From Luteolibacter flavescens (GTDB lineage: Bacteria; Verrucomicrobiota; Verrucomicrobiia; Verrucomicrobiales; Akkermansiaceae), in contig NZ_JAPDDS010000013.1 in assembly GCF_025950085.1 (NCBI RefSeq), positions 1 through 64,000 on the forward strand: a stretch of 64,000 bases of DNA, given 5' to 3'. The position numbers were made by a program, and so were the translations under genes. Within the stretch, counting starts at the first letter, position 1. Each line of letters starts with the position of its first letter. This document shows, piece after piece, positions 1 through 64,000 of the stretch. Below the pieces are notes generated by a model. That model ran no database searches. It was not told the origin of the DNA and saw only the letters and a program-made list of their open reading frames with translations.

Positions 1-95
1 GGCAAGCCGGTTCGGAAAGCGGCCTGAGCACGAGAACCGCCAAGGAAAATCACACGGCGGCTCGGACCACGCTTACGCTAGAAGGCTCCCGCCGG

Positions 96-134
96 AAACA
101 AAAAACCCGCCGGCCTCACGGGGAGACCGGCGGG
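96..134 (-). terminator. Rho-independent terminator of the TSP3-repeat gene
   Basis: A GC-rich stem (CCCGCCGG near 106 pairing with CCGGCGGG ending at 134, continuing through one mismatch to CTC/GAG) lies just past the stop of the minus-strand gene ending at 157. Read on the minus strand, the stem is followed at once by a run of six T. This is the clearest intrinsic terminator in the window. The remaining bases 1-95 show no gene I can support. Confidence 0.8.
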
Positions 135-156
135 ATCGCATGAATCTGAGATTAAC

Positions 157-2844
157 TCAGGGGATGATGATGTGGAAGCGCAGGAAGCCTCTCGACTGGT
201 CACCACCGAAGCTGCTGTTGATCTTGCCGATCAGGAGAGCCGGTTGATCAGTCGTCACCTCGACGTCGTTCACGGCACTCGACCATGATTGCAGATTGCG
301 GGAGACTTGCAGGACGACGAAGGCATAGGCATTCGGGTCGCGGACACCGCTGAGCTCGATTCCACCGCCGGGAGGCACGGACGAGGTGATCGTCGGGATG
401 CTGCCGGGGTTTTCCGGATCCGAGCCGAAGGCGAACTCTTCCGCGTTCGAGAATCCATCCTGATCCGGATCCGCATCGGGACCAGAGATCACCGGATTGG
501 TGTTTGCCGGAGCGGTGAATTCCTCGTTTCTCCACTGCGTGTAGGTCTTGAGACCGGAGCCCAGACCGCCGGGATTGTTGATGTCATCGTCAACAACGTC
601 CGGTATTCCGTCGCCATCGGTGTCGGTGTCATCGTCCACCATGCCGTCTCCGTCGGTGTCGAGATCGCCGTTGCCAGCGGTATCGATGTCGTTGCCACCG
701 GCGTTGTCGCTGTTCGGGTCGATGTAGTTCGGGATGCCGTCACCATCGGTATCGATCGGCGTCGAGCCACCTGCATCACCACGGCCGCCTGGCAGGCCGT
801 CCACGGACAGGATGATGCCGTCGCGATCCGGATCCGGACCGTCACCGATGCCATCGTTGTTGGAATCGGTAGCGCCGAGTCCGCTCTCAATGAGGTCGGA
901 GATGGTGTCGTTGTCGCTGTCGAGATCCAGGAAGTTCGGAGCGCCATCACCGTCGGTATCCGTCACGGGAAGGACAGTGCCACCTTCATCCGGGTCCACG
1001 GAGTCCACGATGCCATCGCCATCGGCGTCCGGCGTGCTGTCACCGCTGGAGTCTTGCAGGCCGTCGCCATTCGCATCGGTGCCACCGGCTTCGATCACGT
1101 CATTGATGCCGTCGTTGTCGGAATCAAGGTCGCGGAAATTCGGGATGCCATCGCCATCCAGATCACCATTGCCTTCCACCGAGTCCGGGATGCCGTCACC
1201 GTCGGAGTCACCATCGGCAATGTCCGGAACGCCGTCACCATCGGTATCCACCTGGCCGGAGCCTTCATCACCGTTAGGAATGCCGTCGCCGTCGTTGTCG
1301 CCGGCAGCATTCGGCAGGCCGCCGAAGACACCCGGCTGGATGTCCGCCACGTTTGGAATACCGTCGCGATCCGAGTCCGCGCTGGCATCGATCCGGCCGT
1401 CGCCATTGGTGTCGAGGGCAGCGAACGGCGTGCCGACGATGTCGGGCGTGCCGTCGTTGTTGCTGTCGGTATCGTAGGCGTTCGGCGTTCCGTCGTTGTC
1501 CGAATCAGGGATTGGACCGGTTGAGCCAGGTGCATCGCCGAAACCGACGAAGCCATCGACCACATCGTCAATGCCGTCTCCATCCGAGTCGCCGGTCCGG
1601 AAGACGCCGTTCTCATCGGCAGTCGTCACGAAGCCGGACTCCACGATGTCGCTCACGCCATCATTGTCGGAATCGAGGTCGAGGTAGTTCTTCACCCCGT
1701 CGCCATCGGTATCGGCGATGACCAGTGCCACGCCCTTGGTTCCGCCCAGAACATTGTCATTGGGATCGACCGAGTCCACGATGCCATCGCCGTCTTCATC
1801 GGGATTGGCGTCGCCACTGGGATCCTGGCGTCCGTCGCCATTGGCGTCTTTGCCACCGGCTTCGATCACGTCATTGATCCCGTCGTTGTCGCTGTCGAGA
1901 TCGAGGTAATCCGGGACACCGTCGCCATCGGTGTCACCACCGGGGGCTGCATTTGCGATTTCGATCGCATCGGGGATGCCGTCGCCATCGCTATCCCCAT
2001 CCCGACCGGCATAGAGACCGTCACCGTCCGGATCGTAGCCTTGCGAAGCCTGGGCCTTCCCGATCGCGATGTCGCCGCTCACCGCAGTGAGAATGCCGAG
2101 TTGAGCTGCAGTGAGATTGATCTTGATCGCCGTCGTCGTGGTGGTGAAGCCATCAAACGCATTTCCAACGGTCGCCGTCTCGTTGAGCATGATGGTGACG
2201 CCGGCAAGCGCGCCGCCATTAATGACAAGGCCGGTATTCGCCGGGACATTCGTGAGGTCGATCGAGGACAGATCGACTGTTGCCCCGAGCAACTTGATCT
2301 TCAGTCCGGCCAATGAAACAGTGGAAGTGGACGTGAATGATCCTGGCCGGCCTGCGATGGTGACGGCTGTCGTGACTGCCGGGACCTCGAGGCTGATCAG
2401 CGGGTCCGTCCCGAAAAGTCCCAGAACCTCTCCCACACCCAAGTTAAGGTTGGTCACACCGGACGTTGCCTTGGTCGTCTTCGAGCCCGACGAACCGTCG
2501 ATGGTCGAGGAAACATTGGTACTGAAGGTTCCGTCGGACGCGAGCAGGGAAAGAACTCCCGGCAAACCCACATCCAGGTTAAGGAGTCCGGGTGAGGTGG
2601 TGTTGTAGGCAGCGGGCGCAGAGCCCGTGGCATGGCCTACATTTCCAGAATTGGCAGTGAGCAGGCTCAGCGTTGAGAGGGAGATATTCGCACCGGTGCC
2701 GGTGCTAGTTCCTTTCGACACTGCCGCTCCGGCAGGCAATTCGGCGCCGTGGACAATTTGCCAGGCGAACAGCGTTATCAGACAAGCAGACCGGGACGAT
2801 AAGGGAGCAAGCTTCCTTAGTTGGCTCATCTCTTTGGGGTTCAT
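157..2844 (-). CDS. Secreted thrombospondin type 3 repeat calcium-binding protein
   Basis: An 895-aa secreted protein of unknown specific role. The N-terminus has a charged start and a hydrophobic segment (SACLITLFAWQIVHGAELPA) that looks like a signal peptide. Residues about 40-265 are Ser/Thr/Gly-rich and beta-like. Residues about 268-790 are dense DxDxDGxxD repeats (for example DTDGDGVPD, DSDNDGIND), the Ca2+-binding pattern of thrombospondin type 3 repeats. The last 80 residues carry a VLQVSRNLQSW segment that resembles the C-terminal module of other secreted proteins in this window. A start further upstream would be TTG; ATG at 2844 (MNPKEMSQL) or 2829 fits a signal peptide better. A blast-type comparison would probably give only repeat-driven hits, so function stays open. 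Adhesion or matrix structure is an inference. Confidence 0.85.
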   Translation of the reverse strand: MNPKEMSQLRKLAPLSSRSACLITLFAWQIVHGAELPAGAAVSKGTSTGTGANISLSTLSLLTANSGNVGHATGSAPAAYNTTSPGLLNLDVGLPGVLSLLASDGTFSTNVSSTIDGSSGSKTTKATSGVTNLNLGVGEVLGLFGTDPLISLEVPAVTTAVTIAGRPGSFTSTSTVSLAGLKIKLLGATVDLSSIDLTNVPANTGLVINGGALAGVTIMLNETATVGNAFDGFTTTTTAIKINLTAAQLGILTAVSGDIAIGKAQASQGYDPDGDGLYAGRDGDSDGDGIPDAIEIANAAPGGDTDGDGVPDYLDLDSDNDGINDVIEAGGKDANGDGRQDPSGDANPDEDGDGIVDSVDPNDNVLGGTKGVALVIADTDGDGVKNYLDLDSDNDGVSDIVESGFVTTADENGVFRTGDSDGDGIDDVVDGFVGFGDAPGSTGPIPDSDNDGTPNAYDTDSNNDGTPDIVGTPFAALDTNGDGRIDASADSDRDGIPNVADIQPGVFGGLPNAAGDNDGDGIPNGDEGSGQVDTDGDGVPDIADGDSDGDGIPDSVEGNGDLDGDGIPNFRDLDSDNDGINDVIEAGGTDANGDGLQDSSGDSTPDADGDGIVDSVDPDEGGTVLPVTDTDGDGAPNFLDLDSDNDTISDLIESGLGATDSNNDGIGDGPDPDRDGIILSVDGLPGGRGDAGGSTPIDTDGDGIPNYIDPNSDNAGGNDIDTAGNGDLDTDGDGMVDDDTDTDGDGIPDVVDDDINNPGGLGSGLKTYTQWRNEEFTAPANTNPVISGPDADPDQDGFSNAEEFAFGSDPENPGSIPTITSSVPPGGGIELSGVRDPNAYAFVVLQVSRNLQSWSSAVNDVEVTTDQPALLIGKINSSFGGDQSRGFLRFHIIIP

Positions 2845-3336
2845 AACCGGGTGGGAGTTCAGGTTCAAATTACCAATTTATTTTAAAAGTCACCAGAGGG
2901 CGAATTTCAGGCGCGACTATAAATGCGTAAAAACCGACATTCCCAACTCAATGTAAGATCTGGACGAGCTAAATATTTATTACCCGATAACCAAAAAGTT
3001 CAGCCTCACAGAAGGGTTTTCGTGCCAAGCAACGTGTACAAACACCTTGGAATCGTGCATATCGCCAACACCAACCCCGTGAATAAATTTATTCACAGCC
3101 GATAACACCCCGACGGTTATTCACAAAATATCGCCATCTTATTCCCAACCCGTTCACACACAAAGCCCCTAACAACCCGCTCATTCCGATCTGTTAGGCG
3201 ACATTATCCGAAGTGAAGAAACGGATGTCCGCCAAATGAAACAGGGCCCGGGACTGATCAAAGTCCTCGAGCCCTGTGAATAACTCCCCTCGTGCGCCGC
3301 GGGGGGAAAATCAGCCGTTAACCCGTTTTGCGATGC
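2845..3336. other. Non-coding region with DnaA-box-like 9-mers (oriC-like)
   Basis: No convincing gene lies in these 492 bp, which are clearly more AT-rich than the surroundings (for example AAATATTTATTA near 2971). The DnaA box consensus TTATNCACA occurs exactly three times as TTATTCACA: 3089-3097 (+), 3117-3125 (+) and 3275-3283 (-). Two 8/9 matches lie at 3078-3086 (-) and 3139-3147 (+). An 18-bp perfect palindrome, GTGAATAAATTTATTCAC, spans 3079-3096, and an inverted repeat CCTAACA/TGTTAGG spans 3168-3198. The hairpin ACAGGGC/GCCCTGT at 3241-3277 may end the rimO transcript. dnaA is not in the window, so an origin is only a hypothesis. The promoter of the 157-2844 gene should also lie here. 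Confidence 0.45.
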
Positions 3337-4734
3337 TTATCGAGCGGCCACCAGATCATAGCCACGCCAGTCACCGATGGTGACATCGGCGAAACTGCCG
3401 ACCGGGATATTCTCATCGACGTGCACGGAGCCATCGATTTCCGGCGCATCCCACTCGGTGCGGCCCACGCCCTTTTCCTCGACGAGCACGCGGACCTTCT
3501 TGCCCACCTGCTCCTGGTTCACCTCGGCGGCCACCTTCTGCAGCTCTGCCATCGCGCGGCTCCAGCGACCCTTTCGGGTCATGTGGTGGAGCTGGCCGGT
3601 CATCTTGTAGGCAGGCGTGCCTTCTTCCTTCGAATATTGGAACACACCTGCCCGCTCGAAGCGGAACTCACGGATAAACTCCAGCAGCTCCTGGAAGTCC
3701 TCCTCGGTCTCGCCGGGGAAACCTACGATGAATGTAGTACGAATGCCGATGCCCGGGATGCCCGCGCGCATGCGGCGCAGCAGGTCGCGGATGTAGTCGC
3801 CGTTCGTCTTGCGCTTCATCGCCGTCAGCATGCGGTCGGAAATGTGCTGCAGCGGGATATCGACATACTTCGCCACCTTGTCGCACTCGGCGATGGTGCG
3901 GATGAGTTCGTCGGACCAGTGCGCCGGGTGGGTGTAGAGGAGGCGAATCCAGAATTCGCCTTCGATCTTGTTCACCTCGCGGAGCAGCGTCGCGAGCGAT
4001 TCGCCGCGGGTGGAGTCCACCGGGGAATTCGGGTTCGGGCGCTGGCCCTCCCACTTGTCCATGCCGAAGTAGGTGGTGTCCTGGGAGATCAGGTTGATCT
4101 CCTTCACACCGGCCTTCACGAGCGCTTCCACCTCGCGGACCACGCTTTCCTGCGTGCGCGAACGGTGCATGCCGCGGATCTTCGGGATGATGCAGAAGGT
4201 GCAGGTGTGATTGCAGCCCTCGGCGATCTTCACGTAGGCGAAGTGCTCCGGCGTCAGGCGGAAGCGCGGCGTGACGTAGTCCGGCACATACTGCGGCTTC
4301 AGCGTTACATAGTCGCGCGGGTCCTCCGTGGCGGAGTTCGCCTCCTTTGGCGCGGGCGCAGGCTGCTTGCCGACGAGATTCTCGATGATCGGAGCGACCT
4401 TCGTGATCTGGTCGAGACCGATGAAGGCGTCCACTTCCGGCATGATGCCCGGCAGGTCCTTCGCGAAGCGCTGCGAAAGGCAGCCCGCCACGATGATCTT
4501 CTGCCGCTCGCGGTCCGGGTCATCCTTGCGGGCATTCACCGCTCCGAAGATCGCATCGATCGACTCCTGCTTCGCCATGTCGATGAAGGAGCAGGTATTC
4601 ACGATCAGCACGTCAGCCAGATCCGCCTCGGACGTGAGCGACATGCCGGCTTCCGCGAGGTGACCCATCATGACTTCGGAGTCGATGAGGTTCTTCGCGC
4701 AGCCAAGTGAGATGAGACCAACAGTGGTGGACAT
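3337..4734 (-). CDS. rimO: Ribosomal protein S12 methylthiotransferase RimO
   Basis: A radical-SAM enzyme that adds a methylthio group to the conserved Asp of ribosomal protein S12 in the cytoplasm. It is 465 aa, near the family length. The N-terminal methylthiotransferase domain starts VGLISLGCAKNLIDSE and has the further cluster cysteines in VNTCSF and AGCLSQR. The radical-SAM motif CxxxCxxC is present as CNHTCTFC (residues about 172-179). The C-terminal TRAM domain includes VLVEEKGVGRTEWDAPEIDG. An in-frame 31-residue extension upstream (to 4827) is low-complexity and not conserved in the family, so ATG at 4734 (MSTTVGLISLGC) is chosen. No clear Shine-Dalgarno is visible. Confidence 0.95.
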   Translation of the reverse strand: MSTTVGLISLGCAKNLIDSEVMMGHLAEAGMSLTSEADLADVLIVNTCSFIDMAKQESIDAIFGAVNARKDDPDRERQKIIVAGCLSQRFAKDLPGIMPEVDAFIGLDQITKVAPIIENLVGKQPAPAPKEANSATEDPRDYVTLKPQYVPDYVTPRFRLTPEHFAYVKIAEGCNHTCTFCIIPKIRGMHRSRTQESVVREVEALVKAGVKEINLISQDTTYFGMDKWEGQRPNPNSPVDSTRGESLATLLREVNKIEGEFWIRLLYTHPAHWSDELIRTIAECDKVAKYVDIPLQHISDRMLTAMKRKTNGDYIRDLLRRMRAGIPGIGIRTTFIVGFPGETEEDFQELLEFIREFRFERAGVFQYSKEEGTPAYKMTGQLHHMTRKGRWSRAMAELQKVAAEVNQEQVGKKVRVLVEEKGVGRTEWDAPEIDGSVHVDENIPVGSFADVTIGDWRGYDLVAAR

Positions 4735-4857
4735 GGACGGGAATCTGAAATGTGGGATCTGGAATTGGAAATCGGGACGAGGTGGCAAAAGCGGGACCTG
4801 GAAAGCCAGCCCGCTCCTCCACCTCATGGGACCGGCTCTCCGCCGGCGTGCCTTTTC

Positions 4858-5523
4858 TTAAAACGGCGGCTCGAGGATGAGCTCGTCTCCGGGCTGCGGA
4901 CGCGTCTCGGTGAAGGGCGTGATCGGGTTCGCTATCGCACCCTCGATGTTCACTTCGTCCACGCGCAGGCGACCGAGGATGCCGGTATTGCGGCGCAGGC
5001 AGAGGACGGAGCCGGGCTGGACATTCTCCGGCATCACGATGTCGATGGTGGCAAAGCTGCCGACCTCGGCATTCTCGACCCACTCGGTCACCCGGGCGAT
5101 CACGAGCGCCTGGCTGATGAGGCGGGCACGGCGGACTTCTTTGTCGCGGCTCTCGATTACCCTGCCGCCAATATGGACCGCTTCGCTTTCCGCGGTTCTT
5201 GCGTCGCGCTCAGCCTTTTCCTTCTCGGCCTGAAGCTGGGCGATCTGCTCTTTCATCGCCTCCATCTCGGCAGGTGGCGGCGACTGCGTGACGGGTTCTG
5301 CCACGGGCGGGGCCTGTGCTGCCGCCTGTTGGAAGGCCAGCCGCTGCTTCTCAAGCTCCAGACGGTCCTGCTGCAGGCGCAGCTCGGCGATCTTGCGATT
5401 CAGCTCGGCCGTCTCCAGGGATTCCGCCGACTGGGAGCCGTCCTTCTGGTTGTAAAGTGAAACACCCAACGCACCGAGCAACAAAGCCACGGTGGCACCG
5501 AGCAGGATCTTCAGAGTGTCCAT
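4858..5523 (-). CDS. Membrane-anchored coiled-coil protein, function unknown
   Basis: A 221-aa protein not recognised as a named family. An N-terminal transmembrane segment (ILLGATVALLLGALGVSLY) anchors it. Residues about 35-125 are Glu/Lys/Gln/Leu-rich and read as a long coiled coil, interrupted by a Pro/Ala patch. The C-terminal 95 residues form a compact beta-rich domain (VIARVTEWVENAEVGSFATI onward) ending in EPPF, and are probably exported. It lies upstream of rimO on the same strand with a 123-bp gap that holds a short GC hairpin, so co-transcription is uncertain. A structural or envelope role is inferred only from architecture. Confidence 0.75.
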   Translation of the reverse strand: MDTLKILLGATVALLLGALGVSLYNQKDGSQSAESLETAELNRKIAELRLQQDRLELEKQRLAFQQAAAQAPPVAEPVTQSPPPAEMEAMKEQIAQLQAEKEKAERDARTAESEAVHIGGRVIESRDKEVRRARLISQALVIARVTEWVENAEVGSFATIDIVMPENVQPGSVLCLRRNTGILGRLRVDEVNIEGAIANPITPFTETRPQPGDELILEPPF

Positions 5524-5556
5524 GTCCGCGGAGGTTGCTCACCCCCCGTGGGATTG

Positions 5557-6318
5557 TCAACGCGCCGCCACGGGGGTTAGACGGCGGACTTTCAGCCGCT
5601 TCCAGTAGCGGCGGTCGATCCCATCCGGGAAACTACCCACCCACGGGGTGAGCGCCGAGGCAGGCAAGACATCCGCCCCCCCGGCGAGGGTCTCATTCAT
5701 GCTATCCGGCGTGGTCACGGACTTCACGACGGGGAACGCCTCACGGAAGGCAGCCCGGGTGCGGATCTGCATCGCGCGGTGACCGGGGCCGTTCACCAGA
5801 TTCGCCAACAGGAGGCCGCCGGGTGCCACCAGCCGCTTCAGCGCGGAGATCTGCCGGTTGTCGGACTTCCCGGGCCGGAAAACATCGCTCTTTCCCGCGA
5901 GATAGACGTCGTCGATGACCACGTCGAATTTCTCCCGGCACGCGGCGATCCATTGGTAGGCGTCGCCGAAGTGGATCTCGATGCCCAGGTCATCCAGCTT
6001 CATGTTCAGCTCGGCCAGCGCGACGATCTCCGAGTCAATGTCCACGGCGACCAGTCGGCACTCCGGCAGGAGGTGCCGCAGGATGCGCATCGCAGTGCCG
6101 CCCGCGAGGCCCAGCATCAGGATCGAGCGCGGCGGACCGGCCGGCCGCAGCAGTGCCGCCGATGCGATATTGTCCCAAGCCAGGCCCGTGAGGAAGCGCC
6201 GCTCGTGCCACCACGCGTGGATTGCCCCGGCCACCCGAAACTCACACTGCCGCTCGGATTTCCAGATCTGGACCTGCTGGTAGGCGGTATCGACGACAGC
6301 GTGGCAGCGGAGACTCAT
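5557..6318 (-). CDS. Spermidine-synthase-like methyltransferase-fold protein
   Basis: A 253-aa protein with a Rossmann-type SAM-binding fold of the spermidine synthase superfamily. Motif I reads ILMLGLAGGTAMRILRHL, the acidic end of strand 2 reads LVAVDIDSEIVALAELN, and the GD of motif II is in IEIHFGDAYQWI. FDVVIDDVY matches the strand-4 Asp region of polyamine synthases. It lacks a clear N-terminal beta-hairpin domain typical of true spermidine synthases. Many bacterial relatives of this type are of unknown substrate, so I do not assign polyamine synthesis. It starts 34 bp upstream of no same-strand partner; the next minus-strand gene (4858-5523) follows after 33 bp and could share its transcript. 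Confidence 0.8.
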   Translation of the reverse strand: MSLRCHAVVDTAYQQVQIWKSERQCEFRVAGAIHAWWHERRFLTGLAWDNIASAALLRPAGPPRSILMLGLAGGTAMRILRHLLPECRLVAVDIDSEIVALAELNMKLDDLGIEIHFGDAYQWIAACREKFDVVIDDVYLAGKSDVFRPGKSDNRQISALKRLVAPGGLLLANLVNGPGHRAMQIRTRAAFREAFPVVKSVTTPDSMNETLAGGADVLPASALTPWVGSFPDGIDRRYWKRLKVRRLTPVAAR

Positions 6319-6390
6319 CTCGGGAAATTCGGCACGGGGAGGGATGGGATGGAAAGGAAAACCCGGGAGCTATTGGAAGCCACACGCAGG

Positions 6391-7155
6391 TCACTCGGCG
6401 AAGTCCGTGTCCGGCTTCTCCAGGTCCAGCTCCTTGATCCAGATATTGCGGAAGCGCACGTCGTGGCCCTCGGCCTGGAGCTTCAGGCCCTGCGGGGTGT
6501 CGGTGATGCCCTTGCCGCCGTCATTGCCACCGTCCACGCCGGAATTCGCACCGCCCCACACCTGGTTGATGGTCTGGTTTTCGTGCACCTTCTTGCCGTT
6601 GAAAAACATCGTCACCTTCGCCTTCTCCGTGAGCTTGCCATCGGTGAAGCGGGCCGCGCGGAAGACGATGTCGTAGGCATTCCACTTCCCCACCCCGAGG
6701 TAGTGCTCGTAAGGGGACCCGGTCTCATTGATCACGGCGGCCATGCCGTGCTTCGTCTTGTCGCCGTCGAGGATCTGGATCTCGTAGCGGTTCTGGAGAT
6801 AGACGCCGCTGTTCCCGCCCTTCTTGGCGATGTTGAATTCGATGTGCAGGCGGAAGTCCTTGTAGGCCTTCTTCGTCACGATGTCCGCGGTGCCATACTT
6901 GCCGCCGGCCGCGACCGGATCGTCGCTCATCACCACCGTGCCCTTGTCCACCGGGTCCTCGACGATCTTCCACTTGATCGGCAGCGAGGACGCAAAGCGC
7001 GGGCCCTGCCAATAGGTCCACTTTTCATCGAGCATCTCGCGGGAGCCATCGAAGACGACCTCGGCCCCCTCGATGGGCTTGGCCCCGACGCCGACCTCGG
7101 CATGGAGCGTGGCGGCGGAAAGGATCGAAAAAACGGCAAGGGCAAATGGTTTCAC
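6391..7155 (-). CDS. DUF1080 protein (3-keto-disaccharide hydrolase fold), secreted
   Basis: A 254-aa exported protein with a DUF1080 domain, a concanavalin-like fold expanded in Verrucomicrobiota and Planctomycetota and linked in some members to 3-keto-glycoside hydrolysis. Visible family features are DFRLHIEFNI, the NSGVYLQNRYEIQILD core and the C-terminal VRFRNIWIKEL. The likely start is GTG at 7155, giving VKPFALAVFSILSAATLHA, a good signal peptide. An upstream in-frame extension would read through the inverted repeat and is rejected. It diverges from an AraC gene at 7313, with the 104-bp inverted repeat in between. Substrate is unknown. Confidence 0.85.
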   Translation of the reverse strand: MKPFALAVFSILSAATLHAEVGVGAKPIEGAEVVFDGSREMLDEKWTYWQGPRFASSLPIKWKIVEDPVDKGTVVMSDDPVAAGGKYGTADIVTKKAYKDFRLHIEFNIAKKGGNSGVYLQNRYEIQILDGDKTKHGMAAVINETGSPYEHYLGVGKWNAYDIVFRAARFTDGKLTEKAKVTMFFNGKKVHENQTINQVWGGANSGVDGGNDGGKGITDTPQGLKLQAEGHDVRFRNIWIKELDLEKPDTDFAE

Positions 7156-7201
7156 AAGCCCGTTACTCTTATGGCAGGAAGACACATTCCAAGCACGAAG
7201 A

Positions 7202-7305
7202 GAGACAGAAGACTTGAAGACCCAAGACGCAAGACTGGAAAATGCCGCGGCACTGGACGCGACTGGCTCAAGTCTTGTATCTTGGGTCTTCAAGTCTTCT
7301 GTCTC
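7202..7305. repeat. 104-bp inverted repeat in a divergent promoter region
   Basis: Two 35-bp arms (7202-7236 and 7271-7305) match at 33 of 35 positions in inverted orientation and enclose a 34-bp loop. The core is GACTTGAAGACCCAAGA and its complement TCTTGGGTCTTCAAGTC. The element fills the gap between the GTG start of the DUF1080 gene (7155) and the ATG of the AraC gene (7313). A third, single copy of the same core lies at 56975-57003, also next to a start codon. It could be an operator, a transcript hairpin, or one member of a dispersed intergenic repeat family. Confidence 0.85.
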
Positions 7306-7312
7306 CCCATCA

Positions 7313-8215
7313 ATGAAACGCGAAGCCATCCCCGCCGTCGGTCTTGGCGACTACCGGCAGTCCCTGCTGCGGGGAGAGGGCTTCGTGGCGGTGCCCTATC
7401 AGGAATCGCGGGCGTGGAATCCCACGCTGCTCACCCCGCACTACCACGATTTCTTCCAGATCTCGCTCATCCGCGGCCCGGCGAAGCTGATGCACGACTT
7501 CCGTGAAATGCAGGTCCGCGGGGACACGCTCTTTTTCCTCAGCCCGGGACAGGTCCATGCCGTGGCATCGGGAAAGGAAACCGACGGCACCATCCTGTCC
7601 TTCACCCGTGAATTCTTCGATGCCGGGGCGGCGGGTTCCACGCAGTTGCTGCTGGAGCTACCCTTCTTCTACACGCCGGATTTCCCGCCGTGGCTGGGCG
7701 TGCCTACCGGAGCGGGCGAGGAGATCGCGGCGATCTTTTCCGAGCTGCAGGAGGAATTCAACCAGGCCCGCCCGGGTGCCGGGGAAATCGTCCGGGCGCT
7801 CCTCCGCATCCTGCTGGTCAAGGCCAGCCGCTGGCGTGACCACGAGCGGCCCGCCACGAATCTCCAGCGCGGCGTGAGCCTCGTGCGCGATTTCCAGTTG
7901 CTGGTGGAGAGGAACTTCAGGGAATGGCAGGCACTCACGCCCTACGCCCGCGAACTCGGCGTGACGGCGAATCACCTGAACGACATGGTCAGCGAGGCGA
8001 CCGGACGAGCCGCGGGCGAGCACGTCCGCCAGCGCCGCCTGCTGGATGCGAAGCGCCTCCTCCTCTATTCGGAGCTCGGTGTCGCGGAAATCGGCTACCG
8101 GCTCGGCTTCAAGGATCCCTCCTACTTCGGGCGCTTCTTCCGCCGCTACGAGGGACGCACCCCGGCGGAGTTCCGCGACGAAATCCGAGAAAAATACCAG
8201 AAAGAGGCGCGCTAG
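7313..8215 (+). CDS. AraC-family transcriptional regulator
   Basis: A 300-aa regulator. The N-terminal cupin-like sensor includes LLTPHYHDFFQISLIRGP and GDTLFFLSPGQVHAVASG, typical of AraC arabinose-binding-type domains. The C-terminal double helix-turn-helix spans about residues 200-295, with YARELGVTANHLNDMVSEAT in the first HTH and VAEIGYRLGFKDPSYFGRFF (the conserved IAxxxGFxDxSYFxRxFKR pattern) in the second. The ATG at 7313 directly follows the inverted repeat; earlier in-frame codons read through that repeat. Neighbours suggest it may control the MFS exporter 53 bp downstream, the divergent DUF1080 gene, or both. The ligand is unknown. Confidence 0.92.
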   Translation: MKREAIPAVGLGDYRQSLLRGEGFVAVPYQESRAWNPTLLTPHYHDFFQISLIRGPAKLMHDFREMQVRGDTLFFLSPGQVHAVASGKETDGTILSFTREFFDAGAAGSTQLLLELPFFYTPDFPPWLGVPTGAGEEIAAIFSELQEEFNQARPGAGEIVRALLRILLVKASRWRDHERPATNLQRGVSLVRDFQLLVERNFREWQALTPYARELGVTANHLNDMVSEATGRAAGEHVRQRRLLDAKRLLLYSELGVAEIGYRLGFKDPSYFGRFFRRYEGRTPAEFRDEIREKYQKEAR

Positions 8216-8268
8216 TTCCGGCCTCGGAAATTGCCCCTGCCGCGGGCGGGGCCGACTGTTCCCGGCCC

Positions 8269-9495
8269 ATGAACGAAACCACCGCCAAGGACGAGCCCGC
8301 GGTCATCCCCGCGACCAGCCAACCCACGGATACGGTCCTGGCGCTCATCTTCGCCATCAGCGCCTCCCACCTGCTGAATGACACCATCCAGGCCCTGCTG
8401 CCCTCGATCTACCCGATCCTGAAGGAGTCGTATCAGCTCAGCTTCGCCCAGCTCGGTCTGATCACCTTCACCTTCCAGCTCACCGCCTCCTTGCTCCAGC
8501 CGCTCGTGGGTCTGGTGACGGACCGCAAGCCCATGCCCTACGCGCTGCCGGTGGGCATGACCTTCACGCTGATCGGCCTCGTCTGTCTCGCTCACTCGAC
8601 CACCTTTCCGACGATCCTGATGTCGGCCGCGATGATCGGCACCGGCTCGGCGGTCTTCCACCCCGAAGCATCGCGCATCGCCTTCATGGCCGCAGGCAAG
8701 CGCCGTGGCCTGGCGCAATCGATCTTCCAGGTCGGCGGGAATGCGGGCAGCGCCATCGGCCCCTTGCTCGCGGCGCTGGTCATCGTGCCACACGGCCAAC
8801 GCTCCATCCTCGCCTTTTCCGCGATCGCGCTGCTGGGCGTGGTGATCCTCACCTTCATCGGCCGCTGGCAGAGCCGGAATTTCCACCGCATCAAGCGGAA
8901 GGCCAAGTCAGGCACGGCCCAGTCCGCCTTTCCCCGCAAGACGGTGGTCCTCGCCCTCACGGTGCTGGTGGCCCTCACCTTTTCGAAGTACGTCTATCTA
9001 TCCTCGCTGACCAGCTACTACACCTTCTACCTAATCGACCGCTTCCACATCTCGGTGCAGAGCTCGCAATACTATCTCTTCCTGCTGCTGGCGGCGGTGG
9101 CGGTGGGCACCATCGCCGGCGGTCCGATCGGTGACCGCATCGGGCGCAAGCGCGTGATCTGGGCCTCCATCCTCGGTGTCGCGCCCTTCTCCCTGATGCT
9201 GCCGCACGTGGGTCTGGGCATGACCGCCGCGCTGAGCGTGGTCATCGGCCTGGTGCTGGCCTCCGCCTTCTCCGCCATTCTCGTCTATGCGCAGGAACTG
9301 CTGCCCGGGAAGGTCGGCATGATCGCCGGACTCTTCTTCGGACTCGCATTCGGCATCGCAGGCATCGGCTCCGCGGTGCTCGGCAAGGTAGCCGACCACC
9401 AGGGCATCAACTTCGTCTTCCAGATCTGCGCCTACCTCCCGCTCATCGGCATCCTCACCGTCTTCCTGCCGGACGTGGAGGCCGACAAGGAATGA
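8269..9495 (+). CDS. MFS transporter, fosmidomycin-resistance (Fsr) type
   Basis: A 408-aa inner-membrane major facilitator with about 12 hydrophobic segments. It matches the Fsr-like family: the opening ALIFAISASHLLNDTIQALLP, the motif GLVTDRKPMPYALPVGM, and FHPEASRIAFMAAGKRRGLA, where FHPE is diagnostic of Fsr. The role is drug or metabolite efflux driven by the proton gradient; the substrate is inferred only by family. A reading frame open upstream into the AraC gene is discounted because MNETTAKDEP at 8269 gives a normal cytosolic N-terminus. The gene follows the AraC gene closely and is probably co-transcribed with it. Confidence 0.9.
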   Translation: MNETTAKDEPAVIPATSQPTDTVLALIFAISASHLLNDTIQALLPSIYPILKESYQLSFAQLGLITFTFQLTASLLQPLVGLVTDRKPMPYALPVGMTFTLIGLVCLAHSTTFPTILMSAAMIGTGSAVFHPEASRIAFMAAGKRRGLAQSIFQVGGNAGSAIGPLLAALVIVPHGQRSILAFSAIALLGVVILTFIGRWQSRNFHRIKRKAKSGTAQSAFPRKTVVLALTVLVALTFSKYVYLSSLTSYYTFYLIDRFHISVQSSQYYLFLLLAAVAVGTIAGGPIGDRIGRKRVIWASILGVAPFSLMLPHVGLGMTAALSVVIGLVLASAFSAILVYAQELLPGKVGMIAGLFFGLAFGIAGIGSAVLGKVADHQGINFVFQICAYLPLIGILTVFLPDVEADKE

Positions 9496-9550
9496 GGCAC
9501 CATTGAAAAATCGTCGCCCGGGATAACATATTCCGGCATGGTCATGTGAT

Positions 9551-9589
9551 ACACCGCAAGGATGTGAATTCCTTCCCTCCCTGCGGTGT
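9551..9589 (+). terminator. Hairpin downstream of the MFS gene
   Basis: A perfect 8-bp stem ACACCGCA/TGCGGTGT with a 23-nt loop starts 56 bp past the MFS stop. Only a short TT follows, so it is a weak terminator candidate and may instead act as a 3' stabilising hairpin. It sits in the 187-bp gap before the next gene. Confidence 0.35.
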
Positions 9590-9682
9590 TTCCATTGATG
9601 AGGGAAGGTCGGATTTCCGTTAGGAAATGATCCTCGACCGCGGTGTGTCGATCTTGTCATGTCTTTGGAGCCTCCCAAACCC

Positions 9683-12600
9683 ATGACTCGTCTCCTCCTC
9701 GGAATCCTCTCCAAGCTGTTCTTGATCTCGCTCTGCCTCGCCGGGGTTGCCTCCGGGCAGACGCCGTGGATCAAGTCGGTGAGGCACCAGCAGACCGCCT
9801 ATTTCCTCTTCGACGGGAAAATCGAGCGATATGATATCCAGAACAACTCCTGGCTGAGCGGCGTCGCCCTGCCAGCCACGGGCGCGAAGTCGATCGTGGT
9901 CTCCGATCGTGGCGTGTATGTCGCCATCGGCTCCGATATCCACCGCTTCGACCTGAATCTCGGCAACCGCTCGATCCTCACCACCACCGCACTGCCGCTC
10001 GCGGAGCTCCTGATGGACGGCGACATGCTCATGGCAGTGCAGACCGGCAGCGGAATCACCGTGAATTTCCGCCCGCTGGGAGGAGGGAGCCCGATTCAAT
10101 CGAATCTCGAGTCCACCACCTGGAACCTGCCAGCCGGATCCTCCGTCGCGACCGTGGCGAACAAGATCTTCGGCCGAAGCACCCGCGGCCCTGCGGATAT
10201 CATCCAGGTCACCTACAAGACCGCCGGGGGGCTCCTCACCGTTCTCGATAGCCCGTATGCGGGTGGCGCCTTGCCCTCCGCAAGCAAGACCTACGTGATG
10301 CCCGGAGAGACGCTGGTGGTGGACAATGCCGGCATCGTTTATGCCGCTTCCGACCTTAGCTATGCCGGGTCATTCGGCGGGGGCTTCACCGACATCGCCT
10401 TCCAGGAGGACAGCCGGCTCCCCGTGGTGCTGCGCGGGAATCGGCTCGGACTCTTCGACTCCAGCAACCGCGAGACCACCTCGGCGATCCTGTCGGCGGA
10501 AGCCGCCAGCGTCCATCTGACTCCGGATGCGGCCATCGCCTTCATCCCGGAAAACACGGCTCGCGGGGTGCGGGCGGAGCGGGTTGCATTCTCGGACTTC
10601 CAGCCACCCGCCTCTGCTGCCGCGTCAAATCCCGCGGGCCTGACCTACACGGCGGACCAGATCCTGATGGATCGGGACGGGATCGTGCTCGTTTATTCGG
10701 CCGCCAATAGGACGGTCTTCCGCTGGTCTCCGGACGAAGGCCGGTATCTTGACGGGATCGGCCTTTCAGATACCCCCTCGACGATCGCCTACAGTGCCGA
10801 GGAGCACTCACTCTACCTCGGCTACTCCACGGGTGCCATCACCCGGATTGCAGCGGCACCCGGCTCTGTAGCGCAGCCCTTCGCCAATCTGCCCACCGCG
10901 GTCCGCGGATTGGTCGCGACGGACCGCCATCTGCTCGCGGTGCACTACATGAGCTCCGAGCGCTTTCATCGCGTCTTCAACCGCGCGGGATCGCAGTTGG
11001 ATGCGAAGGCCCGCTCCACCGTCTCCAGCGTCTATGAATACAGCCCGGGCAGCCGCAAGGTCTTCTGGTTCCACGACAGCACCACCGGTGGCATCCTTCA
11101 CAGCTCCGTGATTACGGAGAGCGGCGTCCTAGGACCGGACGTGGAGACGCCCTACCTGAAGCCGAACATCAGCGACACGCCACCCATCCGCCCGAATGCC
11201 GTGGGCACGAGGGTGGCCATCGCCCGCGGCATCATCTTCGGTGGCAATCCGCTGGACGTGGCATACGAGATGGAGCGCACCTCCACGGACCTTGGCTGGG
11301 TCGGCGAAACCCTGTACGGCATCGAGCCGCACGGGACGGGCAACACCTCCTTCCACCGCTGGACGGCGGACTGGAATGTCGAGCGGTCCCGCGTTTTCTC
11401 AGGCACGCCGCTGCGAGTGCTGCCCGGTGAGGACCGATCGGTCGTCATCACCCAGCATGAGGGCAAGCCGCGGTTCTACACGGTATCCCCGGACTTCGCC
11501 GTGCTCTCCGATTCGCTCGGAGGACGTATGCCGCTCATCGCCGCCCAACCGGAAAGTACCCGCGCGCACTATGGCGACCCGGTCATGCTCAGCGTGCAGC
11601 CCGTGGGTTCCGGCCCCTTCACGTACCGCTGGACGAAGGACGACGTCGAGGTCCCCGGGGCGACTGCCGCGGATCTCTTCGTGGAAAACTGCGGGTCCGC
11701 TGACGCCGGGATCTATCAGGTGAGGGTGAGCAATGAAGTCGGCAGCGTGATCTCTGCCACCGCCCGTCTGGCTGTCGGCCCCATCCGCAATTCCCCCTTC
11801 ACTGCTGGCAACCTGCTCGTAAGTTCCCGCGACCGCCTTTACGAAGCCCGGACAAGCGGTCAGGTCGTCCGCTCGATCCAGGTGCCGAATCCCTTTGCCA
11901 GGGACTTCGCCCACCGGGTGGAGGACGCTGTTGTGGACCAGCTCGGCCGCGTCCATGTGATGTTCAAGGCCTTCTCCGGTGGATCGGAGCCGACGATGAT
12001 CGGCACCTACGATCCGGAGTTTGAATTCTGGAATTACACGCGGCTTTGGGAATCCTTCGCCCCGAATGCGAACGAGACGGATCTCTCGCTGGCGGGCGAC
12101 ACGCTGATCACGAACCGGATGGTCACCGTGAACACCCGCAACCGGCACGTCAGGAGGCTGCCGCCGATCTACAACAGCTTCAGCCGGCCAAACCTCAACG
12201 GCGGTCTGGACGGATACGTCTATGGTGTGGAGTTGGGTCGCGTCATCGTCCGCTACCACCCGGAGACATGGGCTCGCCTGCAGACCACCACGGGCGCTCA
12301 AGGCAGCTTCTTAACTGGGGCAACTGCCGCAGCGGATGGCATGGTGTATGGCGTCACCACAAATCGCCGGATCGGCATCTTCCCCCCGGGCTCAAGCGAT
12401 TCCGGCACCTACATGAGCCTGACGCCGCTGCAGGACTACACCTACTTCGATTTCAATCTCTCGACGTCTGGACTGATCGCCATGGGCACCGGAAATCCGG
12501 GGCTCGTCGTGCTCGCCAATCCGTCGCTCCGGACAGCCAGCACCGTCACCGTGGCCGGAGTGACAGGCGGCGTTTACGCCGGGTGGGTGGAGGCACCGGT

Positions 12601-14053
12601 CATCCCCGCGCCGGCATTTGCGGGCACTCCCCCGGCGACGACACTGGAAGATGCCCTCTTTGTCTTCGACCCGATGGTCATCCATCCCGACCCCGATGCG
12701 AACCTTACCCTCTCGCTTGAGGCTGCACCGCCGTGGTTGCGTCTGGACGAGACTGGAAAGCTGACCGGCACGCCGCTGGTCGATCACATCGGCACCTCGG
12801 CCGTGCGACTGACGGCGACGGACTCCTTCGGGATTTCCACGACGATTTCCTTCGATCTCGAAGTGCTGGAGGTGAATGACCAGCCACTCGCCATCGATCA
12901 TGAGACGACGGAGGAAGAGGACGCGCCTCCATTCGACATTCCTCTGGGGCCGCTCTTTTCCGACGAGGAAACTCCCGACGAGAGGCTGGTCTTCCAGATC
13001 GTCTCCAATAGCAATCCCGCTCTCGTCACGCCGACGCTTGGCACGGGAAGCATTCGGATCACTCCAGTGAAGGATGCCTACGGTTCCACGACGGTGCTCG
13101 TGCGCGCTACCGACGAAGGCGGGTTGACGGTGGAGTCAGAGATACACATCACGCTCACAGCCGTGAATGACCCGCCGGTTTTCACAAGCGCTGTGCCGGA
13201 CCTCATCGCGGAGCCTGCGGGGACGCCGCAGCAGCTCGCGCTCGCACCTTTCGTCTTCGATGCCGATCCCGAGGACTCGCTCGTCTGGTCGCTGGGCGAA
13301 GTCACCCGCAGCGACCTGTTTTCGAGCCTCGCCATCGACCCCACGACCGGGGTGCTCGATATCGCCTATGCACCTTATGTGAGCGGCCATTCCGACGTGA
13401 CCGTGATCGCCACGGACGGCAGCGATACGTCCGCGTCATTCACCTTCCGCATCACCCTGCCAGACCTGCCTCTGCCCGGGCTCTCGGTGGCCACGACCAT
13501 CGCGGTCAATCGCCAGACCGGCCTGCTGGAGCAGCAGGTGACCGTGACGAGCAATGCCGCGCGCGACATCGCGGGCTTCGACCTCTCCATCACGGGGCTG
13601 CCTGCGGGAGTGACCGTCCAGAATGCGACGAACGCGGTCGCCGGTGCGTGGGTGCTCCGTCACCGGACGGTCATGGCTCCGGGGGCATCGGTCACCTTCA
13701 CCATCGAGTACAAGGTGCCCACGCGAGGAACCGCCATCTCCCCTCAGATCTCCGTGACGCTGGTTACCGCGCCTCAGCCACCGACCATCGCGGCACAGCC
13801 GGGACTGGCCGTGAGCCGTTGCGAATTCCTCGCCGACGGCGGCATGCTCATCGAGTTCCACTCCGTGCCCGGGCAAAGCTACGAGGTCCAATACACGAAC
13901 GACGGCCAGACATGGCTCACCTCGCCGGTGGCCATCGAGGCCACCAGCAATCGTGTCCAATGGATCGACCGCGGGCCACCCCGGACCGCCTCGCCTCCGA
14001 AGACTCAATCCATGCGACTCTACCGCGTGCGGACGGTGGACCCGGAGCCTTGA
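9683..14053 (+). CDS. Large secreted propeller/Ig/cadherin-like surface protein
   Basis: A 1456-aa secreted protein. The signal peptide is MTRLLLGILSKLFLISLCLA followed by GVASGQ. Residues about 30-600 read as beta-propeller repeats without a catalytic signature. An Ig-like domain spans about 616-697 (FTYRWTKDDVEVPGATAADL, ADAGIYQVRVSNEVGS). More propeller-like sequence follows to about 960. Putative-Ig/cadherin-like repeats come next (PPWLRLDETGKLTGTPLVD; VNDPPVFTSAVPDL). The last 190 residues (NRQTGLLEQQVTVTSNAARD to the end) are closely similar to the C-terminus of the 2529-aa protein at 26905. An ATG eight codons upstream is possible. Function is unknown; surface display or binding is inferred from architecture. 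Its stop abuts that of the convergent gene. Confidence 0.88.
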   Translation: MTRLLLGILSKLFLISLCLAGVASGQTPWIKSVRHQQTAYFLFDGKIERYDIQNNSWLSGVALPATGAKSIVVSDRGVYVAIGSDIHRFDLNLGNRSILTTTALPLAELLMDGDMLMAVQTGSGITVNFRPLGGGSPIQSNLESTTWNLPAGSSVATVANKIFGRSTRGPADIIQVTYKTAGGLLTVLDSPYAGGALPSASKTYVMPGETLVVDNAGIVYAASDLSYAGSFGGGFTDIAFQEDSRLPVVLRGNRLGLFDSSNRETTSAILSAEAASVHLTPDAAIAFIPENTARGVRAERVAFSDFQPPASAAASNPAGLTYTADQILMDRDGIVLVYSAANRTVFRWSPDEGRYLDGIGLSDTPSTIAYSAEEHSLYLGYSTGAITRIAAAPGSVAQPFANLPTAVRGLVATDRHLLAVHYMSSERFHRVFNRAGSQLDAKARSTVSSVYEYSPGSRKVFWFHDSTTGGILHSSVITESGVLGPDVETPYLKPNISDTPPIRPNAVGTRVAIARGIIFGGNPLDVAYEMERTSTDLGWVGETLYGIEPHGTGNTSFHRWTADWNVERSRVFSGTPLRVLPGEDRSVVITQHEGKPRFYTVSPDFAVLSDSLGGRMPLIAAQPESTRAHYGDPVMLSVQPVGSGPFTYRWTKDDVEVPGATAADLFVENCGSADAGIYQVRVSNEVGSVISATARLAVGPIRNSPFTAGNLLVSSRDRLYEARTSGQVVRSIQVPNPFARDFAHRVEDAVVDQLGRVHVMFKAFSGGSEPTMIGTYDPEFEFWNYTRLWESFAPNANETDLSLAGDTLITNRMVTVNTRNRHVRRLPPIYNSFSRPNLNGGLDGYVYGVELGRVIVRYHPETWARLQTTTGAQGSFLTGATAAADGMVYGVTTNRRIGIFPPGSSDSGTYMSLTPLQDYTYFDFNLSTSGLIAMGTGNPGLVVLANPSLRTASTVTVAGVTGGVYAGWVEAPVIPAPAFAGTPPATTLEDALFVFDPMVIHPDPDANLTLSLEAAPPWLRLDETGKLTGTPLVDHIGTSAVRLTATDSFGISTTISFDLEVLEVNDQPLAIDHETTEEEDAPPFDIPLGPLFSDEETPDERLVFQIVSNSNPALVTPTLGTGSIRITPVKDAYGSTTVLVRATDEGGLTVESEIHITLTAVNDPPVFTSAVPDLIAEPAGTPQQLALAPFVFDADPEDSLVWSLGEVTRSDLFSSLAIDPTTGVLDIAYAPYVSGHSDVTVIATDGSDTSASFTFRITLPDLPLPGLSVATTIAVNRQTGLLEQQVTVTSNAARDIAGFDLSITGLPAGVTVQNATNAVAGAWVLRHRTVMAPGASVTFTIEYKVPTRGTAISPQISVTLVTAPQPPTIAAQPGLAVSRCEFLADGGMLIEFHSVPGQSYEVQYTNDGQTWLTSPVAIEATSNRVQWIDRGPPRTASPPKTQSMRLYRVRTVDPEP

Positions 14054-15700
14054 TCAAGGGGCGGGCTTCACGTTCTCGAGGAGGAACAGCGCGTCCTGGT
14101 AGTCGCCATTCGCCGCCTCCTCGAAGCCGACGATGAAGGCGTCTTTCAACTCGCGACCGGCGAAAAGACGCGCCGGATAGACCCGGGCCGTGCGGGCGAT
14201 CTTCGCCTCGCTCGGCAGCCCGGGATCGGTGAAGGAGACGAACTGGTGGGCATTCAGGTAGAAGGCGAAGCCTTCCTCCGGGGTGTCGATCTCGACCGAA
14301 GACGCCTCGCCCTCCAGCGGTGGCAGCAGCGATTGATGGGAGTCCGCGACCTCGGCCGAGGTCGCGAGCTTGCCGGACTCGACGAGCGTGGTGGTGCCCT
14401 TTGCCACGATCCCGAAGGGCGTCGCGCCCGGAGGAGAAAAGCGTGCGAGCGGCGTGATGCGGACCTTCCCCTCACCTGCCTTCACGAAGTAGCGCACGTC
14501 CTTGCTGTCGCCGATCACGTCGACCTTCGTGTCGAGTTCCAGCTTCGTGCCTCCGGCATTCAGCGGGATGCCGAGCGCGTTCACGATGTCCTGGAGCGGC
14601 GGCTCGTTCTTCCCCTCGAATGCCGCAAGGCCGATGCCCTGCAGCAGCACGAAGGTCCCCTGCTCCGGCGAACCGACGCGCAGCCCGGCGGAATACCGCG
14701 CGGCCCCGCGCACCGGCTTGAAGTGAACCGTCACCTCCATCGACTCACCGGCACCGATGGTCGCCGCGGGTGCCGTGGCGCTGAAGGCGGCGGCATCCAC
14801 GCCCTCGATGGACAGCGCGGCAGGCACCGGGCGATTGAGCGGATTCTTTACCGTGATCGTGGCGCTGCGGGCAGGCTTGTCCTTCACCGCGCTGAGGGCG
14901 AGGTGCGGCTTGCTGGAGCGCAGCGGCTCATCGAGCTCGCGGATCTGGACATTGCGATACTGGAGCTCCGCCCCCTCGAGCTGCAGGCAGATCTTCCCGG
15001 AGGAAAGCGGCGCACCGTCCGGCATGCGGAAGTCACCGAGACGCGCTCGGACATGGCCATTCAGCCGATGCTCGGCGGACTCGTTTGCATGGACGATCAC
15101 CTCGACTTGGTTCCAGCCGCGGAGGTGATCATACTCCGGGAAGCGCCCGAGGTAGAGGAAGCCCTGGCGGCTGACGATCGGGACGCCGCCATTCTCCGGC
15201 AGCAGGCCGGCATCGCCTTGTCCTTCCGGGGCGCTGTCAGGCTGCGGGTGCTTCCACGAGGTGGCGTGGCGCTGGAGCAGCACGATGTCCGCGGTATCGC
15301 CCTCCTGGATCTGGTACTCCAGCGAATCCGGCCAGATTTTCTCCGCGGAGTGGACGTGATACAGCAGCCCGGCATCGCGGATGGCGTCCTTCCGCGGGGC
15401 GAATTTCTTGTCGAGCCAGCGATACTCCAGCGTGAGGTGGAAGCGGGAAAACGTATCCTCATGGGTGATCACGCCGAAGGGCACGGTCTCCGACGGATCG
15501 GTGTCCGGATACATGTGGATGGCCCCGTCGCGGACCTGCACCATCTTCTCCGGATCTTCGCCGGGCTTGTGCTTGTCCAGCGTGACCGTCCAGCCGGAGA
15601 GATCCTTGCCATTGAAGAGGGACTTCCAGTCACCTTCGGCATTGGCAGTGCAGGCTAGGATGAAGAATGCGGCGCAGGGGAAGAAGAAGCGGGTTTCCAT
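14054..15700 (-). CDS. DUF1080 protein with C-terminal immunoglobulin-like extension
   Basis: A 548-aa exported protein. The signal peptide is METRFFFPCAAFFILACTANA. Residues about 22-240 are a DUF1080 domain (WKSLFNGKDLSGWTVTLD, DAGLLYHV, LRGWNQVEVIVH, LQYRNVQIREL). Residues about 250-340 resemble an abnormal-spindle/HYDIN-type Ig-like domain (SATITVKNPLNRPVPAALSI, VTVHFKP). The remaining 200 residues, ending in LENVKPAP, are not recognised. It belongs to the same broad family as the 254-aa protein at 6391 but is twice as long. The first in-frame codon upstream is TTG; ATG at 15700 gives the better signal peptide. A role in carbohydrate turnover is inferred from the family. Confidence 0.85.
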   Translation of the reverse strand: METRFFFPCAAFFILACTANAEGDWKSLFNGKDLSGWTVTLDKHKPGEDPEKMVQVRDGAIHMYPDTDPSETVPFGVITHEDTFSRFHLTLEYRWLDKKFAPRKDAIRDAGLLYHVHSAEKIWPDSLEYQIQEGDTADIVLLQRHATSWKHPQPDSAPEGQGDAGLLPENGGVPIVSRQGFLYLGRFPEYDHLRGWNQVEVIVHANESAEHRLNGHVRARLGDFRMPDGAPLSSGKICLQLEGAELQYRNVQIRELDEPLRSSKPHLALSAVKDKPARSATITVKNPLNRPVPAALSIEGVDAAAFSATAPAATIGAGESMEVTVHFKPVRGAARYSAGLRVGSPEQGTFVLLQGIGLAAFEGKNEPPLQDIVNALGIPLNAGGTKLELDTKVDVIGDSKDVRYFVKAGEGKVRITPLARFSPPGATPFGIVAKGTTTLVESGKLATSAEVADSHQSLLPPLEGEASSVEIDTPEEGFAFYLNAHQFVSFTDPGLPSEAKIARTARVYPARLFAGRELKDAFIVGFEEAANGDYQDALFLLENVKPAP

Positions 15701-15826
15701 GGGAGTAGGCAAAGCAGCAGCTCCTACGGAAGATCAAGACCATAGTTGTCAGACAGATTGTCATGATCGGCGCACGGGAACGCCTGACGATACAAAGCAA
15801 CCGCGACCCTTCGATTGCGGGCAATG

Positions 15827-15880
15827 ACCTTCCGCCCCCCAGGATGGCAGAGCAACAATGTGCCACGGGGGACGGAAGGT
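15827..15880 (-). terminator. Long GC-rich hairpin between minus-strand genes
   Basis: Arms 15827-15840 (ACCTTCCG then C-rich) and 15867-15880 (G-rich then CGGAAGGT) pair over 13 of 14 positions; the loop holds a nested TGGCA/TGCCA. It lies 13 bp past the stop of the small gene at 15894 and 127 bp before the ATG of the DUF1080 gene at 15700, on the same strand. No T-run follows, so it is either a Rho-assisted terminator or a leader structure of the downstream gene. Confidence 0.45.
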
Positions 15881-15893
15881 TCCCTATGCTTTC

Positions 15894-16115
15894 CTAGAAA
15901 AGGGAAAATTCCCGCTCAACGGCAGCGGTCAGCTCCGTCGCCGATGCCGAAGGGCCAGCCCACGCCGCAGCCCGGCCGAGGACGACCCTGACGTCATCCG
16001 TGGTGACATCGGGATGATTCCCGACGTACTGCTCGATGAAGGCGCCGCGCTGCGCCTCGTCGGAGAGATTCACCGGATCGTCCGCCACAGGATTTTGCTC
16101 GGTCAGGCTTTTCAT
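15894..16115 (-). CDS. Small acidic hypothetical protein
   Basis: A 73-aa reading frame (MKSLTEQNPVADDPVNLSDE to REFSLF), acidic and with no membrane segment. Codon choice is GC-rich in the third position, like its neighbours. It follows the secreted gene at 16134-17126 by 18 bp on the same strand, so the two are probably co-transcribed. I do not recognise a family. The segment FIEQYVGNHPDVTTDDVRVV reads as a small helical fold. Confidence rests on codon pattern and position only. Confidence 0.55.
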   Translation of the reverse strand: MKSLTEQNPVADDPVNLSDEAQRGAFIEQYVGNHPDVTTDDVRVVLGRAAAWAGPSASATELTAAVEREFSLF

Positions 16116-16133
16116 GACGAAGGGATGAATCCA

Positions 16134-17126
16134 TCAAGGTTCGCTGCCCTCGATTTCCTCGATGCGGTAGAAGTGCTTCTCCTCCCCCGGCACCAGAGGG
16201 ATCACGACGTCACCTGCTCCGCCCGTATCCGTGGTCACCGTGCCGTGATCGATGGGGAAAGATTGGAGGTCGGTGGAGCCCCGGACGTTGTAGGTCGTCG
16301 ATGCCTCTCCATTGAAGGAGATGTGATAGCTCCCATCGACGCTCCCGGCTGCCGTGATGACCGGCGGCGTTCCGTTGCCGGTGCCGGTTCCCGGTGCGGT
16401 CGCGATCACAAGATTGTCCACCAGATGTCCGGCGGCATCGGCGGCCAGCTCCATGCGCAGCGCACCGAGGTTGCCATCCCACTGGAAGGTGTCATTCACG
16501 ACCTCCTGGCCATCGACCGATGCGATCACGTTGACATTCGTGCCGTCCGCGAAGGAGTCGAAGAGGTACTTGATCAAGACCTTCCGGGTGTTCGCACCTT
16601 CCGAAGTGGTGAAGGTGTTTCCTGAGAAGCCGAGGTTCGCCCGGTTGTCGAAGCGCTCATTCTGGCCGTTCATCCTGAGCAGCAGCGCGTGGTCATTTGC
16701 TGCATCGATGACGAATGCATCGTTGTCGGCCGTTCCCACGGCGAATCCGACCCAGCTCGGGGAGGTATTGTCGGCAAACGACCAGTCGAAAGACACCGTG
16801 AATCCGCCCGCCGCCAGAATGTCCGCACCCGTCGTACTGCCAGCCCAGTCGTAGCGCGGGCTCCCGCCGAAACGAACGCCACCGGTTGCGAACTGGTTGG
16901 CGCGAAGATCAAGGGCTCCTCCCGTGATTGCCTGCTGGACGGTGAAGGCTTGGAGCGAGGTCTCTGCCGAGGCAGTCCCCCCAAGGCGACCCGACGTTGG
17001 AGCACCGTCGAAATTCTCGGTGTCGTCCACATTGAAGTTATCGGAGAAAAGCTCGATCCCTCGGGCTTCGAAACACCCGGCCAGAAGCGCCGCGGACAAG
17101 ACTGCCTTCGTGTGCAATGACTTCAT
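16134..17126 (-). CDS. Secreted beta-sandwich (concanavalin-like) protein
   Basis: A 330-aa exported protein. The signal peptide is MKSLHTKAVLSAALLAGCFEARG. Residues about 25-245 have the character of a LamG/concanavalin-like jelly roll seen in many Verrucomicrobiota secreted proteins (ELFSDNFNVDD, FTVSFDWSFADNTSPSWVGF, LIKYLFDSF). The C-terminal 75 residues hold TTYNVRGSTDLQSFPIDHGT and end in EKHFYRIEEIEGSEP, a variant of the module shared by other secreted proteins here. No C-terminal hydrophobic anchor is seen. ATG at 17126 is preferred over an upstream in-frame start because it gives the signal peptide. Function is unknown. Confidence 0.8.
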   Translation of the reverse strand: MKSLHTKAVLSAALLAGCFEARGIELFSDNFNVDDTENFDGAPTSGRLGGTASAETSLQAFTVQQAITGGALDLRANQFATGGVRFGGSPRYDWAGSTTGADILAAGGFTVSFDWSFADNTSPSWVGFAVGTADNDAFVIDAANDHALLLRMNGQNERFDNRANLGFSGNTFTTSEGANTRKVLIKYLFDSFADGTNVNVIASVDGQEVVNDTFQWDGNLGALRMELAADAAGHLVDNLVIATAPGTGTGNGTPPVITAAGSVDGSYHISFNGEASTTYNVRGSTDLQSFPIDHGTVTTDTGGAGDVVIPLVPGEEKHFYRIEEIEGSEP

Positions 17127-17271
17127 ATTTTTGGGGTAACATTTGTCACCGGTTCCCCATCGAGGGGACGTGACGATGAACCCGTCCATTATTCATCGGG
17201 ATCGCCGGAGAGGAATGTCCGCGACGCTCGGATTGATGCCTGTTTTCCAACGCCCCACAGGAACAGGTAAC

Positions 17272-17300
17272 TCCCTTGGAATGGCATTCATTCCAAGGGA
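17272..17300 (-). terminator. Perfect 11-bp hairpin after the VOC gene
   Basis: TCCCTTGGAAT (17272-17282) pairs perfectly with ATTCCAAGGGA (17290-17300) around a 7-nt loop. It lies 57 bp past the stop of the minus-strand VOC gene and about 145 bp upstream of the next minus-strand start. No T-run follows. It is likely a transcript-end or insulating hairpin. Confidence 0.5.
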
Positions 17301-17357
17301 GATGATCATCGGAGGCTCCGACTCTCGGGGCTATCCATCCAGGGGATGGCTTCAGGT

Positions 17358-17729
17358 TCAGACCATGCTGTGCAGCCCGACGACATTGCCCTCGGGATCG
17401 CGGAAGATGCCGATGAAGCCGTGCGGCGCGATGTCCATGCGGCCGCGGATGACCGTGCCGCCGGCCTCCGGGATGCGGGCGAGCACGCCATCCAGATCCC
17501 CCTCGACATTCAGATACACGAGGGTGCCGCCGGCACCGGGCTGGTGGCCCTCCATCTGCGTCAGCGCGCCGCAGACGCCCTTGTCATGATCGCCGGGGAA
17601 GATCGCCATGCGGCAGCTCTCCATCGTGCCCGGCTGCAGCTTCGCATTGAGGATGGTATTGTAGAAATCGGTGGCGTTGGCGAGGTCATTGGTGAAGATC
17701 TCGAACCAGTTCAGGGCATTCGTTTTCAT
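17358..17729 (-). CDS. VOC-family (glyoxalase/bleomycin-resistance fold) protein
   Basis: A 123-aa cytosolic protein with the vicinal oxygen chelate fold. It opens LNWFEIFTNDLANATDFYNT, the classic first beta-alpha unit. The second half, GTLVYLNVEGDLDGVLARIP then GFIGIFRDPEGNVVGLHS, carries the typical FRDPEGNxxGL end with a metal-site Glu position retained as EG. Members of this subgroup are often annotated only as VOC proteins; substrate unknown. ATG at 17729 (MKTNALNWFEIF) fits the family start; an upstream extension would be Cys/Arg-rich and is rejected. Confidence 0.88.
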   Translation of the reverse strand: MKTNALNWFEIFTNDLANATDFYNTILNAKLQPGTMESCRMAIFPGDHDKGVCGALTQMEGHQPGAGGTLVYLNVEGDLDGVLARIPEAGGTVIRGRMDIAPHGFIGIFRDPEGNVVGLHSMV

Positions 17730-17891
17730 GGTGTTTGGTAGCGTTGTTGGTCTTGGAATTCCGCCCGCATCGGGGCGACACACGCACTTCACCACCGCCC
17801 GCTGACAACCCTATGTCAGGAGCGTTTTCAAAACTCCGCGGGAGCCCAGCCGGGCCTTGCCCGCCGGCCTCCGCAGCCTTACATCCCCGGC

Positions 17892-18527
17892 ATGGATCTC
17901 TCCGACTTCCGCAAGGAATACACCGACCGCGGGCTGAGCCGCGAAGACCTGGCCGCCGATCCCATGGCGCAGTTCGAGCAGTGGTTCCAGCAGGCGGTGG
18001 AGCTGAAGCTGCACGAACCAAACGCAATGAGCCTCGCCACGGTGGACGCGACCGGCCGCCCCCTGTTGCGCACGGTGCTGCTGAAGTATTTCGACACAAA
18101 CGGCTTCGTTTTCTTCACGAACTACCAGAGCCGGAAGGCAAAGCACATCGCGGAGAATCCCAACGTCTCGCTCCTCTTCCCCTGGGTCATCCTCGAGCGC
18201 CAGGTCATCGTCCAGGGCCGCGCCGAAAAGATCTCCGCCACGGAGTCGCTCAAGTATTTCACCTCCCGCCCGCGCGAATCCCAGCTCGGCGCATGGGTGT
18301 CCGACCAGAGCTCGGTCATCTCGTCCCGCAAGCTGCTGATGCAGAAGCTCGCGGAAATCAAAGACAAGTTCGCCAATGGCGAGGTCCCCCTCCCTTCCTT
18401 CTGGGGCGGCTACCGCGTCGTGCCGGAAACCATCGAATTCTGGCAAGGCGGCTCGGCCCGCCTCCACGACCGCTTCTTGTACGAGCGGAAGGAAGGCGGC
18501 TGGGAGATCGAGCGGCTCTCACCGTGA
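17892..18527 (+). CDS. pdxH: Pyridoxamine 5'-phosphate oxidase PdxH
   Basis: An FMN enzyme that oxidises pyridoxamine- or pyridoxine-5'-phosphate to PLP in vitamin B6 synthesis and salvage; cytosolic homodimer. At 211 aa it matches the family. The usual N-terminal segment is present ([34 protein letters not shown]). FMN-binding residues occur in [20 protein letters not shown] and in [11 protein letters not shown]. The C-terminal signature reads [20 protein letters not shown] then [10 protein letters not shown] and ends ERLSP, the classic PdxH tail. It appears to be a single-gene unit. Confidence 0.97.
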
Positions 18528-18586
18528 TCTTCATCGCCTCCGGTGGATCTTGCCGTCCGGTCGCCTGACTGCTAACTGCAGACGAA

Positions 18587-19705
18587 GTGAAACCTGCCCT
18601 CGTCGCGATTTTGGCCGTCGTGCTGGGATCGGCAATATGGCTCGCGGTGAGAAGTACCGACGAGTCGGCGATTGTCGCGGAAGGGCTTTCTCCAAGGATC
18701 GGATTGACAGGAGATTCTCCGGGCAGGCCGAAGACGGAAAGGATAGTCCTCACGAAATTCCGCGGACTGTCTCACCAGCCTCTGGAGAAGCGGCCCACCT
18801 TCCGGACGGTCCAGGCTTTGGCGGAAGAGGTTCCCACCGAATTGCTCGTTCCGTTGCTCGATGAGTCCGACGGCTCGATGCACGAGAGCATCGACGGATG
18901 GCGTCGTGCGGCCCTTTGGGCAGAGATTGGCAAGAGAGATCCGCAGCGAGGCAAGAGCCTGTTGGAAAGTCGCTTCCCTCTGGATAAGACCACGCCACAG
19001 CTCTCCGCAGATCCCTTTTCCGAAGATTCGGCTTTCGACGATGCCATCGCATCCATCAAGTCGCATCCGGCATCCCTCAAGCATTTCCAAGAAGAAGCAA
19101 ACCTGGCGGCCTTCGCTTATTTCCGCGGACGGATTGAAGCCTGTGATCCATCTCCCGGCACACTTGAGCCGCTGATCGCGGATTTCCATGGCTTGGCGGA
19201 AGGGATATCGAACGAGGGCTGGAGTTCCCAGGTGGACGAGTTGCTTTTCCGTTCGCTTGCACATCGAAATCCGGAACTCGCTTGGGGGATTCTCCCCGGA
19301 GCCAAGAAAGAATCGGCTCTGGCCCAGTACCGGAGCTTCTTCACCTATCCGGCTTTCCAAGGATTTTTCGATGGTCTCGATTCCAGGAAAGAAGTGATCG
19401 GCTACGCCTACCGCTGGCTGGACCATTGGGAATCCCCCGAGGTGAAAGCCGCCTACATGATCGAGGGTCGGGTGGACGAGCAATGGTACCACCGCTCGTA
19501 CGGAATCTCCGGCATCATCGTGGGCGCATTGGAGCGCGTTGACGCCGGAGCCGTCGAAGCATGGGTCGATGCCTCACCGTATTACGACCCGGATGACCTC
19601 GTCTACCGGGCTTCGAAGGGACCTCCCCAGCCCCCCGAGGACTCGCTCATCGCATTTCCCGAAGCCCACCGGGCCATCATTCCCGAAGGGTGGTCAAAGC
19701 CCTGA
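18587..19705 (+). CDS. Membrane-anchored hypothetical protein
   Basis: A 372-aa protein, not recognised. It starts at GTG (KPALVAILAVVLGSAIWLAV), a signal anchor. The rest is soluble and helix-rich, with EVPTELLVPLLDESDG, GWRRAALWAEIGKRDPQRG and ALERVDAGAVEAWVDASPYY spaced like irregular alpha-helical repeats, as in several Verrucomicrobiota proteins without known function. Base composition is lower in GC than pdxH upstream. A CCGGG/CCCGG pair followed by TTTT near 19717-19754 may end its transcript. Confidence 0.7.
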   Translation: MKPALVAILAVVLGSAIWLAVRSTDESAIVAEGLSPRIGLTGDSPGRPKTERIVLTKFRGLSHQPLEKRPTFRTVQALAEEVPTELLVPLLDESDGSMHESIDGWRRAALWAEIGKRDPQRGKSLLESRFPLDKTTPQLSADPFSEDSAFDDAIASIKSHPASLKHFQEEANLAAFAYFRGRIEACDPSPGTLEPLIADFHGLAEGISNEGWSSQVDELLFRSLAHRNPELAWGILPGAKKESALAQYRSFFTYPAFQGFFDGLDSRKEVIGYAYRWLDHWESPEVKAAYMIEGRVDEQWYHRSYGISGIIVGALERVDAGAVEAWVDASPYYDPDDLVYRASKGPPQPPEDSLIAFPEAHRAIIPEGWSKP

Positions 19706-19796
19706 CTCCTTCGCTTTCCGGGCAGTTGAATGATACGCACGACAACCCGGGTTTTGACCTCGCCACTATAAGTATTACTTCGCTAGGTTCCAGTGC

Positions 19797-20846
19797 ATGC
19801 GCCTCCCCCGCTTGCTGCGTTGTATCTCATTCCTGGTCCTAGTCTTCGCCCGCTCTTTGGCGGAAGAACCCGCTCCGGCTGAAACAAAGGCATCCCTGCT
19901 CACTCCAAAGGACAAGCCCGTCTCGCTGGAAGAGATCGAGAAGCTGGCACCGGGCGCAAAGGTGACGCGATCCGAGGGCGCCGAAGGACTCATCCGCTTC
20001 ACCGCGGAATGGGACGAAGCCACCGTCAATATCAACTTCAAGCCCGACTTCGACCGCGAGACCCAGACCGTGGGCGCGCTGGGCTTTATCTCGAAGTTTC
20101 CAGAGGAGGATCGAAAGACACCCGACGCGAGGAAGCTCGCCGCATTCATTCCTTCGGTTCAACAAGCCTATGGCATCATTCTGCCCCGTGGATTTGACAG
20201 CAAGGGCCAAGCCTCCGCCTTGCTTCGTGACCTGGCGAAACAACTCGACGGCTATGTGATTTCAGGCGGTTCGTTTTACGACAGCCTCGGTTTTCGCGTT
20301 CTCGGCTCCCCCTTCGACTCACCATTCCTCGGGCGGGCGGGGCGAGGCCTTTACCGCCCGGACCCAGCGACTCCCACCGCGAAGATTCTCGCTGGCGCTT
20401 GGGACGCGACCTTCGGGATGAAGAGCGTGATGGAAGATGCCACCATGCAGGTCTGGATGGAATCGGTGGATGTTTTCGGCGAAGATGGAAGCCACCGTTC
20501 CAAAGGCACGATGGAGCTGCTGCTCACACCGACCGATGCGGAGGAAGGATTCATCATGAGCCTCGACTTCGAAAACACGGGCGGATGGGAGGAAAAGGAC
20601 GGCAAAATCGTGATTCATGCCGAGAAAACAACCACGGCGAATCATCAGGCCGAGATTGAGGAGCTCAAGGAAGTCATCGAGGAAATGGCCGCCGAAATGC
20701 GCAAGACCACTGACCCCGACTTGAACTGGATGATCTATCGCAATCCCGACCTCATCTTGTTCGAGGAGAGCGAGGTGGGAATCACCGGCCAGATGAAGCG
20801 CAAGGAAGCATCTGTGGAGCCGAAGGCTCCCGCGATGCCGAAATAA
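19797..20846 (+). CDS. Secreted hypothetical protein
   Basis: A 349-aa exported protein of unknown family. MRLPRLLRCISFLVLVFARS then LAEEPAP is a signal peptide. The body has a mixed alpha/beta pattern (SLEEIEKLAPGAKVTRSEGA, GAWDATFGMKSVMEDATMQV) and a Glu-rich helix near residues 280-300 (AEIEELKEVIEEMAAEMRK) that may be a short coiled coil. It ends in a charged Lys/Pro tail. A TTGACC at 19754 and AT-rich TATAAGTATTAC at 19768-19779 could be promoter elements but are not well spaced. It converges on the CvfB-like gene with a 9-bp gap. Confidence 0.7.
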   Translation: MRLPRLLRCISFLVLVFARSLAEEPAPAETKASLLTPKDKPVSLEEIEKLAPGAKVTRSEGAEGLIRFTAEWDEATVNINFKPDFDRETQTVGALGFISKFPEEDRKTPDARKLAAFIPSVQQAYGIILPRGFDSKGQASALLRDLAKQLDGYVISGGSFYDSLGFRVLGSPFDSPFLGRAGRGLYRPDPATPTAKILAGAWDATFGMKSVMEDATMQVWMESVDVFGEDGSHRSKGTMELLLTPTDAEEGFIMSLDFENTGGWEEKDGKIVIHAEKTTTANHQAEIEELKEVIEEMAAEMRKTTDPDLNWMIYRNPDLILFEESEVGITGQMKRKEASVEPKAPAMPK

Positions 20847-20855
20847 CCTCGAACC

Positions 20856-21695
20856 TCACTCTTCCACCAACCGGATCCCGTCGTCGCCGATGGTGATCTT
20901 GCGCTTCTTGAAGAGCGCGCCGGTGGCTTGCTTGAAGGCCTTCTTGCTCACACCGAGGGCCTTGTGGATCTCTTCCGCGGGGCTGGAGTCGCTGACCGCC
21001 CAGAAGCCACCGCGTTGCTTCAGCTCTTCCTCAATCCGCGTTTCGAGGTCATTGATGCGGGTCCGGCCGGGCGGATAGAGGGAGAGGTCGATCTTCCCGT
21101 CAGGACGCGCCTGAACGATGTATCCCTTGGTTTTCTCCCCTGCTCGCAGGCGGCGGAAGACCTCGTTCGCGAAGAGCACGCCGGAGTGCTTGCCCTCGAT
21201 GATGGCCTTGTAGCCAAGCTCCGTCTTCCCGTAGAGCATCAGCTCCACCTCCTGACCTTCCTTGTAGGGCGGAGGCGTCTGATTGAGGAATTTGTTCAGC
21301 CGCCGCGTCGCGACGATGCGGCCGCTTGCCTCATCGACGTGGACGTGGACGACGTAGGACTTCCCCGGCTCCAGCCGCTCCTTTTGCTCGCGGAAGGGCA
21401 GCAGCAGATCCTTTGGCAATCCCCAGTCGAGGAATGCGCCGACGCCCGTGATGGCCAGCACTTCCAGGTAGGCGAATTCCCCCGGCATCACCTTCGGCTG
21501 CTTCAGCGTCGCAACCGGGCGATCCTCGGAGTCATGATAGAGGAAGACATCCACGACCCCGCCCATCTGCCAATGACGCGGCATCTCGCGGCGCGGCAAA
21601 AGCACCTCGCCCAGCTCGTCCCCCGCATCAAGAAAGAGACCGAAGGGCTGCTCGCGGAGGATCGTCAGTTGGGCGCGCTCGCCGATGTTTGCCAT
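20856..21695 (-). CDS. CvfB-like S1-domain RNA-binding protein
   Basis: A 279-aa protein of the CvfB/YitL family, with tandem S1-like OB folds and a C-terminal winged helix; family members bind RNA and affect virulence-factor expression in Firmicutes, and the target here is unknown. The first S1-like segment reads AQLTILREQPFGLFLDAGDE. The core S1 domain has FAYLEVLAITGVGAFLDWGL followed by PKDLLLPFREQ, the most conserved stretch of the family. The winged helix near the C-terminus holds AEEIHKALGVSKKAFKQATG. ATG at 21695 (MANIGERAQL) is the family start; upstream sequence is the CCAAGG leader repeat. Confidence 0.9.
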   Translation of the reverse strand: MANIGERAQLTILREQPFGLFLDAGDELGEVLLPRREMPRHWQMGGVVDVFLYHDSEDRPVATLKQPKVMPGEFAYLEVLAITGVGAFLDWGLPKDLLLPFREQKERLEPGKSYVVHVHVDEASGRIVATRRLNKFLNQTPPPYKEGQEVELMLYGKTELGYKAIIEGKHSGVLFANEVFRRLRAGEKTKGYIVQARPDGKIDLSLYPPGRTRINDLETRIEEELKQRGGFWAVSDSSPAEEIHKALGVSKKAFKQATGALFKKRKITIGDDGIRLVEE

Positions 21696-21710
21696 GATGG
21701 GATAAGTGAA

Positions 21711-21736
21711 CCGCCAAGGCGCAAAGAACGCCAAGG
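21711..21736 (-). repeat. CGCCAAGG leader repeat upstream of the CvfB-like gene
   Basis: CGCCAAGG occurs at 21712-21719 and 21729-21736, separated by a CGCAAAGAA spacer, 16 bp upstream of the ATG on the minus strand. From memory, similar CTTGGCG/CTTTGCG leaders are common before genes in related genomes; that is not checked here. It may be an untranslated leader element. Confidence 0.4.
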
Positions 21737-21755
21737 TAGAGGTTAAAAACTGGGA

Positions 21756-21818
21756 GCGCGGAATTCATTCCGCTTTGAAGTTAGGTAGCCGGGCTGGGAA
21801 GCGGAACGAATTCCGCGC
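21756..21818 (-). terminator. Rho-independent-type terminator of the pRiA4b-like gene
   Basis: Arms 21756-21775 and 21799-21818 match at 19 of 20 positions in inverted orientation (core GCGCGGAATTC). It lies 9 bp past the stop at 21828. On the minus strand the stem is followed by TCCCAGTTTTTAACC, giving a T5 run five bases after the stem. The 20-bp stem is long for a simple terminator, so a mobile REP-like origin is also possible. Confidence 0.6.
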
Positions 21819-21827
21819 GCCAACTCG

Positions 21828-22391
21828 TCAGAGCAGCTTGCGCTTCTTCGGGTTCCGCTTCTTGCCGCCGAAGACGACTTCCTTGATATCGAAGGCCTCG
21901 GGATCGTACTCGCCGCGATACCAGCCGATCTGTCCATGCAGCGCCTCCATGTATTGGAAGGCACCGCCGAAGTCCTCCGGCGGGCAGGCACGGGCACCGT
22001 CGATCATCAGCGGGCCGGCTTCCTCGCCGTCCTCTCGCTTCTCCAGCACCACCTCGTGGATCCACTCCTCGGCGAAGTCGTAGCGGTAGAGCAGGCGCAT
22101 CGGCAGGCGCTTCTTGCCGATGAAGTCGGCGAGCGTGATCTTCAGCTCGTCCTGGAATTCCCCGCCCTTCGGCACCTGGTCGGCCAGGCCGACGGGACCG
22201 ATCACGTCGGTCAGGCGCTTGCCCTTGCCGTGGCGGAATTCGTGCGGGTGCTTGTTTTCCCAGCCCATCGCATCCTGGATCGCGTCATTGAGCTGGAGGA
22301 AATTGAAAGACGCGGGCACCGAAAAACGCCGCCAGATCTGCGGGGTGATCTGGTAGAGGAAGACTTTTACGACGATGCGCGGCTGGGACAT
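21828..22391 (-). CDS. Plasmid pRiA4b ORF-3-like family protein
   Basis: A 187-aa cytosolic protein of the pRiA4b ORF-3 family, a widespread fold of unknown biochemical role. Recognised features are VFLYQITPQIWRRFSVPASF, the LNDAIQDAMGWENKHPHEF motif, LLYRYDFAEEWIHEVVLEKR (YxYDFGDxWxH pattern of the family), and GARACPPEDFGGAFQYME. It ends in a basic tail, GGKKRNPKKRKLL. ATG at 22391 (MSQPRIVVKV) is used; upstream residues are not family-like. It follows the 726-aa lipoprotein gene by 45 bp and could be co-transcribed with it. Confidence 0.9.
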   Translation of the reverse strand: MSQPRIVVKVFLYQITPQIWRRFSVPASFNFLQLNDAIQDAMGWENKHPHEFRHGKGKRLTDVIGPVGLADQVPKGGEFQDELKITLADFIGKKRLPMRLLYRYDFAEEWIHEVVLEKREDGEEAGPLMIDGARACPPEDFGGAFQYMEALHGQIGWYRGEYDPEAFDIKEVVFGGKKRNPKKRKLL

Positions 22392-22436
22392 GCACGGGAG
22401 CTTAGGAAAACCACAGCTCCCCGTGCAAACCAAACA

Positions 22437-24617
22437 TCACTCGCCCTTCCGCAGGTGCAGGCTGGTCCGCGGCGCACCATCCGCCAGCCACTTCCGGTAG
22501 CTCAGGCCCTCGAGCTTTTCGAAGGACTTGCCGATTTCCTCCAGGCTCTTCTTCGATTGTTCACGGATCGCGTCGGGCTGTTCCTCCGTCAGTTCGTTCG
22601 CGAGGTCCTCAAGCTCCTTTTCTCCCAGCTTCTTCATCTCCTCGGTCCAGGCACGCAGCGGTGCGAAGTCGATTTCCGCGATCATCCCGGTCTCACTGCC
22701 ACTGGCAGGTGTGGCCATGGATTTCGAGAAGCCGACCGCCATGGATTGGGAGGTGCCCATCATCCACAGCTTGTCATTCAGCGAAACGCCGGGGAGGAAA
22801 TCCCCACCGATGAAGGGCAGCGGCGGATACCACGTCTCAAGCCCGCCGGACTCCAGTCGCTGAGGCAGGATGAGCGGATAATTTGTACCAGAGGCCTCGG
22901 AGGCCCACGCGGTGAGAGAGCGCCAGGAGGCGGCAAAGGTCTTCCCTGCGGCGTCGATCTTCGCGCGATCCGTCACCGGGCGGGCGATGAGGAAACGGGG
23001 AATCGTGGAATTGGCCACCGTCTCCTCGGAGATCCCCGGCACCGGCGGCATCTCGCCCTTAAAGTCCATGGCGAATGCCATCTCGTCACCGATGCCCGCG
23101 CGGAACTCGTCGTGGTAGCCGCGATTAAGATTGCGGACCTCGTCGATCAGGCGCGTGACGATCTCCTCCGGAATCACTCCCGCGCCGGCCGAGTCGGAAT
23201 TCTGCACCTCGGTCACGATGGCCTCCACCAGCATGCCGAGCTGCTCCACCTGATCCCACCGGCGCTCCTTCCGCTCGCGATTCTGCACCCAGTGCATGCG
23301 GGCCGCGGGCTGCAGGGACACCGCGGCATCCGTCATCAGCAGTGGAGCGGTGTAGTCCAGACCGGGATCCGGCCATCCGCCGCGGCTCTCGTAGCGCCAC
23401 CCCTGATCCTCGACGAGCACCGCCGACCACGCCATGGCGGCACGCCCCGCGAGGTCGCGGTCGATGTCCGCCATGCCGGAAAGGAGATCACGCATCAGGC
23501 GCTCGTCCTTCACCGGAGGACGGATGGCGCGAGCAAGTCCGCTCCAGTATTCCGAGCTGTCCAGCCACGGCAGGACGGCGCGAACGATGGGCTCCGAAAG
23601 ATAGCTCGCTCCCAGGACGCGCTTCTCCGCGTACCCTTGCGTCCACTTCAGGGCATCGGTGGCAGCCAGGGAGTCCTCCGGCTTCTCCGCGAAGCGCAGG
23701 CCTTCCTTGCCATTGCCCAGATAGACGAGCACCCGGCCATCCAAAACCCCGGACGCGACGGTGAACCGCATGTTCTCCAGCGCGACCAGCATCCGCTCGA
23801 TCCGCTCGGGTGAAAGTCTCTCCATGACCTCCGCGGCCACTTCCTCCTTTTGCAAATCCTCGCGAATCCCCGCCACCAGATCGCCGAAGGCATCGCGGCC
23901 CGAGAGCTCGTAGCCCTTCATCGTGGTGCCGGAGGACTCGAAGCTCACGGGAGCCGCCTTTTCATTGGCTGAAAACATCTGATCCAGCCCTTCACCCAGC
24001 GACTTGAGGCATTCCTCCAACTTGCTCGCATCGGGACGCCAGCCCATCACCACGGTCGGCACCTGGAGGCGCGAGTCCTTTTCCAGGGCATCCATCCACC
24101 GCTCCATGAGATCCGCGTAGAGGCTTTCCTCCAGGGCGGAGAAGTCGGGCTCACCCTCTTTCTTCGCCATGGAATCCAGCGCGGCACCCAAGGCGAACTC
24201 CGTCCATGCGGCGGAGAATCCGCGGTAGCTCTTGCCCACTGTCTCGAGCTGCCCGCCGAGGCCGGGGCCGATGAAAAGGAAAGCCTCATCCCCCACCAGC
24301 GCGGAGAACTCCTCGGTTTTCTCGAGGATCTTCGCGATCTCCTCCTTGTTCTCTTCGACGTCCGGCAGCGTCATGAAGGGCTTGATGAAATTCACGACGG
24401 TATCGCTGGTTCCATAGCCCGCGATAAACACGTCCGCGTCCGCAGGAATGCGCGTCGCGATGCCGAGATGCGTGGCAATGGGCACCGGTGCGGGAGTCTT
24501 ACCTTGCGCCGCTGCCTCCTCAGCCGGAGTGGCGGTCGTCTGGGCGGGGCTTTCCTTCTTCTGGCATCCGGTCGAAATCACCGCCGTGGCCGCGATCAGG
24601 CATGCGAATTTTTTCAT
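22437..24617 (-). CDS. Large predicted lipoprotein, function unknown
   Basis: A 726-aa envelope protein. MKKFACLIAATAVISTGCQK is a lipoprotein signal with lipobox STGC (Cys18), followed by a low-complexity Ala/Thr/Pro linker. The body has no family I can name. It has repeated helical stretches and an apparent twofold character: PADADVFIAGYGTSDTVVNF near the start resembles the opening of other secreted proteins that test substrates for translocation, but this is not conclusive. A Lys/Glu-rich helix (LEELEDLANELTEEQ-like) near residues 660-700 ends the protein. It diverges from the MFS gene at 24707. Confidence 0.8.
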   Translation of the reverse strand: MKKFACLIAATAVISTGCQKKESPAQTTATPAEEAAAQGKTPAPVPIATHLGIATRIPADADVFIAGYGTSDTVVNFIKPFMTLPDVEENKEEIAKILEKTEEFSALVGDEAFLFIGPGLGGQLETVGKSYRGFSAAWTEFALGAALDSMAKKEGEPDFSALEESLYADLMERWMDALEKDSRLQVPTVVMGWRPDASKLEECLKSLGEGLDQMFSANEKAAPVSFESSGTTMKGYELSGRDAFGDLVAGIREDLQKEEVAAEVMERLSPERIERMLVALENMRFTVASGVLDGRVLVYLGNGKEGLRFAEKPEDSLAATDALKWTQGYAEKRVLGASYLSEPIVRAVLPWLDSSEYWSGLARAIRPPVKDERLMRDLLSGMADIDRDLAGRAAMAWSAVLVEDQGWRYESRGGWPDPGLDYTAPLLMTDAAVSLQPAARMHWVQNRERKERRWDQVEQLGMLVEAIVTEVQNSDSAGAGVIPEEIVTRLIDEVRNLNRGYHDEFRAGIGDEMAFAMDFKGEMPPVPGISEETVANSTIPRFLIARPVTDRAKIDAAGKTFAASWRSLTAWASEASGTNYPLILPQRLESGGLETWYPPLPFIGGDFLPGVSLNDKLWMMGTSQSMAVGFSKSMATPASGSETGMIAEIDFAPLRAWTEEMKKLGEKELEDLANELTEEQPDAIREQSKKSLEEIGKSFEKLEGLSYRKWLADGAPRTSLHLRKGE

Positions 24618-24655
24618 CTCACACAGTCATGTCCATGTGGGTTCTTCCGGCCAAG

Positions 24656-24661
24656 TATAAT
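24656..24661 (+). promoter_or_regulatory. TATAAT -10-like hexamer upstream of the DHA2 transporter
   Basis: An exact TATAAT lies 45 bp before the ATG at 24707 in the 89-bp divergent spacer. No good -35 hexamer is found 16-18 bp upstream (CCATGT region), so an activator or an extended form would be needed. Treat it as a candidate only. Confidence 0.3.
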
Positions 24662-24706
24662 CCCGCATTGTGACTCCACCCGCCGCGGCTAAGGTCGCCC
24701 CGGAAG

Positions 24707-26143
24707 ATGGGCGAAGTCGTGGATCCCGGCCTTGAGAAAACCCGCCGCTACCTGCCGTGGGTGGTGGCGGTGGCGCTATTCATGCAGCAGCTCGACGGCA
24801 CCATCGTGAATACCGCGGTGCCGACGATGGCGGCGTCGCTCGGCGTCGAGTCGCTGAGCCTGAAGTCCGTGCTCACCAGCTACACCATCGCCATCGGCGT
24901 GCTCATCCCGCTGAGCGGCTGGCTGGCCGACCGCTTTGGCACGAAGCGTGTCTTCGGCTTCGCGGTGGCGGTCTTCACGCTCGGCTCGCTGGCCTGCGGA
25001 CTCTCACAAAACCTGCCCATGCTGGTCGCGTCGCGTGTCCTTCAAGGCGTGGGTGCCGCCTTCATGATGCCGGTCGGGAGAATCGCGCTGCTGAAGACCT
25101 TCCCGAAATCCGGCATCCTGCGGGCGATGAATTTCGTGATCATTCCCGCGCTGTTAGGCCCGCTGCTCGGCCCGCTCACCGGCGGGGTGATCGTCCACTG
25201 GCTGCCGTGGCGGATGATCTTCCTCATCAATATCCCCATCGGCCTGTTAGGACTCTGGCTGGTGAAGCAGCACATGCCCGACCATCGCGCGATCAAGGCC
25301 GATCGCCTTGATACCGCGGGCTTCCTCCTCTTCGGCAGTGGCGTTGCCCTGCTCTCGTGGGTGCTGGAGATCTTCGGCGAGCACTCGATGGACACGCTGC
25401 CGGTCGCCTGCCTCGCGGCGCTTTCACTGGTGCTGATCGGAGCCTATCTGTGGCGGGCGAAGCGGACGCCGCAGCCACTGCTCCCGGTGGATCTCTTCAA
25501 GGTCCGCACCTTCCGCGTCTCCGTCGTCGGGGGATTCGTCACGCGCCTCGGCATCAGCGGCATGCCCTTCCTGCTGCCGCTGCTCTATCAGCTCGGCATG
25601 GGCTTCACTCCGTGGCAGGCGGGCCTGCTGGTCATGCCGCAGGCGGCGGCGGCCATCGGCATGAAGCTCCTCACGCAGCGCATCCTCGGCCGCTTCGGCC
25701 ACAAGCAGGTGCTGGTGGTGAATACGCTGCTCATGGGCGTCCTCATCGCCGCCTTCTCGCAGGTCGGCCCCGGCACGCCGGTCTGGGTCATCCTGCTCTT
25801 CAGCATGGCGCAGGGGTGCGTGTCCGCCCTGCAATTCACCGCGATGAACACGCTCGCCTATGCCGACACCAGCGATGAGCAGGCCAGCGACGCCAGCACC
25901 ATCGCAAGCACGGGCCAGCAGCTTTCCATCAGCTTCGGCATCGCCTTCGCGTCGCTCGTCACCGGGGCCTTCCTCGGCAGCATCGACCGGTCGGACGCGG
26001 TGCTGCTCGTCCCCGCGCTGCACAAGGCCTTCCTGCTGCTAGGCGCGGTCAGCATCGCGAGCGCCGCCACCTTCCTCACGCTGAAAAAGTCCGACGGGGG
26101 GAATGTCAGCGGCCACGGTCAGGCCCAGCCGGAAGGTCACTGA
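24707..26143 (+). CDS. MFS multidrug exporter, DHA2 (EmrB/MdtD-like) family
   Basis: A 478-aa inner-membrane transporter with about 14 hydrophobic segments. It has DHA2 hallmarks: ALFMQQLDGTIVNTAVPTMA (motif D1, LDxTIVNxALP), then SGWLADRFGTKRVF (motif A) and RVLQGVGAAFMMPVGRIALL (motif B). It probably exports toxic compounds with proton antiport; the exact substrate is unknown. GGAAG immediately precedes the ATG. Its last 7 bp overlap the end of the convergent VTT-domain gene. Confidence 0.93.
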   Translation: MGEVVDPGLEKTRRYLPWVVAVALFMQQLDGTIVNTAVPTMAASLGVESLSLKSVLTSYTIAIGVLIPLSGWLADRFGTKRVFGFAVAVFTLGSLACGLSQNLPMLVASRVLQGVGAAFMMPVGRIALLKTFPKSGILRAMNFVIIPALLGPLLGPLTGGVIVHWLPWRMIFLINIPIGLLGLWLVKQHMPDHRAIKADRLDTAGFLLFGSGVALLSWVLEIFGEHSMDTLPVACLAALSLVLIGAYLWRAKRTPQPLLPVDLFKVRTFRVSVVGGFVTRLGISGMPFLLPLLYQLGMGFTPWQAGLLVMPQAAAAIGMKLLTQRILGRFGHKQVLVVNTLLMGVLIAAFSQVGPGTPVWVILLFSMAQGCVSALQFTAMNTLAYADTSDEQASDASTIASTGQQLSISFGIAFASLVTGAFLGSIDRSDAVLLVPALHKAFLLLGAVSIASAATFLTLKKSDGGNVSGHGQAQPEGH

Positions 26144-26757
26144 ATCACCTTCCTCGCCGCCAGCCACAACACGGCCGGCACCAGCAGGCTGAAAACAAGT
26201 GCCCACCCCGGAGCCTCGCGCCCCGCCGCGCCGATCCACGCGAAAAGATACCCCACCGGCAAGCTCCCGCAGGCCAGCGACGCCACGAACCGACCGAAGG
26301 GCATCCGCACCAGGCCCGCCGTGCAGGAGATCGCCTCCGGCAGGATCGGCAGCGACCGCGAAAGCGCGATCATCCAGCCGCCCCCGCGGGCGAAAAGCAG
26401 CCTGCCTTTCTCGAAATCCCTATCGCCTAAAAGCTTCCGCGCCGCGCGCTCCCCCACCAGACGCCCGACGCCATAGCCGCAGAGGCCCGCCGTCATCGAC
26501 CCCGCCGCCGCGACCAGCCCTCCCAGCGCGAGGCCATACACATAGCCCAGCGCCGACATCACCACCGTGCCCGGCACCGGCAGCACCAGATCCGCCGCCA
26601 GCAGCCAGATCCCCGCCGCCCAAGCCCACGGCCCCGCCCTCTCCAGCCACGCCACCGACCCGGCCAGAGAGAAGCTCTCTTCCCACGATCCTCCCCACAG
26701 CACCCAGCCTAGAAGAATGACTGCAGAAATCGCGATGAACCAAATGACCAGTCGCAT
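26137..26757 (-). CDS. VTT/DedA-type (SNARE-associated) membrane protein
   Basis: A 206-aa integral membrane protein of the TVP38/TMEM64-DedA group, linked in other bacteria to lipid carrier or membrane homeostasis. The conserved core reads LVLPVPGTVVMSALGYVYGL then GLCGYGVGRLVGERAARKLL, and the second signature is RSLPILPEAISCTAGLVRMP. About five membrane segments are visible. ATG at 26757 (MRLVIWFIAISAV) is used; a TTG start further upstream is less likely. It ends inside the last codons of the convergent MFS gene. Confidence 0.88.
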   Translation of the reverse strand: MRLVIWFIAISAVILLGWVLWGGSWEESFSLAGSVAWLERAGPWAWAAGIWLLAADLVLPVPGTVVMSALGYVYGLALGGLVAAAGSMTAGLCGYGVGRLVGERAARKLLGDRDFEKGRLLFARGGGWMIALSRSLPILPEAISCTAGLVRMPFGRFVASLACGSLPVGYLFAWIGAAGREAPGWALVFSLLVPAVLWLAARKVIQ

Positions 26758-26904
26758 GGCAGCAGGGAACAAAGGCCCTCCAGACAAGCGGTCAAGGCAA
26801 GGATGAACACCCGTTCACCATGTAATCACACGGACCTCAGCCGTGCGAATTGTCACCACGCATTATCTCGACAGTTCCACAGATCTCCATCTCAACTCCA
26901 ACGC

Positions 26905-29900
26905 ATGCGTTCCCTCCTCAGCGCCTCGCGCTACCGCAATCCAGCGAAGGGCATCTCCCGACTCCCGAGATATGCCATGATCGCCGTCACCGCCCTGCTT
27001 GGCACCTTTGCCCGGGGTCAAGATGGTCCGGCGGACGAGCACCTCGATGTCACTCCCCGCTCGCTCCGGTTCACCCTCCGGTCCGGCGAAAAAGTCACCG
27101 AGCAGCTCACCCTCGAGAATCCATCGAGCCAGCCCATGGACTGGAATCTCTCGGTCCGCGGGTCGGATGGATATTCATCATCGCTTGAAGGCTCCCTGTC
27201 CGCTCTCCAGGACCGCCATGCGGCCCTGCTCGACGCCTTGCCTCCCGGTGCCATCCAATTCGGGGGAGGAGTGACGGGCAGCAGCATCAACGAGTCACCC
27301 CTTCAGGAAGCGAACAAGCTCTCCACGAACCTGAGCAGCGAACTCCCCTACTCCGACGGCGTCATCCGCGAGTCCTCTGCTTTTGGCACGGGTGGTCGCT
27401 ATTTCACCCTCAAGTTGCCAAAGCTCTTCCTTTTGGGGGCTGACTCCAATGGCCCGACGCACTTCGACATCAGCGGGAACACGAAGTACAGTTCCACGCC
27501 GGACTTCCTCGTGTTCCCGCTTTCCCGCGGTGGACGCGATTGGCTGGGCTTGGCCACCCGCCACACAACGGCTTTCTCGCACTCCGTCGATCATATCATC
27601 CTAATCGATGATCCGGGCGCATTCCAGGTGGGCGACTTCACAACGAGGCTCATATTCTCCGGCAAGCGACGCCTGTATTATGCGATGTTCGTCACACCGC
27701 CCAATACGACAAGGATGGACACCAACTACCATGCCTTGGCCCAGACACTTCTCTACACCCTGCCCGACCATCTCTTCGGGCCCACCGGGGCGCCTGCCAC
27801 AGGAACCCTGTCGGGAGCTGCCACCTCCACCTCAACCCTGACGATTGACACTTCCGGTTGGCCAACAGGCAACTACCTCTATCTGCTGGATCCCCAACCG
27901 GGCACCTCCGACGCAGAAAGCCGCCGCATCCCCATCAACGTCGAAGTAATGGAGCCAGCGGTGAAGCTCGATTCAGATTTCATTCGCCGAGGGAGCGTCG
28001 TTGGTGGCCCGGTGGAAAGCCACTTTCTCGGCACTGCCTCAACGACAGGCAGCCCGGTCACTTGGTCGGCCAATATTCCCGGCAATCCTCCATGGGTAAC
28101 CCTGAGCCGGAGCACCGGAAACTCTCCCGAAGCAATCGAACTCAAATTCGATCCAACCAAGGTCCCCGGCACCACCGGCGTATTGCGTGCGGAATTGGTG
28201 GTGACGACCCCCAGAGCGACCCAGAGCATTCCCATTTCCTACACCGTGGATCCGGTCGCGATTCGCCATCTCATCGCGGACCCTCTGCGGTCACTCGTAT
28301 ATGCGGCCAACAAAGGTTACTTCAACGGTGCGTTCATCGTCGTCGACCCCGCTACCGCAAAGCCGATCCGCGTGATTCCTACCGGACTCGGATCTTGCGA
28401 CATCGATATCAGCCCGGACGGTTCGCGAGCATATGTCATGAATGAGGTGGCCAGCACCATCACTGGCATCAATCTGGACACATGGGAGGTTCTTGGAACC
28501 ATCGCCGCACCCCGCAATTTTTCAGGCAACGTATTTTCCTCCGTTCGTCGAGTTGCCGCTGGCACCGGCTCCCGCGTTTATTGTACCGATTCAGCCTCCC
28601 TTCCCAACCTGCATCTGTTGGATTTTGACCATGGCTCCGTCATCAATTCCTTCAGTGCCTCCGCCTTGCCTAGAGACGTCCGTACCACCGGGTTCGGAGA
28701 TATTCATTTCGACGCCTCCGAGAAGCGCCTCTACTTCACCCGACGCTCCTCAAATTCCTCCGGACCGAGAAGAATATCGGCTTTGGATACCACGGATGAT
28801 TCCCTGACCTTGGCTGGCGAATACCCCACAACCGCCACCGGCGGCTATCCCTCGGTCCATTCGAGGTTGTTTGCCGATCTGGACAGAAACTGGTTTTTCC
28901 ATGGTCAGGATTCATTCACCCGACCACTAGGTGCTTCTCCCACACAACTTCTCTCGGAGAGTGCTTATTTGGAGAGCATCTCAGCCTACGGCGACCTCAT
29001 CGTCTCATCCGTGGGAATCTTTCATGGCCGGAATGGCATGAAGCTCGCCTCGCTACCCACTGCCGACGGTTACTGGTTCAGCGCTTTCACAAACGATCAG
29101 TCCGCCCTCTTGCTCGCTGGTGCCACTGCACCGTATTTCCGCCGCTTCGAGTTGCCGGCCAATATCCGGCCTCCTGCCATCGGCATCCGGCCGAGCCCGG
29201 CGGATGGCGGGGCCGTGGGTGAAAACGCGACCTCGCTCTCGTGGTCGAGCCTCCCGTATGTGGATGGCTACAGGGTCTATCTCGGCACGGATCGGGATGT
29301 GATCGCCTCTGCCACGGCAGGTGACCCCAGCGACCGCGGCATCTTCACGCGCAATGTGCTTCCGCTCGATCCCCCTCTTCCGCCGGGATCGTATTTCTGG
29401 CGCATCGATGCGATCCGCGGAGGCACCGTGATTCCCGGTACGGTGACGTCCTTCGGAGTCGCCTCCTTCCGCATCAATCCCGCCTCCGTCGCGGTCGCGG
29501 CTCCGGTGGGGTCACTCACTCAGGAAGTCTCGCTGCAAGCGACGAACCAAGCCGGACAACCCGTGGCATGGACCGCCAGCACCACCACCCCTTGGATCTC
29601 GCTGACGCAGACCTCCGGGGCCGCCGGAACCCCGGTCAAGCTGCGCGTCAACCCTGCCGGTCTCGCGGCAGGCATTCGCCAAGGATCGGTCCGTGTCACC
29701 GGACTGGGACTAGCATTGGAAATCCCGGTCTCACTCGAACTCATCTCCGTCAATCTGACCCGTCTGAAGGCGGACCCCTCGCGGTCCATCGTTTACGGAC
29801 TCGATACCGGGGTGCTTCGCGGAAAGCCGGGACACATCGTGGCCATCGATGCCGCCACGGGCTCCTATTTGCGGAGTCTTCCGCTGGATGACTACTCCAC

Positions 29901-32900
29901 GGACTTCGCCGTCCATCCTCTGGAAGACCGGCTCTACGTGCCGACCGCATTCTCCAACAAGATCAAGGTGATCGACCTCACCACCTGGACCGAGCTTCCG
30001 ACCATCACCCTCGCAGGCTGGACACAAACCGGCTTCGTCTATCCCGGCCGCGCCGGACGACTGGTATTGGAAAACAATAACTTCGGCCCCCAGCCATATC
30101 ACATCGACACGGTCAATGGAACCGCTCTCGGCGTGATCCCCACCGGGAACTCTTACTCGAGCACCCCGCTCGCGGTGACCACGCCCGATGGCACACGGCT
30201 TTTCCGGACCGGACCTTCGAGAATCCAGCCGGTGGACATTTCCACCGACCCGTCTCTCGCGCTTGCCTCGGTCTCCGTACCGACGGAACCAGCGGTCGCC
30301 TATAAGAAGATGGCCCGCAGCCACGATGGCTCCCGCACGTCGATCGACAATATCGTGCTCGGCCCGCAGTTCGAGCTGATTGGCTTCCGGCCCGCTCCCA
30401 TCGACGCGATGACCCGTGATGGCAGGCTCTCCGTTCATCCGGGTGGCATGTTCTGGACCGATACCGGACTCACCTTCGCGACCTATCCGTCCGGCTACAC
30501 GACCACCTGCATCACCTCCGACGACCGCTATGTCGTCGCCTGGAGCGAGACCCTGGCCAAGCCGGTGTCGATCACGATCGGGAATACTGCCGCCCCGTCT
30601 CCCCTGCCCGGCGCCACCCTGCCGACCAGTCCGGCAGAGCTCTCCTGGCCTGCCGTTGCCGGGGCCACGGCGTATTACGTCTATCTGGGCGACAGCCAGT
30701 CTGCCGTGACATCCGCGACCAGCAATTCGCCTCTGCGAATCGCCACCGTTGTCGGCACCGGCAACCCCCTCTCCAGTGACCTTCCCTTCGGCTACCGCTA
30801 CTACTGGCGCATCGATGCCATCACCCCCACCGGGACGCTGAAAGGTGCCGTCTATTATTTCGATGTATCCTTCCCGGAAGCGTTCACCCCTCTCCAAGCT
30901 TCCGCTGGATCAATCCTGGGTTCCAGCTTCGCGGCCAGCCCCACTGGCGAGATCGCCACTGCGAGCAGCCAGAGGATCAGCATCTACGAGCCCATTCCTT
31001 CCGGAGGTTTCGGCCATCGCGAAACCTTGATCGCGCAGGATATCGATAACTCCCAAAGCAATTTCGGCACGACACTCGCGTTCGGTCCGGGTGTCCTCGC
31101 CACCGGGGACAATAAATACTCGACGGCTGCCAACGACGACTCGGGGAGAGTTCATGTCTTCAGCCAATCCCCCGCAGATGGCTGGCAGCCTGAGAAGCCC
31201 CTGCTGCCTGCCTCTCCCACTCCTAACATCGGCTTCGGTAGCTCCGTGGCCTTCGCTTCGAACCAGTTGTTGGTTGGCGAAGGATGGGCTGGCCGGAATC
31301 GCGTGATGTCCTACTTCCAATGGCCGTCCTGGCAGCCGGGACCTCCCCTGGTTCCGACTCCGAACGAGGACGGATCCAAATTCGGCCATGCCATGGCCAT
31401 CAGCGGCACGCGCGCCATCATTGGTGCGCCCGGCGAGGGATTCTCGATACGGGGGTCCGCATTCATCTTCGAATACGATGCAGCCAGCAAGAGATGGATA
31501 CAGCGGTCGCGACTCCTGCCTCCCGCCGGGACCAACGGGGATTCCGCCGGCGGCTCAGTGACCATCTCGGGCGATCTTGCAGCCATCGGGATGGGCTCCA
31601 GGAATTCGATTTTCAACACTGCCCGCAAAGTCCAGGTGTTCCAGAGATCCTCCGGCGGATCCTGGAGCCAGATCACCTCGATCACCGACCCTCAGCCGGG
31701 AGCCGGCAACTTCGACGTTTACTCCCGCTTCGGCGAATCAGTCCTTCTTCAAGGCAATCTCCTCTTCATCCTGGACTCCTACGCCAAGCACGGAGGCAGA
31801 CCGGGAGGGGTGGTTTACGTCTATCGGCGCAACGGCTCGAACTGGATCGCAGCCCCGCCGATCGTTCCTCCAAACCCTGACAGCGTGTTCGGCTCCGAGA
31901 TGATCCTTCAAAATGGGATGCTCCTCGTTCTGGGCAGCAAGGGGGAAAACTTCAACGCCCCGCAGGTCATCCACGGATTCAACATCGAGGCAACCCGCAA
32001 CCTGCCACCGAGCTTCGTCTCAGAGCCTCCCACGCAGATCGTTGCGGGAAGGCCTGTTGATTTCGAAGTCATCGTCACCGACGACGGGGATGTCACCTCT
32101 TTGACCTTCGGACAGGCCAACCTGCCCCCCGGACTTTCACTGGTCCCCACCGGCGAAGGAACCGCAAGCATCCAAGGCACGCCGACCGCTGCCGCCGGCA
32201 CCGAGCATTGGCTGCGCATTCCCGTCACCGACCAGTCGGGGGCCCAGTCGATCCAGACAGCCCTCGTGAGGATCCTGGCGGCCAGCGAAGCGCCGGTGCT
32301 CGCTCCCCTACCCGAAGCCTTGGAAGTAAGGAGCGGGGAAGACCTGCACATCCAGCCTCTCGTCACCGGCACCGCGCCATTCACTTGGAAATGGCAGAAG
32401 GACGGCGAGGACCTTCCGGGCAAGGACAGGGCCGCTTTGGTAGTCTCCGAAATGAACGGGACACACGCCGGACTCTACCGCGTGATCGTCACGAATGCGG
32501 TCGGCTCGACCACCTCGACCGAGGTGCGAGTGACCGTCCGTGCCGCGGACCGAATGGCCGGAGATTGGACGGGATACGGCAGCGGACCGAATCACGACGG
32601 ATACCAATCCGCCACGCTCGGCAATCACCGGTTCGTCCCGCTCTGGACCTATTCTCTCGGCGTCCGCTCCGGTCTCGGGCAAGTATTCACGTCCGGCGGA
32701 AGTGCCTACTTCTTGCAGGCGTCCATGCCCGGGACCCTGCGGTCCCACTCGCTCGCAGATGGTGCGGAAGTATGGAGCAGACCGCTGGGGTGGTTGAGTT
32801 ACGCCGGAACGCCCAGCCTCTGGGACGGAAAGCTCTTTGCCAACTACACTGATGACAACTCGGCCACGAATCTGTGGGCCATAGGACGGGACGGAGCCAC

Positions 32901-34494
32901 CCTCTGGCAACAGCCGAGCTACGGCAGCGGCTACGGGCTCCACGGCACCGTCGTCGATGATACCGGGGTTTTCGTCAGCTCGGGCTACGGGCTCCAGGGC
33001 TTCGAGGCAAATGGGAGCCCGAGATTCGCGATCCGGCCGAATTCGGCTCAGAGCTTCCTGCCTGCGCTTTCTCATGGCCGCCTGTTCACTTGGACGAGCG
33101 GTACCTTCAGTGAACGAGATCCGGCAGACGGAGCCGTGATCTGGGCCATCCCGGGGCCGGCGAGCCAAGGTTCGGCTCCCCTGCAAGTCCCGGTCATCCA
33201 AGGAGACAAGGCGTGTGTCCTCGACTCCTACGCTTATCTGCTGCGCTGCTTCGACATCCGCCTGCGGAAGGAGATCTGGTCCGTGAGCTATGGCCTCCAA
33301 GGTGCGCCTGCGATTTCCGGCAACCGCGTCTTCATCCTCCACGGAGCCGACGTCCGCGAACTCTCGCTGGAAGATGGTAGCTTGATCGCGACGCACAAGA
33401 CCGATGCGCCGTCCAACAACAACTTGGCCGGCCAGCCCCTGCTGCTCAATGACCACCTCATCGTCACCAACGCGAGCAAGACATGGATCATCAACCGTGA
33501 GGCGGGCGAGACGGTGCAAACGCTCCCGTATGGTGGAGTGGCCAGTTATTCCGGCAACAAGCTCCTGCTCGGCGGCAGCGAAGGCCACTTGCGGGCATTT
33601 CTCGCCAATGTAGCTCCGCAATTCTCGGACACCGCTCCTGCCGACATCGCTGCAGGCGACGCCGCCACCGCCCAAGTCATCGCGCTCGCCGGTCATGTGA
33701 CCGATGAGGATGCCGGTGACACCATGAGCTGGGCCATCGAGTCGGTGTCGAATCCGGGGCTCTTCCGCTCCATCGAGATCAATGCCACATCCGGCGATCT
33801 GAGCGTGGAATACAACCCGTGGACCAGCGGTGAATCCGAGGTGGTCATCACGGCGACGGATACCGCGGGCAATGTGGCTCGGCAGACGATCCGTTTCACG
33901 CTGCCAGTCCTGCCGGAGCCGGAGCTGCAGCTCGCGGCCACTCTGACGCTGAATCGCCAGACCGGCCTTTATGAGCACCGCATCACCGTGACGAATACGG
34001 CGGCGCGGGAGATCGCGGGCTTCGACCTCGCCATCACGGGACTACCAGCCGGAGTGACTGCCAACAATGCATCGTCTTCGGAAGGCGGCATCTGGACCAT
34101 CCACCACCGCCAGCCCCTCGCGGCGGGTGCCTCGACGGTGATCCTGGTGGAATACTATACTCCGGTCCGAGGAACGGTGGTCCAGCCACAGGCGAGCGTG
34201 GCCATCGTGGCCGAGCCGGAGAGCGATCCCGCCGCCGGTGCGCCCGGGCTGGCCGTGGACCGCTGTGTGAAAATGGCCGATGACTCGCTGCTGATCGAAT
34301 TCACCTCGACGCCGGGCACCCAGTATGAAGTCCAGTATTCGGATGACATGCGGAATTGGAAGGTTTCCCCGGTGAAGGTCCGTGCCGCTGGCAATCGCGT
34401 CCAGTGGATCGACCGAGGGCCGCCGCGCACCGACAGCCCGCCCGCCGAAAACAACTCCCGCTACTACCGCGTCCGCGAACTTCCCGCCTCCTGA
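26905..34494 (+). CDS. Giant secreted multi-domain propeller/Ig surface protein
   Basis: A 2529-aa secreted protein. A signal-like stretch ends in AMIAVTALLGTFARGQ. Domains in rough order: BACON-like (about 47-90 and 380-440); YVTN-type propeller (450-750); Fn3-like (762-852, YVDGYRVYLGTDRD); BACON-like (868-942, WISLTQTSGAAGTP); second propeller (949-1226); Fn3-like (1231-1322); FG-GAP-like repeats (1329-1692, FGHAMAISGTRAIIGAPGEG); putative-Ig (1706-1792); Ig (1798-1880, FTWKWQKDGEDLPG); PQQ-like propeller (1886-2236); cadherin-like (2237-2337); and the C-terminal module shared with the protein at 9683. In-frame ATGs at 26803 and 26977 are alternatives. The beta-barrel gene begins 4 bp after the stop. 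Adhesion or polymer binding is an inference. Confidence 0.9.
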   Translation: MRSLLSASRYRNPAKGISRLPRYAMIAVTALLGTFARGQDGPADEHLDVTPRSLRFTLRSGEKVTEQLTLENPSSQPMDWNLSVRGSDGYSSSLEGSLSALQDRHAALLDALPPGAIQFGGGVTGSSINESPLQEANKLSTNLSSELPYSDGVIRESSAFGTGGRYFTLKLPKLFLLGADSNGPTHFDISGNTKYSSTPDFLVFPLSRGGRDWLGLATRHTTAFSHSVDHIILIDDPGAFQVGDFTTRLIFSGKRRLYYAMFVTPPNTTRMDTNYHALAQTLLYTLPDHLFGPTGAPATGTLSGAATSTSTLTIDTSGWPTGNYLYLLDPQPGTSDAESRRIPINVEVMEPAVKLDSDFIRRGSVVGGPVESHFLGTASTTGSPVTWSANIPGNPPWVTLSRSTGNSPEAIELKFDPTKVPGTTGVLRAELVVTTPRATQSIPISYTVDPVAIRHLIADPLRSLVYAANKGYFNGAFIVVDPATAKPIRVIPTGLGSCDIDISPDGSRAYVMNEVASTITGINLDTWEVLGTIAAPRNFSGNVFSSVRRVAAGTGSRVYCTDSASLPNLHLLDFDHGSVINSFSASALPRDVRTTGFGDIHFDASEKRLYFTRRSSNSSGPRRISALDTTDDSLTLAGEYPTTATGGYPSVHSRLFADLDRNWFFHGQDSFTRPLGASPTQLLSESAYLESISAYGDLIVSSVGIFHGRNGMKLASLPTADGYWFSAFTNDQSALLLAGATAPYFRRFELPANIRPPAIGIRPSPADGGAVGENATSLSWSSLPYVDGYRVYLGTDRDVIASATAGDPSDRGIFTRNVLPLDPPLPPGSYFWRIDAIRGGTVIPGTVTSFGVASFRINPASVAVAAPVGSLTQEVSLQATNQAGQPVAWTASTTTPWISLTQTSGAAGTPVKLRVNPAGLAAGIRQGSVRVTGLGLALEIPVSLELISVNLTRLKADPSRSIVYGLDTGVLRGKPGHIVAIDAATGSYLRSLPLDDYSTDFAVHPLEDRLYVPTAFSNKIKVIDLTTWTELPTITLAGWTQTGFVYPGRAGRLVLENNNFGPQPYHIDTVNGTALGVIPTGNSYSSTPLAVTTPDGTRLFRTGPSRIQPVDISTDPSLALASVSVPTEPAVAYKKMARSHDGSRTSIDNIVLGPQFELIGFRPAPIDAMTRDGRLSVHPGGMFWTDTGLTFATYPSGYTTTCITSDDRYVVAWSETLAKPVSITIGNTAAPSPLPGATLPTSPAELSWPAVAGATAYYVYLGDSQSAVTSATSNSPLRIATVVGTGNPLSSDLPFGYRYYWRIDAITPTGTLKGAVYYFDVSFPEAFTPLQASAGSILGSSFAASPTGEIATASSQRISIYEPIPSGGFGHRETLIAQDIDNSQSNFGTTLAFGPGVLATGDNKYSTAANDDSGRVHVFSQSPADGWQPEKPLLPASPTPNIGFGSSVAFASNQLLVGEGWAGRNRVMSYFQWPSWQPGPPLVPTPNEDGSKFGHAMAISGTRAIIGAPGEGFSIRGSAFIFEYDAASKRWIQRSRLLPPAGTNGDSAGGSVTISGDLAAIGMGSRNSIFNTARKVQVFQRSSGGSWSQITSITDPQPGAGNFDVYSRFGESVLLQGNLLFILDSYAKHGGRPGGVVYVYRRNGSNWIAAPPIVPPNPDSVFGSEMILQNGMLLVLGSKGENFNAPQVIHGFNIEATRNLPPSFVSEPPTQIVAGRPVDFEVIVTDDGDVTSLTFGQANLPPGLSLVPTGEGTASIQGTPTAAAGTEHWLRIPVTDQSGAQSIQTALVRILAASEAPVLAPLPEALEVRSGEDLHIQPLVTGTAPFTWKWQKDGEDLPGKDRAALVVSEMNGTHAGLYRVIVTNAVGSTTSTEVRVTVRAADRMAGDWTGYGSGPNHDGYQSATLGNHRFVPLWTYSLGVRSGLGQVFTSGGSAYFLQASMPGTLRSHSLADGAEVWSRPLGWLSYAGTPSLWDGKLFANYTDDNSATNLWAIGRDGATLWQQPSYGSGYGLHGTVVDDTGVFVSSGYGLQGFEANGSPRFAIRPNSAQSFLPALSHGRLFTWTSGTFSERDPADGAVIWAIPGPASQGSAPLQVPVIQGDKACVLDSYAYLLRCFDIRLRKEIWSVSYGLQGAPAISGNRVFILHGADVRELSLEDGSLIATHKTDAPSNNNLAGQPLLLNDHLIVTNASKTWIINREAGETVQTLPYGGVASYSGNKLLLGGSEGHLRAFLANVAPQFSDTAPADIAAGDAATAQVIALAGHVTDEDAGDTMSWAIESVSNPGLFRSIEINATSGDLSVEYNPWTSGESEVVITATDTAGNVARQTIRFTLPVLPEPELQLAATLTLNRQTGLYEHRITVTNTAAREIAGFDLAITGLPAGVTANNASSSEGGIWTIHHRQPLAAGASTVILVEYYTPVRGTVVQPQASVAIVAEPESDPAAGAPGLAVDRCVKMADDSLLIEFTSTPGTQYEVQYSDDMRNWKVSPVKVRAAGNRVQWIDRGPPRTDSPPAENNSRYYRVRELPAS

Positions 34495-34498
34495 AACC

Positions 34499-35647
34499 AT
34501 GAGAATCCAGATTCCCCTCCTCCTGTTAGGTTGTGTCCCGGTCCTCGCCGGTGACTCGAAGAATCCAGCGCCCACCTCCGGCGGCGACTGGGAGTTTTCC
34601 CTCTCCGCCGGGCCTGCCGTGCGGACGCTGGGTCAGGTCAAGATCAACTCCGGCTATCGCAGCGGCGGCTTCACGCTGCCGTCGCTGGTCGGGTCGGACT
34701 CGCTGACGGTGCCGCCGATCGGCGACACCACCGGCTATGCGGATCGCGAATACAACGATGGCTACGTCCGCCAGGACGCGGGCACCGGCACCGACGGCAC
34801 CACCTGGCACTGGGGCTATGACAGCGCTTCGCAGGTGCAGGGCGAGCAACTGGTCTTCCAAGCCACCGGCTTCCAGAGCATCCGCGGCGATCTCTCCAAT
34901 GCGCCGAATTCCGGCCCGGCCTCGAAGGACACGCTCGATGGCATCGCGCCGCACATCCAGTTCGACGTGCGCAGCCCGCACTACATCGGCCCCTTCCGGG
35001 TCGGCTTCAGCGCGGGGATGGACTTCATCAAGACGGACCAATCGCTCGCCTTCTCGAATTTCTCCGCGACGCAAACACGCGAGGACTACCGGCTGGACTA
35101 CGTGGACCGCTACGACCTGCAGGGCGTGATTCCGCCGCAGGCACCCTATGCCGGGTCATACGCGGGACCGGGACCGCTCATCGACAACATCCCCGCCATC
35201 CGGAACATCACGCCAGTGCTGATCTTCACGGACACGGCGACCTTTGCCAACCAGGTCCATTCCTCGATCAATATCGACGCCTTCAGCTTCACGATGGGGC
35301 CGACCTTTTCGCTGAGAAAAGGCCCGCTGGAATTCGCCTTCTCCGGCGGGGTCATCGTGAATGTCTACGACTGGAGCGCGCGGCAGAGCGAGACGCTCGA
35401 CGGCACCAGCTCGACCGGGGTGACCCGCATCGCGCAATGGCAGGAGCACGACTCCGGCGTGAAAGTTCGCCCCGGCTTCTACGCACAGACGGACGTCACT
35501 TACGCGCTGAATGAGCAGCTCGGCTTCGGCGGATTCCTGCGGCTGGATGCCGCCAGCGAGTTCCGTGCGCAGGCAGGCCCCACGATCTACAAGATCGATC
35601 CCTACGGCGTCACCGCGGGCCTACAGCTCCGCTGGATGCTCGACTGA
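34499..35647 (+). CDS. Predicted outer-membrane beta-barrel protein
   Basis: A 382-aa exported protein. The signal peptide is MRIQIPLLLLGCVPVLAG. The body alternates polar and hydrophobic residues as in outer-membrane barrels, for example WEFSLSAGPAVRTLGQVKIN, YIGPFRVGFSAGMDF, FSFTMGPTFSLRKGPLEFAF and the closing GVTAGLQLRWMLD, which ends in an aromatic-rich strand. There is no TonB box or plug. The gene starts 4 bp after the giant surface protein gene, so the two are almost certainly co-transcribed. It could be the outer-membrane partner of that protein, but nothing in the sequence proves transport activity. Confidence 0.82.
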   Translation: MRIQIPLLLLGCVPVLAGDSKNPAPTSGGDWEFSLSAGPAVRTLGQVKINSGYRSGGFTLPSLVGSDSLTVPPIGDTTGYADREYNDGYVRQDAGTGTDGTTWHWGYDSASQVQGEQLVFQATGFQSIRGDLSNAPNSGPASKDTLDGIAPHIQFDVRSPHYIGPFRVGFSAGMDFIKTDQSLAFSNFSATQTREDYRLDYVDRYDLQGVIPPQAPYAGSYAGPGPLIDNIPAIRNITPVLIFTDTATFANQVHSSINIDAFSFTMGPTFSLRKGPLEFAFSGGVIVNVYDWSARQSETLDGTSSTGVTRIAQWQEHDSGVKVRPGFYAQTDVTYALNEQLGFGGFLRLDAASEFRAQAGPTIYKIDPYGVTAGLQLRWMLD

Positions 35648-35662
35648 TCGCCACGGCGGGCG

Positions 35663-35678
35663 GGCCGGGAAACCGGCC
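35663..35678. terminator. Hairpin with GAAA loop between convergent genes
   Basis: GGCCGG-GAAA-CCGGCC, a perfect 6-bp stem closed by a GNRA tetraloop, lies in the 31-bp gap between the plus-strand beta-barrel gene and the minus-strand CNNM gene. It probably ends transcription in one or both directions. Confidence 0.55.
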
Positions 35679-37103
35679 TCACTCCTCCTCGTCCTCGCCA
35701 CCAGCGGCGAGGGCGGGCTCGAGGCGGCGGAAGTGGATCTGGCCCACGCGGCGGCCATCGGTGCTGGTGACCTTGGCCTCCCAGCCATTGATCTCCATGG
35801 TCTCACCGACTTCCGGGAAACGACCGAGCTGCTGCGTGATGTAACCACCCACGGTGGTCACCTCGCCGCTCTCCAGATCAAGCTCGTCCGCCATCACGGA
35901 GAGATCGTTCAGAGTCATCGAGCCCTCGATCACGAATTCCTTGTCGTTGATCCAGTTCGACTCCGGCTTCTCGTTGTCGAATTCGTCCTGAATGTCGCCA
36001 ACCAGTTCCTCGATCACGTTGTCGAGGAAGACGATGCCGACCGGTGTGCCGAATTCATCGACGGCCATGGCAAGGTGGGCGCGCTCCTTCAGGAAGAACT
36101 TGAGCAGCATGTCCAGCGGCATGGTGTCCGGAACCATCTTCAACTCGCGCTTGATCCGCATCAGGTCGGGATCCGGCGCGCCGACGAGCTTCAGCACGTC
36201 CTTGATGTGGATCAGGCCGATGGCGTTGTCGAGGTGACCGCCCTTCACCAGCGGGAAGCGGGTGTGCTTCGTCCGGCGGGCGATCTCGAGGGCTTTCTCG
36301 AAAGGCTCGTCGGCATTCAGCGTCACCACCTCCTGGCGCGGCGTCATCACATCGCGCACCCAGAGTTCGTTCAGGCCGAGCGCATTGATCAGGATCTCGC
36401 GCTCGGTCTCGGTGACTTCCTCGGCGCGTTCGCTCTCGGCGACCAGCAGCGCGAGTTCATCGGACGAGTGGATGTGCTCGCCCTCGGCCACGGGGTCGAT
36501 GTTGAAGACCCTCTTCAGGATCCAGTTAGCCGTGCCATTCAGCACTCGGATGGCCCAGTGGAAGGACTTGTAGAAAAGATGCAGCGGCCCCGCCAGCGCC
36601 AGAGTGGTGGCCAGCGACTTGCGGATGGCGATGGACTTCGGCAGCAGCTCGCCGATCACCACGTGTAGGAACGTGAAGGAGGCGATGGCCAGAACGAACG
36701 AGATCGTGGACGAGGGGTTGAGGGTCTTACCCCATATGTGCCACTCGGAAGGCACACCCACGCCGTGCAGCAACGGCTTGACCAGCGCTTCCACGAAAGG
36801 CTCGCCCAAGAAACCCAGCGCGAGAGAAGCGATAGTAATGCCAAGCTGATTCGCCGAGAGATAGCCATCCAGGTGACTGACGACGTGGTAAGCCGTCTTC
36901 CCCGAGCGGGTCCCCTTGACCGGCTCGATCTGACTCGGCCGGACTTTTACGATCGCGAACTCGGACGCAACGAAGAACGCGTTCAGCAGCAGGAAGAAGA
37001 CGATCCCGATGATATAGAGCGCGATCATCCCGCCTGTCAGCGAGCCGTCCGCTTTCTCAGAACCGGCATTTGCCAAAAACAGAATCTCGGGAAGAAAGTT
37101 CAT
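35679..37103 (-). CDS. CNNM/CBS-domain (hemolysin C/CorC-like) membrane protein
   Basis: A 474-aa inner-membrane protein of the CNNM/HlyC family, related to Mg2+/Co2+ efflux proteins. An N-terminal DUF21 domain (residues about 25-220) has GIVFFLLLNAFFVASEFAIV and the conserved QLGITIASLALGFLGEPFVE. A CBS pair follows (RDVMTPRQEVVTLNADEPFE onward to about 350, including HIKDVLKLVG). A CorC_HlyC domain ends the protein (DGRRVGQIHFRRLEP). It starts 6 bp after the FmdB gene and is probably co-transcribed with fmdB and rpsN. Ion specificity is unknown. Confidence 0.93.
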   Translation of the reverse strand: MNFLPEILFLANAGSEKADGSLTGGMIALYIIGIVFFLLLNAFFVASEFAIVKVRPSQIEPVKGTRSGKTAYHVVSHLDGYLSANQLGITIASLALGFLGEPFVEALVKPLLHGVGVPSEWHIWGKTLNPSSTISFVLAIASFTFLHVVIGELLPKSIAIRKSLATTLALAGPLHLFYKSFHWAIRVLNGTANWILKRVFNIDPVAEGEHIHSSDELALLVAESERAEEVTETEREILINALGLNELWVRDVMTPRQEVVTLNADEPFEKALEIARRTKHTRFPLVKGGHLDNAIGLIHIKDVLKLVGAPDPDLMRIKRELKMVPDTMPLDMLLKFFLKERAHLAMAVDEFGTPVGIVFLDNVIEELVGDIQDEFDNEKPESNWINDKEFVIEGSMTLNDLSVMADELDLESGEVTTVGGYITQQLGRFPEVGETMEINGWEAKVTSTDGRRVGQIHFRRLEPALAAGGEDEEE

Positions 37104-37109
37104 CCCGGA

Positions 37110-37370
37110 TTAGAGTTTTTCATAAACACCCTGATCGCGGCGTTCGAGCACGGTGAAGCCCGCCGATTTGGCGTCGCTCACGGACAGCGGCTTCGCGATC
37201 CGTGGCGTGTTCACCTTGGAAATCACCTTGCGCACAGGTTTGCGGCAAAGCGGGCACTGCTCGAGTGCCGGGCGGTCGATGGGCCGCCTCAGTTCAAAGC
37301 CCTTGCGGCAGATGCGGCAAGATCGCTCGGGATCCTCGGGGCTCTCGGAAAGGTATTCGTAGATGGGCAT
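37110..37370 (-). CDS. FmdB-family zinc-ribbon protein
   Basis: An 86-aa protein with the FmdB regulatory-type zinc ribbon. It opens MPIYEYLSESPEDPERSCRI and has two CxxC pairs, CRIC and CPLC, about 20 residues apart, as expected. In place of the usual YxCxxC start it has an insertion (SESPEDPERSC), and the C-terminus is longer than the minimal family core. The family is small, often conserved, and without a well-proven role. It lies between rpsN and the CNNM gene in one minus-strand operon. Confidence 0.88.
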   Translation of the reverse strand: MPIYEYLSESPEDPERSCRICRKGFELRRPIDRPALEQCPLCRKPVRKVISKVNTPRIAKPLSVSDAKSAGFTVLERRDQGVYEKL

Positions 37371-37377
37371 GGAAGAG

Positions 37378-37407
37378 ACGGAAGGACGGGCAGTTACCGC
37401 CTTCCGT
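37378..37407 (-). promoter_or_regulatory. Hairpin between rpsN and the FmdB gene
   Basis: ACGGAAGG (37378-37385) pairs perfectly with CCTTCCGT (37400-37407) around a 14-nt loop, 8 bp before the FmdB start on the minus strand. No T-run follows. It may be a processing or attenuation site that reduces read-through from rpsN. Confidence 0.4.
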
Positions 37408-37433
37408 CAACCTAAGCGGGCAGCGTGCCGGAA

Positions 37434-37703
37434 TTACCAGCTCGACTTCGTCACTCCCGGGATCATGCCGTGCGAGGCGAGCTCACGGAAGCTGATACGG
37501 GAGAGGCGGAAGCGGCGGATGAAAGCGCGACGGCGACCGGAGTACTCGCAACGGTTCACGAGACGGGTCGGGCTGGCGTCACGCGGCAGCATGGTAAGGC
37601 CGACATAATCCTTCTCCGCCTTCAGTTTGTGACGGAGGTCGGCAAACTTGGCGACCGTGCGCGCTTTGCGCTCGTTGCGTGCAATCCAGCTCTTCTTGGC
37701 CAT
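37434..37703 (-). CDS. rpsN: 30S ribosomal protein S14 (zinc-independent type)
   Basis: The small-subunit protein S14, 89 aa, the long form without the CxxC zinc pair (only one Cys, in [10 protein letters not shown]). It starts [20 protein letters not shown] and ends with the conserved [39 protein letters not shown] and [10 protein letters not shown] are invariant-type stretches. Here it lies outside a ribosomal protein cluster, upstream of fmdB and a CNNM gene, which may mean this is a stand-alone copy. Whether another rpsN exists elsewhere cannot be told from the window. Confidence 0.97.
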
Positions 37704-37778
37704 AATTCGGGGCGCGGTGAATACCCCACCAGCCGGGGCGTGCAAGCCCAAACTTGGTATTTCTCGCCAAAAAGACCA

Positions 37779-38726
37779 TCACCGCGTCGCAACCGGCCGT
37801 TGCCAGAGCTTCGACGGCGGCAGGTCATTCGGCCGCACCACGACGATCCCGGCGTGTTTCGACCCTTGGTTCAGGTAGTCGGTGATCGGGCGGTCGATGA
37901 TGGTCATGCGGCCCTTGTCGCGGTCGGAGGTGGCGTGGGTGAAGTAAGCGCGGCCCTGGAGCTTCACGATGAGCCCGACATGGGAAGTGTAGCCATTCTG
38001 CCAATTCGTGGTGATCGCGCAGATGTCGCCATCCTGCAGGTAGCCCTCGATGGCGCGGACGTTCTTCTTCGGGATGTGGTACACCGGCAGCTTCGACACG
38101 CGGGCCTCGATGCGACCCATTTCCGGCAGCAGGGACGGGCTGTTCCGCAGGTAGCGGTAGCTCTTCCACTGCACCGTCATTTCGCGGATCTCGCGGCGCA
38201 GGCGCTGGGCTCCGGGCAGGCGCGGGGTGATGTTCTTGGCGAAGCCGCGGCGCTCGTTGTCGTAAAAGACCTCCTCGAGGTGATGCATGCGGCTGAGGTA
38301 GCTCCCGGTGCAGACGCCGCCGCGGTAGCGCTCCACCTCCACCATGTGCAGCATGTCCTGCGGGGTGTAGGGCGCGGGCTTGTAGCGCAGCATGCGGGCG
38401 AAGGCCAAGGCGTTCTCGTAGTACGTCCAGCAGTCCATCGCGTTCAGGTTCACCACCGGCGACTCGATGCGGTCATCCACCTCCAGCGTGTAGTTCACAT
38501 ACGGCGTGCCGACCATCGCCCGCGCGGCGCGGATGGTGCGGGCTCCGAGCGGGAGCTGCCGCCAATTCTCCTTTTCCGCTTTCTGGACCAGGGCCCGGAA
38601 TTTCGCCTCGCCCTTGAAGACGGTGCCCATCGGCAGGCGCACCGGGCTCGGCGGTGTCACGGTGTGCTGGGCGGCAGCCGGCAGGGCAGCGAGCAGCAGG
38701 GCGGAAAGGACGACGGCCAATTTCAT
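37779..38726 (-). CDS. DUF1460 amidase-like (NlpC/P60 superfamily) secreted protein
   Basis: A 315-aa exported protein. The signal peptide is MKLAVVLSALLLAALPAAAQ. It matches DUF1460, whose structurally known members are NlpC/P60-type N-acetylmuramoyl-L-alanine amidase-like enzymes acting on peptidoglycan. The probable catalytic Cys is in NLNAMDCWTYYENALAFARM, and the His is in NGYTSHVGLIVKL. GYLQDGDICAITTNWQNG is also typical. ATG at 38726 is chosen for the signal peptide over an in-frame start 14 codons upstream. Cleavage of cell-wall peptides is inferred by family. Confidence 0.9.
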   Translation of the reverse strand: MKLAVVLSALLLAALPAAAQHTVTPPSPVRLPMGTVFKGEAKFRALVQKAEKENWRQLPLGARTIRAARAMVGTPYVNYTLEVDDRIESPVVNLNAMDCWTYYENALAFARMLRYKPAPYTPQDMLHMVEVERYRGGVCTGSYLSRMHHLEEVFYDNERRGFAKNITPRLPGAQRLRREIREMTVQWKSYRYLRNSPSLLPEMGRIEARVSKLPVYHIPKKNVRAIEGYLQDGDICAITTNWQNGYTSHVGLIVKLQGRAYFTHATSDRDKGRMTIIDRPITDYLNQGSKHAGIVVVRPNDLPPSKLWQRPVATR

Positions 38727-38774
38727 GCCTGGCATCCTACGGAGATCGCGGGAAATGCAAAGAAGCATTCGCCG

Positions 38775-39029
38775 TCAGCCCCGGCGTCGCAGCCGGATCG
38801 GTCCCTTCGCCGTCGCCGGATCGACCACGCGGCCTTTTTGGACGACTTCGATTTCACCCCGTGATTCCAAGTGCCGGGCCACCCGCCGGACATCGTCCAT
38901 CCGCTCCCGCCAGTCATCGGGGAAAAGCTCCCGGGAGACCTCGCTCGGGCAGATGGTCGCACCGGGGGTGCGCTGTCCCAGCAGGCCCATGATACCCTTC
39001 CCGATCCGGCCATCTTCCTCGCTGCCCAT
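38775..39029 (-). CDS. DUF3253 winged-helix-like protein
   Basis: An 84-aa cytosolic protein of the DUF3253 family. Diagnostic stretches are GATICPSEVSRELFPDDWRE, DDVRRVARHLESRGEIEVVQ and KGRVVDPATAKGPIRLRRRG, the last being almost invariant in the family. The fold is predicted to be a small winged helix; the function is unknown. ATG at 39029 gives the family length. It is divergent from the DUF5069 gene and lies 48 bp upstream of the DUF1460 gene on the same strand. Confidence 0.9.
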   Translation of the reverse strand: MGSEEDGRIGKGIMGLLGQRTPGATICPSEVSRELFPDDWRERMDDVRRVARHLESRGEIEVVQKGRVVDPATAKGPIRLRRRG

Positions 39030-39126
39030 CACCCTCCAAGCTCGCGGACCTGCGATGAGGATGCAAGGAGCGGTCGCTGCTCTTTTGGCTGCTTGTGCCC
39101 GCAACCGGGATCTGCAACCTGACCGC

Positions 39127-39552
39127 GTGTCCCCGACCCACGAGCCACCCCGCAGCCCCCGCGACGAAATCGACGGCGTGATCTATTTTCCCCGCCTGTG
39201 CGACAAGGTGCGCCTGTATGCCGCCGGGAAGCTCCATCCGCAGTATCACGCGAACCTCGGCGGAGGGATGGACCTGTGGACCTGCCAATTCCTCGGCGTG
39301 GAATATGCCGCACTGGCCGAGGAGGTCCGCCACCTCGACTCGGATGCCGAGGCACTGGCATGGGCCAGTGAAAACGGTGCCACCCGCAGCCCGCAGGAAT
39401 TCGCCTGGTGGTCCGCCTTCATGCGCACCCGCGGCTTCCGCGACGATCTCGCCGAGAAGCTGGCCCAGCGGAAAGCGGAGTCCGGCTTTCAGGATCGCGA
39501 GGACATCGTGACCTTCATGGACTACATCGACGCCGACGAGGGCCGGATCTAA
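39127..39552 (+). CDS. DUF5069 protein
   Basis: A 141-aa protein with the DUF5069 domain: PPRSPRDEIDGVIYFPRLCD, KVRLYAAGKLHPQYHANLGG, and the acidic end VTFMDYIDADEGRI. The role of the family is not known. Homologues start with the P-R-S-P-R-D motif close to the N-terminus, so GTG at 39127 is chosen; an ATG at 39055 would add 24 residues (MRMQGAVAALLAACARNRDL) not typical of the family. No clear ribosome binding site helps the choice. It is convergent with the PilT-family gene, with a 15-bp gap. Confidence 0.85.
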   Translation: MSPTHEPPRSPRDEIDGVIYFPRLCDKVRLYAAGKLHPQYHANLGGGMDLWTCQFLGVEYAALAEEVRHLDSDAEALAWASENGATRSPQEFAWWSAFMRTRGFRDDLAEKLAQRKAESGFQDREDIVTFMDYIDADEGRI

Positions 39553-39567
39553 CGGACCCTCCCCTCC

Positions 39568-41013
39568 CTACTCCAGCAGGTGCTGGAGCGCCTTCGGGTC
39601 CATGGCGTGGCGGACGGCGGTCTCGCGGTCGATGACGCCCTTCCGCAGCAGCGAGGCAAGCGAGCGCTCCAGCGTGATCATCCCCTCCTCCACCCCGGTC
39701 AGCATCGCATTCCGCAGGTAGTGATCCTGTCCCTCGCGGATGCCGGTGGCCACGGCGGACGTGACGACGAGCTTCTCGATGGCGGGCACCAGCTTCTTCG
39801 ACTTCGTCGGCACGAGGCGTTGGGAAACAACGGCCCTCAGCGACAGCGCGAGCTGCACGCGGATATGCTGCTGCTGGTGGCCGGGGAAGACATCGACGAT
39901 TCGGTTTACCGCCGAACTCGCGGTGCCGGAATGCAGGGTCCCCAGCACGAGGTGACCGGTCTCCGCTGCGGTGAGCGCCGCGGAAATCGTGTCGAGATCC
40001 CGCAGCTCCCCGAGCAGGATGACGTCGGGATTTTCCCGCAAGGCAGCCCGCAGCCCGGTGCTGAAGCTTTCCACGTCCGCGCCGACCTCTCGCTGGTGGA
40101 TCAGGCACTGGTTTTCCCGGTGCTCATACTCCACCGGGTCCTCGATGGTGATGACGTGGCGCTGCCGTGTGCAATTGAGATGATCGACCAGTGCGGCGAG
40201 CGTCGTGGACTTCCCCGAGCCGGTGGTGCCCGTCACGAGCACCAGCCCGCTGGGATAGTGGACCAGATCCAGCAGATCATCCGACAGCCCGAGATCCGCC
40301 AGCGGCGGGATCTTCTGACGGATGGGCCGCAGCGCCGCGGCCACCCCGTCACGATGACGGAAGACATTGATGCGAAATCTACGGCTACCTCCGGAAAGCT
40401 CCCAGCGCGTCGCGAAATCGACGCTGCCGCTTTCCTCGAATGTCTGACGCGCCGTCTCGTCCGGGATCAGCTCGATCATCTTCGCGGCGTCCGGAGCAGC
40501 CGCATCCAGAAAAGCAAGCTGGCCATTCCTCCGCACGCGCGGCTGCTTGCCGGAGGAAAGGAAGAGGTCTGAGGCATCGAGCGAGGCCGCTTGGTCGATG
40601 ACGGCAAGCAGATCAGGACCGGATCTAACAACCGGAGCGGGAGTCGCAGGTGTGGGAGCGTCCGCGGGCCTCGCGAATTCCGCCACGGCCTTTGCCAGCG
40701 GATCGTCTTCCTCGACCGGCGGCGGCACGGCTCCGGCGTGGACCTCGATGCGGAATTCACCCGCGGAAGGCAGGATCGCGTAGCCGAATGACGCCCCGTC
40801 CGCCGCACTGAAGCGCCCTTCCTTCCTGCCGGTCACGTCTTCGCCCGCCATTTCTCCCGCGATGCGGGCAAGCATGTCCGCACGCAGCGCAGGCATCGAG
40901 AGCTCGATGGTCTCGCCTCCTCTCAGGAGAATGGGCACGGCATCCGAGACCAGCACCAGCCGCTCCGCCCGCTTCTCCAGCATCAGTTTCAGAAAGGTAT
41001 CGATGACCGCCAT
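39568..41013 (-). CDS. PilT-family retraction-type ATPase with duplicated N-domain
   Basis: A 481-aa secretion/twitching ATPase that would act at the cytoplasmic base of a type IV pilus. Residues about 130-480 are a PilT core: Walker A GTTGSGKST (about 262-270), DPVEYEHRENQCLIHQREVG, the Walker B region NPDVILLGELRD, and the His-box ETGHLVLGTLHSG. The family AIRNLIRE motif is degenerate (YLRNAML). It is about 130 residues longer than usual PilT. The extra N-terminal part (RLVLVSDAVPILLRGGETIE to GEFRIEVHAG) resembles a degenerate copy of the second PAS-like N-domain (DLFLSSGKQPRVRRNGQLAF to RFRINVFRH). No other pilus gene lies in view. Confidence 0.9.
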   Translation of the reverse strand: MAVIDTFLKLMLEKRAERLVLVSDAVPILLRGGETIELSMPALRADMLARIAGEMAGEDVTGRKEGRFSAADGASFGYAILPSAGEFRIEVHAGAVPPPVEEDDPLAKAVAEFARPADAPTPATPAPVVRSGPDLLAVIDQAASLDASDLFLSSGKQPRVRRNGQLAFLDAAAPDAAKMIELIPDETARQTFEESGSVDFATRWELSGGSRRFRINVFRHRDGVAAALRPIRQKIPPLADLGLSDDLLDLVHYPSGLVLVTGTTGSGKSTTLAALVDHLNCTRQRHVITIEDPVEYEHRENQCLIHQREVGADVESFSTGLRAALRENPDVILLGELRDLDTISAALTAAETGHLVLGTLHSGTASSAVNRIVDVFPGHQQQHIRVQLALSLRAVVSQRLVPTKSKKLVPAIEKLVVTSAVATGIREGQDHYLRNAMLTGVEEGMITLERSLASLLRKGVIDRETAVRHAMDPKALQHLLE

Positions 41014-41171
41014 TTTCTCCCAAGCTTCCCTTGATAAACCCGCAATCTAGCGGATTCGTCTCGACGCCTTGCCGGAAATCAAGGCTTGCGATTTGATTCG
41101 TAATTCTTAATTACCGGCTCGTCGTCCTCTGGCAGCGCCCCCCTCAGGCCCGTGCTTCACCCCACCGAACG

Positions 41172-41906
41172 ATGAATTTCCCCTGTTTCCGAATCACCTT
41201 GGCTGCGGCCGCACTGTCCCTGCCCGCAGCCGCCCAGACGCTGCAGCCTGACATCGAGCAGCGCTACCAGACCCGCAACTATCTCATCTCCCGCGGCAAC
41301 GAAGTAACCATGCAGGATTCCGGCACCGACCTGCGGACCGGTCCGGCAGGGTCGTGGATCTTCGATTTCTGTGCCGACTTCGATGCAGGCAATAACGAGA
41401 GCACGCTCTACAACGTGAGTTCCGGCTTCGGCGGGCTCACCGTGGCCCAGTCGAACGACATTTCCGCACTTCTCTACAATACCCTGCCGACCTTCGACGC
41501 CATGGTGCGCGAGGGCATCAGCCAGAGCGGCATGGATTGGCCGACGGAAAGCTACAGCGGCTACAATGACCTGCTCGCCTACGGCGCCGGGCTTCAGCTC
41601 GCGCTGTGGGAAATCATCCACGACTCGGCCTCGAGAAAGATCGGCACAGGCAACTTCAGCGTAGCCGATCCGAGCGACTCGGTAGCAGCCGCGGGCCGAG
41701 CGAATGCCCAGGCATTCCTCGATGGCGTGGCTGGCGGCTGGACCTATGCGCCCGGCTTCACCTTCCAATACGCGCGCCCAGTTGACGGAAATGGTGTCGG
41801 CGTGCCCAACGGCCAGGACCGCCTCTGGGTGGTGATCCCCGAGCCATCCACCGCCCTGCTTGGAGCCTTTGGCGCGCTCTGCCTGCTGCGCCGCCGCCGG
41901 GCTTGA
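41172..41906 (+). CDS. PEP-CTERM protein with thioester-domain-like Cys/Gln motifs
   Basis: A 244-aa secreted protein. The signal peptide is MNFPCFRITLAAAALSLPAAAQ. The end is a clear PEP-CTERM sorting signal, VIPEPSTALLGAFGALCLLR followed by RRRA, which an exosortase would recognise. The mature part carries FCADF (Cys67) and AGLQLALWEIIHD (Gln142). These resemble the [YF]C and Q-x-x-x-W motifs of thioester adhesin domains, in which Cys and Gln can form an internal bond. That link is inferred from motif likeness only. The 158-bp upstream gap has AT-rich TTCTTAATTA but no well-spaced promoter. Confidence 0.88.
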   Translation: MNFPCFRITLAAAALSLPAAAQTLQPDIEQRYQTRNYLISRGNEVTMQDSGTDLRTGPAGSWIFDFCADFDAGNNESTLYNVSSGFGGLTVAQSNDISALLYNTLPTFDAMVREGISQSGMDWPTESYSGYNDLLAYGAGLQLALWEIIHDSASRKIGTGNFSVADPSDSVAAAGRANAQAFLDGVAGGWTYAPGFTFQYARPVDGNGVGVPNGQDRLWVVIPEPSTALLGAFGALCLLRRRRA

Positions 41907-42023
41907 GCCGACGATTGAAACGCTACTATCTCTTCCGCTGAATCCCCGTCCGGCCGCGTGCTGGCGGGGATTCAGTATTTTCCGGGACTGGACGCCCGGC
42001 GGGCCGCGCATAAGCTCACGCGC

Positions 42024-43652
42024 ATGTCCGAATTCGTCTATCAGGATCCCTTCCCGCTCGGTCCCGACACCACCGAATATGAGTGCGTGACCAAGGAGCA
42101 CGTGTCGGTCGCGGAATTCGACGGGAAGCCCATCCTGAAGGTCGCGCCGGAGGGCCTGGCCCTGCTGGCGAACGAGGCGATGAAGGCGATCAATTTCACC
42201 CTGCGCCCCAGCCACCTCGCACAGGTCGCCGCGATCCTCGATGACCCGGAAGCCACCGAGAACGACCGCATGGTCGCGCTGATGCTGCTGAAGAACGCGG
42301 AGATCGCCGCGAAGGGCATCCTGCCCGCCTGCCAGGACACCGGTACCGCCACCGTGGTCGGCAAGAAGGGCCAGCAGGTCTGGACCGGCTGCGACGACGC
42401 CGAGTGGCTCTCCAAGGGCATCCACAAGACCTACCAGGAGGAAAACCTGCGCTACTCGCAGACCGCCCCGCTCACGATGTACGAGGAGGCGAATACGAAG
42501 ACGAACCTGCCCGCCCAGATCGACCTCTACGCGAGCGAGGGCGACGCTTACAAATTCCTCTTCGTCTCGAAGGGCGGCGGCTCGGCGAACAAGACCTTCC
42601 TCTATCAGGAAACGAAGGCGCTGCTGAACCCCAAGCGCCTGAAGGAATTCTGCATCGAGAAAATGCGCTCGCTCGGCACCGCGGCCTGCCCGCCGTATCA
42701 CCTCGCCATCGTCATCGGCGGCACTTCGGCGGAGACCTGCCTGAAGACGGTGAAGCTTGCCTCGACCCGCTACTACGATGCGCTGCCGACCACCGGGAAT
42801 ATCCAAGGGCAGGCCTTCCGCGATCTGGAACTGGAGAAAGAACTGCTGGAAGCCGCGCGCAGCATCGGCATCGGCGCACAATTCGGCGGAAAGTATTTCG
42901 CGCTCGACGTGCGCGTGGTGCGCCTGCCGCGCCACGGGGCATCGTGCCCCGTCGGCATCGGAGTCTCCTGCTCCGCCGACCGACAGGCGAAAGCGAAGAT
43001 CACGAAAGACGGCATCTTCCTCGAAAAGCTGGAGAAGGACCCCGGTCGCTTCATCCCGGAGAAGTATCGGAACTGGAAGTTCAAGGGCGTCGAGATCGAC
43101 CTCGACCAAGGCATGGAGAAGACGCTCGCCACGCTGACCAAGTATCCCGTCACCACCGCGGTCTCGCTCAGCGGCACCATCATCGTCGCCCGCGACATCG
43201 CCCACGCGAAGCTGAAGGAGGTGCTGGATGAAACCGGCGACCTGCCCGCCTACATCAAGGACTACCCGGTCTACTACGCCGGCCCTGCCAAGACCCCGGC
43301 GGGCTATCCCTCCGGCTCCTTTGGCCCGACCACGGCGGGGCGCATGGATTCCTACGTCGATCTCTTCCAGAGCCACGGCGGCTCGAAGGTGATGCTTGCC
43401 AAGGGCAACCGCTCGCAGGCCGTGACTGATGCCTGCAAGGCCCACGGCGGCTTCTACCTCGGCTCCGCCGGCGGCCCAGCCGCCCTGCTCGCGAAGGAAC
43501 ACATCAAGAGCCAGGAAGTCGTCGAGTATCCCGAACTCGGCATGGAAGCCGTCTGGAAGATCCGCGTGGAAAACTTCCCGGCCTTCATCCTCGTGGACGA
43601 CAAGGGCAACGACTTCTTCAAGAAGATCAACGAATGCCCGGTGTGCGTGTGA
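42024..43652 (+). CDS. Class I fumarate hydratase (4Fe-4S)
   Basis: A 542-aa cytosolic iron-sulfur enzyme that interconverts fumarate and malate in the TCA cycle. Cluster-ligand cysteines appear in [33 protein letters not shown] and [20 protein letters not shown], matching the three conserved Cys positions of FumA/FumB. The C-terminal beta domain has [40 protein letters not shown] and [20 protein letters not shown]. The protein ends [12 protein letters not shown] at 42024 ([13 protein letters not shown]) is the family start. E. coli carries two such genes (fumA, fumB), so no symbol is given. Confidence 0.95.
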
Positions 43653-43668
43653 TGGGAAACCTACGGCC

Positions 43669-44229
43669 ATGACCGGGCTGACGACCGTCGCGGACTACCT
43701 CGACGCCGAGAAATCGGCGGAAGGGAAGCACGAGTTCGTCGGCGGCTTCGTCTTCGCGATGCCTAGTTTCTCGAACCGGCACAATACCATCGCTGGCAAT
43801 GCTTTCGCGATCCTCCACGACCGGGTGCGTGGAGGATCTTTCCAAGCTTTCAACAGCAGCACCAAGGTCCGCATCCAGCTACCCGATCATAACCGGTTCT
43901 ATTACCCGGATGCCATGGTCGTCTGCAATCCGAACGCATTGGGCGATCACTTCCAAGATCAGCCGGTGGTCGTGATCGAGGTCATGAGCGAATCCACTCG
44001 TCGGGCCGACCTCGGAGGAAAGCGTGATGCTTACCTTCGGATCTCCGCGCTCAAGGTGCTGCTCCTCGTCGAGCCCGACATGGCATTGGTCACGGTCCAC
44101 CGCCGTCGCGCCGAGGGGGGATTTGCGGTCGAGCATCATCACGGCTTGGAGGCTTCCATCCCCCTCGCCGAGATCGACACATCGCTTTCTCTCGCCGAAC
44201 TCTATGACCGGGCGGGAATCGAAGACTAA
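43669..44229 (+). CDS. Uma2-family (PD-(D/E)XK nuclease-fold) protein
   Basis: A 186-aa protein of the Uma2/DUF820 family. It starts TTVADYLDAEKSAEGKHEFV, with YxEGxHE-like residues, and has the restriction-endonuclease-like core FYYPDAMVVCNPN (Asp), DQPVVVIEVMSES (Glu) and TRRADLGGKRDAYL (Lys), in the expected order. These families are abundant in cyanobacteria and some other phyla, with no clear role. The gene follows fumarase by 16 bp. GC content drops in the next gene, so this may mark the edge of an acquired patch. Confidence 0.88.
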   Translation: MTGLTTVADYLDAEKSAEGKHEFVGGFVFAMPSFSNRHNTIAGNAFAILHDRVRGGSFQAFNSSTKVRIQLPDHNRFYYPDAMVVCNPNALGDHFQDQPVVVIEVMSESTRRADLGGKRDAYLRISALKVLLLVEPDMALVTVHRRRAEGGFAVEHHHGLEASIPLAEIDTSLSLAELYDRAGIED

Positions 44230-44266
44230 GTCATCGTCAAGGTATCCACCCCCTCTAATCTATCGA

Positions 44267-44920
44267 ATGTCATCCAAGACGAAAAAATTAGATCGAAAAC
44301 TGGTTACCGCATTATCTCACGATCTTCGGCCCGATGGCTTTTCAAAAATGTCACCGCAGGATTTGATCAGACATGCGAACGATCACTCGGAATTCATTTA
44401 CTTTGGATCAAGGATAAACAGAAGCACCAGACTGGAAATGTTCCATTTCAGCGTCTGCATTCGCTTTCCTGCAATTGAGGCAATTCTCGACCCCTACGAG
44501 GAAAATATTCAGGGATGCACTTTCGGATCCCCGATTCACATCCTAACCGAAGAGCAAAAATTTCGTGAATGGACTTTAACCCCCACCTCGTTCGAAAGCG
44601 TCCGATCAGAAGCACGATCACTAATAACTCAATACGCATTTCCATTTTTCGAGGAATTCAAATCCATCGAGGATGTGGCAAAACATCTATCCCCTGAAAA
44701 AAACCCTCACTGGTCGATCTTAGATCAAACTCGTCAGATACAAATTTTCGCTGCAAGTTTATGCGTCCTTCACAGAAGGACGGAAGCGGTAGCTTTGCTA
44801 AAAGAGGAAATCGAGAAACTGGAGAAGGAAATGGAAAATAACCGCCCTAGATTATTCAAATATCGATTCCCGCTACAACAACTTCTCCAGCGACTTACCT
44901 CTGTAGATCCAAACTCTTGA
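44267..44920 (+). CDS. AT-rich orphan gene, function unknown
   Basis: A 217-aa soluble protein, not recognised, though the opening (KKLDRKLVTALSHDLRPDGF) vaguely recalls DUF4304-type immunity-like proteins. The sequence is strikingly AT-rich for this window, with many codons ending in A or T (for example AAAAAATTAGATCG-like runs at its start). A Lys/Glu helix occurs near the end (LLKEEIEKLEKEMENN). There is no signal peptide or membrane segment. The ATG at 44267 gives MSSKTKKLDRK. It is probably horizontally acquired. It lies 37 bp after the Uma2 gene. Confidence 0.75.
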   Translation: MSSKTKKLDRKLVTALSHDLRPDGFSKMSPQDLIRHANDHSEFIYFGSRINRSTRLEMFHFSVCIRFPAIEAILDPYEENIQGCTFGSPIHILTEEQKFREWTLTPTSFESVRSEARSLITQYAFPFFEEFKSIEDVAKHLSPEKNPHWSILDQTRQIQIFAASLCVLHRRTEAVALLKEEIEKLEKEMENNRPRLFKYRFPLQQLLQRLTSVDPNS

Positions 44921-45135
44921 TTTTCATCAAGCTTTGGTCACAAGCGCCTCTTTCTCCTACGTGATGGGGAAGCTCCACGCGAAGGACCCCACCTCGACTG
45001 AATCCAAAAACCTGACCGTGGATGCGGTGAGGCTTTTTAACGGATGAGGCGGAGGACCGAGCGAGGCCGGACCCGCTGTCTAACGGCTAGCGTTTTCTAT
45101 TGCGACGAGGTCTCAATTGAGCTTCCTTCCGCGGC
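44921..45135. other. Intergenic stretch with a short coding remnant
   Basis: Between 44932 and 45047 a frame on the plus strand reads ...SFSYVMGKLHAKDPTSTESK and on to VRLFNG before a TGA, with no good start. Codon pattern is mixed, and I recognise no family. It may be a leftover of a gene. The last part (AACGGCTAGCG near 45083) shows nothing definite. Confidence 0.3.
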
Positions 45136-45522
45136 GTGACGCTTACGCCACACGAGATCGACGCCCTCCTGCTGCCCATCGCGCCATCCTTGGCGAAGGA
45201 AGCGGACACCATTCTCGATTTGCGTGACCTGTTGATGTCCAAGGGACATCCGGGCAAGTGCGTGCGCTGTTTCTTCCGGCTTTTCACGGCCGCTGGCACC
45301 GAGTCCCAGCCAAAGCTGGCCCCGCTCCGGAATTTCATGGAGCAGCACCTCGAAATCGCCGTCCGTGCCGATGGCGCGGAGCTGGAGGTGCTTCCCGTGA
45401 CCCTGCTGGCGGGGGAGGATCTCGAGGAATTCTGCCTGCGCTCGATGAAGCAGGTCCGCCTCGACCGGACCTACCGGGCGAAGCGCCTGGAACTCGCCTT
45501 CCGCTACAAGGCGGCGGCTTGA
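45136..45522 (+). CDS. Small hypothetical protein
   Basis: A 128-aa soluble protein starting at GTG (TLTPHEIDALLLPIAPSLAK). No signal peptide or membrane segment is seen. Codon use is GC-rich, unlike the AT-rich gene before it. Two Cys lie in KCVRCFF, too few for a zinc site by themselves. The C-terminus is basic (RLDRTYRAKRLELAFRYK). The family is not recognised. It stands alone between the AT-rich orphan and purL. Confidence 0.65.
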   Translation: MTLTPHEIDALLLPIAPSLAKEADTILDLRDLLMSKGHPGKCVRCFFRLFTAAGTESQPKLAPLRNFMEQHLEIAVRADGAELEVLPVTLLAGEDLEEFCLRSMKQVRLDRTYRAKRLELAFRYKAAA

Positions 45523-45644
45523 GACCTGGCGCGACCGCGCCCACGGCCCGCCGGAGAAAGGATCGGGCAATTCGACAATCACCCGTCTTGCCCTCTTCCG
45601 GGTGGTGACTAGCATCCCTTGCTTCCGCAGGTCCCAGCCCATCC

Positions 45645-48600
45645 ATGAACCGCATTTTTGTCGAGAAGCAGCCCGCATTCAACGCCGAGGCCCGTCACCT
45701 CCTGCACGATCTCCGCGAATCCCTCGACCTGCCAGCGCTGGAAGGCGTCCGCATCGTCCAGCGCTATGACATCGATGGGCTGACCGATGCCCAATTCGAG
45801 CAGGCGGTCCGACTGATCCTTTCGGAGCCGCAGGTCGATGTGATCACCGAGACACTCGTGCAGTCGGAGGGCGAGACCGCCTTCGCCGTCGAGTATCTGC
45901 CGGGGCAATTTGACCAACGCGCCGATTCCGCCGCGCAGTGCGTGCAGATCCTCACCGGCCAAGAGCGCCCGCTGGTGGCCTCCGCAAAGGTGGTGGTGGT
46001 GAAAGGCAGCGTCTCCGCCGACGACCTCGCCCGCATCAAGGGCTACGTCATCAATGCCGTGGACTCCCACGAGGCCCGCATGGACCTGCCGGAAAGCCTT
46101 CAGCCGAAGATCAATGCGCCTGCCGACGTCGCCATCCTGACCGGCCTCACCACCAAGCCCGCCGCGGAACTCGCCGCGCTGCGCAAGGACCTCGGCCTCG
46201 CGATGTCCGATGCGGACCTCGCCTTCTGCCAGACCTATTTCCGCGACGAGGAGCAGCGCGACCCGAGCATCACGGAGATCCGGATGCTGGACACGTATTG
46301 GTCCGACCACTGCCGCCACACGACCTTCCTCACGAAGATCGACGAGGCGACCTTTGCCCCCGGCTCCGGCCCGGTGGAAAAGGCGTGGCAGACCTACTTG
46401 GCCACCCGCACCCAGCTCGGCCGAGATGAAAAGCCGGTCACGCTGATGGACATCGCGCTCATCGGCATGCGCGAACTGAAGGCCAGCGGTGAACTCGACA
46501 ACCTTGAAGTCTCCGACGAGGTCAACGCCGCCTCGATCGTCGTCCCGGTGAAAATCGACGACCGCCCCGAGGAGGAGTGGCTCGTGATGTTCAAGAACGA
46601 GACGCACAATCACCCGACCGAGATCGAGCCCTTCGGCGGTGCGGCCACCTGCCTCGGCGGCTGCATCCGCGATCCGCTCTCCGGTCGCTCCTATGTCTAT
46701 CAGGCGATGCGCGTCACGGGTGCGGGCAATCCCCTCACCCCCTTCGCCGAGACGCTGCCGGGCAAGCTCCCGCAGAAGAAGATCTGCCAGATCGCCGCGC
46801 ACGGCTACTCTTCCTACGGCAACCAGATCGGCCTCGCGACCGGCCAGGTGGCTGAGGTTTACCACCCCGGCTATGTGGCGAAGCGCATGGAAATCGGTGC
46901 CGTGGTCGCCGCCGCACCACGCTCGCAGGTCTTCCGCGGCACCCCTGCCGCGGGCGATGTGATCCTGCTGATCGGCGGACGCACCGGACGCGATGGCGTG
47001 GGCGGAGCGACCGGTTCCTCGAAGGAGCACACGGACACAGCATTGGAAAACTCCGCCGAGGTCCAGAAGGGCGACGCCCCGACCGAGCGGAAGATCCAGC
47101 GCCTCTTCCGCAATCCGGAACTCACGAAGAAGATCAAGATCTGCAACGACTTCGGCGCTGGCGGCGTGTCCGTCGCCATCGGGGAGATCGCACCCTCGCT
47201 CGACATCGACCTCGATGCCGTGCCGAAAAAGTATGAGGGCCTCGATGGCACCGAACTCGCGATTTCCGAGTCGCAGGAGCGCATGGCCGTCTGCATCGAC
47301 CCTGCCGATGCCGACTACTTCATCGCCGAGTCCGACAAGGAGAACCTGGAGTGCAAGCTGGTCGCCGTGGTCGGTGATCACGGCCGCCTGCGCATGACCT
47401 GGCGTGGCAAGACCATCGTGGATCTCAGCCGCGCCTTCCTTGATACGAATGGCGTCCAGCAGACCGCAAAGGTCCACGTGGCGGCACCCGAGGGTGACTT
47501 CTGCTCCGCGTTCAAGACCCCGGCATCGGCGACGGAGCTGCTTTCCGATCTCAACCACTGCTCGCAAAAAGGCCTCGGCGAACGCTTCGACGGCTCCGTG
47601 GGCGCGGGCACCGTTCTGTGGCCCTTTGGCGGCAAGCACCAGCTCACCCCACCCGATGCGATGGTGGCGAAGCTCCCGCTGCTGGAGGGCAATACCGACG
47701 TCTGCACCTACATGAGCTGGGGCTTCAATCCCTACCTCTCTGCATGGTCGCCCTTCCACGGTGCGGTCTATGCCGTCACCGAGTCCGTCTGCAAGGCGGT
47801 CGCTGCCGGAGCGCGTCTCTCCGACGTGCGCCTGACGCTTCAGGAATACTTCCCGAAGCTCGGCGGTGATGCCACACGCTGGGGCCTGCCCTTCGCGGCG
47901 CTGCTGGGTGCCTTCCAAGCGCAGCACGGCCTGCGCCTCGCGGCCATCGGCGGCAAGGACTCGATGTCCGGCTCCTTCAATGAGCTCGACGTCCCGCCGA
48001 CGCTCGTCTCCTTCGCGCTCGCGCCGGGTCAGGCCAGCCTCGCGCTTTCGCCGGAATTCAAGAAGCCCGGCAGCACGCTCTCGCTGGTCACCGCACCCCG
48101 CGATGAAGACCAGCTCCCGGACTACGGGAAGCTCCGCGAGATCGCCGCGGAACTCCACGCACTGAATTCCTCCGGCAGGCTGCTTTCCATGAAGGCGCTC
48201 GGAGCCGGCGGCATCGTGCATGGCGTCGCCACCAGTGCCTTCGGGAATCGCATCGGCGCGACGATCACGGCGGAGCAGCCGTATGCGGAGCGCTACTTCA
48301 GCTTCCTCATCGAACACGATGGCGAGCTGCCCGCATCGCTCGCGGCCCAGGTGATCGGCGAAACCATCGCCGAGCCCGAACTCAATCTCCCCGGCGAAAG
48401 CCACAAGCTGGACGACCTGCAGGCGGCCTGGCTCGGCACGCTGGAGCCGGTCTATCCGACCAAGGAAGACTCTTCCTTTGCCAGCACGCCGCACCTTTCC
48501 CTCGCCGCGTCCTTCACCGGCAGCAAGCAGACTTCCACGGCGATGCACGCGAAGCCGAAGGTGCTGATCCCAGCCTTCCCCGGCACGAACAGCGAGTATG

Positions 48601-49349
48601 ACTCCGCCAAGGCCTTCCGCGAAGCCGGTGCCGAGGCAGAGATCCAGGTCTTCCGGAATCTCAGCTCGCGCCACATCGAGGAATCTCTGGAAGCCTTCGC
48701 CCGGAAGATCCGCGAGTCGCAGATCCTGATGTTCCCCGGAGGCTTCAGCGCGGGTGACGAGCCCGATGGCTCGGCCAAGTTCATCGCCACCGTCATCCGC
48801 AATCCGCGGGTGGCCGATGCGATCATGGACCTGATCAAGAACCGCGACGGCCTCGTGCTCGGCATCTGCAATGGCTTCCAGGCCCTGATCAAGACCGGCC
48901 TCGTCCCCTACGGCGAGATCCGCGACCCGCACGCCGACGCGCCGACGCTCACCTTCAACGACATCGGCCGCCACGTCTCCTGCTACGTCACCACGCGCGT
49001 CGCCAGCACGCTTTCCCCTTGGATGGCAGGCATGGAAGTGGGCGACCTGCACAGCGTGCCCGTCTCGCACGGCGAGGGCAAATTCCTCGCCAGCCCCGGC
49101 GTCATCGCCGAGCTCGCGGCGAAGGGCCAGATCGCCACGCAGTACGTCGATACCGAAGGCACCTACTCGATGGAGATCGACATCAACCCGAACGGCTCGC
49201 TTTTCGCCATCGAAGGCATCACCAGCCCCTGCGGCCGCGTCTTCGGCAAGATGGCCCACACCGAACGCAGCGGCACCCTCGTCGGCAAGAACATCCCCGG
49301 CGAGAAGAAGCAGCCGATCTTCACGGCAGGGGTGAAATGGTTCTCGTAA
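45645..49349 (+). CDS. purL: Phosphoribosylformylglycinamidine synthase PurL (fused type)
   Basis: The fourth step of purine synthesis: FGAR plus glutamine and ATP to FGAM. It is a 1234-aa single-chain enzyme with both synthase and glutaminase parts, in length and N-terminus (MNRIFVEKQPAFNAEARHLL) like the fused form found in clostridia rather than the classical proteobacterial one. Synthase signatures are MLDTYWSDHCRHTTFLTKID, KNETHNHPTEIEPFGGAATC and GGRTGRDGVGGATGSS. The C-terminal class I glutamine amidotransferase domain starts near residue 970 (KVLIPAFPGTNSEYDS), with the nucleophile Cys in VLGICNGFQALI (about residue 1075) and the His/Glu pair in VPVSHGEGKF. A hairpin CACCCG/CGGGTG at 45580-45604 lies in its leader. 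Confidence 0.97.
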   Translation: MNRIFVEKQPAFNAEARHLLHDLRESLDLPALEGVRIVQRYDIDGLTDAQFEQAVRLILSEPQVDVITETLVQSEGETAFAVEYLPGQFDQRADSAAQCVQILTGQERPLVASAKVVVVKGSVSADDLARIKGYVINAVDSHEARMDLPESLQPKINAPADVAILTGLTTKPAAELAALRKDLGLAMSDADLAFCQTYFRDEEQRDPSITEIRMLDTYWSDHCRHTTFLTKIDEATFAPGSGPVEKAWQTYLATRTQLGRDEKPVTLMDIALIGMRELKASGELDNLEVSDEVNAASIVVPVKIDDRPEEEWLVMFKNETHNHPTEIEPFGGAATCLGGCIRDPLSGRSYVYQAMRVTGAGNPLTPFAETLPGKLPQKKICQIAAHGYSSYGNQIGLATGQVAEVYHPGYVAKRMEIGAVVAAAPRSQVFRGTPAAGDVILLIGGRTGRDGVGGATGSSKEHTDTALENSAEVQKGDAPTERKIQRLFRNPELTKKIKICNDFGAGGVSVAIGEIAPSLDIDLDAVPKKYEGLDGTELAISESQERMAVCIDPADADYFIAESDKENLECKLVAVVGDHGRLRMTWRGKTIVDLSRAFLDTNGVQQTAKVHVAAPEGDFCSAFKTPASATELLSDLNHCSQKGLGERFDGSVGAGTVLWPFGGKHQLTPPDAMVAKLPLLEGNTDVCTYMSWGFNPYLSAWSPFHGAVYAVTESVCKAVAAGARLSDVRLTLQEYFPKLGGDATRWGLPFAALLGAFQAQHGLRLAAIGGKDSMSGSFNELDVPPTLVSFALAPGQASLALSPEFKKPGSTLSLVTAPRDEDQLPDYGKLREIAAELHALNSSGRLLSMKALGAGGIVHGVATSAFGNRIGATITAEQPYAERYFSFLIEHDGELPASLAAQVIGETIAEPELNLPGESHKLDDLQAAWLGTLEPVYPTKEDSSFASTPHLSLAASFTGSKQTSTAMHAKPKVLIPAFPGTNSEYDSAKAFREAGAEAEIQVFRNLSSRHIEESLEAFARKIRESQILMFPGGFSAGDEPDGSAKFIATVIRNPRVADAIMDLIKNRDGLVLGICNGFQALIKTGLVPYGEIRDPHADAPTLTFNDIGRHVSCYVTTRVASTLSPWMAGMEVGDLHSVPVSHGEGKFLASPGVIAELAAKGQIATQYVDTEGTYSMEIDINPNGSLFAIEGITSPCGRVFGKMAHTERSGTLVGKNIPGEKKQPIFTAGVKWFS

Positions 49350-49427
49350 GGCGGCTTGGACACCTTGACACAAGGTCACAAGAATAGCCTTCCCCATCAT
49401 CAACATAACTGTATTCATCAGATCACG

Positions 49428-50102
49428 ATGAATGCTGGATTACTTGTGATTGCAGGGATGGCACTGCTTGCGATGCGGCCCGCCACCGCCGCCGTGACCT
49501 TGTTCAATGTTCCTTCGCACACGACTTCCTTCGAAGCTCACGGCGATGGCATGGTGGGTTTCACCTTCCAGGTCCTGACGACCGTGACAGTGACCTCGGT
49601 CGGATGGTATGACCATGATGCCGACGGCCTCTCGCAGGCCTATCAGGTGGGACTGTGGAGCTCCTCCACCGGATTCCAGCCCGGCCAACCGGTCGAAGCC
49701 CTGCTCGGGACCTCGGGAGTTACGATTCCTGCCGCCGGCACCTTGGAAGGATCGTGGCGCGTCCTCGAACTCTCGACTGCCTTGGTTCTCCAGCCAGGAG
49801 TCTCCTACCAACTCGCCGGCCTCGACTCCGCGGCCTCCACCGATCCGATCCGCTACATTTCCCAAGTGGCTGACGAGTATTCCAACGAATTCACTTCGGT
49901 CGGGCAGTTCTTTTATCACGCCACCGGGACACCGAGTGAATTTGGAGTCACCACAAATGACCGCTTCTATCTGGCTAGCGGTTTCCAGCTAGGTCCGATG
50001 CTTTTCACCAACGTGCCAGAACCGTCTTCCTGCGCATTGGCGGCAATCGGACTCACTGCCGTCCTCTTGCGAAACCGGCAGCAGTCCGTGATCAGGCGCT
50101 GA
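49428..50102 (+). CDS. PEP-CTERM protein, DUF4082-like
   Basis: A 224-aa secreted protein. The signal peptide is MNAGLLVIAGMALLAMRPATA. The C-terminal sorting signal is NVPEPSSCALAAIGLTAVLL followed by RNRQQSVIRR. The mature domain (FTFQVLTTVTVTSVGWYDHD, YQVGLWSSSTGF) resembles DUF4082-type beta-sandwich domains found in other exported proteins. Function is unknown. It is the second exosortase substrate in the window; no exosortase gene is in view. The upstream spacer has CCTTGACACAAGG (49364-49376), which contains both an exact TTGACA and a small hairpin. Confidence 0.87.
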   Translation: MNAGLLVIAGMALLAMRPATAAVTLFNVPSHTTSFEAHGDGMVGFTFQVLTTVTVTSVGWYDHDADGLSQAYQVGLWSSSTGFQPGQPVEALLGTSGVTIPAAGTLEGSWRVLELSTALVLQPGVSYQLAGLDSAASTDPIRYISQVADEYSNEFTSVGQFFYHATGTPSEFGVTTNDRFYLASGFQLGPMLFTNVPEPSSCALAAIGLTAVLLRNRQQSVIRR

Positions 50103-50108
50103 CGGGAA

Positions 50109-50582
50109 TTACTGGATTCCCAGTAGTTCCACCTCGAAGACAAGCGTGCTGTTCGGCGGGATGGTAGGGCTCGGGCTTCTTTCCCCGTAGGCGAGGTTTG
50201 CCGGGATCTCGAACTTGAACTTGTCGCCCACGACCATGAGCTGGACACCCTCAGTCCAGCCTGCGATGACGCGGTTGAGAGGGAAGCTGGTAGGCTCGCC
50301 ACGATCCACCGAGCTATCGAAGACGGTGCCATTCAGGAGCGTGCCGTGATAGTGGACGGTCACGTTGTCGGTTTCCTTCGGATGCACATCGCCGGTTCCC
50401 TTCTTCAGGATCGTGTATTTCAGGCCGCTGGCGGTGGTCTTCGTTTCAGCGGCAGCGCTTTCATCGCGCGGAGCGGATTCCGTCGAAGGGCTCGTCTCCG
50501 AACCGGCGCTGCCGGTCTCGGACTTGCAGGAGGTGAAACCGAAGGCAATGGCCAGCGTGAGGATCGAAAGGGTGGATTTCAT
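50109..50582 (-). CDS. FKBP-type peptidyl-prolyl isomerase lipoprotein
   Basis: A 157-aa envelope-attached prolyl isomerase. MKSTLSILTLAIAFGFTSCK is a lipoprotein signal with Cys19, followed by a Ser/Glu/Thr-rich linker. The FKBP domain (about residues 50-157) has TASGLKYTILKKGTGD, VTVHYHGTLLNGTVFDSS, FPLNRVIAGWTEGVQLMVVG and PANLAYGERSPSPTIPPNST, with the usual VHYxGxLxxGxxFDSS and LAYG motifs. It probably helps to fold exported proteins. It is convergent with the PEP-CTERM gene, with a 6-bp gap. Confidence 0.94.
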   Translation of the reverse strand: MKSTLSILTLAIAFGFTSCKSETGSAGSETSPSTESAPRDESAAAETKTTASGLKYTILKKGTGDVHPKETDNVTVHYHGTLLNGTVFDSSVDRGEPTSFPLNRVIAGWTEGVQLMVVGDKFKFEIPANLAYGERSPSPTIPPNSTLVFEVELLGIQ

Positions 50583-50639
50583 GGATGGTTCGTTTGGTCG
50601 GAAAATTCGATGGAGAAGGAGAGCCGGATCAAGCGACGA

Positions 50640-50990
50640 TCAGAGTTCGTTGTACTTGAGATTGTTTCCGCGCGCCTTGTCGGCGGGATAACGTTCCTCG
50701 TTGCGGGCAATCTTTCGCTCCATTACCTCGCCGAGGTTCATGCCGAGCAGATCCGCCATTTCAAACAGGAGGATGCCCACGTCCGCGATCTCCGAGGCGA
50801 TCTCATCCCGGCGTTCGTCCGTGCGCTTTTCCACCTGATCCGGCTGCTGCCAGACGAAATGCTGGAGCAACTCCCCCGCCTCCGCGGCGATGGCCACGGC
50901 CATGTCCTTCGGATTGTGAAACTGCTGCCACTCCCGGGCATCCACGAAGCTCCGGATGCGGGTGGTGAGTTCGGCGATGGAGTCGGACAT
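50640..50990 (-). CDS. MazG-like nucleotide pyrophosphohydrolase
   Basis: A 116-aa protein of the MazG/all-alpha NTP pyrophosphatase superfamily (MazG-like, RS21-C6 group). The metal motif ExxE occurs in IAAEAGELLQHFVW and ExxD in EIASEIADVGILLFEMADLL, separated by about 25 residues as in the family. LREFVDAREWQQFHNPKDMA-like wording (here TRIRSFVDAREWQQFHNPKD) is the typical opening. It hydrolyses non-standard or surplus dNTPs by family inference. ATG at 50990 (MSDSIAELTTRIRS) is the family start. It ends 57 bp upstream of the FKBP start on the same strand. Confidence 0.92.
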   Translation of the reverse strand: MSDSIAELTTRIRSFVDAREWQQFHNPKDMAVAIAAEAGELLQHFVWQQPDQVEKRTDERRDEIASEIADVGILLFEMADLLGMNLGEVMERKIARNEERYPADKARGNNLKYNEL

Positions 50991-51087
50991 GCACGAATCC
51001 AACACCGCCCGCCCGTGTAGCGAAACTGTAATTTGAAACCCGCCCGCCCCAGCTTGCATCATCGCGATAGCACGCGCATGGTGTCAC

Positions 51088-51330
51088 ATGATCAGCACCC
51101 CTCATGCGTGGAACGACCCGCTGAAATGTCACGTGGGCGATTGGGTTCCCGCTTCGTCCTCTTCCGTCCTCTCGTGGGACAAGAAGAAGGGCACCTACTG
51201 GTATCGCGTCGGCGGCTTCATCTGCCGGAAGATGGCTGGCGCAGGCCCGGTGAATCCGGCGGTCCCGTGGGGCTTCGAGCTCCGGCTGCTGCCCGCCCTC
51301 GGCAAGTGGGCGTGGGTCCGCTGCTGCTGA
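51088..51330 (+). CDS. Small Trp/Cys-rich hypothetical protein
   Basis: An 80-aa frame, MISTPHAWNDPLKCHVGDWV to KWAWVRCC, with strong third-position GC, so it is likely real. It is rich in Trp (7) and has four Cys, two at the very end. No membrane helix or signal peptide is clear. The family is not recognised. A CTTGCATCAT element lies just upstream (51053-51062), the same decamer that heads the repeat before msrB. Confidence 0.6.
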   Translation: MISTPHAWNDPLKCHVGDWVPASSSSVLSWDKKKGTYWYRVGGFICRKMAGAGPVNPAVPWGFELRLLPALGKWAWVRCC

Positions 51331-51369
51331 GCAGGCGCAAGGGCCTGCCGTAGATGGCCGCCGAGCCCT

Positions 51370-51469
51370 CTTGCATCATGCCGCTCGCGCGCGTAGATCT
51401 ATTTTCCGGTAGTCGGTCGGGTCCAATCGACCGGCACTTGCATCATGCCGCTCGCGCGCGTAGATCTAT
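51370..51469 (+). repeat. 33-bp direct repeat, two copies, before msrB
   Basis: A perfect 33-bp sequence beginning CTTGCATCATGCCGC and ending GTAGATCTAT occurs at 51370-51402 and 51437-51469, with a 34-bp spacer that can form a CGGTCG/CGACCG hairpin. The second copy runs into the msrB start codon. The repeat contains the palindromes GCGCGC and AGATCT. A partial copy (CTTGCATCAT) lies at 51053-51062. It may carry a promoter or operator, or be a local duplication. Confidence 0.9.
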
Positions 51470-52031
51470 GCCGATGAAAGCCGTCCTGCTGCTCGCCGCC
51501 GCGATCCCGCTCTGCGCCTGCTCGGCGGAAGACACGAAGAAGGAGAAGCCCGCCATGGAAACCGCTGACAAAGCCCCGGAACAGCCGACCGCTAAGGTCG
51601 AAAAGACCGACGAGGAGTGGAAGAAGATCCTGACTCCCGAGCAGTACCGCATCCTCCGCCAGTCCGGCACCGAACGCCCGAACGGCGAGATCTACAAGGA
51701 ATTCAACAAGCAGGGCGCGGGCACCTACTACTGCGCCGGCTGCGGCGCGGAGCTTTTCACGTCGAATGAGAAATTTGACAGCCACTGCGGCTGGCCCTCC
51801 TTCTACGACCCATCGAAGGCCAAGAACGTCACCACCAAGGACGACTTCTCCGGCGGCATGGTCCGCACCGAGGTGAATTGCGCCAAGTGCGGCGGCCACC
51901 TCGGTCACGTCTTCAAGGGCGAAGGCTTCGACACCCCCACCGACCAGCGATACTGCATCAACGGCGTCGCCTTGAAATTTGTCCCCGCCAAACAAGAGAA
52001 GGCGCCCGAAAAGGCCGCGGAAAAGAAGTGA
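51468..52031 (+). CDS. msrB: Peptide-methionine (R)-S-oxide reductase MsrB, envelope form
   Basis: Reduces methionine-R-sulfoxide in proteins. At 187 aa it has an N-terminal export signal ([20 protein letters not shown]) with a probable lipobox LCAC, so it is likely anchored outside the cytoplasm. The MsrB domain (about residues 45-170) has [20 protein letters not shown], the zinc pairs CAGC and [32 protein letters not shown], and the catalytic Cys in [12 protein letters not shown]. The last residues are Lys/Glu/Ala-rich. ATG at 51468 or at 51474 could be the start. The 33-bp repeat overlaps the start region. Confidence 0.94.
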
Positions 52032-52075
52032 ATGCCGCTTGCCGCCGCAGGGCTCTTCCCTAGGCTAGCCCCCAT

Positions 52076-52157
52076 GCCGGGATGGCGGAATTGGTAGACG
52101 CACCAGATTTAGGTTCTGGCGGAGAGATCTGTGTGGGTTCGAGTCCCACTTCCGGCA
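52076..52157 (+). tRNA. tRNA-Leu (anticodon UAG)
   Basis: A complete class II tRNA. The acceptor stem GCCGGGA (52076-52082) pairs with TTCCGGC (52150-52156) with one G-T pair, plus discriminator A at 52157. D-arm GGCGGAATTGGTAGACGC, anticodon stem CCAGA/TCTGG with loop TTTAGGT (anticodon UAG, reading CUA/CUN), a variable arm (CGGAGAGATCTG) and T-arm GTGGG-TTCGAGT-CCCAC are all visible. CCA is not encoded. A T6 run follows at 52161-52166, likely the terminator. Confidence 0.96.
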
Positions 52158-52322
52158 CTGTTTTTTAGCCCAAAGTCCAAAGGGCAGAGGAAGCCCGAGC
52201 GATGGTTTTGGCAACCGGGCTCCAGTCGCCTGATGGCTTCGTCGGAAGTACGGCATCACCGCGGTGACATCGAGGTTTCCAAGCATCCCCTTGTCAGGCC
52301 CGACAGGAATTCGTTGGCAAGG

Positions 52323-52350
52323 AGGCGCTCGGTGGCGCTCGGTGGCGCTA
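52323..52350. repeat. Short tandem repeat of GGCGCTCGGT
   Basis: GGCGCTCGGT is repeated in tandem (2.6 copies) in the gap between tRNA-Leu and the SGNH-like gene, running up to that gene's stop. The rest of the 190-bp gap (52158-52347) shows no gene. Confidence 0.6.
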
Positions 52351-54429
52351 GTCGATGCGGAACCACGCGGTGCCATCGCTCTGGATTTGGGCGCGGTCCC
52401 ACTGTCCACCGAGAGAAATGGTCGGCGAGCCGTCGATGGTCTCGCTTCCAGCACCGTCGATGATCACCGCGTTTGAGCTCGGGTCGATCTTCTTGAAAAC
52501 ATAGATCCGCCCGGGCACTCCGGTGGCGCCTGCGGCCGGGAGCATGAACGAGAAGGACCCGCCGCTCGCGTCACCGAGCATCGTGTAATCATTGTGTCCC
52601 GGTTGATAGGTCGTGGTCTTGGTGACGATGCTCTGCGAAGCACTGGTCCCGAAGATACGCCAGCGCAGCGACGGATTGCCCAGATAGGTGCCATTGAATC
52701 CCGGGTAAAAGCCCGCAGTCCCGTCCTGTGCACCGGAAAGCGAGAAGAGAGTAGCTCCTTCACGCTTGAACGTCATCACCTTGGAAAGCGATTCAATGTT
52801 CCAGAAATCCAGATGATTGGTGAAGGGGCTGTCCTGGATTCGCAACCCCTTCGACAAGGAGAGCGGGTTGTCGAAAATCCACGCGGGTGTGGCTGTCGGT
52901 TCGGCCGAGGCTTGAAATATCCCGCCAGCACCGGCAGCTCCCAAATGGACGTCCCCGAGCGGAAGGATTGACCAGATGTGATGGTTGCGACGGATCACAC
53001 CCTCGGTATTGAGATGGACCACGTCAGCCATCACACCCATTGCATTGGCGGCAGCGAAGCCTGACCCAAAGAGGGCATTCGTATCGATGAAGCACTCCCC
53101 CGCTTCTGCTGCCCACTCTCTCTGCGCCGTTACCTGGTCGGCGACAAGCTGGTCCTCACCCGAGGCAGGATTCCGTGACACCTGCACGAAGTCGCAGTCA
53201 GCATGCGCAGACTTCAGTCGATCATAGTAAGTTCTCCAATTGCCGCCACTCTGCCAGTTCGGCCCCTCGTCGGCCCACAAGGAAAAGACCAAGTCCGGAG
53301 CAAGCCAGCGCCAGATGGGAGCAAGAATCTCGGGCCGGGTTTTCAGGGAGTCGGTGATTTCCAGGCCTCCCCGCGAAGCAAACAACGTTCGGATCTCCGT
53401 GACCCCACCTCCGATGGTGGGAAAAACGGCACCACAGATGACATCCACATCCCCCCCCACGACACCGTCCACCATCAAGCGGAACGACGGATAATTCGAG
53501 GTTGCGAGATCATACTCTTTCACGACGCCGGTCGGCACTGAAACGGGGTTGCCACTGCCGTCCTTGCTCGCATCGATCATCCCGTCGAGGACCGAGATCG
53601 TACCTGTGGAAGTCTTCGATTGGAGCCTGAAAGTTCCTGCGCCCGGGCGGGCGATGTAAATGATGGCAGCCTTGTTTCCCTGGGTGTAGCCACCCGGACC
53701 GAGCCGCCCATTGGGCACGAATTCCCCGGAACTCCCTGGCGCGAACCGCTGGTATTCTCCATTTACCCATGACTGGAAGTCGTTTCTGACGTCCGTGACC
53801 GTTCCGGTCGCGAGGCTAGCCTCGACGGTGAGGCCGATGAACCCCCGTTTCGCCATCAAGGGCCCGAGGTTGATCCCCGTCGTCATGGAATCACCAATGG
53901 TCGCAATGCGAAGCGGAGCTCCGGTGATGGATTTCGCCAGAGCGTGAGGAGTATTCAGCAACCGGGCACCGCTTGCTGGATCCAAGACATCGGCCGCGCG
54001 AATCGCGTCGCGGACCTGACCCGCCTGAACTGCATTCAATGCCTGAAGCGCCGACAACAGATTCGAGGCCGTCACGGTTGCATCGCTGCCCGCCGGTCCC
54101 GGAGGGCCTACAGGGGCAACATTGCCGACATCACCGTCATCACGCAGTCGATAGTAGGCATTCGGCAAACCGCGGGTCCGGGCCAGAACCGATATCTGAC
54201 CACCGGTGCCTTTCACCGAGTAACCCTCGTTGTCCCAAGTCGCCAAATCGGAGCTGATCTGGACCTGATAATACTTCCCGACCTCCGACTGGAAGACGAG
54301 TTCCACGGCACCTCGTATCCCCGGGGTAAAGCCCATTACTTGGCCGACATCGATTGGATTGGCCGGTGCCATCGCGGTGAATGCGACGAGACACGGCAGC
54401 GCGTATCTGAAATCTGAGCGAAACATCAT
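52348..54429 (-). CDS. Secreted SGNH-hydrolase-like protein with phage-tail-like C-terminus
   Basis: A 693-aa exported protein. The signal peptide is MMFRSDFRYALPCLVAFTAM then APANP. Residues about 40-98 contain KYYQVQISSDLATWDNEGYS and AYYRLRDD, the module found at the C-termini of other secreted proteins here. A short collagen-like GPPGPAG follows (about 109-114). The SGNH-type block I is LRIATIGDSMTTG (Ser181), and a DxxH pair occurs in MADVVHLNTEG (about residue 470). The last 70 residues (SFSFMLPAAGATGVPGRIYV to DGTAWFRID) look like ends of phage tail fibre proteins. Codon GC is lower than average. Esterase or glycan-deacetylase activity is inferred, not proven. Confidence 0.82.
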   Translation of the reverse strand: MMFRSDFRYALPCLVAFTAMAPANPIDVGQVMGFTPGIRGAVELVFQSEVGKYYQVQISSDLATWDNEGYSVKGTGGQISVLARTRGLPNAYYRLRDDGDVGNVAPVGPPGPAGSDATVTASNLLSALQALNAVQAGQVRDAIRAADVLDPASGARLLNTPHALAKSITGAPLRIATIGDSMTTGINLGPLMAKRGFIGLTVEASLATGTVTDVRNDFQSWVNGEYQRFAPGSSGEFVPNGRLGPGGYTQGNKAAIIYIARPGAGTFRLQSKTSTGTISVLDGMIDASKDGSGNPVSVPTGVVKEYDLATSNYPSFRLMVDGVVGGDVDVICGAVFPTIGGGVTEIRTLFASRGGLEITDSLKTRPEILAPIWRWLAPDLVFSLWADEGPNWQSGGNWRTYYDRLKSAHADCDFVQVSRNPASGEDQLVADQVTAQREWAAEAGECFIDTNALFGSGFAAANAMGVMADVVHLNTEGVIRRNHHIWSILPLGDVHLGAAGAGGIFQASAEPTATPAWIFDNPLSLSKGLRIQDSPFTNHLDFWNIESLSKVMTFKREGATLFSLSGAQDGTAGFYPGFNGTYLGNPSLRWRIFGTSASQSIVTKTTTYQPGHNDYTMLGDASGGSFSFMLPAAGATGVPGRIYVFKKIDPSSNAVIIDGAGSETIDGSPTISLGGQWDRAQIQSDGTAWFRID

Positions 54430-54725
54430 GGTCCAGAGGGTTGCGCGAAGCAAAAGGATCACCTGATGGCAAATCCAGAACTTTTTCCTCATCTCACATC
54501 GCAACTCAGTTACCGCCACCAAGCATCCACATCCTCGTTTTTATCCGAACGCAGACGCGTGAACCGAACACCCCTACAAACCAGCAAGCTCAACGGAAAA
54601 AGCTGACGGGGACTCGTGCAAAATCCACCGGGAGTCGCTCCAACTCCGCCGATACCCCGTCTCCGTGACCAGATCCTCGACAAGCGCCCCTGAAGCCGAT
54701 CATTTCCTCGGTGATCATTTCTCCG

Positions 54726-55250
54726 ATGAATGTGACATTCCGAACTGCGGTCCTCTCCGATCTTGAGGCGATCATTGCCCTTCTCGCTGATGACGAACTC
54801 GGCCGGCAGCGCGAGGTGATCTCCCATGAAATAGATCCTCGCTACATCGCGGCCTTTCACGCGATCGAGGCTGACTCAAACCAGCGGCTGATCGTTGCCG
54901 AGAGTGGAGCCGAGGTGGTCGGAACACTACAGCTTACATTCATTCCAAGCCTCACGCTCGTCGGCACTTGGCGGGCTCAAATCGAAGCGGTCAGGATAGC
55001 GTCTCAATTGCGAGGCCATGGGCTAGGGAGAATGATGTTCGAGTGGGCGATTGGCGAATGTGCGGCTTCAGGTTGTCAGATTCTCCAACTCACCACTGAC
55101 AAAAGCCGTCACGATGCTCACCGCTTTTACGAGAGCCTCGGATTCCTCCCGAGCCATGTGGGTTACAAGCTTGTCATTCAAAGGGACTCAGCAAGCAGGG
55201 TCCCGAGTCTCAGTCCTGAGTTCCCATCGATTGAAGAAGCGAATCCTTGA
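54726..55250 (+). CDS. GNAT-family N-acetyltransferase
   Basis: A 174-aa cytosolic acetyltransferase of the GNAT fold using acetyl-CoA; the acceptor is unknown. It opens MNVTFRTAVLSDLEAIIALL. The acetyl-CoA binding motif A is IASQLRGHGLGRMMFEWAIG, and the C-terminal FYESLGFLPSHVGYKL is the usual motif B. The middle HxIEADSNQRLIVAESGAEV pattern is family-like. A GTG 5 codons upstream is possible; ATG at 54726 is preferred. The 296-bp gap before it (54430-54725) has an imperfect repeat GATCATTTC at 54698 and 54713 and no gene. Confidence 0.92.
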   Translation: MNVTFRTAVLSDLEAIIALLADDELGRQREVISHEIDPRYIAAFHAIEADSNQRLIVAESGAEVVGTLQLTFIPSLTLVGTWRAQIEAVRIASQLRGHGLGRMMFEWAIGECAASGCQILQLTTDKSRHDAHRFYESLGFLPSHVGYKLVIQRDSASRVPSLSPEFPSIEEANP

Positions 55251-55325
55251 TCCCGCGCAACCGATGATTGAACTCGCGAACCATCGTCTCGCCGTGTAGA
55301 GGGATGCTGATACCATCAAGTCGCC

Positions 55326-55532
55326 ATGAATGAACTCAAGCAACGGCTGGCCGCGCTCGGATTGAGCGAGGAACAAATTGAAGGCACCCTCAAGACGGTC
55401 GCCGAATTCGTGAAATCGAAGCTGCCGCCGGAGTATGATGGTGCAGTCGATTCGCTGATGGCGGGCCAGACGCCCGACCTTTCCGCCATCGGCGGCGGGC
55501 TGCTGGACAAGTTCAAGGGCATGCTGGGCTGA
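55326..55532 (+). CDS. Small helical hypothetical protein
   Basis: A 68-aa protein, MNELKQRLAALGLSEEQIEG to DKFKGMLG, with regular Leu-spaced helices and GC-rich codons, so it is very likely real. The sequence LGLSEEQIEGTLKTVAEFVK reads as a helical bundle, and the end SAIGGGLLDKFKGMLG is flexible. No family with a known role is recognised. An 11-bp-stem terminator follows 27 bp downstream. Confidence 0.8.
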   Translation: MNELKQRLAALGLSEEQIEGTLKTVAEFVKSKLPPEYDGAVDSLMAGQTPDLSAIGGGLLDKFKGMLG

Positions 55533-55559
55533 CAGGCCCCGGCCGATCCGATCCCCTTG

Positions 55560-55593
55560 GGGACAGGAAGCCAAGCGGATGACTTCCTGTCCC
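55560..55593. terminator. Perfect 11-bp hairpin between convergent genes
   Basis: GGGACAGGAAG (55560-55570) pairs perfectly with CTTCCTGTCCC (55583-55593) around a 12-nt loop. It lies between the small plus-strand gene (stop 55532) and the minus-strand flippase gene (stop 55627). Weak pyrimidine tracts follow. It is probably a two-way transcript end. Confidence 0.6.
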
Positions 55594-55626
55594 TCTACTA
55601 TCCCCTCCCCTGTCTAACTGCCGCTT

Positions 55627-56967
55627 TCAGCCAACCGTCCGCAGACGGCCGGCCACTTCCCTCGGGAGGATCCACCCGGTGATCGCGAGGATCGACAGTG
55701 CGACCGCTGCGAGCATCGGAGCGATGCCTCCCCATTCCAGCGCTACGTACGCGGCCCCCGCCGCGAGCGTGGATTCTACAAATTGGATACGCGCCAACTT
55801 CCCGACCTGGCCGGTGCCGATCATCATGGCGTGATTCAGGTGCCGCCAGACGTGGGCAGCGAAATACAGGCCATAGGCGGCGAACATGACGCGCGGCAGG
55901 CCGGAGAATTCCTTGCCGAGCCACACGGAGAAGACCCACGGGCCGAGCAGCACCAGACCGGCGAAGGCACAGAGGGCAAAGCCGCTGCCATAGAGGTAGA
56001 GCTTCTTCGCCGCCTTCCGCGCCCATGTCACGTCGCCGCGGGCGAGTGCCGATGCGACCGCCGGCCACGTCGGAGTGCTCAGCATCATCACGAAGCCGAG
56101 CTGCATCACCGTCATCGAGATGAAAACGCCGTAAAGGGCAGTCGCGGCGGGTCCGCCGTGGCGACCCACGAGCCACCCGCAGAGATTGTATTCCACCACA
56201 CCGGTGATGAGCGTGGCGGCGGAGAAGGCGAGGCCGTCGGTGAAGAGATGCTTTGCGACCGGCAGGCGGAAGCGCGTCCAAGCGGGCCGGACTTCCGGGT
56301 GCTTCCGCCACAGGGCGATGGTATTGCAGAGCTTCGCCACGACGAGCGAGCCGTGCACGGCCAGCACGAGGAACCACACCTGCGGGACAAAGAGCACACC
56401 GACGCCGACCGCGATGGCGGCGAGCACGTTGCCCGCGGCACCCCACACGTTGTTGGACGATGCCTCCAACAGCCCCTCGCGGGTGCGGTCGGTGAGATTG
56501 AAAACGAACATCGCCACGAAGAGCCCGAGGCCGGTCCAAAGCGCGGGACGCAGCACGCTCTCCTTCCCCGCAAAGGACTCCCCGAAGATCGCGGGCAATG
56601 GAACCGTGAGGAGCACCGCGGCAAAGATCAGCCCAGCCAGAAGACCGAGGCCCGTGGAGAGGTAGAAGGCGCTGGAGGAAAGCCGCCGCACCTCGGCATC
56701 GTCCCCGTTCGCATTCGCCTTCGAGATGCCATGCGCCAGGGCGGGCCCGATGCCGACCTGCAGCAGCGAGATGGTGCCGAGCGTGACGCCGACAGCCGAG
56801 TAGAGGCCCAGCTCTTCCTTTCCGAGCACGCGCGCGGCAACGGGGATCGACACCAGTTGCAGCAGCGCGTTCCCGGCTTTCGAGAGGAAGGCGGTCACCA
56901 CCGCCAGCCGGATCGAGCGATCACGGCGCGCGGAATGCGATGACTCATCCATCAAGGCGGCATCCAT
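55627..56967 (-). CDS. Oligosaccharide flippase (Wzx/PST-type)
   Basis: A 446-aa inner-membrane protein of the polysaccharide transport / MATE-like flippase superfamily, with about 12-14 hydrophobic segments. Typical features are LAVVTAFLSKAGNALLQLVS, VAARVLGKEELGLYSAVGVT and FVMMLSTPTWPAVASALARG. It would flip lipid-linked EPS repeat units. An upstream in-frame TTG would include the dispersed repeat; ATG at 56967 (MDAALMDESSHS) is used. It is the last gene of the EPS operon, 109 bp after the glycosyltransferase, with two tandem hairpins in between. Confidence 0.88.
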   Translation of the reverse strand: MDAALMDESSHSARRDRSIRLAVVTAFLSKAGNALLQLVSIPVAARVLGKEELGLYSAVGVTLGTISLLQVGIGPALAHGISKANANGDDAEVRRLSSSAFYLSTGLGLLAGLIFAAVLLTVPLPAIFGESFAGKESVLRPALWTGLGLFVAMFVFNLTDRTREGLLEASSNNVWGAAGNVLAAIAVGVGVLFVPQVWFLVLAVHGSLVVAKLCNTIALWRKHPEVRPAWTRFRLPVAKHLFTDGLAFSAATLITGVVEYNLCGWLVGRHGGPAATALYGVFISMTVMQLGFVMMLSTPTWPAVASALARGDVTWARKAAKKLYLYGSGFALCAFAGLVLLGPWVFSVWLGKEFSGLPRVMFAAYGLYFAAHVWRHLNHAMMIGTGQVGKLARIQFVESTLAAGAAYVALEWGGIAPMLAAVALSILAITGWILPREVAGRLRTVG

Positions 56968-56974
56968 CGGAAAA

Positions 56975-57003
56975 GAGACGGGAGACTTCAAGACCCAAGA
57001 CGC
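56975..57003. repeat. Single copy of the CTTGGGTCTT dispersed motif
   Basis: The 29 bp match the inverted-repeat arm at 7202-7230 at 26 of 29 positions (core GAGAC...GACTT, AGACCCAAGACGC). As at 7202-7305, it lies just before a start codon and is oriented so that TCTTGGGTCTT points towards the gene (flippase start at 56967). Confidence 0.7.
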
Positions 57004-57012
57004 GGGATTTCA

Positions 57013-57048
57013 AAGGTGATCCACCTTCCCGGGACCATCGGTCCCGGG
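57013..57048 (-). repeat. Two tandem hairpins with ATC loops
   Basis: AAGGTG-ATC-CACCTT (57013-57027) is directly followed by CCCGGGACC-ATC-GGTCCCGGG (57028-57048). Both stems are perfect (6 and 9 bp) and both have a three-base ATC loop. They sit in the gap between the phosphoglycosyl transferase gene and the flippase gene of the same operon, so they could attenuate or stabilise the transcript. No T-run follows on the minus strand. Confidence 0.8.
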
Positions 57049-57076
57049 TTCCACGACTTGTCAGGCCCTCGTCACT

Positions 57077-58594
57077 TCAGCAGGCACCCTTCCGGTTGAA
57101 GAAGGTCATCATCATGATCTGGAGGTCGAGGAAGACATTCCAGTTCTCGATGTAGTCGAGGTCGAACTTCACGCGCTCGCGCAGGCAGGTATCGCCGCGC
57201 AGGCCGTTCACCTGGGCCCAGCCGGTCACGCCGGGCTTGATGTTGTGGCGCACGTTGTAGTGGGGGATGTCTTCCTTGAAGTTCTCGATCAGCTCCGGGC
57301 GCTCCGGACGCGGTCCGACGAGGCTCATCTCGCCGGTCAGCACGTTCCAGAACTGCGGCAGCTCGTCGATATTCCACTCGCGCATGAAGGCCCCCACCTT
57401 CAGGCGGCGCGGGTCGTCCTTCACGGTCCAGCCCGGGCGACCGTTCGACTCGGCATCCACCTTCATCGAGCGGATCTTGATGATGTCGAAGGGACGGCCA
57501 TTCAGGCCAATGCGACGCTGGCGGTAGAAGACCGGGCCGCGCGACTCCATGCGCACCATGGCGCAAAAGGCTGCGATGACCGGGGCGAAAAGGACCAGGC
57601 CGAAGATTGCACCGATGATGTCGATGCCGCGCTTCATGGCGTTGTTGAAGGCGTGGTGAAGCGGCAGCTTGCCGATGCCGAGGACCGGCATGCCTTGGAA
57701 ATTCTCGAGCTGCAGGCCGGAGACAAGGATCTGGAAGCAGCTCGGCACCAGCTTGAAGTCCACGAATTCCTTCCCGCAGGTCTCGGCCAGCAGGAGCATT
57801 TCGTGGCGATCCATGCAGCCGTCGACAGCCATGATGAGGTCGGCACCGGAATTCCGGACGATGTCGCGGAAGTCATCGTAGGAGCCGAGCACCGGGGCAT
57901 CGGACGGCGGAGCGGACTCCAGCTTGCCATTCGGCGGCAGGATTACGCCATGCACGTCGATCTGCTGCGAGCGGCCTTCGCTGAAGCGGCCGATCGCACG
58001 GCTGCACTCAGCATTCCAGCCCACGAAGACCGCCTTCTGCCGAAGCGCTTGAGCGAAGGACTCGCGGCGCAGCACGCAGAAGAGGAACCAGCGCCAGCCG
58101 CAGAGGAGTGCGATGGCGGTCACGCTGCCGAGCACGCAGTAGGCACGGCTGATCGCGGGATCCAGCTTGAGGATCAGGGCGATGCCGAGGAAAGCGACGA
58201 GCCAGATGGCGCAGGTTTTTACGATCACCGTAAAGGTGCGGCGGATCGCGAGGTAGTTGCGCGGATCGTGGACGCGGAAATTCGCCAGCAGAGCAAGCAT
58301 CAGTCCACCGCCAATGAGGACGTGGCCAGCGTAAGCGCTCAGGCTGATCTCCGGATCATCCACTCCGACGTATTGGAGCTGGGACTCGAAGCGCACCAAA
58401 TAGGCGATGAGCATCGAAATGAAGACCACGGCGGCATCTCCCAGGAAGCTGATCGCAATCAACTTCTGGTGGGCCACCCAAGGACGGTGGCGATGGCGCA
58501 GCGAATACGAGCGGGACTGATCGAGGGGTGGCAGCGAGGTCGAATCGATGGGGGACGATTCTTCCACAATCGGTGCCGGGGGAGCACAGTTCAT
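57077..58594 (-). CDS. WcaJ-type undecaprenyl-phosphate sugar phosphotransferase
   Basis: A 505-aa inner-membrane initiating enzyme of EPS synthesis (polyisoprenyl-phosphate hexose-1-phosphate transferase). Several membrane segments (residues about 45-165) precede a CoA-binding-3-like domain (AVFVGWNAECSRAIGRF). The C-terminal bacterial sugar transferase domain has KRGIDIIGAIFGLVLFAPV, GPVFYRQRRIGLNGRPFDII, DELPQFWNVLTGEMSLVGPR and KPGVTGWAQVNGLRG. The likely donor is UDP-glucose or UDP-galactose, not proven. A start at GTG 58639 is possible; ATG at 58594 is preferred. It is followed by a 107-bp gap from the upstream co-polymerase gene, without a visible terminator. Confidence 0.94.
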   Translation of the reverse strand: MNCAPPAPIVEESSPIDSTSLPPLDQSRSYSLRHRHRPWVAHQKLIAISFLGDAAVVFISMLIAYLVRFESQLQYVGVDDPEISLSAYAGHVLIGGGLMLALLANFRVHDPRNYLAIRRTFTVIVKTCAIWLVAFLGIALILKLDPAISRAYCVLGSVTAIALLCGWRWFLFCVLRRESFAQALRQKAVFVGWNAECSRAIGRFSEGRSQQIDVHGVILPPNGKLESAPPSDAPVLGSYDDFRDIVRNSGADLIMAVDGCMDRHEMLLLAETCGKEFVDFKLVPSCFQILVSGLQLENFQGMPVLGIGKLPLHHAFNNAMKRGIDIIGAIFGLVLFAPVIAAFCAMVRMESRGPVFYRQRRIGLNGRPFDIIKIRSMKVDAESNGRPGWTVKDDPRRLKVGAFMREWNIDELPQFWNVLTGEMSLVGPRPERPELIENFKEDIPHYNVRHNIKPGVTGWAQVNGLRGDTCLRERVKFDLDYIENWNVFLDLQIMMMTFFNRKGAC

Positions 58595-58701
58595 GGGACG
58601 GGGGGATGTGGGTGTGTTTGACCGGGGGAGGTCAATCACGGTCGGGGGGACCGGTGACGGCGGAACTCTAACTAGGGAATTTTCGGACGCAAGCTAGGAA
58701 A

Positions 58702-60912
58702 TCAGGAAATCACGGGGGATGAACTTTCAGGAGAAGCCGACCCTTCACCGGTCTTAGCTTCTGCCGCGGGACCAGCGAGGGCCGGGTGGCTGAAGGGGAC
58801 GACAGGCTCGGGTGCCGAGTGGCCTTTCGACCTGACCGGCAACTCGTTCCAGACGAAACCCATCAAATTGCCACCGGTCGCGCGGATCATCTCAGCGGCC
58901 TTGCGGAGGTTCTTCCGCTCGCTGGCGTTCTGGCGCACCACGAGGCAAACGCGGTCGGCGTAACGGGAAATCGCGAGCGCATCGCTCACCGCGAGCACCG
59001 GCGGGCTGTCGATGACGACGGCGTCGAACCACCGGTAGGCATCTTCCAGCAGGGCCGGGAAACGCGTGCCGGAGAGTAGCTCGGCGGCATCGTCGCGCAT
59101 CGGGCCGGAGGACATCAGGTAGAGATTTGGCAGCGCGGTGGGGAAGCAGGCCTTCGCCGGGTCGGACTTGCCGGAGAGGTAGTCGCCGAGCCCGCCGAAC
59201 TCCGCCTTCACGTGCTCCCGGCTGAGGCCGGGCCGGCGCATGTCGCCATCCAGCAGGAGCGTCCGCTGGCCTTGCATGGCGAGCGACGCGGCGTAATTCA
59301 TCGCGCAAAGCGAGCGACCCTCGCCCGGCACCGCACTGGCGAAAAGGATGGTGCGCGCATCGGGCTTCGCCTGCGGCGGCAGCAGGATGGCCCGCAGGCG
59401 GCGGAATGCCTCGGCGGTGGGCGAGGCGGGATCGGACAGCAGCACCATGTCCCCTTCCCTGCCAGCCTCGAGCGGCGGCAGGCTGGCGAGCAGCGGGGCA
59501 CCGGTGGCACGCGCGGCACTGGCGGAGTCACGGACGCGGCCGTCGCGGAGCTCCGAGCCCACGAGCAGCGTGAAGCCGCCCATCATTCCAACGAACGCCG
59601 CCAGCGGGAAAAGGATCTTCTTCGCGGGCTTCGTCGCCTTCTCGGGCACGAACGGAGGCTCGGCCCACGTGATGGCGGAGGCGGCGACCGCGCTGGTGAG
59701 GGCCGTCTCGCGAAGGCGAAGGTCCACGGTGGCGTGCAGCTCGCGCGCCGCATCGGCCTCGCGCTTCAGGGCGTCGAAGTTCGAGCGGACTCCCTCCACG
59801 CCGATGGCCACGGTGCGCGCGCCCTCGACCTCGCCCTGCAGCTTGGCCTCGTTTTCCAGAGCGACATGGTAGCTGCGCTCCAGCGCCTTGCCCGCGGAAC
59901 GCACCGCGCCGATGAGATCTTCCTTGAGGCTGGTGACCTCACGGTCCGCCTCCTTGAAGACGGGGTGCTTGAAGAGATAGCGCTCCTTGATCTTCGCGAA
60001 TTCCAGTTCCTTTGCCTGAAGCGAGCGGGAGAGGGAAAGCACCTCCTCCGAGCGGGCCGTGGTGGCGATGCCACCGAGCGAGTCCGGGTCCTCGGGGTCG
60101 AATTTCTTGAAGGACTCGTACTCCGCCTCCAGGCGCAGCCGCTCCGACTTCGCCTGGGTGAGCTGCGTATTGAGCGCGCCGAGTTGATCGGTCACGGGGC
60201 CGGAGCCCTCGCGGCCCTCAAGTCCGGGGACGGGGTGGGTTTCGCGGAATTCCTGCAGGCGGGCATTCGCGGCATCCATCGACTGGCGGAGCTTCTCCTC
60301 TTCCTTTGCCAGTCCCTCCACGGCGCGCCGGGCGAGGTCCTCGCGGCGGTCCTTGATCCAGAGATCGTATTCGGACACCAGCGACTCCACGATGCTCTTG
60401 GCGCGCTCGGGATCCGTGTCCTCCACGCTGATCACAACCACGCGGGTGCCGCGGTCGAGTTCCACGCGGGTACGGCTGGCGAGCAGCGCAACGACGCCCT
60501 GCTCGCTCGTTCCCGGCGGGGCGAAATCCTTCGCCGTGAAGAGGTCGTGGGATTTCGCCACACGCATCAGCAGGGCGGAGGAAGCCATGTTCCGCTCGAT
60601 GGTGCGGAGCTGTTCGAGATCCTTGGAATCCTCCGGTGACAGGCCGTCGATATTCAGCACCCGCGGGGCGTGGCTGCTCACCTCCACCGAGCCGGTGGAG
60701 ACGTAGATCTTCGGAGCCTTCTTCACATAGTAGGCCATCGCACCGACGGCGAGCGCCATGCCCAGAATGACGAGCCAGCCCCGGCGCAGCAGGATGCCAA
60801 AGAGGCGTCCGGGCTCCACCTTCGGCAGATAAAGGGTCGGCTCGGCGATCGCCAGCTCCGTACTGCGGGGAGCTGCGGGCACGAGGGATTCCGTTTTGCG
60901 TGGCGATGGCAT
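58702..60912 (-). CDS. Wzc-like co-polymerase/tyrosine-kinase with altered Walker A
   Basis: A 736-aa inner-membrane protein with a Wzz domain and a BY-kinase-type ATPase domain, acting in EPS chain length and export. It has two membrane segments (RGWLVILGMALAVGAMAYYV near 45-64 and FPLAAFVGMMGGFTLLVG near 440) with a long coiled coil between (about 175-370). The ATPase part has SAVPGEGRSLCAMNYA in place of PGEGKS/T, so the P-loop Lys is Arg (about residue 534). Walker A' TLLLDGDMRRPGL and Walker B VVIDSPPVL look normal. The C-terminal tail lacks any Tyr, unlike true Wzc tails. It starts 9 bp after the Wza-like gene. Confidence 0.92.
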   Translation of the reverse strand: MPSPRKTESLVPAAPRSTELAIAEPTLYLPKVEPGRLFGILLRRGWLVILGMALAVGAMAYYVKKAPKIYVSTGSVEVSSHAPRVLNIDGLSPEDSKDLEQLRTIERNMASSALLMRVAKSHDLFTAKDFAPPGTSEQGVVALLASRTRVELDRGTRVVVISVEDTDPERAKSIVESLVSEYDLWIKDRREDLARRAVEGLAKEEEKLRQSMDAANARLQEFRETHPVPGLEGREGSGPVTDQLGALNTQLTQAKSERLRLEAEYESFKKFDPEDPDSLGGIATTARSEEVLSLSRSLQAKELEFAKIKERYLFKHPVFKEADREVTSLKEDLIGAVRSAGKALERSYHVALENEAKLQGEVEGARTVAIGVEGVRSNFDALKREADAARELHATVDLRLRETALTSAVAASAITWAEPPFVPEKATKPAKKILFPLAAFVGMMGGFTLLVGSELRDGRVRDSASAARATGAPLLASLPPLEAGREGDMVLLSDPASPTAEAFRRLRAILLPPQAKPDARTILFASAVPGEGRSLCAMNYAASLAMQGQRTLLLDGDMRRPGLSREHVKAEFGGLGDYLSGKSDPAKACFPTALPNLYLMSSGPMRDDAAELLSGTRFPALLEDAYRWFDAVVIDSPPVLAVSDALAISRYADRVCLVVRQNASERKNLRKAAEMIRATGGNLMGFVWNELPVRSKGHSAPEPVVPFSHPALAGPAAEAKTGEGSASPESSSPVIS

Positions 60913-60921
60913 CGGCGGACC

Positions 60922-61497
60922 TTAGAAAAGACTTTCGGGAATGCTCAGCACGTCGCCGTCCTTGAGCGGGACATCGGCCACCTTGCCAGAAGTGATGTCC
61001 TTCAGATTGATCGTCTGGACCTTCCCGCCGGAGCGCTTGAGCGTGATCTTCTTGGTATTCGCGATGCGGGTGGAACCACCTGCCATGCCGATGGCTTCCA
61101 CCACGGTGAGGGAGCGATTGGCCGGCAGCTCGAAGACCCCGGAATTCTGCACCTGGCCGAGCACGGTGATGGTGCGGCGGATACGGCCCTCGATGGTCAC
61201 GGTCACCTCGGGCTTCACGAGGTAGCCGTCCTTGAGCTTCGCCTCGATCGCCTTCGCGGCGGACTCGGTACTGAGTCCGGCGAGCTTCACCGAGCCGATC
61301 AGCGGCATGGTGATGGTGCCGCTGGTGGAAAGCTGGCCGGTGGTGGTCAGGTCGTCCTCGCGGAAGACCCGGATTTCCACGGTATCGCGCTGGCCGATGA
61401 TGCCGGAGGCGCGGCCACCCTCGGCGGTCTGGCCTGAGCTGAATGCCGCCAGCAAGCCGATGATGGCGCACAGCAGGAGCAGGAATTTCACGTTCAT
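60922..61497 (-). CDS. Wza-like polysaccharide export protein (short form)
   Basis: A 191-aa exported protein with a signal peptide (MNVKFLLLLCAIIGLLAAFS). It has a Poly_export domain (QRDTVEIRVFREDDLTTTGQ, TITMPLIGSVKLAGLSTESA) and one SLBB domain (RTITVLGQVQNSGVFELPAN, VEAIGMAGGSTRIANTKKIT). The outer-membrane helix of full Wza is absent and no lipobox Cys follows the signal peptide, so the true exit pore may be another protein, perhaps the barrel encoded before it. It is 16 bp after that gene and 9 bp before the co-polymerase gene, probably in the same operon. Confidence 0.93.
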   Translation of the reverse strand: MNVKFLLLLCAIIGLLAAFSSGQTAEGGRASGIIGQRDTVEIRVFREDDLTTTGQLSTSGTITMPLIGSVKLAGLSTESAAKAIEAKLKDGYLVKPEVTVTIEGRIRRTITVLGQVQNSGVFELPANRSLTVVEAIGMAGGSTRIANTKKITLKRSGGKVQTINLKDITSGKVADVPLKDGDVLSIPESLF

Positions 61498-61513
61498 GTC
61501 AGGGGGGGATCTG

Positions 61514-62758
61514 TTAGAATCGGTAGCCCATTTCGATGCCCGCGCCATGGTTTTCGTAGCCAAAGGCGCGGCTGTTGGAGCGGTTCTCCGAGTAGCGGTA
61601 GAAGAGGCCCATGCTGAAATCGTCCGTGAAGCGGTACTCCACGGCCGGGCGGATGAAGTGGATCTTGTCCTCGCGACCGGCGATTCCAGCGCCGGAAACG
61701 CGGCTGTATTCAGCACTCTCCACGCCACCCTCAAGCTTCGCGCTCCACTTCTCGCCGAGGCGCTGGGTGATGCCGAGCGCCACACCACCCTGGGTGTAAT
61801 TCTGGCCAGCCAGATAGGCAGATGCGCGCTCGCGGCGGTAGGCATCCAGATAGATCTCGGTGCCTTCCTTGGGAGTCCAGCCGACGCGGGCCTCGACCAC
61901 CGGCGTGGTGTCCGAGCCGCTGTCAAAAATCCGGTGCTCGGCGCCGACCTCGATATCGACGGCGATCTTCTCGCGGGGCTTCCACTCGATGCGGGCCGTG
62001 GTCCGGTGGACATCCTGCGGCCCCGCACCATCCACCTCGAAGCGCCCGAACTTGTAGGCCGCGCTCAAGGTCGTCTTCGGCGAGTAGGCGTAGCGCAGCG
62101 CGATGCCGCCGTAGGCATTGCTGGAGTCGGCGAAGCGCGAGTCGTCGTAAGTCGTGGACTCGTAGCCCGCTGCGACTTCCACCGCCACCCGCTCCCGTAC
62201 CGACCATGTCACACGGGCCTCACTCGCGAATTCCGTGCGATCCGTCAGCGTGCCGGTATCGGCGGTGGCATCCCCCAACGACCGGGCTTCCCCCGAGTAG
62301 GCGAGCTTGATCGCCTGGCCACGCCAGCCGACTTCCCAAGACGCGACCTGATCGACGCGATCATTGTCGCTAAAATCCGAATACTTCACCCCCGTGGGCT
62401 TGTAGGCCGCGCGGATGTAGCCGCCCTCGCCCTCCTTCGGGTCGCCCTTCCGCCACGCGATGGCGGGCGAGACCTTCACGACGAAGTCCGATTGCGCGTT
62501 GGGGCTCAGGAAGATGTTGTCGTCGTAGGCCGCGGAGATCGCGATGCCCATTTCGAGTTCCTCCGAGCGCTCCTTGCCCGCCAGTCCGTCGAGGCGCGGT
62601 GCATTCCGGGGGACAATACGGCTGTCCACCTCACCATCCAGCCGGCCGGGGGCCGCGGAGGTGAGTTCCTCGGCCGACGAAGGGGCCAAGACGCCCGCCG
62701 CCAGCGCGGCGATCGTCATCGGCACCACTCGGGGGGCTCGTGGCACTCGGTGGGACAT
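61514..62758 (-). CDS. Outer-membrane beta-barrel protein of the EPS operon
   Basis: A 414-aa exported protein of the BBP2-type outer-membrane beta-barrel group that often accompanies EPS export operons. A signal-like N-terminus (VVPMTIAALAAGVLAPSSAE) leads to repeated amphipathic strands such as MGIAISAAYDDNIFLSPNAQ, VSPAIAWRKGD, EARVTWSVRERVAVEVAAGY and EYRFTDDFSMGLFYRYSENR, ending with HGAGIEMGYRF, a C-terminal aromatic strand. The AYDDNIFLSP motif is typical. It heads the minus-strand EPS operon with the promoter candidate right upstream. It may form the outer-membrane passage or scaffold for the polysaccharide; this is inferred. Confidence 0.9.
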   Translation of the reverse strand: MSHRVPRAPRVVPMTIAALAAGVLAPSSAEELTSAAPGRLDGEVDSRIVPRNAPRLDGLAGKERSEELEMGIAISAAYDDNIFLSPNAQSDFVVKVSPAIAWRKGDPKEGEGGYIRAAYKPTGVKYSDFSDNDRVDQVASWEVGWRGQAIKLAYSGEARSLGDATADTGTLTDRTEFASEARVTWSVRERVAVEVAAGYESTTYDDSRFADSSNAYGGIALRYAYSPKTTLSAAYKFGRFEVDGAGPQDVHRTTARIEWKPREKIAVDIEVGAEHRIFDSGSDTTPVVEARVGWTPKEGTEIYLDAYRRERASAYLAGQNYTQGGVALGITQRLGEKWSAKLEGGVESAEYSRVSGAGIAGREDKIHFIRPAVEYRFTDDFSMGLFYRYSENRSNSRAFGYENHGAGIEMGYRF

Positions 62759-63031
62759 GGGGGAAAATCAGCGCGCGAACTTTAAAAAATTCCAACAAAA
62801 ACGGCAAGAAATTTCAAATTTCCAAACCTTACGCCTTCGCGTAATGCTGAATTTACAACTTCCTGATAGAGATCGGGAGGCGCATGAGTTAAAGAAAACT
62901 GTCTTCCAAAGCTCACCCCGAGCGCCACTCACCCCCATCCCCCCGGCCAACACCCAGCCCGATTATTGACCTTGCCTTATTTTTAAAATAGTCGAGCCGT
63001 TGTCCACATTCACTGTCGCCCGCCCGCTTGC
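62759..63031. promoter_or_regulatory. Divergent control region of EPS operon and adenylation gene
   Basis: A 273-bp AT-rich spacer. On the minus strand a candidate promoter has TTGCCG (62802-62807) and TAAAGT (62779-62784) separated by 17 bp, each 4/6 to consensus, about 20 bp before the barrel start. Further upstream is a perfect TTACGC-CTTC-GCGTAA (62828-62843), a hairpin or operator candidate. On the plus strand TTGACC at 62966 and TAAAAT at 62984 are too close (12 bp) for a normal sigma-70 promoter. Confidence 0.35.
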
Positions 63032-64000
63032 ATGACTGCGCCCCCCCTCATGCCGGAAGCTCTTTCCGTCGATTCGCTGATTTCCCCGTTCCACGCCCAC
63101 GCTTCCCGTTTTCCTGACAGGATCGCGGTCACCGCCGGAACCCGCTCGCTGACGTATGGCGAGCTTCAGGCACGCGCGAGCCGCCTTGCCGGTCGCCTGC
63201 AGGCACTCGGGGCACGCCCCGGGGTATTCGTGGGGATCGGCCTCGACCGGTCCATTGACCTGATGGTCGCCCTGCTGGCCGTGGTGGAATCCGGGGCCGC
63301 CTATGTGCCGCTGGATCCCGCCTATCCTGCCGCGCGGCTTTCACACATGATCTCAACTGCCGGGCTGGACCTCGTCCTGAGCCGCGGGGATCTGGCCCCG
63401 GTCTTCTCGGCAGCGGGTGCGAAGACGGTCATCGACGTCCAGGCCTACGGAGGGAACGCGCACAGCACTCCCTACGCGACACCGGACGATCCGCTGTATG
63501 CGATCTTCACCTCGGGCTCGACCGGGCAACCGAAGGCCGCCTCGGTCTTCCGCAAGGGCTTCGCGAACCTCCTCGGCTGGTATGGCTCGGAACTCACGCT
63601 CGGGCCGGACGACTGCACGCTGGTGATCAGCTCGCCGAGCTTCGACCTCACGCAGAAGAATTTCTTCACTCCCCTGCTCACCGGCGGCCGCCTCGTCCTC
63701 GACGACTGCGGCACGTACGATATCTCTCGTATTTCCGCGCTGATCCGGGATCACCGCGTGACGCTGGTGAATTGCACTCCCAGCGCCTTTTACCCGCTGG
63801 TGGATGCGGCGGCGGCAGACGGTTACGCCGCGCTTTCCTCGCTGCGCTTCGCCGTCCTCGGCGGGGAGCCGATCTCCATCCCGCGGCTGCGCGCCTGGCT
63901 GGAGCACCCGGCCTGCCGAGCCGAGGTGGTGAATTCCTACGGCCCCACCGAGTGCACGGACATCTGCGCCTACCATCGCCTGCACCGGGGAAATCTGGAT
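63032..64000 (+). CDS. Amino-acid adenylation domain protein (NRPS-type), partial
   Basis: The first 323 codons of an AMP-forming adenylation enzyme; the gene continues past the window end. It starts with MTAPPLMPEALSVDSLISPF, then the NRPS A-domain core: LTYGELQARASRLAGRL (A1-like), AAYVPLDPAYPAARLSHMIS (A2), YAIFTSGSTGQPKAASVFRK (A3) and VVNSYGPTECTDIC (A5, NSYGPTE). No condensation domain precedes it, as expected for a loading module or a stand-alone adenylating enzyme. It starts divergently from the EPS operon. The product cannot be predicted from this part. Confidence 0.88.
   Translation, partial: MTAPPLMPEALSVDSLISPFHAHASRFPDRIAVTAGTRSLTYGELQARASRLAGRLQALGARPGVFVGIGLDRSIDLMVALLAVVESGAAYVPLDPAYPAARLSHMISTAGLDLVLSRGDLAPVFSAAGAKTVIDVQAYGGNAHSTPYATPDDPLYAIFTSGSTGQPKAASVFRKGFANLLGWYGSELTLGPDDCTLVISSPSFDLTQKNFFTPLLTGGRLVLDDCGTYDISRISALIRDHRVTLVNCTPSAFYPLVDAAAADGYAALSSLRFAVLGGEPISIPRLRAWLEHPACRAEVVNSYGPTECTDICAYHRLHRGNLD

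Follow-up and report, generated by a model that had tools for sequence, protein, structure and literature searches.

Off-origin DnaA sites have been studied extensively in E. coli. They have been reported in a few other bacteria, to judge from the excerpted text of two papers (PMC4585315, PMC10950094). In E. coli the relative distances of datA and of the DARS loci from oriC are conserved, as an extract of the first states (PMC4585315), and an IHF site matters at datA, as an extract of the second states (PMC10950094). DARS1 and DARS2 each comprise, in the excerpted description, a pair of oppositely oriented boxes and a further box on one strand (PMC8682772). The clusters of DnaA boxes in Bacillus subtilis and Streptomyces coelicolor appear in extracts of the literature as datA-like, repressing untimely initiation (PMC4585315, PMC10950094). 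Spacing matters too: a partial text of one E. coli study gives a preference of DnaA for paired boxes with a gap of 2 or 3 bp, the nrdA promoter included, and a double box in 15 of 16 DnaA-bound regions (PMC11317965). For the Verrucomicrobiota, no title on off-origin DnaA sites or on oriC stood among the matches listed by a search that covered few subscription journals and in which queries for ‘datA’ also matched ‘data’.

The cluster considered here was noticed in a stretch of 64,000 nucleotides from Luteolibacter flavescens, analysed as a whole and called the window below. The window opens at the first base of contig C13 (161,805 bp), so that the cluster has just 3 kb of DNA on its left. The boxes occupy a gap between two genes read on the same strand:

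157-2844, minus strand: gene for an Asp/Gly-rich repeat protein; its start at 2844 is an ATG conserved among relatives
2845-3336: gap between rimO and the repeat-protein gene, 47% GC over 2869-3336
2845-3002, minus strand: DNA directly upstream of the repeat-protein gene, conserved in part in genomes G009 and G007
3078-3086, minus strand: 8/9 DnaA-box-like site TTATTCACG (box scan, at most one mismatch)
3079-3096: 18-bp perfect palindrome GTGAATAAATTTATTCAC, formed from boxes 3078-3086 and 3089-3097
3089-3097, plus strand: exact DnaA-box consensus TTATTCACA (exact TTATNCACA scan)
3117-3125, plus strand: exact DnaA-box consensus TTATTCACA, 10-mer GTTATTCACA (exact scan)
3139-3147, plus strand: 8/9 DnaA-box-like site TTATTCCCA, 22 bp after box 3117-3125
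3241-3277, minus strand: predicted strong hairpin 3' of rimO, terminator-like, with a weak T tract
3275-3283, minus strand: exact DnaA-box consensus TTATTCACA, 10-mer GTTATTCACA (exact scan)
3337-4731, minus strand: rimO (NCBIfam TIGR01125, above cut-off)

Everything that an earlier note on this DNA had placed within 210 bp (three exact 9-mers, two 8/9 matches and the 18-bp palindrome) was located, the five boxes spanning 206 bp from 3078 to 3283. The boxes of the palindrome are divergent: their 5' ends point inward across a 2-bp gap, with starts 11 bp apart. Samples of the contig run at 62-65% GC, against which the gap is AT-rich, as the note had it. Its remark that one box touches the rimO terminator hairpin is borne out by an overlap of 3 bases between box 3275-3283 and the foot of the predicted structure; a terminator scan did not include this hairpin among the sites it gave. 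The palindrome GTGAATAAATTTATTCAC, read on the minus strand, received a terminator-like score too, at the chance rate (1 found, 0.7 expected). The note was right as well that no dnaA lies nearby, the genome's single match being at C12:63,101. As for the flanking genes, rimO has its relatives in Akkermansiaceae/Verrucomicrobiaceae, the best named isolate being Haloferula sp. BvORR071 at 91% identity. The repeat protein looks thrombospondin-type-3-like by eye; a Pfam search gave no match, and two NCBIfam matches, one of them a thrombospondin-3 repeat protein, fell far under their cut-offs.

The cluster is real and non-random, and local composition is no explanation for it. Three exact TTATNCACA sites stand in the window where 0.24 are expected, which agrees with the note's estimate of far fewer than one, and none of 100 shuffles reaches three. 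If one mismatch is allowed, the count for the entire window (11 sites) equals the chance expectation of 11.0, but five of the 11 fall in the cluster. When 5000 first-order Markov sequences were drawn from the gap itself, 76 held one exact site, a single sequence held two and none held three; none held five sites at up to one mismatch. The whole genome, a 5.9-Mb draft in 71 contigs, contains 22 exact TTATNCACA sites against 13 for the reversed pattern, and 18 of the 22 read TTATTCACA. With three of these 22 the cluster is the densest exact one in the genome: a scan of the kind that the note had proposed found equal density nowhere else, no other 200-bp stretch holding three.

Is the word read by DnaA in this genus? 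Its pairing bears on the question. Across 17 genomes, same-strand pairs with a 2-bp gap (up to two mismatches) number 61 against 3 for the reversed-pattern control, and pairs with a 6-bp gap 14 against 1; for the 11 genus genomes the figures are 44 against 2 and 4 against 1. This comparison of gaps is fairer than a count of partner offsets around 63 exact sites (14 same-strand partners at -11), whose bias comes from the many loci chosen for having clusters. Of the 11 genus genomes, 8 share one 2-bp-gap pair, GTATCCACAAATTATT(C/A)ACA, which precedes a conserved coding start. The L. flavescens copy, GTATCCACAAATTATTCACA at C18:90,312-90,331, lies upstream of nrdB followed by nrdA, these genes having been identified in this genome only. 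The excess of 2-bp-gap pairs and the nrdB-nrdA double box together make it very probable that DnaA reads the word. The exact preference of this DnaA is less certain, because the product of the single dnaA gene (48% identity to E. coli DnaA, 338 residues, into the helix-turn-helix) has RDHGTV for the RDHTTV of E. coli, which we take to be the DnaA recognition motif, with Gly in place of Thr. The same doubt follows from the boxes at the likely oriC of the genus, described below, which are mostly unlike TTATNCACA.

Some other occurrences of the word deserve mention in their own right. The nrdB double box is followed by a partly conserved motif, here ATACCACATGTGGTA. A second tandem array, three boxes at 11-bp steps, lies at C12:138,989-139,074 upstream of a gene for a 3-keto-disaccharide hydrolase, and one of its 20-mers recurs at C7:92,079 of G007. 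In G003, four exact and three near boxes (C4:143,643-143,852) lie about 490 bp upstream of dnaB, with a short ORF between.

Set beside the described systems, the window cluster resembles each in part. It shares with the clusters of B. subtilis and S. coelicolor the placing of several boxes in one non-origin region; those clusters, in the extracts at hand, lie near oriC and were shown to act, whereas this one occurs in one genome only, on a draft contig, and is known from sequence alone. Like E. coli datA it is an off-origin locus with several DnaA boxes, but datA adjoins tRNA-Gly genes, while the sole tRNA gene of the window is tRNA-Leu at 52,076, and the position of the cluster is unconserved. 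An opposed box pair with a further box on one strand recalls the partial description of DARS1 and DARS2. In the E. coli sequence (NC_000913.3), however, their opposed boxes converge, with starts 14 bp apart and the third box at 12 bp; in the cluster the boxes diverge (11 bp) and the third lies 28 bp on. Orientation and spacing thus rule out a DARS core here. The E. coli nrdA double box, as excerpted, belongs to the same box family, and it has its counterpart in this genome upstream of nrdB-nrdA; the cluster differs in having no same-strand pair at a gap of 2-3 bp. With a 2-bp gap and up to two mismatches there is none anywhere on C13, the genome's six such pairs being on C1, C12 and C18; with a 3-bp gap there is none among the window sites at up to one mismatch per box. 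In E. coli nothing predicts DnaA binding better than a double box, present in 15 of 16 bound regions, so the boxes of the cluster may be weak or unbound single boxes, and the missing same-strand double box is the strongest point against a function.

Comparison among relatives suggests that the cluster is young. A true rimO orthologue (at least 86% identity) is present in 11 of 18 genus genomes, L. flavescens included, the other seven having a match of 30-34% only. Downstream of rimO, within 700 bp, none of the ten congeneric orthologues has a box at up to one mismatch; L. flavescens has five. None of 39 verrucomicrobial rimO loci with downstream DNA has an exact box within 1 kb, and nine have a single one-mismatch word; this set excludes L047 and L048 (rimO cut off), L049 (Armatimonadetes) and L050-L086 (other phyla), while L028 has no downstream DNA and L020 and L027 have less than 1 kb. 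The order of rimO and the repeat-protein gene is common to G007 and G009, which also share part of the proximal upstream DNA, with no boxes in the gap. A DNA search with the whole gap returned three weak matches among relatives (G009, G007 and G057), the first two falling upstream of the orthologous repeat-protein gene. Because the boxes are absent from the orthologous gaps of congeners, the cluster was probably gained recently, in this lineage; the locus being unconserved, there is no sign of selection on it.

The conserved upstream DNA was considered as a carrier of the boxes and set aside: 2845-3002 has no DnaA box at up to one mismatch, and it does not overlap 3078-3283. Within it, the stretch 2972-3002, AAATATTTATTACCCGATAACCAAAAAGTTC, is conserved in three genomes and is a possible promoter or operator.

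The earlier note allowed that the cluster might be the replication origin. Coarse GC skew along C13, which covers the right side only as the cluster lies by the contig end, is negative in nine of nine samples, two of them near zero; at finer scale 27 of 31 windows within the 64 kb are negative. To the right of an origin the opposite sign would be expected, which argues against oriC at this place. Two single-contig relatives point elsewhere. In G002, a congener, the skew turns from negative to positive between about 2.38 and 2.66 Mb (weakly positive at 2.38 Mb, weakly negative at 2.415-2.49 Mb, positive at 2.665 Mb), and a parS-like site at 2.417 Mb sits inside this broad switch; in G010 the minus-to-plus switch is noisy, falling between 2.66 and 3.62 Mb. 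The pattern TGTTCCACGTGGAACA, presumably parS, was searched with one mismatch allowed, the reversed control matching one place each in G000 (L. flavescens itself), G002 and G008. Two such sites, 0.8-1.7 kb apart, occur in 10 of 11 genus genomes, and one in G005; the pairs are at 2.4165/2.4174 Mb in G002 and 3.0397/3.0406 Mb in G010. The L. flavescens pair, with one mismatch in each site, begins at C2:214,144 and 214,978 and ends at 214,993, just upstream of and inside mnmG (C2:214,227-216,119); these are the genome's only two parS-like sites, and none is close to the cluster. The 16S genes of G002 (0.78 and 1.61 Mb) are on the minus strand and those of G010 (3.80 and 5.57 Mb) on the plus strand, so that they run away from the parS pole, in agreement with an origin there.

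At 5-7.5 kb from parS, a non-coding array of boxes aligns in eight genomes (the alignment being anchored on the boxes). The L. flavescens array lies at about 207.2-208.6 kb of C2, 6.5 kb from the parS-like pair, near the end of a pyruvate-dehydrogenase E2 gene (best NCBIfam match 441 bits, cut-off 445; the E1 beta gene, also near, matches above its cut-off). In six of the eight genomes two box-like words (up to one mismatch), one of them TTGTTCACA, stand 60-61 bp apart, a pair that was not found in G008 or G004 at up to one mismatch. An exact TTATNCACA is absent from the stretch in seven of the eight, L. flavescens included, while G004 has two. The parS pair, the skew of the relatives, the 16S strands and the conserved array together make this array, by parS/mnmG and the pyruvate-dehydrogenase genes, the likely chromosomal oriC; on C2 itself the skew is noisy, close to zero or weakly positive to either side of the presumed origin, and is no proof alone. 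Two observations had been named in the earlier note as telling against its reading. A skew minimum elsewhere is seen near parS in the two single-contig relatives, though not cleanly in this draft genome; a denser cluster of DnaA boxes elsewhere was not found, because the C2 array has no exact box. An origin at the window cluster is nevertheless rejected on the skew, the position of parS and the lack of conservation, and the cluster is very probably off the origin. Being away from oriC, as a datA/DBC-type cluster should be, therefore depends for this locus on the origin that we infer.

A second locus has a more regular build. It consists of a minus box, about 220-245 bp, a plus box, about 95-115 bp and another minus box; in most copies the plus box is preceded by another whose start is 11 bp away, the two forming a double box. 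The L. flavescens copy is:

C1:476,430-476,792: single-copy element with fixed box spacing

A strict pattern finds this element once each in 13 of 97 genomes, L. flavescens included, where the reversed control finds it in 0 of 97. The carriers are nine of the 18 genus genomes and four genomes from three other genera of the same family. All 13 copies were aligned and their boxes tabulated, and a seven-copy alignment includes G016, which the strict pattern misses. In the four genomes examined the element lies upstream of a DUF7133/HEAT/cytochrome-c gene, and in two it is near a glutamine-amidotransferase gene. It was itself considered as an origin, as the coarse skew of G000 and G050 changes sign around it. 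The switch there is plus-to-minus, of terminus type (in G050 with stray signs), and at 1-kb scale neither genome shows a sharp switch at the element. The element's distance from the plus-to-minus switch is at least 0.5 Mb in G002 and at least 0.8 Mb in G010, and the opposite switch is more distant still; its distance to the oriC candidate is 1.995 Mb in G002 and 2.04 Mb in G010. The direction of the switch and these distances led to its rejection as origin, 16S strands and parS favouring the other pole. The window cluster is not a copy of the element, since the spacings differ. Of the two, it is the element that makes the better candidate for a datA/DARS-like locus shared within Akkermansiaceae.

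How, then, is the cluster to be explained? The account we favor, with about as much belief as doubt, is a species-specific, off-origin cluster of DnaA boxes, gained between rimO and the repeat-protein gene, that would hold DnaA or adjust a neighboring gene. DnaA would bind the consensus 9-mers at 3078-3147 and 3275; the locus would thereby act as a minor titration site that takes up a few DnaA molecules, and bound DnaA may incidentally hinder transcription through the gap. Binding, titration and any effect on a gene are what we infer from the boxes. The titration site proposed in the earlier note is compatible with the data and is our preferred mechanism, the boxes being its evidence; promoter control is the main rival, and another protein binding the palindrome comes third. 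The promoter reading holds that DnaA at 3078-3147 represses or activates the repeat-protein gene (start 2844) in this species only. The boxes stand some 235-300 bp upstream of the gene start, and a sigma-70-like site on the minus strand (3231-3203) would read across them, though such sites are at chance level (1 found, 0.7 expected). The note's DnaA-regulated promoter is possible. Against it, the orthologues of the gene in G007 and G009 have retained similar DNA just upstream and their gap is free of boxes, a double box such as E. coli uses in regulation is missing from the cluster, and a surface-type repeat protein is, to our knowledge, not a usual DnaA target. We think this reading unlikely.

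A dimeric regulator other than DnaA, with the palindrome GTGAATAAATTTATTCAC and its neighbors as operators and the likeness to DnaA boxes a coincidence, is rather more doubtful. An 18-bp perfect palindrome suits a dimeric repressor, as does a second divergent pair with a 2-bp gap in G010, and the cluster lacks the tandem double box characteristic of DnaA; three further boxes of the cluster are not palindromic, however, and the same 9-mer occurs genus-wide in DnaA-type tandem pairs. No better placed is a neutral origin, by which a functionless cluster arose by chance in a fast-changing, AT-rich gap. The box part of the gap is unconserved, the cluster occurs in one genome only and near matches across the whole window are at chance level; against this stand the strong excess over local composition and the rarity of exact sites, 22 in 5.9 Mb. 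That the cluster is oriC we regard as very improbable. It is the densest exact box cluster of the genome, in an AT-rich gap (47% GC), and the C2 candidate has no exact box, but every coarse sample to its right has negative skew, the parS-like pair is on C2, parS falls near the minus-to-plus switch of both G002 and G010, the 16S genes are directed away from the parS pole, an array of mostly weaker boxes is conserved 5-7.5 kb from parS, and rimO is box-free downstream in all ten congeneric orthologues. Clustered boxes are known from plasmid origins, and an integrated or former plasmid or phage might have left one here; the ORFs of the first 9 kb, read by eye, include no replication or mobility gene, and rimO and the repeat-protein gene are also adjacent in two relatives, which leaves this idea barely credible.

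The favored account, a recent off-origin cluster that would hold DnaA, can be fitted into a wider picture, which we offer tentatively and doubt more than we believe. In Akkermansiaceae the best boxes may lie off the origin, with mostly degenerate boxes at the inferred oriC; the single-copy element, far from oriC and in or towards the terminus half, may be a datA/DARS-like control locus; and the window cluster may be a recent, species-specific extra sink. The cluster is of moderate interest in itself and more useful through the loci to which it led. For this group of bacteria the lesson is that counts of exact DnaA boxes can mislead on the position of the origin. A real cluster in one species, together with a conserved single-copy element elsewhere, raises the question whether titration of DnaA is needed generally, at a place that can drift freely.
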